Shown: piece by piece, positions 1 through 35,181 of the stretch
How the letters are laid out: every line of letters begins with the position of its first letter
Numbering within the stretch: the stretch's first letter is position 1
DNA from: Natronomonas sp. CBA1123
GTDB lineage: Archaea > Halobacteriota > Halobacteria > Halobacteriales > Haloarculaceae
Direction: 5' to 3'
Assembly (NCBI RefSeq): GCF_009741925.1
Contig: NZ_WPCC01000032.1
Span: forward strand, 1 to 35,181
DNA: 35,181 bases
Notes under the pieces: generated by a model
Database searches by the model: none
What the model saw: only the letters and a program-made list of their open reading frames with translations
Told to the model about the DNA's origin: nothing
Program-made: the position numbers and the translations under genes

Positions 1-1
1 G

Positions 2-661
2 GTGGTCGGGTTGGGTGCCACACTCGCCGGCTGTTCGGGGTCCGGGGACGGCGAGGAAGCGGTCGGTGAGGTGACGCCCGCCCCGGTCCCGAAGTCAGCG
101 GGCGGGGCCGCCTACCCGGACGCCTACCCCGGCGTCGACAGCGCACGGCGGACGCCGCGGCCGGTAGGGACGCTCGAACTGGAACCGACGCGCGGCGAGA
201 GCGTCTTCGACGGCACGGACGCGACGCTGACGCCGATAGCGAATCGGGCGATTCCGGAACTCGCCGTCTCGGCGCGGGCCTTCGACGCGCCGCCGACTGC
301 AGAGCGCCTCGACGTCGACTTCCTCTCGTCGCGCAACGTCGTGGCCGGCAACGAAGCGACGACGTACGACGACCCGGCGGCGTTCGTGAGAGAGACGGAT
401 TTCGAGCACTCGGCGCTGGTCGTGGTGGTCGTCGGCGTCGCGGCGGTTCCAGCCCGCCTGTCGGTGACTGCCGGCGGCCGAACTGCCGCGGGACGGCTCT
501 ACATCGAGACGACGCTCCGAACCGGGAGTTGGGAGGAACTCGCCACGACCATCGCACTGGCCCGCGTCCGGACGGCGGGCGTCGAAGAACTGCTCTTGGA
601 CTGTACGTACGAGCGCTTCGGTGAGAACCCTGTTCGTGGCGTGTACGTCGACCGTGATTGA
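2..661 (+). CDS. Lipoprotein of unknown function, 5' end cut by window
   Basis: About 219 residues are visible. The first residues (VGLGATLAGC followed by Ser/Gly/Asp) are the end of a lipoprotein signal peptide with a lipobox LAGC, so the true start almost certainly lies before base 1 and the GTG at base 2 is not the real start. The expected missing part is a short n-region, often a twin-arginine motif in haloarchaea. After the lipidated Cys comes a Gly/Ser/Glu/Pro linker, then a compact soluble domain with a hydrophobic strand of consecutive valines (about residues 139-148). I recognise no family. It is probably anchored outside the membrane. It is separated from hemC by a 119-base gap carrying an AT-rich element, so it is unlikely to share a transcript-level function with the tetrapyrrole genes. 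Confidence 0.7.
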   Translation: MVGLGATLAGCSGSGDGEEAVGEVTPAPVPKSAGGAAYPDAYPGVDSARRTPRPVGTLELEPTRGESVFDGTDATLTPIANRAIPELAVSARAFDAPPTAERLDVDFLSSRNVVAGNEATTYDDPAAFVRETDFEHSALVVVVVGVAAVPARLSVTAGGRTAAGRLYIETTLRTGSWEELATTIALARVRTAGVEELLLDCTYERFGENPVRGVYVDRD

Positions 662-663
662 GT

Positions 664-693
664 CGATTTCGTATATCGAATAGTAGTTTATTA
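664..693 (+). repeat. Intergenic 30-bp AT-rich element, copy A
   Basis: This element lies between the lipoprotein gene and hemC. It aligns without gaps to 8594-8623 read on the minus strand, with 23 of 30 positions identical, and more loosely to 7746-7775. The shared skeleton is CGATT, then TCGAATAG, then GTTTAT and A at the end. Its left part contains an inverted repeat TTCG-TATAT-CGAA (668-680). It could be a regulator site or an upstream promoter element; the function is inferred. Confidence 0.5.
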
Positions 694-699
694 CAGCGA

Positions 700-716
700 G
701 AGCGGGAGTTCCGCTC
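700..716 (+). other. Short inverted repeat upstream of hemC
   Basis: GAGCGG and CCGCTC are perfect 6-bp arms around a 5-base spacer. The site is 65 bases before the hemC ATG. It could be an operator or a weak hairpin. Nothing else in the sequence decides between these. Confidence 0.3.
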
Positions 717-780
717 GAGACACGAAATCGCGCCAAAGAAAGCCGAAGGGCGTTTCAACCGCCGCGACCCACCTTCGAGT

Positions 781-1839
781 ATGACTGAGACGATTCGGCT
801 GGCGACACGGGGGTCTGACCTCGCGTTGCGACAGGCCCAAGCGGTGGCCCAGCGCCTGCAGAACCGCAGACGCGACGTGGAGCTAGTCGAGGTATCGACG
901 ACCGGCGACGAGGTGCGCGACGAGTTGATTCACCGACTCGGCAAAACGGGGGCGTTCGTCCGCAGCCTCGACGAGAAGGTCATCGACGGCGAGGTGGACG
1001 CTGCCGTACACTCGATGAAGGACATGCCGACGGAGTTCCCCGAGGAGTTGGTCGTCGCGGGCGTCCCAGAGCGGGCCTCACCTCTCGACCTCCTGTTGAC
1101 GCCCGATGGGGCCACCCTCGAGGACCTGCCGAGCGGGGCGACGGTCGGCACCTCGAGCTTGCGGCGAAAAGCCCAGCTGTTGGCCGAGCGTCCGGACCTC
1201 GACGTACAGCCCCTTCGCGGTAATGTCGACACCCGAGTTCAGAAGCTACTCGCACCGGGGTTACAGGCCGAACACGAACGGCGGATGGACGCCGAAACCG
1301 AGGAATCGGACACCTCCTACGACCGCACCGCAGAGGAGTGGTTCGACGACCTCACGGAGTTCGAACGGCAGGCGCTCGGCCGGGAGGTCGAGACGCGATT
1401 CGACGCCATCGTCCTCGCGGAGGCCGGCCTCGAACGCAGCGACTTGCTCGATTCCGTCGACCACGAACGCCTCGGGTCGTCGTTCGTTCCGGCGCCGGGA
1501 CAGGGCGCCCTCGCGGTCACCGCCCGCGACGGCGAGATTGCGCAGACGATTAACCACGAACTCGACCACCCACGAACGCGCGTCGAGACCACCGTCGAGC
1601 GGACGATTCTGGGGACGCTGGGTGGTGGCTGTGTCGCTCCGGTCGGCATCCACGCAGTCATCCAAGGGGAGTACGTCCACGCGAAGGTCCGGGTACTCTC
1701 ACAGGACGGCACCGAGGAGATATCGGCCACGCGCGATTTGCCGGTCGAAACCCATCCCGAAGCAGCCCGGGAGTTCGCCGAGGGGTTAGCCGAGGAGGGT
1801 GCGGCCGAACTCATCGAACGCGCCCGGAGGGAGACGTGA
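781..1839 (+). CDS. hemC: Hydroxymethylbilane synthase (porphobilinogen deaminase)
   Basis: This cytoplasmic enzyme condenses four porphobilinogens into hydroxymethylbilane, the linear precursor of all tetrapyrroles. The N-terminal TRGSDLALRQA, the VHSMKDMPTE loop, GTSSLRRKAQL and LRGNVDTR motifs are all present. The dipyrromethane-cofactor cysteine is Cys284 in LGGGCVAPVG. The ATG at 781 gives 352 residues and begins right at the conserved domain; the reading frame is open upstream to 658 but that part looks non-coding. About 45-48 extra residues, rich in Glu/Asp/Arg (about 157-204), sit between NVDTR and RFDAIVLAEAGL, where bacterial enzymes have a short loop. The stop overlaps the start of the next gene by 3 bases, indicating a translationally coupled operon with the methyltransferase and hemD. 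Confidence 0.96.
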   Translation: MTETIRLATRGSDLALRQAQAVAQRLQNRRRDVELVEVSTTGDEVRDELIHRLGKTGAFVRSLDEKVIDGEVDAAVHSMKDMPTEFPEELVVAGVPERASPLDLLLTPDGATLEDLPSGATVGTSSLRRKAQLLAERPDLDVQPLRGNVDTRVQKLLAPGLQAEHERRMDAETEESDTSYDRTAEEWFDDLTEFERQALGREVETRFDAIVLAEAGLERSDLLDSVDHERLGSSFVPAPGQGALAVTARDGEIAQTINHELDHPRTRVETTVERTILGTLGGGCVAPVGIHAVIQGEYVHAKVRVLSQDGTEEISATRDLPVETHPEAAREFAEGLAEEGAAELIERARRET

Positions 1840-2609
1840 CCGGGAAAGTGTACCTCGTCGGGAGCGGCCCCGGAGACCCCGAACTCCTGACGGTGAAAGC
1901 CCGACGGCTCATCGACGAGGCGGACGTGGTGCTTCACGACAAGCTCCCGGGTCCCGAGATACTGTCGTCTATTCCGGCGGAGAAACGCGAGGACGTGGGG
2001 AAACGCGCCGGCGGCGAGTGGACGCCACAGGAGTACACGAACAAGCGGTTGGTCGAACTCGCCGAGGAGGGAAAGACCGTCGTCCGACTCAAGGGCGGCG
2101 ACCCCTTCGTCTTCGGCCGTGGCGGCGAGGAAGCCGAACATCTGGCCGAAAACGAGATTCCCTTCGAGTACGTTCCCGGCGTGACGAGCGCCATCGCCGG
2201 GGCCGGCGTCGCCGGCATCCCCGTGACCCACCGCGAACACACGTCATCGGTGTCGTTCGTCACCGGCCACGAGGACCCCACGAAAGACGAGTCCGCAATC
2301 GACTGGACCGCGCTGGCAGAGACCGGCGGCACGCTCGTCGTTCTGATGGGCGTCGGGAAACTCCCGCTGTACACCGACGAACTGCTGGCGGCCGGTATGG
2401 ACCCGGAAACGCCGGTCGCACTGGTCGAGCGGGCGACCTGGCCCGACCAGCGAGTCGCCGTCGGCACGCTGGAAACGATTGTCGACGTTCGCGACGACGC
2501 CGATATCGAACCGCCGGCGATTACCGTCATCGGCGGCGTCGCGGCGACGAGAGAGCGCGTACTGGCGTTTCTGGAGAACGAACCAGATTCGGGAAAGAAC
2601 ACTCAATAA
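1836..2609 (+). CDS. cobA: Uroporphyrinogen-III C-methyltransferase (SUMT)
   Basis: This enzyme transfers two methyl groups from S-adenosylmethionine to uroporphyrinogen III, giving precorrin-2 for siroheme, cobalamin and the archaeal heme route. It has 257 residues, the normal length for a stand-alone SUMT. The family signatures are GSGPGDPELLT (residues 9-19), KGGDPFVFGRGGEE (about 87-100), the PGVTSAIAG segment and the GHEDP motif. It starts with GTG at 1836 inside the end of hemC (GTGA overlap). A strong Shine-Dalgarno sequence, GGAGG at 1826-1830, sits five bases upstream and supports this start. hemD follows after 57 bases. Other methyltransferases of the CobA/CysG family share these motifs, but the context with hemC and hemD makes SUMT the best call. 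Confidence 0.95.
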   Translation: MTGKVYLVGSGPGDPELLTVKARRLIDEADVVLHDKLPGPEILSSIPAEKREDVGKRAGGEWTPQEYTNKRLVELAEEGKTVVRLKGGDPFVFGRGGEEAEHLAENEIPFEYVPGVTSAIAGAGVAGIPVTHREHTSSVSFVTGHEDPTKDESAIDWTALAETGGTLVVLMGVGKLPLYTDELLAAGMDPETPVALVERATWPDQRVAVGTLETIVDVRDDADIEPPAITVIGGVAATRERVLAFLENEPDSGKNTQ

Positions 2610-2666
2610 ACCACATGCTACGATATCAAATCCGAGCTAACGGAACTGCTGGAGGCCGAGTGAGCC

Positions 2667-3398
2667 ATGTCTGAGACGGTCGCGTTCTTCCGCCCGGACG
2701 ACGAGCGAGCGGCCGAGGCGGCCGAAATCGTCCGCTCACTCGGCGGAGAGCCGCTTTCGGACCCGATGTTGACCGTCGAACCGGCCGGCGAGACACCGCG
2801 GAGGGACGCGGAGCTTACCGTACTGACGAGCAAGACCGGCGTCGAGCTGGCCGCCGACGCCGGGTGGGAACCGGGTGGCGAAATCGTCGCCATCGGCTCC
2901 GGGACCGCTGAGGCGCTGGAACGGGCAGGATACAGCGTCGACCGTATTCCCGAACAGTACTCCTCGTCGGGCCTCGTCGAGGAGCTCCGGGCCGACGCTC
3001 CCGGCGCCCGAATCGAGGTCGCCCGCTCGGACCACGGGTCGCCGGTGCTCACCGACGGCCTCGAAGCCGCGGGTGCGTACGTCCACGAGACGGTGTTGTA
3101 CCGTCTCCGTCGGCCACCGGAAGCCGGTGTCTCGGCGGTCGCCGCAGCGGAGGGCCGACTCGGCGGCGCCTGTTTCACCTCCTCGCTCACGGTGGAGCAC
3201 TTCCTCGAAGCCGCCTCCGACCGGGGCATCCGGGCCGACGCCATCGAGGGACTGAACGACGCCGTCGTCGGCGCCATCGGCGAACCGACCCGCGAAACGG
3301 CCGAGAACGCGGGGATTTCCGTCGATATCGTCCCGACCGTCGCCGAGTTCGAGGCGCTGGCGGAGGCGGTCCTCACCCGGGTCGGTCCGGAGGTTTAA
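2667..3398 (+). CDS. hemD: Uroporphyrinogen-III synthase
   Basis: This enzyme cyclises hydroxymethylbilane with inversion of ring D to uroporphyrinogen III, the substrate of the gene just upstream. It has 243 residues, normal for the family, which is poorly conserved in sequence. Recognisable features are the N-terminal FFRPDDERAAEAAE strand and helix, the LTSKTGVEL segment, the central AIGSGTAEAL turn, the hinge with VHETVLYRLRR, a CFTSSLTVEHF segment and the AIGEPTRETAE segment near the C terminus. A GGAGG sequence at 2651-2655 lies 11 bases before the ATG. Its stop codon TAA is part of the TTTAAAT box that probably serves the next gene. Confidence 0.9.
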   Translation: MSETVAFFRPDDERAAEAAEIVRSLGGEPLSDPMLTVEPAGETPRRDAELTVLTSKTGVELAADAGWEPGGEIVAIGSGTAEALERAGYSVDRIPEQYSSSGLVEELRADAPGARIEVARSDHGSPVLTDGLEAAGAYVHETVLYRLRRPPEAGVSAVAAAEGRLGGACFTSSLTVEHFLEAASDRGIRADAIEGLNDAVVGAIGEPTRETAENAGISVDIVPTVAEFEALAEAVLTRVGPEV

Positions 3399-3400
3399 AT
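3393..3400 (+). promoter_or_regulatory. TATA-like box for the DHH/RecJ-like gene
   Basis: GTTTAAAT overlaps the hemD stop codon and ends 25 bases before the ATG at 3426. This spacing fits a leaderless or very short-leader haloarchaeal transcript. Confidence 0.55.
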
Positions 3401-3425
3401 CCGAGAGCGCAGTACGAACCCGTAG

Positions 3426-4853
3426 ATGGCTGCCGACGCTCCCGTCCCGGAGTTAGCGACCACCGCCACGGCGTGTGCAGAACGCCTGCTCGCCGCCGAC
3501 CGCGTGCTGTTGGCCTCCCACATCGACGCCGACGGACTGACCAGTGCCGGCGTCGCGTCGACGGCACTCGAACGCGCGTCGATTCCCTTCGAGACGGTGT
3601 TCGAAAAGCAACTGGACGCCGAGTCGATAGCCGGCATCGCCGAACGCGACTACGACACCGTGTTGTTCACCGACTTCGGCAGCGGCCAACTCGACATCAT
3701 CGCCGAACACGAGTCCGCGGGCGATTTTACACCGGTCATCGCCGACCACCACCAGCCCGCCGACGCCGACACCGAGTACCACCTCAACCCCCTGTTGGAG
3801 GGCATCAACGGCGCTTCGGAGATGTCCGGGGCCGGCGCGGCGTACGTCCTCGCGCGCGCACTCGCGACCGAGAGCGACGGCACCGCTGATAACCGCGACC
3901 TCGCGGCACTGGCGGTCGTCGGCGCCGTCGGCGACATGCAGGCCAAAAGCGGTGCACTCCACGGCGCCAACGCCACCATCGTCGCCGACGGTGTCGAGGC
4001 GGGCGTTCTCGAGGAGACGAAAGACCTCGCTGTCTACGGGAAACAGACCCGTCCGCTGCCGAAACTGCTCGAATACGCTTCCGACGTTCGGATTCCGGGC
4101 ATCACGAACGACGAACGCGGCGCCGTCTCGTTTCTCGACGACCTCGGCGTGGCGTGCCGCGAGGAAGGGAACTGGAAGCGGTGGGTCGACCTCACCGACG
4201 ACGAACGCCAGTCGGTCGCCAGCGCACTCGTCCAACACGCCGTCAAGCGCGGCGTTCCCGCCTTCAAAATCGACCGCCTCGTCGGAACGACTTACATCCT
4301 TCGTGAGGAGGAGGTCGGAACGGAACTCCGAGATGCGAGCGAGTTCTCGACGCTGCTCAACGCCACCGCGCGGTACGAACGCGCCGACGTTGGGTTGGCG
4401 GTGTGTCTCGGCGACCGCGGTGAGGCGCTCGAACGCGCCCGAGAACTCCTGCGAAACCACCGCCGGAACCTCTCGGAGGGCATCGAGTGGGTCGAACAGC
4501 AGGGTGTCGAACAGGAAGACCACCTCCAGTGGTTCGACGCCGGCGACGAGATTCGCGAGACCATCGTGGGCATCATCGCCGGGATGTCGATGGGCGCCGA
4601 CGGCGTCTCCCGGAACCGACCCATCGTCGCCTTCGCTCGCAAGAACGACGAGGAGACGAAGGTCTCCGGCCGGGGAACCGGGGGCCTCGTGAGCGAGGGG
4701 CTGGACCTCTCGGTCGTGATGAAAGAGGCGAGTCAGAAAGCGGGCGGCGACGGCGGGGGCCACGACGTGGCCGCTGGGGCGACGATTCCAGCCGGCACCG
4801 AGGAGACCTTCATCGAACACGCCGACCGCATCGTCGGCGAGCAGTTGGGGTGA
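3426..4853 (+). CDS. DHH-family phosphoesterase, RecJ-like exonuclease
   Basis: A 475-residue protein of the DHH/DHHA1 superfamily, probably a manganese-dependent single-strand-specific nuclease like archaeal RecJ/GAN. The DHH domain shows motif I HIDADG (Asp34, Asp36), motif II TDFGSG, motif III IADHHQ (about residues 105-110) and motif IV GAVGDMQ. The C-terminal DHHA1 substrate-binding domain ends in GGDGGGHDVAAG (about 440-452). Archaeal relatives associate with GINS and CMG helicase or act in repair and RNA turnover, so the substrate cannot be settled from sequence. It has its own TATA-like box inside the end of hemD and is not obviously linked to tetrapyrrole synthesis. Confidence 0.88.
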   Translation: MAADAPVPELATTATACAERLLAADRVLLASHIDADGLTSAGVASTALERASIPFETVFEKQLDAESIAGIAERDYDTVLFTDFGSGQLDIIAEHESAGDFTPVIADHHQPADADTEYHLNPLLEGINGASEMSGAGAAYVLARALATESDGTADNRDLAALAVVGAVGDMQAKSGALHGANATIVADGVEAGVLEETKDLAVYGKQTRPLPKLLEYASDVRIPGITNDERGAVSFLDDLGVACREEGNWKRWVDLTDDERQSVASALVQHAVKRGVPAFKIDRLVGTTYILREEEVGTELRDASEFSTLLNATARYERADVGLAVCLGDRGEALERARELLRNHRRNLSEGIEWVEQQGVEQEDHLQWFDAGDEIRETIVGIIAGMSMGADGVSRNRPIVAFARKNDEETKVSGRGTGGLVSEGLDLSVVMKEASQKAGGDGGGHDVAAGATIPAGTEETFIEHADRIVGEQLG

Positions 4854-4908
4854 CCGACTCGGCGAGAGCCAGAGGATACTTCAGTTTCCTGGGAATAGCC
4901 GCCCCTGA

Positions 4909-5970
4909 ATGACCCCACTGGAGATATCGCTCCGATTAGTCGCTGGCGTGTTGCTCATTCTCGCCAACGGCTTCTTCGTCGCCATCGAGTTCGCGCTCAC
5001 ACGAGCACGACAATTTACCAGAGAGGAGTTCATCGGCGAAACAGCCGCACTCGAGCGCGCCTGGGAGATGACCCAGAGCCTCGAGATATACCTGACGACC
5101 TGTCAGGTCGGCATCACCGCCTCCAGCATCGCGGTGGGTATCGTCGCCGAACCGGCGCTGGCGGCGCTGTTCGAACCGTACTTCGAGAACACGGCGCTGG
5201 CCTCCGTCGGCGCTGGCGCCATCATCGCCTTCGGTATCATCAATCTCGTCCATCTCACCCACGGCGAACAGACGCCGACGTATCTCGGCGTCGAGCGCTC
5301 GCGGTTCGTGTGTCGATACGGCGCGACGCCGCTGTATTGGTTCAACGCACTGATTTCGCCGATAATCACCCTCGGAGACTGGGTGGCGAAGGCGACGCTG
5401 AAACTGTTCGGCATCGAGATGACCGGCGCGTGGCTGGAGACCGAAGAGGATGTCCTCGAGAGCCGTGCGGACCTCCGGAACCGCATCGACACCCTACTGG
5501 ACGAGGGCGACCTCAACGACGAGCGCCGCGAGGAGGTCCTCAACGCCTTGGCGGTGGATGAACTCCCGGTTAGCGACATCATGGTCGACCCGGAAGACAT
5601 CATCGCGCTGTCGACGACTGATTCGATAGAGGAGAATCTCGAACGCATCCGGGAGACGCCACACACCCGATTCCCGCTCCTTGGCGAGGACCCCACCGAC
5701 TTCCGCGGCATCGTCTACGCGCCATCGATTCTGAACAACATCGAGCGCCTACAGGCCGAGGAGGTCGCCTTCGAGGACATCGCCGCACCGCCGATGACCC
5801 TCGCCGCCGACACGAGCATCAGCGACGCCTTCGACCAGTTTCAGGCCGAAGGGCAGGAACTCGCCTTGGTGTTACGGGACGGCGAAGTCGTCGGCTTGAT
5901 GACCGCCACCGACGCCCTCGAAGCCGTCATGGGCGAACTCGAGGACCCACTGGACGAAGCCCACGGGTAG
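4909..5970 (+). CDS. CNNM-domain membrane protein with CBS pair (CorC/HlyC-like)
   Basis: 353 residues. The N-terminal half is a CNNM (DUF21) transmembrane domain. Its first helix is about residues 5-25, and the family pattern ANGFFVAIEFALTRAR follows. The TTCQVGITASSIAVG segment and further helices reach about residue 160, including HGEQTPTYLGVER. An acidic linker leads to two CBS motifs (about 220-345), each with a PVSDIMV- or PPMTLAAD-like start. Family members are linked to magnesium/divalent cation efflux (MpfA, CNNM), with CBS sensing nucleotides. The C-terminal CorC_HlyC domain of most bacterial homologues is absent. The ATG at 4909 begins directly before the first helix. The transported ion is inferred only. 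Confidence 0.88.
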   Translation: MTPLEISLRLVAGVLLILANGFFVAIEFALTRARQFTREEFIGETAALERAWEMTQSLEIYLTTCQVGITASSIAVGIVAEPALAALFEPYFENTALASVGAGAIIAFGIINLVHLTHGEQTPTYLGVERSRFVCRYGATPLYWFNALISPIITLGDWVAKATLKLFGIEMTGAWLETEEDVLESRADLRNRIDTLLDEGDLNDERREEVLNALAVDELPVSDIMVDPEDIIALSTTDSIEENLERIRETPHTRFPLLGEDPTDFRGIVYAPSILNNIERLQAEEVAFEDIAAPPMTLAADTSISDAFDQFQAEGQELALVLRDGEVVGLMTATDALEAVMGELEDPLDEAHG

Positions 5971-5997
5971 CGTTTTCGGCCGGTCGGCGACCGAGCG

Positions 5998-6294
5998 TCA
6001 CGACTCCTCGTCGTCTTCCTCGTCTTTCGGTGGGCGTTTCGAGAGCCTGTCGAATCGACTCTGTGTCGTCTCTTTTCGCCGTTCCGTTTCCTCGGCGTCG
6101 TACGTCGCTTCGCTGAGTTCACCGTCGGCGACCACGATGTCGAGGACGGCATCGGCGTGGCGGGCCGGTTGCGGTAACGCCTCGGGGTCGACGAGGAGTT
6201 CCTCGAGCGCTTCGTCGTCGGATTCCGGAATCACCGCCGCGAGTCCGTCCTCGATGCGGTCGACCACCGCGACGTAGCGTCCGTCTGGAATCAT
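5998..6294 (-). CDS. DUF3006 domain protein
   Basis: 98 residues, beginning MIPDGRYVAVVDRIEDGLA, the typical opening of DUF3006, a small beta-rich domain whose genes often accompany ComEC/MBL-type secreted hydrolases. The C-terminal third is a charged tail of Arg/Lys/Glu/Asp. It starts in a TGATG overlap with the stop codon of the metallo-beta-lactamase gene upstream on the same strand, so the two are translated together. No signal peptide or membrane helix is visible, so it is likely cytoplasmic. Its biochemical role is unknown. Confidence 0.8.
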   Translation of the reverse strand: MIPDGRYVAVVDRIEDGLAAVIPESDDEALEELLVDPEALPQPARHADAVLDIVVADGELSEATYDAEETERRKETTQSRFDRLSKRPPKDEEDDEES

Positions 6295-7691
6295 CAGTAC
6301 TCCTCCGTGAGGACGCGTTCGCCCGCCGCGTTCGTGACGATTACGGTGTCGCCAGCGTTGTTCCAGACCGGGCCGTCGGCCCCCCAGTACAGTTCGGTGT
6401 CGGTGTCGGTGCCGCTGCCGGTGTAGACGGTGACCGTCCCGCCGGCCGGAAGCGTCAGTTCGGGGAACGTGTACGTTTTGTCGGCTTCGTCCCGGAGCGT
6501 CCAGCCGCCCACATCGAGCGGGCCGTCGCCGGCGTTGCGGAAGGTCACGTACTCGTCGTTGAGGTTCTCTCGGTCGTCGCCTTGGGCGTCGGCGTGAATC
6601 GTCTCGACGACCAGTTCACCCTCGGTCTCGGTGCCTCCGTCGGCCCGCGCCGTCTCTGTCGGGGTCGACGTTGTCGACGGTGCAGCCCCGATTCGGGCGC
6701 GCTCTTCGACCGGCATCGTCGCGCCGAGGTCAACCGGTGACGCGTCGCGAATCGACAGCGGGTCCGTCGGGGCGTCCGCCTGTGTTCGAACGGAGACGCC
6801 CTCGCCGTTGGTAACGAAAACAACGTTGCCGTGCGTCGCCGTCCAGTAGGTCGGTATCGCCCGCTCGGAGAACGCCTCCAGCACCTCGTCGTGTGGGTGG
6901 CCGTACTGGGAGTCGTACGCACTCGAAACGACGGCGGCCTTCGGGTCGACGGCGTCGAGCAGCGCGTCGCTGGTCGAACTACTGCTCCCGTGGTGGCCGG
7001 CCTTGTACACCGTCGAGTCCAGCCCCGAGCCGTACTCCTCGACGAGTCGTCGCTCGGCGTCCGCTTCGGCGTCACCGGTGTAGAGGAAACTCGTCGAGCC
7101 GTACGTGAGTCGGAGGACGATACTGTTCTCGTTTCGGTCCTCGCCGTCGACGTAGGGGTCGGGCGGCCCGAGCACTTCGGTTTCGACGCCGTCGAACGGA
7201 ATCGAATCGCCCGCCCGTGTCTCGTACAGCGTCACGTCGTGGCGTTCGATGGCGTCGAGATACTCACCGTAGGTGGCGGTGCTGGCAGCGATACCTGGGT
7301 CGTACACCGCGCCGATACCGTCGGCTTCGGTCTCGAAGTACTCGATGACGGCCGCGTTGCCGCCGATGTGGTCGGCGTCGTTGTGCGACGTGACGAGATA
7401 GTCGATGCGGTCGATGTCCTGTCGCTGGAGGTAGTCGATGACGTACTCGCCGTCGTCGTTGTAGTGGCCGGTGTCGATGAGCATCGTCTCCCCCGTCGGG
7501 CCGACGACGAGCGTACTCACCGACTGGCCGACGTTGATGTTGTGGACGGCGACGGTTCCGTTGGTCGAGATGCTACCGGGCTCCGGCGTCGGTGTCGAAT
7601 CGTCCTCGACGGAGACGGGTGCGGCCGAACACCCGGCGAGGACGACCGCACAGACGAGGAAAACGGCTGCGAGCGGACGAACGGTTGACAC
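6294..7691 (-). CDS. ComEC-type metallo-beta-lactamase lipoprotein with lamin-tail domain
   Basis: The chosen start is GTG at 7691 (MSTVRPLAAV..., 465 residues). It gives a compact lipoprotein signal ending in the lipobox LAGC. A TTG at 7748 in the same frame would add 19 residues and is less likely. After a Thr/Pro linker comes the MBL domain of the ComEC/Rec2 C-terminal type, with the metal site SHNDADHIGG and later GDAE and AGHHGSSSSTSD motifs. A low-complexity Thr linker leads to a C-terminal lamin-tail domain of about 110 residues (FRNAGDGPLDVGGWTLRD, then WNNAGDTVIV). The protein should be an extracellular, lipid-anchored phosphodiesterase/nuclease-like hydrolase. A role in DNA processing is known for ComEC relatives but is only inferred here. 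The stop overlaps the DUF3006 start. Confidence 0.88.
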   Translation of the reverse strand: MSTVRPLAAVFLVCAVVLAGCSAAPVSVEDDSTPTPEPGSISTNGTVAVHNINVGQSVSTLVVGPTGETMLIDTGHYNDDGEYVIDYLQRQDIDRIDYLVTSHNDADHIGGNAAVIEYFETEADGIGAVYDPGIAASTATYGEYLDAIERHDVTLYETRAGDSIPFDGVETEVLGPPDPYVDGEDRNENSIVLRLTYGSTSFLYTGDAEADAERRLVEEYGSGLDSTVYKAGHHGSSSSTSDALLDAVDPKAAVVSSAYDSQYGHPHDEVLEAFSERAIPTYWTATHGNVVFVTNGEGVSVRTQADAPTDPLSIRDASPVDLGATMPVEERARIGAAPSTTSTPTETARADGGTETEGELVVETIHADAQGDDRENLNDEYVTFRNAGDGPLDVGGWTLRDEADKTYTFPELTLPAGGTVTVYTGSGTDTDTELYWGADGPVWNNAGDTVIVTNAAGERVLTEEY

Positions 7692-7745
7692 GGCGATTCG
7701 TTCGAGCGGGAGGTGTATAGATGCGTGGGTCGAACCGACGAGTGT

Positions 7746-7775
7746 CAATTCGATATCCCGATATACGGTTTATCG
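7746..7775 (+). repeat. Intergenic 30-bp AT-rich element, copy C
   Basis: It lies between the divergent MBL-lipoprotein and crotonase genes. It aligns with the minus-strand reading of 8594-8623 at 22 of 30 positions, including the final CGGTTTATC. It holds an inverted repeat ATATC-CC-GATAT (7753-7764). It is placed 20 bases before the crotonase TATA-like box, suggesting a regulator or upstream promoter element. Function is inferred. Confidence 0.45.
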
Positions 7776-7794
7776 CGTTCGATTGGCGCCACTC

Positions 7795-7802
7795 TTTTTA
7801 TA
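7795..7802 (+). promoter_or_regulatory. TATA-like box for the crotonase gene
   Basis: TTTTTATA ends 24 bases before the ATG at 7827, as expected for a leaderless transcript. It supports that start over the longer open frame beginning at 7713. Confidence 0.6.
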
Positions 7803-7826
7803 CTGCCATCGGTCGGTTCGTGGGCT

Positions 7827-8579
7827 ATGGCAGTCCATTACCGACGCGAGGGGCCGGTCACCGTCGTCACGGTCGACCGTCCCGGACGGCGCAACGCCAT
7901 CGACAACGAAACTGCTGAAGCCCTCGGTGACGCGTGGGAGCGCTTCGAGGAGGACGACGACGCCCTCGTCGGCGTGTTGACCGGCAGCGAAGGGACGTTC
8001 TCCGCGGGGGCGGACCTCAAGGCGATGGACTTGGAGGACCGACCGGAGGGCTGGCTCGGGTTCACGCGGACGCGCGTCTCGAAGCCGACCATCGCGGCCA
8101 TCGAGGGCCACTGCGTCGCCGGCGGACTGGAGATGGCGCTGTGGTGTGACCTCCGTATTGCGAGCGAATCCGCCGTTTTCGGCTGTTTCGAGCGTCGTTT
8201 CGGCGTCCCGTTGGTCGACGGCGGCACCCAACGACTTCCCCACGTCGTCGGATTGGGCCGGGCCCTGGACATGATACTCACCGGTCGGGAGGTCGACCCC
8301 GAGACCGCTATGGAGTGGGGACTGGTCAATCGACTCGTCGACGAGGGCGAGGCGCTCGACGCCGCGGTCCGGTTGGGCGAAACCGTCGCGGAATTTCCAC
8401 AGGAAACGCTTCGGACGGACCGGGAAGCGGTTTACGACGGTCTCGGGTCGACGCTGGAACAAGGGCTGGCGGCCGAAGGCTGGCACGGGTCGCGCGCGCT
8501 CGACGTAGCCGAAGCCGGAGCCGACCGGTTTGCCGGCGGAGCGGGCCGCAGCGGCGAAGGCATCCCCGACGAGGAGTGA
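7827..8579 (+). CDS. Enoyl-CoA hydratase/isomerase family protein (crotonase)
   Basis: 250 residues with the crotonase fold. The oxyanion-hole segment is SAGADLKAMD, and CVAGGLEMALWCDLRIAS carries Glu102, matching Glu144 of rat enoyl-CoA hydratase. Glu122 in GCFERRFG matches Glu164, so both catalytic glutamates appear to be kept and hydratase activity is plausible. GGTQRLPHVVG and a C-terminal helical region follow. It probably acts on acyl-CoAs in fatty-acid or amino-acid degradation in the cytoplasm. The substrate cannot be assigned, and no acyl-CoA dehydrogenase or thiolase is adjacent. The ATG at 7827 is chosen because a TATA-like box sits just upstream and the extra N-terminal residues of the longer frame are unlike the family. 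Confidence 0.9.
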   Translation: MAVHYRREGPVTVVTVDRPGRRNAIDNETAEALGDAWERFEEDDDALVGVLTGSEGTFSAGADLKAMDLEDRPEGWLGFTRTRVSKPTIAAIEGHCVAGGLEMALWCDLRIASESAVFGCFERRFGVPLVDGGTQRLPHVVGLGRALDMILTGREVDPETAMEWGLVNRLVDEGEALDAAVRLGETVAEFPQETLRTDREAVYDGLGSTLEQGLAAEGWHGSRALDVAEAGADRFAGGAGRSGEGIPDEE

Positions 8580-8593
8580 CGCCCGGAATCGAA

Positions 8594-8623
8594 TGATAAA
8601 CCGCTATTCGAGATATAGAATCG
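8594..8623 (-). repeat. Intergenic 30-bp AT-rich element, copy B
   Basis: This inverted-orientation copy lies 47 bases before the next ATG (8671). It shares 23 of 30 positions with 664-693 and 22 of 30 with 7746-7775. Most mismatches to 664-693 are transitions. Function is inferred. Confidence 0.5.
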
Positions 8624-8670
8624 CGAATTCCGTTCGGCACCCTTTTGCCATCCGGGACGAATCTCCGTCC

Positions 8671-9474
8671 ATGTCTCAGGGAGCCCTCGACCGCGTGCGT
8701 CGCCCGGAGTACACCGGCGAGAATCGCTGTGTGCCGTGTACGGCGACGAACCTCCTCATCGCTGCGGTGGTGACGGCGGCGCTCGCGGTGCTGGTGCCGC
8801 CCGCAGCCCTCGTCTTCGCCGTCTTCGCCGTCGGGAGTATCTGGCTCCGCGGGTATCTCGTTCCCGGAACGCCCGAACTGACCAAGCGGTACTTTCCGGA
8901 GTGGCTGCTGGCGAAGTTCGACAAGGCGCCGACGGCCGACCGCGAGCCGATTTCGGCCGAGGATTTCGACCCCGAGACGGTGCTGCTCGAGTCGGGCGTC
9001 GTCGAGCCCTGCGAGGGAGACGACCTCTGTTTGACGGAGGACTTCGAGCGGGCGTGGCGACGCCACATCGACGCGATAGCCGACGACGACGCGCTCCGAG
9101 CCGAACTCGCCGAACAACTGGGACTCGATGCGGACGAAGTCACCTTCGAATCACACGGCAACGCCTACCTCGCTCGCAACGAGACGACTCGAATCGGCCA
9201 GTGGGAGTCCCGTTCGGCGCTGCTGGCCGACCTCGCCGCGGCGACGGAACTCCCCGAGTGGGTCGAGTGGGACCGGCTCGATTCCCGGGCACGGAGCCAG
9301 TTGCTCAGCGGGCTGCGGGTGTTCGTCGAAACCTGTCCGAGTTGCGGCGGCCTCGTCACCGCCGACACCGAAACCGTCGAATCCTGCTGTCGCTCCCACA
9401 CCGTCGTCGCAGTCGGCTGTGAGGATTGTGGCGACAGGCTGTTGGAAGTGCCGTACAACGAAGCCGCCGCCTGA
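8671..9474 (+). CDS. Membrane protein with cysteine pair and C-terminal zinc ribbon, unknown function
   Basis: 267 residues. A short N-terminal region carries RCVPC (Cys20, Cys23). One hydrophobic stretch, or two closely spaced ones, of alanine/valine covers about residues 25-57, followed by a soluble acidic domain. The C terminus has ETCPSCGG, a CC pair and GCEDCGD, a zinc-ribbon-like arrangement. The middle part includes residues resembling a small alpha/beta domain (about 150-220), but I recognise no named family. The ATG at 8671 follows a T-rich CCTTTTGCC at about -30; the frame is open upstream to 8530 but overlaps the crotonase gene. The Cys-rich ends suggest metal or redox binding at the membrane; this is inference. 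Confidence 0.75.
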   Translation: MSQGALDRVRRPEYTGENRCVPCTATNLLIAAVVTAALAVLVPPAALVFAVFAVGSIWLRGYLVPGTPELTKRYFPEWLLAKFDKAPTADREPISAEDFDPETVLLESGVVEPCEGDDLCLTEDFERAWRRHIDAIADDDALRAELAEQLGLDADEVTFESHGNAYLARNETTRIGQWESRSALLADLAAATELPEWVEWDRLDSRARSQLLSGLRVFVETCPSCGGLVTADTETVESCCRSHTVVAVGCEDCGDRLLEVPYNEAAA

Positions 9475-9478
9475 CCGC

Positions 9479-10558
9479 CTACTCCTCTTCGCGGAGCAGT
9501 CGGTCGACGATGACGTCCGGGTCGAACCGTTCGAGGTCCCCGTAGCCCTGTCCCGTCCCGAGGAAGAGAATCGGTTTCCCGGTGACGTGTGCGATAGAGA
9601 TTGCGGCACCACCCTGTGAGTCCGCGTCGGCTTTCGTGAGCACCGCACCGTCGATTTCGGCGGCGTCGTTGAACTCCCGGGCGCGGTTGGTCGCGTCCTG
9701 ACCGGCGACCGCCTCGTCGACGAACAGCGTCATGTCGGGGTCGACGACGCGGTCGATTTTCTCCAGTTGCGCCATCAGGTCGTTGGAGGTGTGCAGTCGG
9801 CCGGCCGTATCGCCCAACACCACGTCGATGTCGTGGGCTTCGGCGTACTCGACGGCGTCGTAGATGACCGCCGCCGGGTCCCCGCCCTGTTCGTGGGCGA
9901 TGAGCTTCCGGTCGAGGTTCTCGGCGTGTTCGCGAATCTGCTCGTTGGCCCCGGCGCGGTAGGTGTCGCCGTTGGCCATCACCGACGAGAGGCCGCGCGC
10001 TTCGAGCCACTCCGAGAGTTTGGCGATAGTCGTCGTCTTGCCGACGCCGTTGACGCCGGTGAAGACGATGACGACCGGTTTCTCGGCTTCGGCGAGACGG
10101 GCCTCGAAGTCGAACTGACCGACGCCGATGACATCGCGTAGGGCGTCGGCGATAGCTCGCTCGACGACCTGCTCGCCGGATTCGACCTGTTTGCGGGTTT
10201 CGCCGACCAACTGCTCGCGGATGCGGTCGGTGATTTCGCTGGCGACGCTCATCTCGACGTCGCCTTGCAGGAGTTCCAGTTCCAGCTGTTCGAGGGGTTC
10301 TTCGAGTTCCTCCTCGGTGATGATGGTCTTGCCGGTGGCCGCCAGCGCCGCCTTCTTGGCCAGTCCGGGGCCGTCGTCGTCGGCCTCCGTCGAGTCGCTC
10401 TCGGCGTCGGAATTACCCACGACGCCCGGCGTTTCGGATTCGGCGCCAGAATCGGCCTCAGCAGCCGCTTCTTCGGCGGCGTCGGCCTCTCCGTCTTCGG
10501 CCTCCTCTTCGACGTCGTCTTTGAAGCGGCCGAGTTTGTCCTTCAGTCCGTCGAACAT
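9479..10558 (-). CDS. ftsY: Signal recognition particle receptor FtsY
   Basis: 359 residues. FtsY is the membrane-associated SRP GTPase that receives ribosome-SRP complexes and delivers them to the Sec translocon. The first 70 residues are an acidic Glu/Asp/Ala-rich A domain. The helical N domain follows (about 75-150). The G domain has the P-loop GVNGVGKTT (about 168-176), NGDTYRAGA, the GDTAGRLH motif, the TKADAD specificity motif and GTGQGYGDL. It is the last gene of the rpl18ae-pfdA-ftsY group and starts six bases after the pfdA stop, so it is almost certainly co-transcribed. This gene order is conserved in many archaea. Confidence 0.97.
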   Translation of the reverse strand: MFDGLKDKLGRFKDDVEEEAEDGEADAAEEAAAEADSGAESETPGVVGNSDAESDSTEADDDGPGLAKKAALAATGKTIITEEELEEPLEQLELELLQGDVEMSVASEITDRIREQLVGETRKQVESGEQVVERAIADALRDVIGVGQFDFEARLAEAEKPVVIVFTGVNGVGKTTTIAKLSEWLEARGLSSVMANGDTYRAGANEQIREHAENLDRKLIAHEQGGDPAAVIYDAVEYAEAHDIDVVLGDTAGRLHTSNDLMAQLEKIDRVVDPDMTLFVDEAVAGQDATNRAREFNDAAEIDGAVLTKADADSQGGAAISIAHVTGKPILFLGTGQGYGDLERFDPDVIVDRLLREEE

Positions 10559-10564
10559 GTGGCC

Positions 10565-11026
10565 TTACTCGTCGTCCTGCTGGGACATCTGCTGCTGCAT
10601 CTGCTGCATCTGCTGTTGCTGCATCTGCTGGGCGCGCTCTTCGAGGTCTTCGGATTCGGACTCGACCTCCTCGATTTCCGCTTCGAGTTCCTCGATGCGC
10701 TCGTCGAGGGTGTCTTTCTTCCGTTCGAGGGACTCGACTGCGCCCTCGCTGTCGCGTTCGGCCGCGTAGCCGCCGCCGAGGCTGACGACGATTTCGTCGA
10801 TGTCGGCGATTTCGGCACGGACGTAGGCACCGCCGCCGAGCGGGACCTGCACCGTCGAGTCGCTGTCGAGCGTCTCGATGGCCTCGATGGCTTCGTCGAT
10901 TTCGGACTGCTCGTCGCGGACGTCCTGAATTTCGGCCTCGATTGCCTCTTTCTCCTCTTCGAGCGCCTGTAGCTGCTGTTGGAGCTGCTGCATCGCGCCG
11001 CCGCCACCGCCACCACCGAGGCTCAT
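10565..11026 (-). CDS. pfdA: Prefoldin alpha subunit
   Basis: 153 residues. Prefoldin is a hexameric (two alpha, four beta) chaperone that holds unfolded chains for the thermosome. Two long heptad-patterned coiled-coil arms (about 12-50 and 100-153) flank a central beta-hairpin region with VQVPLGGGAYVRAEI and a second LGGGYAAER segment, the alpha-subunit pattern. Both ends are rich in glutamine: QQLQQQLQ at the N terminus and repeated MQQQ units at the C terminus. A run of glycines follows the first residues. Its start overlaps the stop of rpl18ae by four bases (ATGA). Confidence 0.95.
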   Translation of the reverse strand: MSLGGGGGGGAMQQLQQQLQALEEEKEAIEAEIQDVRDEQSEIDEAIEAIETLDSDSTVQVPLGGGAYVRAEIADIDEIVVSLGGGYAAERDSEGAVESLERKKDTLDERIEELEAEIEEVESESEDLEERAQQMQQQQMQQMQQQMSQQDDE

Positions 11027-11196
11027 GCCGACACCTCGTCGATGGAAATCTGGGTGCGCTTCAGACCGTGCTGGGAGCCGAACTGGGTGTACACGTGCTC
11101 GACCGCGACGTTTTCGTTCGGCGCATCCAGCGTCTTCTCGAAGGCCTGCTCGCCGAATCGAGCAGGGAACGTTCCCGTGACAGTAAACTCACTCAT
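11023..11196 (-). CDS. rpl18a: 50S ribosomal protein L18Ae (LX)
   Basis: 57 residues starting MSEFTVTGTFPARFG, the standard archaeal LX/L18Ae protein of the large subunit. The ATG at 11196 is the correct start; the longer frame upstream to 11325 lies in the promoter region shared with the DUF4013 gene. KTLDAPNENVAVEHVYTQFG and KRTQISIDEV match the family. Its stop overlaps the pfdA start by four bases. A TATA-like GATACTT at about 11224-11230 suggests this half of the operon has its own promoter. Confidence 0.93.
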   Translation of the reverse strand: MSEFTVTGTFPARFGEQAFEKTLDAPNENVAVEHVYTQFGSQHGLKRTQISIDEVSA

Positions 11197-11346
11197 ACTA
11201 CTGGATACGACGCGCGAGCGGGAAGTATCTTCCTCATCTTCCCTCCGAGTGTTCGATGGCGAAAACCGACAAAACGGTTCGCCGTCCTGCGGTCGGCCAC
11301 TCGAAACCACCCGAACGGTTAACATCGTCGTCCGACAGTGTCACCC

Positions 11347-12273
11347 ATGCCATACTGCCAACAGTGCGACAAAACCGTCGACGACGGGCGGTACTGCCCC
11401 GATTGTGGGTCGGAACTCGTCCAGCCGTCGGCGGACCGCAACCAGTGGGGAACGGAGCGAGAGACGGGTAGCGGCGCCGACGCCTCCGGGTGGGGCGAAC
11501 CGGCCGAAACACCCGACAGTCATTCGGAATCGCAAACTGCACGGCCGACCGGAGACACCGACGAGGGGGAGGATTACTTCCAGAAGGGTCCGTTAGGGTT
11601 CTCGCTCACGTACCCCATCGCCGACGGTTGGGAACAGATGCTGATAAGCGCCGGACTGCTGTTCCTTGCGGGGTTGGTCATCTTTCCGTTCGTGTTCGTC
11701 TACGGCTACGCCTACCGACTCGGGCGGGCGGCCATCCGGGGCGACCATCGGCCACCTGAGTACGGCGACTGGGGCGGACTGTTCGTCGACGGCTTACTGA
11801 TTTCGGTCGTCGGGATACCGGTGTTCATCGCGATGCTCATCGCAATCGCGGTTCCCGTCGGTCTGTCGACCGCCCTCGATGCGCCGTCGGTGATGCTGCT
11901 GGCGATACCGCTGTATCTGGCGACGCTGTACGTCGGCGGCGGCGTCCTGCCGACGTTCATGGCGACCGGAAGCGTCACCCGAACCTACAGCGGCCTCCGG
12001 TTTCTGGAGTTCGTCAAGACGACGAACTACCTGAAGGCACTCCTCTTCGGCTTCCTCGCGACGTTCGGAATCACCCTCGCGATGATGTTGGTGTTCCTCG
12101 TCCTGCTCATCACCGTCGTCGGGATTCTGCTCGCGTTCCCGCTTCTCATCATTGTCCAGCCGTTCGTCGTCTTCATCCCGTTTTTGCTGTTCGCGTATTT
12201 CTACCGGGAGTCGATGCTGGAAGGCGTCGTGCCGGAACTGGAAAACGAGTCGACGCTCGGGTCGGAGTTCTGA
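11347..12273 (+). CDS. DUF4013 membrane protein with N-terminal zinc ribbon
   Basis: 308 residues. The N terminus is a zinc ribbon, with Cys4, Cys7, Cys17 and Cys20 in the pattern CxxC-x9-CPDC, followed by a disordered acidic linker to about residue 85. The rest is a DUF4013 domain with GYAYRLGRAAIRGD after the first helix and five or six hydrophobic helices (about 98-300). The ATG at 11347 is preferred because it starts at the zinc ribbon; a GTG at 11338 is in frame. The TTAACA at about 11319 may be its TATA box. It lies on the opposite strand inside the otherwise continuous ribosomal/SRP operon. Function is unknown. Confidence 0.85.
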   Translation: MPYCQQCDKTVDDGRYCPDCGSELVQPSADRNQWGTERETGSGADASGWGEPAETPDSHSESQTARPTGDTDEGEDYFQKGPLGFSLTYPIADGWEQMLISAGLLFLAGLVIFPFVFVYGYAYRLGRAAIRGDHRPPEYGDWGGLFVDGLLISVVGIPVFIAMLIAIAVPVGLSTALDAPSVMLLAIPLYLATLYVGGGVLPTFMATGSVTRTYSGLRFLEFVKTTNYLKALLFGFLATFGITLAMMLVFLVLLITVVGILLAFPLLIIVQPFVVFIPFLLFAYFYRESMLEGVVPELENESTLGSEF

Positions 12274-12282
12274 ATCCCGGCG

Positions 12283-12948
12283 TCAGTCGATAAAGCCGAG
12301 GGCGTCGTCGATGCGGCCCAACTCCGGTCCGGTCGTGTCCTCGCCGACGATGTAGCCGGAGGAGTTGGCGATGAGGCCCGACCCGACCAGCGGTCCGCCG
12401 TAGTTGACCGTCCCGATGTCGGCGTAGACGCCGAAGACGTCCTCTAGAGCATCGAGTTCCTCGTCGGTGGTCTTCGGGTGACACAGCACGCCCTCGTTGG
12501 TGACGACGGCGGCGGTACCGACCGTTCGCACGTCCGCGAGCATCCCGCGTTCGACCGGCACGTCGAGGGCGTCCTCGACGGCCCGTATGGCCTTCCGCGA
12601 GAGGTCCGGATGGACGTAGGCGCCCGTATCGTTCGCCAACACGACGTTGCCGGCGGCGTTGATGCGGCCCGGGAGTTCGACGACAGGGAGGTCCGTCGCC
12701 TCCTCGATGCGGTCGCACTCGCGGTCGGTGGCCCGCTGGCTGACGAGCAGGCCGTTCTCGTTGCCGACGGCGAGGGCGCCGACCGTCGAGGAGCCGGCGA
12801 CGGTCGTCGGGACGGCGGGAACGTCGAGTTCGTCCTCGAAGTCCTCGCGTAGCGACTCCTCGAGGTCTGGACGAACGAGCAGACAGTCGTCCGTGGCCCG
12901 CGCGAAGACGCCGACGTAGGAAGAGCCGGAGAGGGCCGCGCGGAGCAC
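12283..12948 (-). CDS. eif6: Translation initiation factor aIF6
   Basis: 221 residues, the normal length. aIF6 binds the large ribosomal subunit and prevents early joining with the small subunit. The five-fold repeated fold is visible as recurring blocks such as [25 protein letters not shown] and NSSGYIVGE. It uses a GTG start at 12948, one base after the stop of rpl31e. Its stop lies only nine bases from the end of the convergent DUF4013 gene. Confidence 0.95.
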
Positions 12949-12949
12949 G

Positions 12950-13222
12950 TTATGCGGTTTCGGCTTCCACGACGGCCTCGCCCTCTTCCTCGAAGCGGGC
13001 GGCCCGGACGCGGACTTTCTTCGGCGGTTTCGAGCGGCCGCGCGACCAGATTTCCTCGTTGATGGAGGGGTCCAGACGGACGGCGTCTTCCTCGACGTTG
13101 AAGTGCTGTGCGAGATGCGAGCGAACGAGGCTCATCGCCTTATCTGCGCGCTGGCCCTTCGACTCCGCGAGGATGTCTCGGAGCGGGACCGTCATGACGC
13201 GCTCGTCGAATTCGGCGCTCAT
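12950..13222 (-). CDS. rpl31e: 50S ribosomal protein L31e
   Basis: 90 residues of the archaeal/eukaryotic L31e family. Typical features are the [10 protein letters not shown] opening, [10 protein letters not shown]-like helix, [27 protein letters not shown] and [11 protein letters not shown] segments. The start overlaps the stop of rpl39e by four bases (ATGA), and the stop is one base before the aIF6 start, so the three genes form one tight translational unit. Confidence 0.96.
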
Positions 13223-13371
13223 TCGTCCGTGTCACTCCGACGCCAGTTGCGGCGCTTGTGGTTGCGCAGCGTGTCGCGGTCGGTCTTCATGATGACCCAC
13301 GCGGGGACGCGGCTGTTCTGGTTCTCCAGTTTGGCCAGCCGCTTCTTTTTCGCCTTCGACTTCTTGCTCAT
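13219..13371 (-). CDS. rpl39e: 50S ribosomal protein L39e
   Basis: A 50-residue, very basic protein starting [19 protein letters not shown] and continuing [12 protein letters not shown] to a C-terminal [12 protein letters not shown]. This is archaeal L39e, which lines the ribosomal exit tunnel. It is the first gene of the operon, overlapping rpl31e by four bases. It is strikingly basic for a halophile protein, as normal for this family. It is short enough to be missed by length cut-offs. Confidence 0.95.
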
Positions 13372-13396
13372 AGTGTCGCTGTGTTCCCTCGCGGTG

Positions 13397-13402
13397 TTTA
13401 AA
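13397..13402 (-). promoter_or_regulatory. TATA box of the rpl39e operon
   Basis: On the minus strand GAATTTAAAC sits 25-30 bases before the rpl39e ATG, with a purine-rich AAGGAACAA just upstream resembling a BRE. This is the clearest promoter in the region. Confidence 0.6.
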
Positions 13403-13409
13403 TTCTTGT

Positions 13410-13655
13410 TCCTTTGAGTGCGAGGCCTCGAACGTCGTGAGAGGCCTCGGAAAGACGAACGGCGAACGTAGTGAGCCGTGAGTTGGGCGCGAGGCGCCGA
13501 GCGAAGCGAGGGGCCTCGTACCGGAACGGTGAGCGAAGCGAACCGTGGAGGCTGCGAGGACGACCGAAAGGGGTTCGCGTGTCGTCACTCGCGTCGCTCG
13601 TTCCTCCCGCTCACCTTTTGGAGACCCCTCCCTTCGGTCGGTGCCTCCCAAACGG
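13410..13655. repeat. GC-rich spacer with repeated GAGCGAAGCGA-type palindromic words
   Basis: No gene is supported here. The spacer between rpl39e and thpR is built from degenerate units such as GAGCGAAGCGAG, GTGAGCGAAGCGAACC, GAACGTAGTGAGC and CGAGGCGCCGAG, with complementary words CTCGCGTCGCTCG further along. Several open frames cross it, but they reflect this composition rather than proteins. Similar low-complexity words are common between haloarchaeal genes. The 12-base CGAGGCGCCGAG at 13490-13501 recurs at 22867-22878. Confidence 0.5.
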
Positions 13656-14213
13656 TCACAGCGGAAACCGTTCGAGGGTCTCGTATTCGGGTCCCTCCGG
13701 CGTCAGCGTACTCTCGGTGAGCCGCAGCTCCTCGACGTGGAGCGTCCCGGCCTCGGGGTAGGTTTCCTCGACGGCCTTCTGGACAGTCTCCTTTGCGGCG
13801 GCGTGGTCCATCCGTGCCAGCGTGACGTGTGGAGTGAACTCGTGGGATTCGGCGTCGTAGCCGAGTGCGGTCGTTTCGGCCTCCAAGGCCTCGTGGAGCG
13901 CCGTGAGTTCGGCGCGTCCGTTTTCGACGCCGAGCCAGACGACGCTGATGTACTCCAGTGACGGGAAGACGCCCAACCCCTCGAATCGAGCGTCGAACGG
14001 ACCCACGTCGGCCGTTTCGACGGCCGTCTCGATGGCAGCCGACAGCGCATCGAGGTCGTGACCGGCGTCGGGACCGTCTCCGAGGAACTTCATCGTGACG
14101 TGGGCGCTCTCGGGGTCGGTTGGGTTCAACCCCGGGAGGTCGGCGAACGGTGCCTGAGCCTCGGCGACCCCCTCGCCGAGACCGTCGAGGTCGACACTCA
14201 CGAACAGGCGCAT
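13656..14213 (-). CDS. thpR: RNA 2',3'-cyclic phosphodiesterase (LigT/ThpR)
   Basis: 185 residues of the 2H phosphoesterase superfamily, which hydrolyses RNA 2',3'-cyclic phosphates to 2'-phosphates. The two catalytic HxT motifs are HVTMKFLG (His38) and HVTLARM (His129). The N-terminal MRLFVSVDLD strand is typical. The distance between the motifs and the total length fit the family. A T-rich CGGTTTTTGCC on the minus strand (about 14236-14246) precedes the ATG by about 25 bases. The gene ends at the edge of the GC-rich repeat spacer. Confidence 0.92.
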   Translation of the reverse strand: MRLFVSVDLDGLGEGVAEAQAPFADLPGLNPTDPESAHVTMKFLGDGPDAGHDLDALSAAIETAVETADVGPFDARFEGLGVFPSLEYISVVWLGVENGRAELTALHEALEAETTALGYDAESHEFTPHVTLARMDHAAAKETVQKAVEETYPEAGTLHVEELRLTESTLTPEGPEYETLERFPL

Positions 14214-14350
14214 ACTGAAACTAGGGACCGAACGGGCAAAAACCGAGGGGTGAGCGTCGGGAAAATCGACCGCCGATGGCCGGTCGTATGGGCGGTTCAG
14301 GCGCTGCCCGCTATGTTTCGAACAGTATCACTGACATAAAGAAAGGCATT

Positions 14351-14367
14351 GATTTCGTTTATCGAAA
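14351..14367 (+). promoter_or_regulatory. Inverted repeat TTTCG-N5-CGAAA upstream of cetZ
   Basis: TTTCG (14353-14357) and CGAAA (14363-14367) are perfect arms around TTTAT. The 16 bases from 14351 match 665-680 upstream of hemC at 15 positions. It sits just ahead of the AT-rich probable cetZ promoter, so an operator is possible. Confidence 0.45.
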
Positions 14368-14378
14368 CCGAATTTACA

Positions 14379-14388
14379 TTAAATAAAA
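14379..14388 (+). promoter_or_regulatory. TATA-like element of cetZ
   Basis: TTAAATAAAA is the strongest AT-rich box in the 264-base gap before cetZ. It lies about 90 bases before the ATG, which implies a leader of roughly 65 bases. Unlike most neighbours, the gene also has a purine-rich GGGGGG (14463-14468) nine bases before the start, consistent with a leadered, Shine-Dalgarno-type start. Confidence 0.45.
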
Positions 14389-14477
14389 TCCGACCTGAAA
14401 GCGTGTTCACAGATGACGAACCACTACCGAACAGCCAGCGGAACCATGCAGTCGACGTCGAGGGGGGGTATAGCGAC

Positions 14478-15658
14478 ATGAAACTCGCAGTAATCGGGTT
14501 CGGACAGGCGGGAGGGAAGGTGCTCGACCGGCTGCTCGAGTACGACCTCGAACGGGGGACAGGGGTCGTCAGCCACGCCATCGCGGTGAATTCGGCGAAG
14601 ACCGACCTCATGAGTCTCGAGTGTGTCCCGGAGGAAAACCGCGTGCTCATCGGGCAGACCGTCGTCGACGGCCACGGTGCAGGTACCGAACCGTCACTGG
14701 GCCGGCAGTGTGCGGAGGCGGACCTCCAGCGGATACAGACCGCCCTCGACGGTGCCACGAGCGAGGTCGATGCGTTCCTCGTCGTTGCGGGACTTGGTGG
14801 CGGAACCGGCAGCGGTGGCAGTCCGGTGTTGGCCGACCACCTCCGTGAGATTTACGCCAAGCCAGTGTACGGACTCGGCATCCTGCCGGCCGAAAGCGAG
14901 GGGGGTATCTACAACCGCAACGCTGCGGACTCCCTCGAGCGGTTCGTCGACAGCGTCGACAACCTCCTGTTGTTCGACAACGACGCGTTCAAAGCCACCG
15001 GCGAGAGCCTCGCGGAGGGGTACACCGCCATCAACGACGAAATCGTCACCCGCTTCGGGTCGCTGTTCTCGGCGGGAGAACTCGACGCCCTCGGCGACAC
15101 CATCGCCGAATCGGTCGTCGACGCCTCCGAAATCATCAACACACTCGGGGACCGCGGCATCACGAGCGTCGCTACGCCGAGGAGGAATTGGCCGAAGAAC
15201 CGGCGGGACTGCTCGACCGGCTGAAAGCCGACGACGAGGAAATCGCCTCCGAAGGCGACGCGGCGGGGCGAATCACCTCGCTGGTCCGTCGAGCGACGCT
15301 CGGGAAACTCACGGTTCCCTGCGGCCTCGAGAGCACCAAGCGGGCGTTGCTCGTGGTTTCGGGGCCGCCGGAACAGCTCAACCGAAACGGCATCGAGGAG
15401 GCCCGCAGCTGGCTCGAAGAGCGGACCGGCTGTCTGGAGGTTCGGACCGGCGACTACCCGCGTCCGGACGCCGACAGCGTGGCCGCAGTCGTCGTGTTCT
15501 CGGGCGTGACCGACATCCCCCGAATCGACGACGTCCAGGCCGAGGCGATACGGACCGAGGAGTTCATCTGGAACACGGAGCGAGAGGGAACCGAAGACGA
15601 ACTCGAAGAGCTCGTCAGCTACGACAACGAGTCGAAGTCCTCGGCACTGCTGGATTGA
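14478..15658 (+). pseudogene. cetZ: CetZ tubulin-like protein, interrupted by a -1 frameshift
   Basis: CetZ proteins are archaeal FtsZ/tubulin-superfamily GTPases that control cell shape. The 5' part (14478 to about 15171) encodes MKLAVIGFGQAGGKV, AIAVNSAKTDL, the tubulin signature GLGGGTGSGGSPV (about residues 110-122), NNLLLFDND-like LLLFDNDAFKATG, and ESVVDASEIINTLGDRGITSV. There the frame breaks. The protein continues in another frame as YAEEELAEEPAGLLDRLK and on to LVSYDNESKSSALLD. Adding one G at about 15171 (GTCGGCTAC instead of GTCGCTAC) restores a 393-residue protein, the normal CetZ length. The 1181-base span equals 394 codons minus one base. Either the gene is truly broken or one base was lost in sequencing. 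Codon use is unchanged on both sides, so any mutation is recent. The paralogue number is not assigned. Confidence 0.9.
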
Positions 15659-15729
15659 GCGTTTGGCCGGCCGAGCACCGGCATCGCTGGCCCGTAGGCC
15701 TTAACCGCGCTCGCGGCCAACTCCCGGGC

Positions 15730-16476
15730 ATGACTGACGAGGAACCCGACGACTCACACGAGTTCTCCGAGGGCCAAGGGTTCGGCGACCCCTACGAGGG
15801 GTTCGACCTCGACCCGCCGGAGTTGGACATCGACCCGGGGATGGTAGACCCGGTGGACTCCCGAGTCGTCGCCGACACGCTCGACCGCCGACAGATTCCG
15901 GCGGACCAAGTCGACGCCGAGAGCCTCCTCGACGTGGGACTGGAGTACATGCGCATCAACCGCCACGAGCAGGCGACCGAGGCGTTCGAACGCGTCGCGA
16001 ACTTCGCGGACGACGACGGCATCGAACAGGAGGCGTGGGTGAACAAGGGCGCCGCCCACGCGGAGTTACAGGAGTTCCAGCGAGCCATCGAGTCCTACCG
16101 GGAGGCACTCGCCATCGACGACGAGTCCGAACACGCCGCCTCGGCGGAGACGAACCTCGCCTACGCGCTGTGGGAGTCCGGGCAGAGCGAACAGGCGCTC
16201 GAACACGCCGAACGCGCCGTCGAGTTAGACCAGCGGTTCCCGCAGGGATGGTACAACCGCGGGTTCTTCCTGCTCGAACGGGGGCTGGCCGAGGACGCCG
16301 TCTCCTGTTTCGACAACGCGCTCCGACTGGGTCACCGCAGTCCGGACGTACTCGAGGAGAAAGCCCGCGCACTCGAAGCGATGGGTGAAGACGACCGCGC
16401 CGAGGAGGTCGCCGAAGAGGCCGAGGAACTCAGACAGAACGCCGAGGAGAAACTCGTCGAGTCACGGGAGAAATGA
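15730..16476 (+). CDS. Tetratricopeptide-repeat protein
   Basis: 248 residues. An acidic disordered N terminus (about 1-60) contains Asp/Pro repeats. Then come about five TPR-like helical pairs (about 70-235), with the typical small-residue/aromatic pattern seen in EAWVNKGAAHAELQEFQRAIESYREALAID, split across EQALEHAERAVELD and GWYNRGFFLLERG. It is likely a cytoplasmic scaffold for protein-protein contacts. It overlaps the DUF424 gene by four bases (ATGA), so the two should be translated together. The partner is unknown. Proximity to cetZ is noted, but a 71-base gap separates them. Confidence 0.88.
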   Translation: MTDEEPDDSHEFSEGQGFGDPYEGFDLDPPELDIDPGMVDPVDSRVVADTLDRRQIPADQVDAESLLDVGLEYMRINRHEQATEAFERVANFADDDGIEQEAWVNKGAAHAELQEFQRAIESYREALAIDDESEHAASAETNLAYALWESGQSEQALEHAERAVELDQRFPQGWYNRGFFLLERGLAEDAVSCFDNALRLGHRSPDVLEEKARALEAMGEDDRAEEVAEEAEELRQNAEEKLVESREK

Positions 16477-16766
16477 TGTTACTGCGGGAGCGGCCGACAC
16501 AGGAGGGAACGCTCGTCTCCGTCTGTGACGCCGACGTACTCGGGGAAACGTTCGAGAACGGCGAGGTGTCGTTGACCGTCGAGCGGGACTTTTACGACGG
16601 CGAGGAGGCGACCGCCGAGGAGGTCGTCGCCAGCCTCTCGGGGGCGGCGGTGGCGAACCTCGTCGGCGACCAGGCGGTCCAAATCGCCGTCGAACACGGC
16701 TTCGTCGACAGCGAGAACGTCCTCGAGTTCGAGGAGACGGTCCACGCCCAGTACCTCCGGCTCTGA
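16473..16766 (+). CDS. DUF424 family protein
   Basis: 97 residues. The pattern VCDADVLGETFENGEVSLTV, FYDGEE and the C-terminal HGFVDSENVLEFEETVHAQ is that of DUF424, a small archaeal protein family found across Euryarchaeota. No signal peptide or helix is seen. It starts within the end of the TPR gene; a second ATG follows immediately, so the start could be three bases later. Function is unknown. Its wide conservation suggests a housekeeping role. Confidence 0.85.
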   Translation: MMLLRERPTQEGTLVSVCDADVLGETFENGEVSLTVERDFYDGEEATAEEVVASLSGAAVANLVGDQAVQIAVEHGFVDSENVLEFEETVHAQYLRL

Positions 16767-16830
16767 GTTCCGGGGCGAATATCTAAGAAATATAGAACAA
16801 ACATCATGACGGCGGCGAGATGGCCCGGTA

Positions 16831-16840
16831 GAATTATTTG
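16831..16840 (+). promoter_or_regulatory. TATA-like element for the 7TM histidine kinase
   Basis: GAATTATTTG lies 24-34 bases before the ATG at 16865. It fits a leaderless transcript. A second AT-rich patch (16779-16803) sits after the DUF424 stop. Confidence 0.45.
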
Positions 16841-16864
16841 AGTCGGTAGTGAGTGTGCGAGTAA

Positions 16865-18559
16865 ATGCCATTGGCCACACCCGTCTCACTGCCGTTTCTC
16901 GTCGGGTACGTGGCCGCCATGGTGGTCGCCGGCGGGCTGTCGGGGTACTGTTTGTACCGGCGCTCCGGCCGGGTTTCGGGGGCGTTCGGTCTCACGATGG
17001 TCGCGGTGTTTTCGTGGTCCGTCGGCGCGCTCGGTCGGACGGCGGTCTCGACGGAGGCCGTCTGGTACGCCCTGACGCTCGTGATGTACACCGGCGTCGT
17101 GGGGGCGACGGTCCTGTTTTTCGTTTTTACGGTCCGTTACACCGGTTCGAAGCCACGAGTGACGGGACGGCAACTCGCCGGCCTGTTCGTCGTTCCGGCT
17201 CTCTCGTTGCTCCTGTTGGCGACAAATCCGGTGCATGGCCTGTTCTTCGCCGGCGTCGAGCGGTCGACGATGGCCGGAACGGTCGTCTTCGAGACGACTG
17301 CCGGACCGTGGTTCTGGGTCCACTCGCTGTACAGTTACGCGCTGTTGGGTGGCGGAACCCTCCTCCTTGTCCGGTTCGCCGCGGGGAACCGCAGTCACTA
17401 CCGGCGACAGGCGCTCCCGTTGCTCTTCGGCGTCGCCCTGCCGTGGGGAACGAACGTCGCCTACGTGTTCGGACCTGCCGGTGGCTTCCCCGTCGACCCG
17501 ACGCCGGTCGGGTTCGCTCTCGGCGGCGTGTTCATCGCGTATGCGGTGTTCCGCGCCCGGTTGACGGACCTGACGCCGATTGCCCGGTCGTCGGTCGTCG
17601 ACGCCATCGACGACGCGGTGTTCGTCCTCGACGACCGCCGGCGCCTCGTCGACTTCAACACCGCGGCGGCGTCGCTGCTGGACGCCGACGACCCGGTCGG
17701 CGAAGAGATATCCGACCTTCTTCCGGCGGCGCTCTCCGACGCCGACGGCGAGGCGACATCGCTCGACACCAGCGGCACGGAGCGGTGGTATCGCTCCCGG
17801 GAAGTCCCCATCGAAGGAATCGGTTCGGTTCTGCTGGTCAGCGACGTGACCGAACGGATGCGCCGGCGGCGACAGCTCCGCGAGCAAAACGAGCGCCTCG
17901 AGGAGTTCACCCGCGTCGCCGCCCACGACCTCCGGAACCCGCTGAACGCGATAACGGGGTACACCGAACTCGCCCGCGAGACGGGAGAGGTTTCGTATCT
18001 CGAGCAGGTCGACCCGGCGACCGACCGCATGGAGACGCTCGTCGACGACTTGCTGACCCTCGGCGAGGAGGGACAGGTCGTCGAGGAGACCGAACCGGTT
18101 CCTGTCGCGGAGGTCGCAGAGCGGGCCTGGGCGAACGTCGAGACGGACGACGCGACGCTCCAGGCGGTCGACGACGGGTGGATACTCGCCGACGAAACCC
18201 GGCTGATGAATCTGCTGGAGAAACTGTTCCGGAACTGCGTCGAACACGGGGCCGACGACGGCGACAGCGTCACCGTCCGCATCGGAATGTTCTCGGACGG
18301 GTTCTTCGTCGCCGACGACGGCATCGGCATCCCGACCGACGCCCGGGCAGACGTGTTCGACTACGGGTACTCGACACACGGCGGGACCGGACTCGGCCTT
18401 CCCGTCGTCCGGAGTATCGCCGTCGCCCACGGGTGGGAGGTGTCGGTGACCGACTCGGATACCGGCGGTGCCCGCTTCGAGTTCCGGAGCGTTCAACTGC
18501 ACGCCGGCCCGCAACGGGAGCGACCGGACGTCGACACCCCGTGGGGCCGGACGAAATAA
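16865..18559 (+). CDS. Membrane histidine kinase: 7TM sensor, PAS, HisKA, HATPase
   Basis: 564 residues. The N terminus (about 1-230) has seven hydrophobic segments resembling the histidine-kinase 7TM sensor domain, ending in AYAVFRARLTDLTPIARS. A PAS-like domain follows (about 235-330) with the VDAIDDAVFVLDDRRRLVDFN opening, split by the usual turn. The dimerisation domain carries the phospho-acceptor His354 in AAHDLRNPL. The ATPase has the N box LFRNCVEHG, G1 box DDGIGIP and G2 box GGTGLGLPVV. It should sense a membrane or small-molecule signal and phosphorylate a separate response regulator, which is not encoded nearby. Its transmitter is closely similar to the kinase at 19719-21230. Confidence 0.92.
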   Translation: MPLATPVSLPFLVGYVAAMVVAGGLSGYCLYRRSGRVSGAFGLTMVAVFSWSVGALGRTAVSTEAVWYALTLVMYTGVVGATVLFFVFTVRYTGSKPRVTGRQLAGLFVVPALSLLLLATNPVHGLFFAGVERSTMAGTVVFETTAGPWFWVHSLYSYALLGGGTLLLVRFAAGNRSHYRRQALPLLFGVALPWGTNVAYVFGPAGGFPVDPTPVGFALGGVFIAYAVFRARLTDLTPIARSSVVDAIDDAVFVLDDRRRLVDFNTAAASLLDADDPVGEEISDLLPAALSDADGEATSLDTSGTERWYRSREVPIEGIGSVLLVSDVTERMRRRRQLREQNERLEEFTRVAAHDLRNPLNAITGYTELARETGEVSYLEQVDPATDRMETLVDDLLTLGEEGQVVEETEPVPVAEVAERAWANVETDDATLQAVDDGWILADETRLMNLLEKLFRNCVEHGADDGDSVTVRIGMFSDGFFVADDGIGIPTDARADVFDYGYSTHGGTGLGLPVVRSIAVAHGWEVSVTDSDTGGARFEFRSVQLHAGPQRERPDVDTPWGRTK

Positions 18560-18613
18560 GTAACCGGCAACCCGTGGCCGAAGTTTGAAGCCGTTTCCCG
18601 ATGGGTTGGGCCC

Positions 18614-19717
18614 ATGCAGATAACAGGCGTCAATCAGTACCACCTCGACCACACCCTGGAGGAGCCGTTCTACCCGACGTGGATTCCCGGCTACCCGCAG
18701 TCGACCCACGAACTGGAGTTGTTCGAAATCGAGACCGACGAGGGCATCACCGGCTACGGCGCCTCGCCGTCGTTCGCGGGCGGCCTCGACTACGAGACGC
18801 CGCTGGAGCTGTTTCTGACCGGCGAGGACCCCCACAACGTCGAGGGGATTCTCGGCAAGTTGGAGACGGTCAACCTCGTCGGCCCGCGACCGTGGCACGT
18901 CGAGATGGCGCTGTGGGACATCATCGGGAAGGACGCCGACAAGCCAGTCTACGAACTGTTCGGGGCACAGGCTCGGGATATCCCGGTGTACGCCTCGACG
19001 GGCGAAGTGATGGACGCCGAGGAGCGAATCGACTACGTCGAAAAGCGCGTCGAAGAGGGCTTCGAGGCCGTCAAACTCCGGGTGACGGAAGTCGACCACA
19101 TCGAGACGGTCCGGCGAGTGCGGGAGGCCTTCCCCGAGTTGACGCTGATGGTCGACGCGAACAAGGGGTGGGCCGTCCGCGTGATGGAAGACCCAATCGA
19201 GTGGTCCTTCGCCGACGCCCTGGAGTTCGCCCGCGGTCTCGACGACATCGGCGGCGTCGCGTGGCTCGAAGAGCCGCTGCACCGCCACGACTACGAGGGA
19301 TATAGTCGGCTCCGAGACGCTGTGGATGTCAACATCGCCGGCGGCGAGTTCAACAACGGCACGCATCACTTCCGGGAGTTCGTCAGGCAGGGGTCCCTGG
19401 ACATCCTTCAGCCCGACGCGGCGCTGGCGACGGGAATTCGGCAGGCCGTCGACGTCGCGCGGATGGGACAGGAACACGGCCTCCAGTTCGTGCCCCACAC
19501 GTGGACGAACGCGGTGGGCTTCGCGGCGAACCTCCAGGTGATGACCGCCGTCGGCAGTCCGTGGTGTGAGTACCCGATGGAGCCGCCGTGGACGCCCGAC
19601 GTGTGGTCGTTCATGCTCGAAGACGGGTTCGAACACGACGACGGGACGATTCGCGCACCCGAGAAACCCGGCCTCGGCATCGAGATTCCCGAGGGCGTGT
19701 TGGCCGACGCCGAGTAG
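18614..19717 (+). CDS. Mandelate racemase/muconate-lactonizing family enzyme (enolase superfamily)
   Basis: 367 residues. The N-terminal capping domain (about 1-125) includes EIETDEGITGYGASPSFAGG and the ALWDIIGK helix. The barrel carries magnesium ligands Asp181 (VDANKGW), Glu219 or Glu220 (WLEEPL) and Glu245 (GGEFNN). Candidate acid/base residues are Lys154 in the KLR motif (KxK in mandelate racemase, here Lys154/Arg156) and His295 in VPHTWTN. The His suggests the mandelate racemase group, covering sugar-acid dehydratases and racemases, rather than o-succinylbenzoate synthase. The substrate cannot be predicted. The gene is flanked by two histidine kinases: 54 bases after one, and stop-to-stop with the other. 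Confidence 0.88.
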   Translation: MQITGVNQYHLDHTLEEPFYPTWIPGYPQSTHELELFEIETDEGITGYGASPSFAGGLDYETPLELFLTGEDPHNVEGILGKLETVNLVGPRPWHVEMALWDIIGKDADKPVYELFGAQARDIPVYASTGEVMDAEERIDYVEKRVEEGFEAVKLRVTEVDHIETVRRVREAFPELTLMVDANKGWAVRVMEDPIEWSFADALEFARGLDDIGGVAWLEEPLHRHDYEGYSRLRDAVDVNIAGGEFNNGTHHFREFVRQGSLDILQPDAALATGIRQAVDVARMGQEHGLQFVPHTWTNAVGFAANLQVMTAVGSPWCEYPMEPPWTPDVWSFMLEDGFEHDDGTIRAPEKPGLGIEIPEGVLADAE

Positions 19718-19718
19718 C

Positions 19719-21230
19719 TCACTCCGCCGCGTCGCCGTCGAATCGGAACTCGAACCGTGCGCCGCCCGACTCGCTTTCCGCGACTTCGACCGACCAGCCG
19801 TGGGCGACGGCGATACGGCGGACGATGGGAAGGCCGAACCCGGTTCCCGATTCGTGGTCGGTGTAACCGACCTCGAACACCCGTTCGCGTTCCGAGGCAG
19901 GGATGCCGGGGCCGTCGTCGGCGACGACGAAGCCGGACTCGGTCGGTTCGACGCTGACCGACACCGTCTCGCCACCGTGGATGACGGCGTTGGTGAAGAG
20001 GTTCTCGAGGAGTTGTCGGAGACGCCCGGGGTCGGCGTCGATGGCCTCGTCCTCGGTCGAGAGCGTCGCCTCGGTGGTTTCGACGTTCTCCCACGCCGTC
20101 TCGGCGATATCGGCCAGCGAGACCGTCCGGACGTCACCGACCGTCCGGCCCTGTTTGGCGAGTGCGAGCAGGTCCTCGATGAGCGAGTCCATCCGGTCGA
20201 GTGCGTCGGCGGTCGCTTCGAGGTCCGCGTCGTCGTACTGTTCGCGGGCGAGGTCGAGCCGACCTTTGGCGACCGACAGCGGACTCCGGAGGTCGTGGCT
20301 GACGACGGAGGTGAACTCCTCTAACCGCTCGTTCTGTCGGCCGAGTTCGCGGCGCTGTCTGCGGAGGACCTCCTCGCGGTCGGCACGGCCCAGCGCGGCC
20401 CTCGTCGCCGTCGCGAGCAGTTTCGCCACCGTCACGTCGAGGTCGTCGAAGGCGTTCGGTTCCGTCGCACCGAGATTCATCACGCCGTACGCTCCCAACG
20501 GGATAACTATCTCCGAGCGAATCACGGTGTCGGGGTTGTGAACCCCGTCGACGGACCGAACGTCGTCGTAAACCGTCATCTCGCCGGATTCGAAGGCCTG
20601 CCACGAGAGGCTCTCTCCAGAAGCGTACGTCGGGGGGTTGTCGAACAGTTCCTGACCGGGGTTGGCGACGGCCGCCGGGACGAGCGCGTCGGCCTCGTCG
20701 TCGTAGAGCCACACGCCGGTGACGGGCAAATCGAGGACCTGATTGGCGATTTCGACGGCCCGTTCACACACCTCCTGCTGTGTCGTCGCCGCCGAGAGGT
20801 CCGTCGTCGCCTGCTGGAGCGATTCGACGAGGTCGGCACGTCGTCGGGTCTGTGCGTCGTACCACCCGGCGAGAGAGCCCAAGAGCCCGCCGCCCGTGGC
20901 CGCCGCCGCGACGACGAACAGCGCCTCCACGACGAGAACTCCCTCGACGAACTGGTGGGCGACGACGGCGGTCGAGACGACGCCGAGCGTGGCCGCACCG
21001 AGGAGGACCCACGCCGCGATAACCGGGACCACGTCGCGGTCGCCCCGATACAGCGCGATGGGGACGGCTGCAATCGCGACCGCGAGACCGAACGGGACGA
21101 CGGCGCCGAGAACAGTTCCGGCGGCCAGCGTCTCGTGTGAGAGGGCGTGAGAGGCGTGAACGACGGCGAGGGAGGCCCCGAACCCGAAGACGAGGGCCGT
21201 CGATGTCCGGCCGGAGAGCGAGAGACGCAT
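19719..21230 (-). CDS. Membrane histidine kinase with GAF domain
   Basis: 503 residues. Four to five hydrophobic segments cover about residues 8-125, followed by a short coiled segment. A GAF-like domain spans about 140-280 (VTGVWLYDDEADALVP; VIPLGAYGVMNLG). HisKA has His312 in VVSHDLRSPLSVAKG. HATPase has the N box LLENLFTNAVIHG, G1 DDGPGIP and G2 SGTGFGLPIV. The transmitter strongly resembles that of the 7TM kinase at 16865-18559 (shared NVET, IAVAHGW, GGARFEF), so they are probably paralogous. No response regulator gene is adjacent. It is convergent with the enolase-superfamily gene, their stop codons separated by one base. It is divergent from sufS, with 92 bases between the starts. Confidence 0.92.
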   Translation of the reverse strand: MRLSLSGRTSTALVFGFGASLAVVHASHALSHETLAAGTVLGAVVPFGLAVAIAAVPIALYRGDRDVVPVIAAWVLLGAATLGVVSTAVVAHQFVEGVLVVEALFVVAAAATGGGLLGSLAGWYDAQTRRRADLVESLQQATTDLSAATTQQEVCERAVEIANQVLDLPVTGVWLYDDEADALVPAAVANPGQELFDNPPTYASGESLSWQAFESGEMTVYDDVRSVDGVHNPDTVIRSEIVIPLGAYGVMNLGATEPNAFDDLDVTVAKLLATATRAALGRADREEVLRRQRRELGRQNERLEEFTSVVSHDLRSPLSVAKGRLDLAREQYDDADLEATADALDRMDSLIEDLLALAKQGRTVGDVRTVSLADIAETAWENVETTEATLSTEDEAIDADPGRLRQLLENLFTNAVIHGGETVSVSVEPTESGFVVADDGPGIPASERERVFEVGYTDHESGTGFGLPIVRRIAVAHGWSVEVAESESGGARFEFRFDGDAAE

Positions 21231-21322
21231 CCACCACAGTATTCGCCCCCTGTCTCTTCAATCCCCACATAGCGGCCCGTGGGACCGAAGGAGTAACCAG
21301 CCTCCAACCCCTTTACCCGGTA

Positions 21323-22561
21323 ATGAGCCAACAGGTCGAGCCACTCGATGTCGAGGCCCTCCGCGAGGACTTCCCGATTCTGCAGCGGGAGGTCAACGGG
21401 ACGGACCTCGTCTACCTCGACAACGCGGCGACGACGCAAACCCCCGAACAGGTCATCGGGGCCATCACCGACTACTACCGCAACTACAACGCCAACGTCC
21501 ACCGGGGCATCCACCAACTGAGCCAGGAGGCGTCCATCGCCTACGAGGAGGCCCACGACCGCGTCGCGGAGTTCATCGGGGCCGCTGGCCGCGAGGAAAT
21601 CGTGTTCACCAAGAACACCACCGAATCGATGAACCTCGTCGCCTACGCGTGGGGGTTGAACGAACTCGGCCCCGGCGACGAAGTGGTGCTCACGGAGATG
21701 GAACACCACGCCTCGCTGGTGACGTGGCAACAGATAGCCAAGCGAACGGGCGCCGACTGCAAGTACATCCCCATCACCGACGAGGGACGACTGGACATGG
21801 ACGCGGCCCGCGAACTCATCACCGACGATACGGCGATGGTCTCTGCGGTCCACGTTTCCAACACTCTCGGCACCATCAACCCTGTCTCCGAGCTGGCCGA
21901 CATCGCCCACGACCACGACGCCTACATGTTCGTCGATGCCGCCCAGTCGGTTCCGAACCGCCCCGTCGACGTCGAGGCCATCGACGCCGACTTCCTCGCC
22001 TTCTCCGGACACAAGATGGCCGGTCCCACCGGCATCGGCGTCCTCTACGGGAAAGAGCACATCCTCGAGGAGATGGAGCCGTACCTCTACGGCGGCGACA
22101 TGATACTGAAGGTCACCTTCGAGGACGCGACGTGGAACGAACTTCCCTGGAAGTTCGAGGCCGGCACGCCGAACATCTGTGAGGGCATCGCGCTCGCGGC
22201 GGCCTGTGACTACCTTGACGACATCGGGATGGAGGCGATTCAGCGCCACGAAGCCGAACTCGCCGAGTACGCCTACGACCGCCTCACCGAATGGGACGAC
22301 GTCGAGGTGTACGGCCCGCCGGCCGACGACCGCGGCGGCCTCGTCGCGTTCAACGTCGAGGGACTCCACGCTCACGACCTCTCCAGCATCCTCAACGACT
22401 ACGGCGTCGCCATCCGCGCCGGCGACCACTGTACCCAGCCGCTGCACGACGTACTCGGGACGGCGGCGTCGGCGCGTGCCTCGTTTTACCTCTACAACAC
22501 GAAGGAGGAAGTCGACGAACTGGTCGACGCCGTCGACGAGGCCCGGGAACTGTTCAGCTGA
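21323..22561 (+). CDS. sufS: Cysteine desulfurase SufS
   Basis: 412 residues. This PLP enzyme removes sulfur from cysteine as a persulfide for Fe-S cluster assembly. It is of group II (SufS/CsdA). The signatures are YLDNAATTQTP, the ANVHRGIHQLS segment, TEMEHHASLVTWQ, the VDAAQSVPNRPVD segment, the PLP lysine Lys231 in FSGHKMAGPTGIG, and the catalytic Cys370 in RAGDHCTQPLH. The ATG at 21323 is chosen because MSQQVEPLDVEALREDFP is the usual haloarchaeal N terminus; the open frame reaches to 21137 but overlaps the divergent kinase. SufU is encoded 0.9 kb downstream, as expected for a donor-scaffold pair. Confidence 0.96.
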   Translation: MSQQVEPLDVEALREDFPILQREVNGTDLVYLDNAATTQTPEQVIGAITDYYRNYNANVHRGIHQLSQEASIAYEEAHDRVAEFIGAAGREEIVFTKNTTESMNLVAYAWGLNELGPGDEVVLTEMEHHASLVTWQQIAKRTGADCKYIPITDEGRLDMDAARELITDDTAMVSAVHVSNTLGTINPVSELADIAHDHDAYMFVDAAQSVPNRPVDVEAIDADFLAFSGHKMAGPTGIGVLYGKEHILEEMEPYLYGGDMILKVTFEDATWNELPWKFEAGTPNICEGIALAAACDYLDDIGMEAIQRHEAELAEYAYDRLTEWDDVEVYGPPADDRGGLVAFNVEGLHAHDLSSILNDYGVAIRAGDHCTQPLHDVLGTAASARASFYLYNTKEEVDELVDAVDEARELFS

Positions 22562-22591
22562 CGGGTATCATCGCTGTACGACCGACGGACA

Positions 22592-22732
22592 TCACTCCTC
22601 CTCACCACGTCGTATTTTCGTGACGGCGACCGCGTAGACGGCCCCACAGTCACACTCGATGCGCTCGTTCGAGGGCCGGAATCGGAGCTCTCGCGAACAG
22701 GCACACTCCATACACATCTCAGGATTCATCAT
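22592..22732 (-). CDS. 46-residue Cys-rich microprotein (putative zinc ribbon)
   Basis: This small frame encodes MMNPEMCMECAC near the start, then an Arg-rich middle and IECDCGAVYAVAV before a charged tail ending EEE. Five cysteines (7, 10, 12, 27, 29) in the pattern CxxCxC-x14-CxC look like a one-metal ribbon or a small Fe-S/zinc site. A translation starting at the second ATG (22729) or at Met6 would keep all cysteines. It is convergent with sufS, and its stop is 30 bases from the sufS stop. Haloarchaea encode many zinc-finger microproteins of less than 70 residues, which makes a real gene plausible. The function is unknown. Confidence 0.55.
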   Translation of the reverse strand: MMNPEMCMECACSRELRFRPSNERIECDCGAVYAVAVTKIRRGEEE

Positions 22733-22913
22733 CGGAAGCCCCGAACTCGCCTCGCCCACAGGTTCGTCTTACTCGAATGGTCCCACCCAATGGCCATACG
22801 CCGTGGTCACTACGAAACGATATAACAACAACCCTGTATTATCAAAGTAGTTTATTACTTCAGAGGCGAGGCGCCGAGGGCGGAGCGTCTCGGGAGCGAG
22901 CGTCTCCGAGGTG
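22733..22913. other. Intergenic region with AT-rich patch and GC-rich repeat words
   Basis: The stretch 22820-22860 is AT-rich. On the minus strand it holds GTTATATCG (about 22818-22826), a possible TATA box for the Cys-rich microprotein with a leader of about 60 bases. On the plus strand it holds a 13-base word, AGTAGTTTATTAC (22846-22858), identical to one upstream of hemC (682-694). The rest (22861-22913) consists of CGAGGCGCCGAG and AGCGTCTC words like those at 13410-13655. No gene is seen. Confidence 0.4.
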
Positions 22914-23321
22914 TCAGGAGTCTCCCGTTCCCCGCACTTCGACCTCAAACACCCGGCCGAGTCCCATCAGCGAGGCGACGCCGAGCGTGGCGACGTTGAC
23001 GTAGTGTTCGCCGGGGACGGCGGCGACGGCCCCGACGAGGGCGGCGACGCCGAGGAGGAGATGCGCTCGGAGTCCCGGGGTGTAGTCGGTGAGGAGGTCC
23101 CCGCCGACCGCGACGACGGCCGGAATCCCAGCCAGTATCGCGAACACGACGACGGGGCTGGGTTGGTCCAGCGAGTAGGCCGTACCGGCGGCGAGCAGAC
23201 ACGCGGCGCCGGCCAGCGCGAGGATGACGCCGTCGTCGGAGAGGCGAGGGTCGGAGGCCGGTTCGTCGGGGGAGGCCTCGCTGTCGGCGGCGTCGACTGC
23301 CGACTCGGAGTCGTCGCTCAT
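22914..23321 (-). CDS. Small multi-pass membrane protein, unknown function
   Basis: 135 residues. An acidic N-terminal tail (1-30) of Ser/Asp/Glu/Ala precedes about four hydrophobic segments (about 32-50, 54-72, 85-103 and 108-122), the last followed by LGRVFEVEVRGTGDS. I recognise no named domain; the compact four-helix form occurs in many uncharacterised haloarchaeal proteins. It is divergent from sufU, with 107 bases between the starts, so both promoters lie in that gap. Its role in the Fe-S region is not evident. Confidence 0.75.
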   Translation of the reverse strand: MSDDSESAVDAADSEASPDEPASDPRLSDDGVILALAGAACLLAAGTAYSLDQPSPVVVFAILAGIPAVVAVGGDLLTDYTPGLRAHLLLGVAALVGAVAAVPGEHYVNVATLGVASLMGLGRVFEVEVRGTGDS

Positions 23322-23394
23322 GTCGCGGTGTGGACGCCCGGGGGTATTCGGCCTTGCGCTCTCGGCATCGGCACGGACTCACACGACCGGTGGG

Positions 23395-23402
23395 CTTTTA
23401 CT
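23395..23402 (+). promoter_or_regulatory. TATA-like box for sufU
   Basis: CTTTTACT is 26-34 bases before the ATG at 23429. It supports that start against the upstream in-frame start at 23330. Confidence 0.5.
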
Positions 23403-23428
23403 CGTCATTCCCCTCGTGTTCGACAACA

Positions 23429-23845
23429 ATGGGACCCGGCACGGATATGTATCGGCAGCAAATCCTCGACCACTACAAGAACCCCCGCAACTACGGGGAA
23501 CTCGAGGATGCGGACATCGAACACGTCGGCGAGAACCCGATGTGTGGCGACACCATCAAGATGTTCCTGAAGCTGGCCGACGACGGCGACACGATAGCGG
23601 GCGTTAGTTTCATCGGCGACGGCTGTGCCATCAGTCAGGCCTCCGCGAGCATGCTCTCGGGGGAACTCCGAGGCAAGAGCCTCGAGGAGGTCCGCGGGAT
23701 GGAACGCGAGGACATCGAGGAGATGCTCGGTGTCGACCTCAGCCCGATGCGAGTGAAATGCGCCGTCCTCGCCGAGAAAGTCGCAAAGGATGGCATCGCC
23801 ATCCACCAAGGCGACAAAGACCTCGAAGAGACGACCACGGAGTAG
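23429..23845 (+). CDS. sufU: Fe-S cluster assembly protein SufU
   Basis: 138 residues of the IscU/SufU fold. SufU accepts sulfur from SufS, through a zinc-bound site, and passes it to the Suf scaffold. The metal ligands are visible as Cys39 and Asp41 (PMCGDT), Cys66 (GDGCAISQAS) and Cys111 (KCAVLAEK). The insertion between the second and third cysteines (about 18-20 residues more than IscU) is the SufU type. The N terminus MYRQQILDHYKNPRNYG is highly typical. It lies near sufS but on a separate transcript with its own TATA-like box. Confidence 0.95.
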   Translation: MGPGTDMYRQQILDHYKNPRNYGELEDADIEHVGENPMCGDTIKMFLKLADDGDTIAGVSFIGDGCAISQASASMLSGELRGKSLEEVRGMEREDIEEMLGVDLSPMRVKCAVLAEKVAKDGIAIHQGDKDLEETTTE

Positions 23846-23894
23846 GCGGTGAACTGCCGGCGGTTTTTTGATGTGTGATGGCGTACCAATGTGT

Positions 23895-24179
23895 ATGGCG
23901 ACCGAGCAACGACAGCGACAGGTACAGTTCGGACAGACCGTCTACGACGCCGACGGCGAGGAGTTGGGCCGCGTCCGTGCGTTCGACGATTCGGGGTTCT
24001 ACGTCTCCAGCGCCAAGGGCGTCTCGACGATGACACAGGCCGAGAGCAAGGCCGGCGAGAAGACGCTGATGTGGCGCTGCTGGGAGTGTGGCGAGATGGG
24101 TAGCATCGACGACATTCCCGAGACGTGTCCTTCCTGTGGCGCCGAAAGTGAGGAAATATACTACTGGCAGGAGGATTGA
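23895..24179 (+). CDS. Rubredoxin-like zinc-ribbon protein (DUF7130-like)
   Basis: 94 residues. The N-terminal half (residues 8-45) forms a small beta domain resembling a PRC-barrel-type strand pattern (GQTVYDADGEELGRVRAFD). The C-terminal half is a rubredoxin-like knuckle pair: Cys62 and Cys65 in RCWECGEMG, Cys78 and Cys81 in TCPSCGAE, followed by aromatic residues. It probably binds zinc or iron. The ATG at 23895 is chosen; upstream in-frame ATGs at 23868 and 23889 exist. The T6 tract in CGGTTTTTTG (23861-23870) lies about 27 bases before 23895, as expected for a leaderless start. The family name is from memory and tentative. Confidence 0.82.
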   Translation: MATEQRQRQVQFGQTVYDADGEELGRVRAFDDSGFYVSSAKGVSTMTQAESKAGEKTLMWRCWECGEMGSIDDIPETCPSCGAESEEIYYWQED

Positions 24180-24190
24180 GCGGGAACCGA

Positions 24191-24200
24191 CCGTTTTTCT
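24191..24200 (+). promoter_or_regulatory. TATA-like element for the ketopantoate reductase gene
   Basis: CCGTTTTTCT precedes the ATG at 24225 by about 25 bases. The spacing matches that of other leaderless genes here. Confidence 0.45.
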
Positions 24201-24224
24201 ACCGCAGCGCCCCGTTCCAGCGGT

Positions 24225-25124
24225 ATGGATGTCGTCGTCTTCGGCGCGGGCAGCCTCGGCAGCCTGCTTGGCGGGTTGTTGGCCCGCAAACACGCCGTCA
24301 CGCTCGTCGGCCGTGACCCACACGTCAGCCGAGTCCGCGAGACGGGCCTCCGTATCGAAGGTGCCATCGAGACGACGGTGTTCCCGGACGCCGACACCGA
24401 ACCGCCAGCCGAAGCCGACCTCGCCGTCGTCTGCGTGAAATCCTTCGACACAGCGGAGGCGGCCGCGGCGCTGACAGAGACGGACCTCGAGTGGTGTCTG
24501 TCGCTACAGAACGGCATGGGAAACGAAGAACTGCTGGCCGACCGACTCGACGCGACGGTGTTGGCCGGCACCTGCACCTACGGCGCGATGCTGGATTCGC
24601 CGGGTGTCGTCCGCTGTACCGGCGTCGGCGAGACGGTGCTGGGGCCACGCGAAGGAGGACACTCGGAGGTGGCCGACCGCGTCGGGGGCGCCTTCGAAGA
24701 CGCCGGTATCGTCACCACGGTCGCGGCGGACATGCCGCGTCGACTCTGGGAGAAACTGGCCGTCAACGCCGGTATCAACGCGACGACGGCGTTGGCCGAC
24801 ACGGACAACGGCGCGTTGCTGGGCGGCGACGCCAACGTCGTAGCGACGGCCGCCGCCCGTGAAGTCGCAGCCGTCGCACGCGCCGAGGGGGTCGACTTCT
24901 CACCCGAGGAAGCCGTCGCGGCCCTCGAAACGGTCGCCGAAGCCACCGCCGAAAACACCTCCTCGATGCGACAGGACGTCCTCGCCGGCCGGCGGACGGA
25001 GGTCGACGCCATCAACGGCTACGTCGTCGACCGCGGCGAGGAACTGGGCGTCGACGTCCCGGTCAACGCGACGCTCGCCGGATTGCTGTATGCGTGGGAG
25101 GCCGACCACGTCGAGGGACGTTGA
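24225..25124 (+). CDS. panE: Ketopantoate reductase family protein (2-dehydropantoate 2-reductase)
   Basis: 299 residues. PanE reduces ketopantoate to pantoate with NADPH in coenzyme A synthesis. The Rossmann domain begins with VVVFGAGSLGSLLGG (GxGxxG, residues 7-12) and GRDPHVSRV. VVCVKSFDTAEA and LQNGMGNEE follow. The C-terminal helical domain carries the catalytic Lys in WEKLAVNAGINATTALAD, then SSMRQDVLAGRRTEVDAINGYV, both diagnostic. The length is normal. Haloarchaea make pantothenate through the archaeal pantoate kinase route, so the role is consistent. Related reductases acting on other 2-keto acids exist, so the exact substrate remains inferred. Confidence 0.92.
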   Translation: MDVVVFGAGSLGSLLGGLLARKHAVTLVGRDPHVSRVRETGLRIEGAIETTVFPDADTEPPAEADLAVVCVKSFDTAEAAAALTETDLEWCLSLQNGMGNEELLADRLDATVLAGTCTYGAMLDSPGVVRCTGVGETVLGPREGGHSEVADRVGGAFEDAGIVTTVAADMPRRLWEKLAVNAGINATTALADTDNGALLGGDANVVATAAAREVAAVARAEGVDFSPEEAVAALETVAEATAENTSSMRQDVLAGRRTEVDAINGYVVDRGEELGVDVPVNATLAGLLYAWEADHVEGR

Positions 25125-25277
25125 GCCAGCGATAGCAGCCATCGGACGGCTGTCAGCACTGCTCACTACTGCTTTATTATCTCAGAGCGCGTATAGAGAG
25201 GCAGTCACCCGGTACACCCTACGATTCTCCCAACCGGGGCGAGTACGACGGTCGGAGTGACGACAGAGTTGATAGCA
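25125..25277. promoter_or_regulatory. Intergenic region with TATA-like element before the SRPBCC gene
   Basis: CTTTATTATC at about 25172-25181 is the only AT-rich box in this 153-base gap. It is about 100 bases before the ATG at 25278, so the transcript would have a leader of about 70 bases. No tRNA or hairpin is evident. Confidence 0.35.
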
Positions 25278-25742
25278 ATGCCTACCTTCGAACACACAAT
25301 CGACGTTGCAGCGCCCGTAGAGCACGTCTCCGAGTTCATGACCGACCCCGCGAACTGGCCGCGAACGCACGCGAGCATCTCCCAATTGGAGATTACCGAA
25401 TCCAGCGACGACGAGACCCGCATGGACGCGACGTTCCGCGTCCTCGGCATCGGCAACGAGGGCGAGATGGTCCAGCGTATCCTCGAACCCGACGCCCACG
25501 TGGAGGTCTCCTTCGAGAGCGACGGCCTCAGTGGCACGGCCGACTACCGCTACTCCGAATCCGACGGCGTGACGACCATCGTCGAGTTCGTCGACTACGA
25601 GTTCGGCGACTCGCTGCTCGACCGTATCATGGAGCCGGTCGCCAAGCGGTACAACGAACGACAGTTCCGCCACAGCCTCGAGAGTTCCAAGGAACTCATC
25701 GAAGCGGAACTCGCCGAAAACGAGCGGATGGCCGCGGCCTGA
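25278..25742 (+). CDS. SRPBCC (START/coenzyme Q-binding-like) family protein
   Basis: 154 residues. The opening FEHTIDVAAPVEHVSEFMTDPANWPRT, split around the Val-Pro turn, is the first strand, helix and aromatic Trp of the SRPBCC/Bet v 1-like fold. Alternating strands and a long C-terminal helix (about 118-150) with EPVAKRYNERQFRHSLESSK follow. These domains bind hydrophobic ligands; the ligand is not predictable. The ATG at 25278 (MPTFEHT) begins at the domain. A GTG at 25257 in frame would add seven residues. The gene stands alone. Confidence 0.85.
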   Translation: MPTFEHTIDVAAPVEHVSEFMTDPANWPRTHASISQLEITESSDDETRMDATFRVLGIGNEGEMVQRILEPDAHVEVSFESDGLSGTADYRYSESDGVTTIVEFVDYEFGDSLLDRIMEPVAKRYNERQFRHSLESSKELIEAELAENERMAAA

Positions 25743-25804
25743 GTGCCGTCGCACCCCTCCGACCGACTTTTTCGACCGTCACAGTTTACACCCAGCCAAC
25801 GGCC

Positions 25805-27289
25805 TCACTCCACGTAGCCGAGGTCTTGCAGCCGCTGTTTGGCCTCCTCGTCCATCTCCTCGAGTGAGCCGTCGGCGTCGGCCGAGTCGTCCCACTCGCT
25901 TCCGGCCCGCGCCTCGAAGCGCTCCAGGGCCGCCAGCACCTCGCCGACCACTGGGTCGTCGGTATCGACCCGTTCCGTCTCGTCGGGGTCGGAATCGAGT
26001 CGGTAGGCCTCGTCGGCGATGCGCTCGTTGCGGATGTACTTCCCGTCGGGGCGGCGTGCGGCCCGCATCCGGGAGTAGAACCGCGACTCCTCTTCGAGTT
26101 CGATACCTGCCTCGGCGGCCTTCGTCTCCAGTTGGTTCAACTCGACCACCGGGCGGTGGTAGTCGACGAAGGCGAACTCGCCATCCGTGATGTCTCGGTC
26201 CTCTGAGAGCAGCGACCGGCCCGCCTCGAAGGAGCGCGCTCCGACGCGGTCGGCGGCTTCCGTGGCTCCGGCCGACTCCAAGACGGTGTCGTAGAGGTCC
26301 AGCAGTTCGACTTGCTCGTCGGTTCGGCCGGTCGAGAGGTCGGGGTGTTTCACCATCAGCGGGACGTTCACCAGCGGGTCGTAGATGCAGAACTCGTGGC
26401 CGTAGAGGCCGTGTTCGCCGTGGAGTTCCCCGTGGTCGGCACAGACGACGACGACGGTCTCCTCCCACTGGCCGGTGGCCTTCAGATGCGAGAACAGCCG
26501 GTCGAGTTCCGAATCGATGTGGCGGATTTCGGCGTCGTACAGGCCGCGGATGTCGTCGAACTCCGCATCAGTTATTTCGCGGGCGCCGGAGTTGTACTCC
26601 TTGGAGTTCTGGCACACCGAGTGGGGGTCGACGCCGGGGGCGAACTCCTCGCGGTACTGCTCGGGTGGGTAGTACGGCAGGTGTGCGTCCATCAGGTTGA
26701 TGAACGCGAACCACTCGTCGTTGTCGTCGACGAAGTCGATTGTGTCGTCGATTATCTGTGGCGTCTTCGAGTCCTCGCCCTCGCCGCTTGCGAGGTATTC
26801 GTGGACCTCGTTGCCCAACTCGACGAGGCGGTCGGCGACGCCGCGGAGGCGGTCGCTGTCGTTGACGCGCTGCCAGAGGTTCGCGAGCGCGCCCGAGAAC
26901 GTGTCGCCGGGAAGTGCCTTGAAGAAGTTGTCCTGTTGGTCGAAGCCACTCGTCAGACGGGTGTAGGGGGTAATCCAGGCGTTCGAGGAGTAACAGGCGG
27001 TGGCGTAGCCGGCGGCCGACATCGCTTCGGCGAGCGTCGCCGTTCCGTCGGCGAGATACGGGGCCTCTTGGGAGGCGCCGTGCTCGCCGGGGTACAGCCC
27101 CGTGAACATGGAGGCGTGGACGGGGAGCGTCCACGGCGCCTGTGCGACGGCCTCCTCGTAGACGAGTGCCTCCTCGGCGAACGCCGAAAGCGTCGGCGTC
27201 GTCTCGCGGTCGTAGCCGTACGGCGTCAGGTGGTCCTTTCGGACGGTGTCCATGACGACGAACAGCACGTTCCGACCGTCGGTGTCCAT
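25805..27289 (-). CDS. Sulfatase-like hydrolase/transferase (alkaline phosphatase superfamily)
   Basis: 494 residues. The N-terminal NVLFVVMDTVRKDHL carries the metal-binding Asp14. The nucleophile region reads APWTLPVHASMFTG, with Thr54 where true sulfatases have the formylglycine Cys or Ser of CxPSR. CADHGELHGEHG is the second metal site, and KHPDLSTGRTDEQVELLDLYDTVL, split at Asp, is typical of family members. The C terminus ends in a small acidic tail with EEAKQRLQDLGYVE, a common sulfatase C-terminal motif. With Thr as the nucleophile it may be a phospho-transferase or hydrolase like LtaS-type enzymes rather than a sulfatase. No signal peptide is visible. The reverse TTTTAAG at 27314-27320 may be its TATA box. 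Confidence 0.85.
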   Translation of the reverse strand: MDTDGRNVLFVVMDTVRKDHLTPYGYDRETTPTLSAFAEEALVYEEAVAQAPWTLPVHASMFTGLYPGEHGASQEAPYLADGTATLAEAMSAAGYATACYSSNAWITPYTRLTSGFDQQDNFFKALPGDTFSGALANLWQRVNDSDRLRGVADRLVELGNEVHEYLASGEGEDSKTPQIIDDTIDFVDDNDEWFAFINLMDAHLPYYPPEQYREEFAPGVDPHSVCQNSKEYNSGAREITDAEFDDIRGLYDAEIRHIDSELDRLFSHLKATGQWEETVVVVCADHGELHGEHGLYGHEFCIYDPLVNVPLMVKHPDLSTGRTDEQVELLDLYDTVLESAGATEAADRVGARSFEAGRSLLSEDRDITDGEFAFVDYHRPVVELNQLETKAAEAGIELEEESRFYSRMRAARRPDGKYIRNERIADEAYRLDSDPDETERVDTDDPVVGEVLAALERFEARAGSEWDDSADADGSLEEMDEEAKQRLQDLGYVE

Positions 27290-27313
27290 ACCGGTGGTCA
27301 GGGGGTTTCGGGC

Positions 27314-27320
27314 TTAAAAC
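27314..27320 (-). promoter_or_regulatory. TATA-like box for the sulfatase-like gene
   Basis: On the minus strand GTTTTAAG lies 25-31 bases ahead of the ATG at 27289, the standard haloarchaeal spacing. Confidence 0.5.
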
Positions 27321-27365
27321 GACTGGTGTGTCGTCGCGGTCGAAACGATTAGCCGTTAGAAGAGC

Positions 27366-27731
27366 TTAGAACGGGGCTTCGGGGCCTTCGTCGGCCTCGT
27401 CGTCGCCGCCCTCGTGGCCCGGGAAGGAGGGGGACATCTGGCCGCCAGCCATTCCCTCGCTGCCGCCATCCATGCCGGTGTCGGCGTGGACCGTGTCGAT
27501 TTCGGGGATTTCCTGTGTCATGCGGGACTTGATGGCCTGAATCGTCATCGGGGAGATACCACAGCCCGAGCAGGCGCCGCCGAGCATGATGGTGACCTCG
27601 CCCGCCTCGCGGTCGAGGTTCTGGACGGCGGCACTGCCACCGTGCATCTGAATCTGCGGGAAGTTCCGGCGGAGGAAGTTGCTGATGCGCTCGCGAAGGT
27701 CCTCGTCGGCGTCGGCGGATTCGGTACTCAT
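27366..27731 (-). CDS. NifU C-terminal domain protein (Fe-S carrier)
   Basis: 121 residues. The NifU-like (Nfu) domain covers residues 8-85: LRRNFPQIQMHGGSAAVQNLD and the cluster-binding CxxC in GGACSGCGISPMTIQ (Cys54, Cys57). An extra 35-residue low-complexity tail of Gly/Met/Asp/Glu ends the protein. Nfu proteins carry and deliver 4Fe-4S clusters to target enzymes. The ATG at 27731 is the correct start; the longer frame to 27917 overlaps the divergent lipoprotein gene. It is distant from sufS and sufU (about 4 kb) and has its own transcript. Confidence 0.93.
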   Translation of the reverse strand: MSTESADADEDLRERISNFLRRNFPQIQMHGGSAAVQNLDREAGEVTIMLGGACSGCGISPMTIQAIKSRMTQEIPEIDTVHADTGMDGGSEGMAGGQMSPSFPGHEGGDDEADEGPEAPF

Positions 27732-27840
27732 GTGCCAGCGTATGCAGCGCAGCCGTATGAAGATTTGGCTCCGGTCGGACCGCCCGCCGAGACCGACACC
27801 GCTACCGGATGGTGTGACACGCGGGAGACGGGCGTCTGAC

Positions 27841-27850
27841 GGGAGTTTAT
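27841..27850 (+). promoter_or_regulatory. TATA-like element for the lipoprotein gene
   Basis: GGGAGTTTAT lies about 25 bases before the ATG at 27875. It is the only AT-rich sequence close to that start. Confidence 0.4.
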
Positions 27851-27874
27851 GTCGATTCAGACCCGCTAGCAGGT

Positions 27875-28345
27875 ATGCCAACTCGTCGCCATCTGCTCGC
27901 GGCTGCCGGCGTCGCAACCGCCAGTGCAGGCTGTCTGGGCGTCTTAGGAGACGATGGGGAACCGAACGCCGAAGGGAACATCGCCGACGCGGCCGATGAC
28001 GACGACGACGACAATGACACCCAAACGGTCGAACTCGGCGAGCTCTCCGTCCAGAACAACCACGAGGAGAGCCACCAGGTGCAACTGGCTGTCGAGGCCG
28101 GAGACGGGATGCTCCACCTCGGCACCTACCAGCTCGAAGCCGGCGGGTCGAGCACCACCATCGAGGGAGAGTGGAACGACGAACCGGGCGCCTACCGCAT
28201 CCACGCCCGTCTCGACGACGGTGAGATACGGACCGCGAGCGTGACCGACGGCGTCAACGAGGGCGCCGAGTGCGTCCGCGTGCTCGTCCGTGTCGACAAC
28301 GAAGGAGCGCTCGCGGTGTGGAACGGCGCTGGCTGTGAGAGCTGA
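27875..28345 (+). CDS. Predicted Tat lipoprotein, unknown function
   Basis: 156 residues. PTRRHLLAAAGVATASAGC is a twin-arginine-type signal with lipobox ASAGC, so the mature protein starts at Cys19 and is lipid-anchored outside the cell. An Asp-rich spacer (about 40-50) leads to a beta-rich domain of about 100 residues (VQNNHEESHQVQLAVE and GAYRIHARLDDGEIR), resembling small immunoglobulin-like or ligand-binding sandwiches seen in haloarchaeal secreted proteins. The C terminus has an isolated Cys pair, ECVRV and GCES, which could form a disulfide. I recognise no named family. Confidence 0.8.
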   Translation: MPTRRHLLAAAGVATASAGCLGVLGDDGEPNAEGNIADAADDDDDDNDTQTVELGELSVQNNHEESHQVQLAVEAGDGMLHLGTYQLEAGGSSTTIEGEWNDEPGAYRIHARLDDGEIRTASVTDGVNEGAECVRVLVRVDNEGALAVWNGAGCES

Positions 28346-28346
28346 T

Positions 28347-28655
28347 TCAGGCGTCGAAAACCCGCTCTAACTCCCGTTCGATTTCCTCGACGTACTCGTC
28401 CAGTACCGCCTCGAACTTCTCCTCGTCGACGAGGACGCCCGTCAGTCGGTCGTAGGGGTCCTCGGGCAACTCGAGATAGAACCCCTCCTCGTCGTCGTAG
28501 AACGGCTCGGATTCGTTGAGAATCTGCTGGTCGATGCCGTGGACCAGCGTGGAGTCGTACGTCTCGTTGACGCGGTTGAACGCGTTCTTGTAGGCCTGCT
28601 GGAGTTGCGGGAAGTAGTCGACGTACTTCTGTTCTTCGAAGGTGTCTGCGTCCAT
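28347..28655 (-). CDS. DUF5783-like haloarchaeal protein
   Basis: 102 residues. The N-terminal EEQKYVDYFPQLQQAYKNAFN and the central HGIDQQILNESEPFYDDEEG resemble a family I know as DUF5783; the name is tentative. The protein is acidic, predicted mostly helical, with no signal or membrane segment, so cytoplasmic. The ATG at 28655 is preferred over the upstream frame to 28715 because a TTTTAG box (about 28681-28686, minus strand) sits 25-30 bases before it. It is convergent with the lipoprotein gene: one base separates the two stop codons. Confidence 0.75.
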   Translation of the reverse strand: MDADTFEEQKYVDYFPQLQQAYKNAFNRVNETYDSTLVHGIDQQILNESEPFYDDEEGFYLELPEDPYDRLTGVLVDEEKFEAVLDEYVEEIERELERVFDA

Positions 28656-28747
28656 GGCGGGCCGTTCGTCGCGCGGCCCTAAAAGCCGGTCGGACCCTAC
28701 GAGAGACGAGCGCAAGCGATTTGTCGACGGCCGGAGTGACCGGTCGT

Positions 28748-29251
28748 ATGTACCGAAGCGGTGCCTTCGTCGCCGACCACGTCACGCCGACGACGGACGA
28801 GCAGGTCCAGCCGAACGGCGTCGATGTGACGCTCCAGGCGGTGTACGAACAGCGCGAACCGGGACGCATCGGCCGCGACGGCAAGGATATCGGGACGCGG
28901 CATCGCCGTCCCGCAGACCCCGTCGTGGAGGGCGAATCCATCGACGAGGTGACCGACGAAAACGAGACGTACTACCTCCCACCGGGCGGCTACATCGTCC
29001 AGTACGCCGAAATCGTCTCGATACCCGACGACCACATCGGCTTCATCTACCCGCGGTCGTCGCTGTTGCGGAACTCCTGTATGCTCGACACCGCCGTCTG
29101 GGACGCCGGCTACGAGGGGAAAGGCGAGGGGCTTCTCGAAGTCCACCACGATATCGAAATCGAGGCCGGCGCCCGAATCGCACAGTTCGTCCTCGCGGAG
29201 GCCGACCACGAGGGGACCTACGACGGGAGCTATCAGCGCGAGAACCTCTGA
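28748..29251 (+). CDS. dut: dUTPase/dCTP deaminase family protein (probable dUTPase)
   Basis: 167 residues. The trimeric dUTPase fold removes dUTP, giving dUMP for thymidylate synthesis and preventing uracil in DNA. Motifs: QPNGVDVTL (motif 1), the YPRSSLLRNSCML segment (motif 2, about residues 97-110), AVWDAGYEGKGEGLLEV (motif 3, with the dUTPase-type Asp) and GARIAQFVLAEA (motif 4). Bifunctional dCTP deaminases share most of these, so deaminase activity cannot be excluded, but the AVWDAGYEG loop favours dUTPase. The ATG at 28748 follows a T-rich GATTTGTC about 30 bases upstream. A motif-5-like Gly-rich arm is reduced to DGSYQREN. Confidence 0.88.
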   Translation: MYRSGAFVADHVTPTTDEQVQPNGVDVTLQAVYEQREPGRIGRDGKDIGTRHRRPADPVVEGESIDEVTDENETYYLPPGGYIVQYAEIVSIPDDHIGFIYPRSSLLRNSCMLDTAVWDAGYEGKGEGLLEVHHDIEIEAGARIAQFVLAEADHEGTYDGSYQRENL

Positions 29252-29501
29252 CCGGACGCGGCGGAACGGGGTTGGATATTCACGAACAACGCCGGTGCAA
29301 ATATTGTCACTTTTGGACGTTTTGGCTAGTGTATTTATATAGGTGTTTAGAAACAAAAGGCAATTCCAGGTCCGCGTTCGCGTTCGGCCCGCACTCTTGC
29401 GGTTCTGGGTCGACACCTCACTTATACACCCATACATCACCAGCACAATCGATTTAAATAGACAGTCGATACGTTCGCTAACTCGGTTTCGGGGCCCAAC
29501 C
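29252..29501 (+). promoter_or_regulatory. AT-rich upstream region with two TATA-like boxes
   Basis: This 250-base gap contains GTATTTATATAG (29331-29342) and GATTTAAATAG (29451-29461). The second is about 40 bases before the ATG at 29502 and the more likely promoter for the membrane regulator. The first could start a leader of about 135 bases or a short separate RNA. A direct TTTTGG repeat (29311 and 29320) lies just before the first box. No protein-coding frame with convincing composition is seen. Confidence 0.45.
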
Positions 29502-31082
29502 ATGTCAAACACCCACATGCGGCGACTCCTCGCTGTGCTGGCAGCGCTGCTCGTCGTTTGCTCGGCGGTGGGAGCGCCCGTCGCAGCTGCGAGTTCGTCG
29601 ACCTTCGAAGATGGACTGAACGACACGTTCGGCTCCGGCGACAGCGAGGACGGGGACAGCACTTCGGACGACACGAACGACGATACGAACGACGGTGAAG
29701 CGGATACCGACGGCGACACGAGCGACGATACCGACGGCGATTCGGGCGACAGCACGAGCGATAGTACGGACGACGACGCGAGTGACGATTCCGACGACGC
29801 GTCGAGTTCGGACGAATCGACGGCTGACACGACGGACGACTCGACCGATGATACCACCTCTGGCGACCGAGAAGGGGACGACGACTCGAGTACAGGCGTG
29901 CGAAACCGTGTCAACGACACGGCCGGTGGAATCAACGACACGGTCGAGAACGCGACGGATGAGGCCGGCGACACGGCCGAAGACTCCACGGACGACATCG
30001 ACTGGCGGACAGACGCACTCGATTACATCGGCGACCTCGAGAACGCCGAATCGCTCGACGAGCACCGCTTCGAGGGACTCTACGTCGAGACGAGAAGTGG
30101 TTCGGAGCTGGCCGTCGAGACGCTGGAGACCGACACCGGAGTCGAATCCGATGACGCGGTCGGGACGACGGTGACGACCACCACGGCCACGTTGACGACC
30201 GTCGGCGGGACACTGACTTCCGGGGGTGACGAGGTGCTGGTCGGCGCCGTCGGTACATCGGCGGCAACGGACTCCGATAGCGAGTTCGACGAAATCGTCC
30301 TCGACGACGGGAACGACGCCCCGGCCGGTGCAGCGATGAGTGCCGGCGGCGCCGGTGGTACCGGCGGACAACCTCTCCCCTCCGCCCCCACAGGCGGTGC
30401 CGCAGTCAGCCTCGGTGCCGTCGCAGCGGTCGCCGCCTTCCGTGGGAGCGCGTTCCTCTCCGGCAGCGCCGGCGTCGGCGCGTCGGCGATGGGCGCTTTC
30501 GCGGCGATGCCCCGGTTCACCCTCGCCTCGCTGGTCGAGAAACTCCGACCGTTCTTCTTCCCCCTCCGATACAGCCGCTACGACGATTCCGACCCGCTGG
30601 AACACGAGGCCCGCGAGCGCGTCTACGAAATCGTCAACGAGGCGCCGGGGTCGTACCTCTCGGAGGTCTCGGAGGAAGCCGACCTCCCGCTGTCGACAAC
30701 GCGACACCACGTGCGAGTTCTCGAGCGCGAAGACCTCGTTTCCGGGGCGAAGCTCCGTGGGAAGCGTCGATTCTACCCGGCGTACGCCGAGGGAATCGAG
30801 TTGGCCGCCGCACTCAACGACGATTCGACGGCGAGTATCATCGACGCCATCGCGCGCCTCGGGTCGGCGTCGGTCAGCGACCTCGCGGGGGAACTCGGTC
30901 GGGACCCGAGTACGATTACCCACCACCTTCAGCGACTCGAAGAGGACGACATCATCACCCGCGAACGGGAGGGACGTGCGGTGATGAACAAACTCTCCGC
31001 GGAGGCCCGGACGGCGCTCGAACCCGAGGCGGTTCCCAAACCGGGCGAACCCGGCGGTGCCATCGCTGGCGGCGCGGACTGA
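29502..31082 (+). CDS. Membrane-anchored double winged-helix regulator with acidic Ser/Asp/Thr-rich ectodomain
   Basis: 526 residues. A signal-like segment (1-30) ends around VGAPVAAAS. Residues about 38-165 are an extreme low-complexity run of Asp, Ser, Thr, Gly and Glu (repeats such as DDTNDDTND, DSTSDSTDD). A mixed region (about 165-290) with Thr/Val strands follows. Then comes a Gly/Ala-rich hydrophobic stretch (about 298-345), which likely crosses the membrane. The C terminus carries two winged-helix domains: HEARERVYEIVNEAPGSYLS onward (about 365-430; recognition helix LPLSTTRHHVRVLE) and SIIDAIARLGSASVSDLA onward (about 443-505; DPSTITHHLQRLE). The topology suggests an outside acidic sensor and inside DNA-binding domains. 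Ligand and targets are unknown. The ATG at 29502 has a signal peptide directly after it. Confidence 0.82.
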   Translation: MSNTHMRRLLAVLAALLVVCSAVGAPVAAASSSTFEDGLNDTFGSGDSEDGDSTSDDTNDDTNDGEADTDGDTSDDTDGDSGDSTSDSTDDDASDDSDDASSSDESTADTTDDSTDDTTSGDREGDDDSSTGVRNRVNDTAGGINDTVENATDEAGDTAEDSTDDIDWRTDALDYIGDLENAESLDEHRFEGLYVETRSGSELAVETLETDTGVESDDAVGTTVTTTTATLTTVGGTLTSGGDEVLVGAVGTSAATDSDSEFDEIVLDDGNDAPAGAAMSAGGAGGTGGQPLPSAPTGGAAVSLGAVAAVAAFRGSAFLSGSAGVGASAMGAFAAMPRFTLASLVEKLRPFFFPLRYSRYDDSDPLEHEARERVYEIVNEAPGSYLSEVSEEADLPLSTTRHHVRVLEREDLVSGAKLRGKRRFYPAYAEGIELAAALNDDSTASIIDAIARLGSASVSDLAGELGRDPSTITHHLQRLEEDDIITREREGRAVMNKLSAEARTALEPEAVPKPGEPGGAIAGGAD

Positions 31083-31098
31083 ATTCTGTGTTCCCGTT

Positions 31099-32217
31099 TC
31101 AGGACGACGAATCGGAGTCGCGTCCGTCAGCGGCCGCGTTCGGCGTCGCGTCCGAATCGAACTCGAACGCCCCGGCCGTCGAGTCGTCTGCTTCGGGGTC
31201 GGTCGGTTCCGTCGACTCTCGGTCGTCCTCCGCCGTCGGGTCGTTGGCGTCCGGTGACACCGCAGGGATGTCGACGTCTTCGAGCGCCGACCGGACGACG
31301 GCACGCTCGTCGACGCCCTCGACGGTGGCCTCGGTCGTCAACAGGAGGCGGTGAGCCATCGTCGCTTCCGCGAGGCTCTTCACGTCGCTCGGGGTGGCGT
31401 ACTCGCGGCCGTCGATGACCGCACTGGCGCGTGCGATTTCGAAGATACGCTGGACGCCACGGGGAGAGACGCCGATTTCGGTCCGGTCGTCCCGTCGAGT
31501 GGTCCGCGCGAGGTCGATTATGTATCGGCGAATCTTCGGGTCGACGTGGACGTCCTCGGCCAGCGACTGCAAGGCTCGAACCGTCTCGGGAGAGACGACC
31601 GCCTCGACGGAAGGTGAGAGCTCCCGGCGGTCGTCCCGGCGGGCCAACAGCCCCATCTCGCCCTCGACATCGGGGTAACCGAAGGAGGTCTTGACGCTGA
31701 AGCGGTCGCGTTGGGCCTCGGGGAGACGGAACGTCCCCTCCTGTTCGACGGGGTTCTGGGTCGCGATGACGAGGAACGGCTCCGGGAGGGGGTAGGTCGT
31801 CCCGTCGACGCTGACCTGTCGTTCCTCCATCGCTTCGAGCAGGGCGGCCTGGGTCTTCGGCGGCGCGCGGTTGATTTCGTCGGCCAACACGACGTTCGTG
31901 AACACCGGCCCCTCGGCGAACTCGAAGGTGCCCTCGTGTTCGTCGTACACCGTCGAGCCAGTGATGTCGGCGGGCAGGAGGTCCGGCGTGAACTGGATGC
32001 GGTTGAAATCGAGGCCGAGCGACTCCGCCAGCACGCGGGCGGTGACGGTCTTGCCCGTTCCGGGAACGTCCTCGATGAGGACGTGGCCGCGGGCGACGAC
32101 CGCCGAGAGGATGCTCCGGAGGACGCGGCGGTCGACGACGGCGGCAGACTCGATGCGTTCGACCACGGACTGCACCGTCGCCTCGGGGTCGTCGACGGTT
32201 GCGTCCGGTTCGTTCAT
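31099..32217 (-). CDS. MoxR-family AAA+ ATPase
   Basis: 372 residues. MoxR ATPases act as chaperones for maturation of partner proteins, often VWA-domain or metalloproteins, in MoxR/DUF58/membrane-protein clusters. Walker A is VPGTGKTV (residues 51-58), Walker B VVLADEINRAPPKTQ, sensor 1 VIATQNPVEQEGTF, and LPEAQRDRFSVK gives the arginine finger region. The AAA lid domain follows with ISPRGVQRI-like VSPRGVQRI. The C-terminal tail (about 310-372) is disordered and acidic. It is the last gene of the minus-strand cluster, beginning 39 bases after the membrane gene ends. Confidence 0.94.
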   Translation of the reverse strand: MNEPDATVDDPEATVQSVVERIESAAVVDRRVLRSILSAVVARGHVLIEDVPGTGKTVTARVLAESLGLDFNRIQFTPDLLPADITGSTVYDEHEGTFEFAEGPVFTNVVLADEINRAPPKTQAALLEAMEERQVSVDGTTYPLPEPFLVIATQNPVEQEGTFRLPEAQRDRFSVKTSFGYPDVEGEMGLLARRDDRRELSPSVEAVVSPETVRALQSLAEDVHVDPKIRRYIIDLARTTRRDDRTEIGVSPRGVQRIFEIARASAVIDGREYATPSDVKSLAEATMAHRLLLTTEATVEGVDERAVVRSALEDVDIPAVSPDANDPTAEDDRESTEPTDPEADDSTAGAFEFDSDATPNAAADGRDSDSSS

Positions 32218-32256
32218 GGCCGTCGTTCGACGGGCGGCTACAAGAATGTCCGGCCG

Positions 32257-33685
32257 CTATCCGCGGAGCGTCCCGAGCAGCGCGAGCGCGCCGAGACAGG
32301 CGACGACCGCTGGGACGGTTCCGCCGGTGCCGGCGAAGACGCCCGTCCGGAGCGTGTCGACGGCAACGAGAGCGACGACGACGGCCACCGTGACGCCGAC
32401 ACCGACGACGGCGTGGACCAGTTCGAGACGCCGTGTTTCGGGGATTCGACCGAGTTCGGCGGTGACGCCGAACCCGAACGACGAGAGGTCCCACACGAGC
32501 AGCGCGACGGCGACACAGGCGAACGTCACCGGCACCGAGATTCGAGCGAAGCCGACGGCCGAGACGACCAGCCCGAACGCCGCCGTCGCCGCACCGCTTG
32601 CTCGGTCCGGGAGGATTCCGATGTCGATACCGAGGACGAGTATCGCGAGACAGACGACGAGCGCCAGCGGAGCGGCGAGGACTCCGAGGAACACAACCGC
32701 GCCGACGAGGGGAGAGACGGCCACGAGGGCGGCCGCAACGACGGCGGCCACGGCGAGAACGAACCCGGCGATGACCGCGGCGAGGCGCTCGGCCGACGCC
32801 GGGTCGCTGTCGCGGGCCAGTCGACGGAGCGTGAGCGCGACGGCGCCGGCGAGGATGCCGACCGTCCCGACGGTGACGGCGGGCCAGATCACGAACGGCG
32901 ACGACAGCGCGCTGAACCCGGTGGCAAGCGCCGTCCCCCCGAGGGGCTCGAAGCCGCCCGAGGCCCGAATCAGGGAGACAGCCAAAAGCGAGAGCACGGC
33001 GGCGGCAATCGTTCCGAGAGCATACCGCCGGAGAACAGCGACCCGTCTCTCGACGGCCGGGCGCCGCGAACGCGGCGTCAACTGTCGAATCGGGAGCCAC
33101 CGAATCGCGACGGCGACGCCCGCCCCCGCGTAGGCGACGACGACGAACAGACTCGCCAGCCCCCCCGGCGGCGGTCGACTGGTCGACGAGAGCCTCGACC
33201 GACAGTTCCGCGAGCGCGAGGCCGCCGGCGACGGCAGCGAACCCGACGAGCCACAGTATCGCCGCCGCGAAGGCGAGCGTACTCGCCGAGAGACCGTCGC
33301 TGAGGTGTCTTCGAGTGCCGGCGTTGCCCCACGTCATCGCGAGGCCGAACAGCGCCAGCGCGAATCCGACGACGGCGACGCCGACCCGGCCGACGAGTGG
33401 TGCGAAGACGACGAGAAGCGAAAGCGGCGCCCCGAACCAGACGAACAGGCAGTGGCCGGCCAGCAGGTGGACGAACCGCTCGCGGTCCAGCAGCGCGAGG
33501 CCGGCCCCGGCCAGTCCAGTCACCGAACCGAGCGAAAGCAGGAGGTCGGGTTGGCCGATAACGAACCCACCCGCGGTGACGAGCACCGCGACGACGAAGG
33601 AGGCGACCGCGAGGCTGGCCGCGCGGGGGCGCCCCTCGTCGCCGACGGCCGACGAGCGGTCGAGGAGTGGAATCGGTATCGTCAC
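32257..33685 (-). pseudogene. Multi-pass membrane protein of the MoxR/DUF58 cluster, frameshifted at a G7 tract
   Basis: The 5' part reads MTIPIPLLDRSSAVGDEG, with hydrophobic helices to about residue 170, ending in LVDQSTAAGG. The frame then breaks. The rest of the gene, in the next frame, continues LASLFVVVAYAGAGVAVAI and on through WLPIRQLTPRSRRPAVERR into about seven more helices, ending at 32257. The break is at a run of seven G on the minus strand (plus-strand C at 33160-33166); six G would restore a 475-residue protein. The 1429-base span equals 476 codons plus one base. It overlaps the DUF58 stop by four bases. The family resembles the haloarchaeal DUF7519 membrane proteins of such clusters (tentative). 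Real inactivation, tract-length switching or a sequencing error are all possible. Confidence 0.85.
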
Positions 33686-35001
33686 TGGCCGTCACCCCCG
33701 GCAGCGCGGCCCCGTCGTCGGTTCGGAGCGAGGCGTGCGTCGGCGGCGAAGGCCTCGGCCAAGACGGCCGGAAGCGGCGTCCCGCGGCGCCAATCGACCG
33801 TTCGGGCACCGACTCGCTGACACCGGGCGAGTCGGGTCCGTCGCCGAACCTGGACGTACTGGCCGCTGACGGTGTTCTCCGGGACGATGTCGGGCGAGAG
33901 AACGACGACGGGAACGTCGGCCGCTCGCCACGTCTCGACCGACTCGACGGCCCGGTCGTCGAGGACCGGCGAGAAGGTGAGGAGTTGTCCACCCGGCGGG
34001 AGCAACTCGATGACGCGTCTGACCTGCGCCGATTCGTTCGCCGGACGGCCCGCGGCCTCGTTGGCCGTCCGGAACAACTCGAGGGCTTTCGCGCGCTGCT
34101 GTCTGCTCGCGGCCGGCGGCAGCCAGTAGAGCCCGGCCGGCCCGGGGCCGTCGAGACCCAAGACGACGACGCCAACGTCGTGGCCGCGTCTGAGGAGGTT
34201 CGTGAGCGCGTGTGTCGCCGCGTAAGTCCCCAACTCCACGGCCGTCGGGCGACCGGGGCCGGCGACGACCCGGTTCCGAATCCGGGCGTCGATGACGAGA
34301 ATCGTCGTCGCGGCGACGGTGCGCTCGTAGTTGGTGGTCGCGAGGTCGCCCCGTTTCGCGTAGTGGCGCCAGTTGATTCGCTCGGCGGGGTCGCCGGCGT
34401 AGTACTCCCGCGTGGAGTGGAACGTGACGCCCGCGCCGGCAGCGTCGCTTTCGAGTCGGCCCGGCCGTGCGTCGCCGTGTTCCTCGATGGGTGGGGCGTC
34501 GGCATCGAGACGGCAGACCAGACGCCTGTCGCCGTCGGCGACGCGCCGTGCCGTCTCGACGGTGCCCGCGCCGAACCCGCGGGCCCGGAGTTGCGGTGGT
34601 TCGAATTCGTAGGTGCCGCGCCGTGCCGCGACGGCGTATTCGAGCGTGAGTTCCTCGCCGGGCGCCAACGAGGTCCCGCCTCGCGGCGTCCCGTCGACGA
34701 CCGCGAGGTCTGCCGGAACCCCGTCGACTACCCTGAGGTCGGGAACCGTCCGCTCGGAGTCGTTCCAGACGGTGAGCGAGACGGTGACCGGGCGGCCGGG
34801 CGGGGCCGGCGTCGGGTCGATCTGTCTGGTTATCGAGATGGCGTCGGGAACGGTGACGTCCGAGATGGCGTCGGCCGCGACGTACGCAAGCGGGATGGCG
34901 GCGGCGAGGAGTAACGCGCCGTTGCCGTCGAACACGCCGACGGCCGCGAGGAAGACACTCGCCGCGAGGCCGCCACCCCAGCGTCGCTGTCGGCGGGTCA
35001 T
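33682..35001 (-). CDS. DUF58 domain protein
   Basis: 439 residues. Two hydrophobic segments near the N terminus (about 10-27 and 28-47) are followed by an outside or periplasm-facing beta domain (about 55-165) with VTVSLTVWNDSERTVPDL. The DUF58 signature GDPAERINWRHYAKRGDL (about 205-222) leads into a VWA-like fold (about 235-400; ILVIDARIRN). DUF58 proteins pair with MoxR ATPases. A GGAGGG sequence precedes the ATG by about six bases. Its start overlaps the upstream gene by four bases, and its stop overlaps the membrane gene by four bases, so the cluster is tightly coupled. The complex is presumed to work at the membrane. Confidence 0.92.
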   Translation of the reverse strand: MTRRQRRWGGGLAASVFLAAVGVFDGNGALLLAAAIPLAYVAADAISDVTVPDAISITRQIDPTPAPPGRPVTVSLTVWNDSERTVPDLRVVDGVPADLAVVDGTPRGGTSLAPGEELTLEYAVAARRGTYEFEPPQLRARGFGAGTVETARRVADGDRRLVCRLDADAPPIEEHGDARPGRLESDAAGAGVTFHSTREYYAGDPAERINWRHYAKRGDLATTNYERTVAATTILVIDARIRNRVVAGPGRPTAVELGTYAATHALTNLLRRGHDVGVVVLGLDGPGPAGLYWLPPAASRQQRAKALELFRTANEAAGRPANESAQVRRVIELLPPGGQLLTFSPVLDDRAVESVETWRAADVPVVVLSPDIVPENTVSGQYVQVRRRTRLARCQRVGARTVDWRRGTPLPAVLAEAFAADARLAPNRRRGRAAGGDGQ

Positions 35002-35181
35002 TCGCTGCCCTCCTCGTCGGTGGACGCCTCCGGCAGCGATGGGCCACGGGCAATCGCCATCGGGTCGCTCGCGCGCTGAAGTCGCCCGTCGACGCCGCGC
35101 TGGAGTTCCGACAGCGACGTGGTGACGGTGGGGACGGTCCGGGGTGCCGTCTGTCCGGGGACGGTCGGGAGCGCGGCTTCG
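34998..35181 (-). CDS. C-terminal end of a cluster gene, cut by window
   Basis: About 60 codons are visible on the minus strand, ending at TGA 34998-35000, which overlaps the DUF58 start (ATGA). The residues are Pro/Thr/Ala-rich (ALPTVPGQTAPRTVPTVTT), then a short helix, SELQRGVDGRLQRASDP, then a Glu-rich end. It has no diagnostic motif. In similar haloarchaeal MoxR/DUF58 clusters the gene at this place encodes a small membrane protein of unknown function, which would fit, but this fragment does not prove it. Confidence 0.6.
   Translation of the reverse strand, partial: EAALPTVPGQTAPRTVPTVTTSLSELQRGVDGRLQRASDPMAIARGPSLPEASTDEEGSE

Follow-up and report, generated by a model that had tools for sequence, protein, structure and literature searches.

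Does this Natronomonas strain carry a broken cetZ gene, or has its draft genome merely lost a letter? The question arises in genome G000 (Natronomonas; 3.45 Mb in 89 contigs), where contig C19, the 35,181-nucleotide stretch analysed here as the window, holds a cetZ gene whose conserved sequence is divided between two reading frames. An earlier note, made from the letters alone, attributed the division to a single missing base. The locus is laid out below; G002 is the nearest genome and G005 a relative that serves as outgroup.

13656 to 14213, minus strand: upstream neighbour, a protein of the 2'-5' RNA ligase / LigT family
14478 to 15170, plus strand: N-terminal part of cetZ, 231 codons in the correct frame from an ATG start at 14478, covering the GTPase domain, the core helix, the T7 loop with E218, helix 8 and the beginning of strand S7
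15171 to 15172, plus strand: frame-break site, at which G002 and G005 have one base more
15171 to 15224, plus strand: out-of-frame extension that the assembly as it stands gives the N-terminal part, 17 nonsense codons closed by the TGA at 15222-15224
15173 to 15658, plus strand: C-terminal part of cetZ in the -1 frame, 161 codons and a stop, opening YAEEELAEEP
15730 to 16476, plus strand: downstream neighbour, a TPR protein

Both frames encode CetZ sequence. The first runs, exactly as the earlier note had read it, to GDRGITSV, whose last codon ends at base 15170, and then into 17 nonsense residues (ATPRRNWPKNRRDCSTG) before the TGA. As assembled, this frame (14478-15224) therefore specifies 248 amino acids, 231 of CetZ and 17 of nonsense. 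It matches the Pfam Tubulin family (PF00091, 118 bits) and carries the GGGTGSG signature at residue 107, as expected of the Tubulin/FtsZ GTPase domain of a CetZ. The C-terminal half, which the note had placed in the next frame from YAEEEL onward, is found there. The CetZ_C family (PF21011) is complete but divided, with positions 1-57 in the first frame and 57-179 in the second (147 bits), so that the two pieces abut exactly. Moreover, the N half matches residues 2-231 of the crystallised Haloferax volcanii CetZ1 (4B46) with an E-value of 2e-84, and the C half matches residues 245-390 of the same protein with an E-value of 5e-39. Because both halves match 4B46, the split gene is not a chance arrangement of open frames.

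Comparison with relatives localises the lesion to one base. In G002 the gene is 93% identical at the DNA level and intact at 393 codons, and a BLASTN alignment pairs 1,175 bases of the window with 1,176 of G002, the only gap being a single base at 15171/15172. The G005 gene (78% identity) is likewise uninterrupted and encodes 393 amino acids, the length that the earlier note had predicted for the restored protein. The same two neighbours adjoin the gene in both genomes, which supports orthology. The comparison with sister genes that the note had proposed thus yields unbroken genes with one base more at the site, and together with the abutting CetZ_C pieces it bears out the loss of one base. 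None of the approximately 105 related cetZ genes examined is interrupted (104 tree rows besides the window, some of them one gene from two sources, and L113), and the break is seen in the G000 window only.

The gene shows no sign of decay on either side of the break. Relative to G002, dN/dS is 0.007 in the N half (42 synonymous and 1 nonsynonymous differences) and 0.053 in the C half (32 and 6). When differences are polarised with G005, the window branch holds 19 synonymous and 2 nonsynonymous changes, the latter both in the C half. The six nonsynonymous differences of the C half all lie within about 25 residues past the break. We considered this cluster as a sign of decay and rejected it, since the region is variable and differs in G005 too; lying between S7 and the next helix, it is probably the variable M-loop of CetZ (PMC9856176). 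Comparison with G002 revealed neither a second lesion nor relaxed constraint in the window gene. These values rule out an old, established pseudogene, and they imply that the base loss is either very recent or not real, in keeping with the note's wording of "recent or artefactual".

A quick tree places the gene of the window with those of G002 and G005 in a clade of accessory Natronomonas paralogues (support 98-99), apart from the main copy. The main cetZ of G000 lies intact on contig C44 (389 amino acids), preceded by an NDP-sugar-epimerase-like gene and followed by a CofC-like one, as read from sequence rather than by profile; an NDP-sugar epimerase upstream and cofC nearby are the described neighbourhood of cetZ1 (PMC9856176). 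A third CetZ-like gene, an open frame of 404 amino acids, is on contig C9. Thus, although both window halves match H. volcanii CetZ1 along its whole length, the window gene, flanked by the 2'-5' RNA ligase and TPR genes, is not at the conserved cetZ1 locus, which in G000 corresponds to C44. It is best read as a Natronomonas-specific accessory paralogue that is related to CetZ1. In this it resembles the second CetZ of N. pharaonis (Q3IRT7), an additional CetZ1-like gene that lies away from the usual CetZ1 and CetZ2 neighbourhoods (PMC9856176). The sister group of the window clade, at a moderate support of 91, is a fast-evolving set of sequences that includes a copy from G007, which we infer to be Q3IRT7 itself; the branch to the G007 protein is long (1.42), and the grouping may owe something to long-branch attraction.

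A very recent change and an artefact can largely be told apart by asking whether other genes of the draft are broken in the same way. We compared 326 kb of G000 aligned to G002, using G002 genes as reference and requiring differences biased to third codon positions on both sides of each break. At least seven constrained G000 genes contain clear frame breaks: cetZ, NAD kinase, a heavy-metal P-type ATPase, a flavin monooxygenase, a polytopic membrane protein, the replication factor C large subunit (where the break falls in the C-terminal tail, at profile position 438 of 502) and a 189-residue protein. Protein identities were worked out for four of the seven. Further likely breaks affect a DnaJ-like protein, a solute-binding protein and UDP-glucose dehydrogenase. 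In the reverse direction, the same 326 kb yielded no supported break in G002. Several apparent breaks from a stop-to-stop scan were dropped as intergenic sequence or antisense open frames. Extrapolated from the aligned 326 kb, this rate would give roughly 75-100 breaks in the whole of G000.

Three side observations were made on the draft. UDP-glucose dehydrogenase (L169, near 86900 of contig C9) is broken by an 11-G run exactly at its GWGGSC site, at which the G002 protein, unlike that of G000, is interrupted by an intein-like insertion of about 465 residues. On contig C28, two overlapping pieces in different open frames match a P-type ATPase domain at 70287-70899, probably another one-base break. 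Finally, the aligned stretches from about 178700 to 234100 of C9 are mostly 97.7-98.4% identical to G002, compared with mostly about 91-95% elsewhere, possibly through recent exchange or because the region is more conserved.

The strongest single control is a gene that the cell must have. In the only leucyl-tRNA synthetase gene of G000 (LeuRS; TIGR00396), a run of six C has gained a seventh (contig C26, about 11550-11600; L272), dividing the gene into open frames of 685 and 353 amino acids; in G002, G003, G005 and G008 it is a single frame of 891-907 amino acids. A cell without leucyl-tRNA synthetase cannot live. Since G000 has one such gene and its cells need it, the LeuRS break must be an error. 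NAD kinase points the same way, more weakly. Both genes with an NAD_kinase_C domain that were found in G000 (C44 3809-4676 and C37 22813-23160) lie in short open frames of 199 and 184 amino acids, compared with frames of 290 and 297 in G002 and G003. Each of the nine other Natronomonas genomes searched has three copies of the family, and a third was not found in G000. The draft thus contains an excess of breaks in genes that must be intact: LeuRS is among them, and the clear breaks number at least seven against none in G002.

The breaks also look alike. Insertions fall mostly within runs of G or C (LeuRS, from C6 to C7; UDP-glucose dehydrogenase, G11), and three of the four deletions, that in cetZ included, are the loss of a G from CGGC, a shared pattern that we take as a signature of base calling. 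As a counterpoint, the cetZ site is a GG pair only and not a long run. Taking the breaks together, we conclude with considerable confidence that cetZ lost its base through faulty sequencing or assembly, in a draft prone to indels. In the organism itself the locus most likely encodes an ordinary CetZ of the full 393 amino acids, and the reads would be expected to contain the missing base. The case resembles the GeneTack singletons classed as "pseudogene or sequencing error" (PMC3711429), in which a frame is broken in one genome and intact in its homologues; what differs is that here other genes of the draft, LeuRS among them, tip the balance to error.

The strongest rival is that a real, very recent one-base deletion has inactivated the accessory paralogue, either as a fresh pseudogene or as a laboratory mutation. 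The base is, after all, absent from the assembly, a fresh mutation would likewise leave no decay, and loss of an accessory copy might be tolerated in a genome whose cetZ1-type gene on C44 is intact. We nevertheless judge it unlikely: similar breaks are common in the draft and extend to its only LeuRS, so that errors suffice as an explanation. An artefact is much likelier than a mutation because one-base breaks are many in G000 and none was supported in G002. For any single gene, a lineage with a high rate of indel mutation, or a very recent real mutation, could still be responsible.

Most improbable is a real deletion that leaves a functional fragment. A CetZ cut at the domain boundary would keep the GTP-binding half and might modulate the filaments of intact CetZ, and the earlier note had raised the prospect of such a truncated, possibly dominant protein in the cell. 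The structural models do not support it. In an AlphaFold2 model of an intact relative, residues 228-238 form the first strand of the C-terminal domain and the break lies inside it, so the product would end within that strand. From residue 199 on, the model of the 248-residue product itself has a pLDDT below 50, which is very low confidence.

Least plausible of all, with next to no chance of being right, is a programmed -1 frameshift or a split gene that yields CetZ, in one form or in a short and a long one: the break does fall almost exactly where the C-terminal domain begins, but no relative shares it (the gene is uninterrupted in G002, in G005 and at about 103 other cetZ loci), and conservation of the site is the criterion for programmed frameshifts (PMC3711429). 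No slippery heptamer is present at the break; the sole X_XXY_YYZ motif in the N frame lies near 14900, some 270 bases upstream, and a slip there could not restore CetZ. Independent expression of the C half was also rejected, the only possible start codon ahead of its long conserved stretch being a weak one, TTG at 15188, inside the loop downstream of strand S7.

If the missing base is an error, as we believe, the locus carries a warning: gene losses and truncations read from the G000 draft are not credible without the reads. Annotated as it stands, G000 would wrongly appear to be without a CetZ paralogue, a working LeuRS and an intact NAD kinase. For the family, the strength of purifying selection, greatest in the GTPase half, suggests that this Natronomonas-specific second CetZ1-like protein has a real function; a protein so constrained probably has a job to do in the cell.
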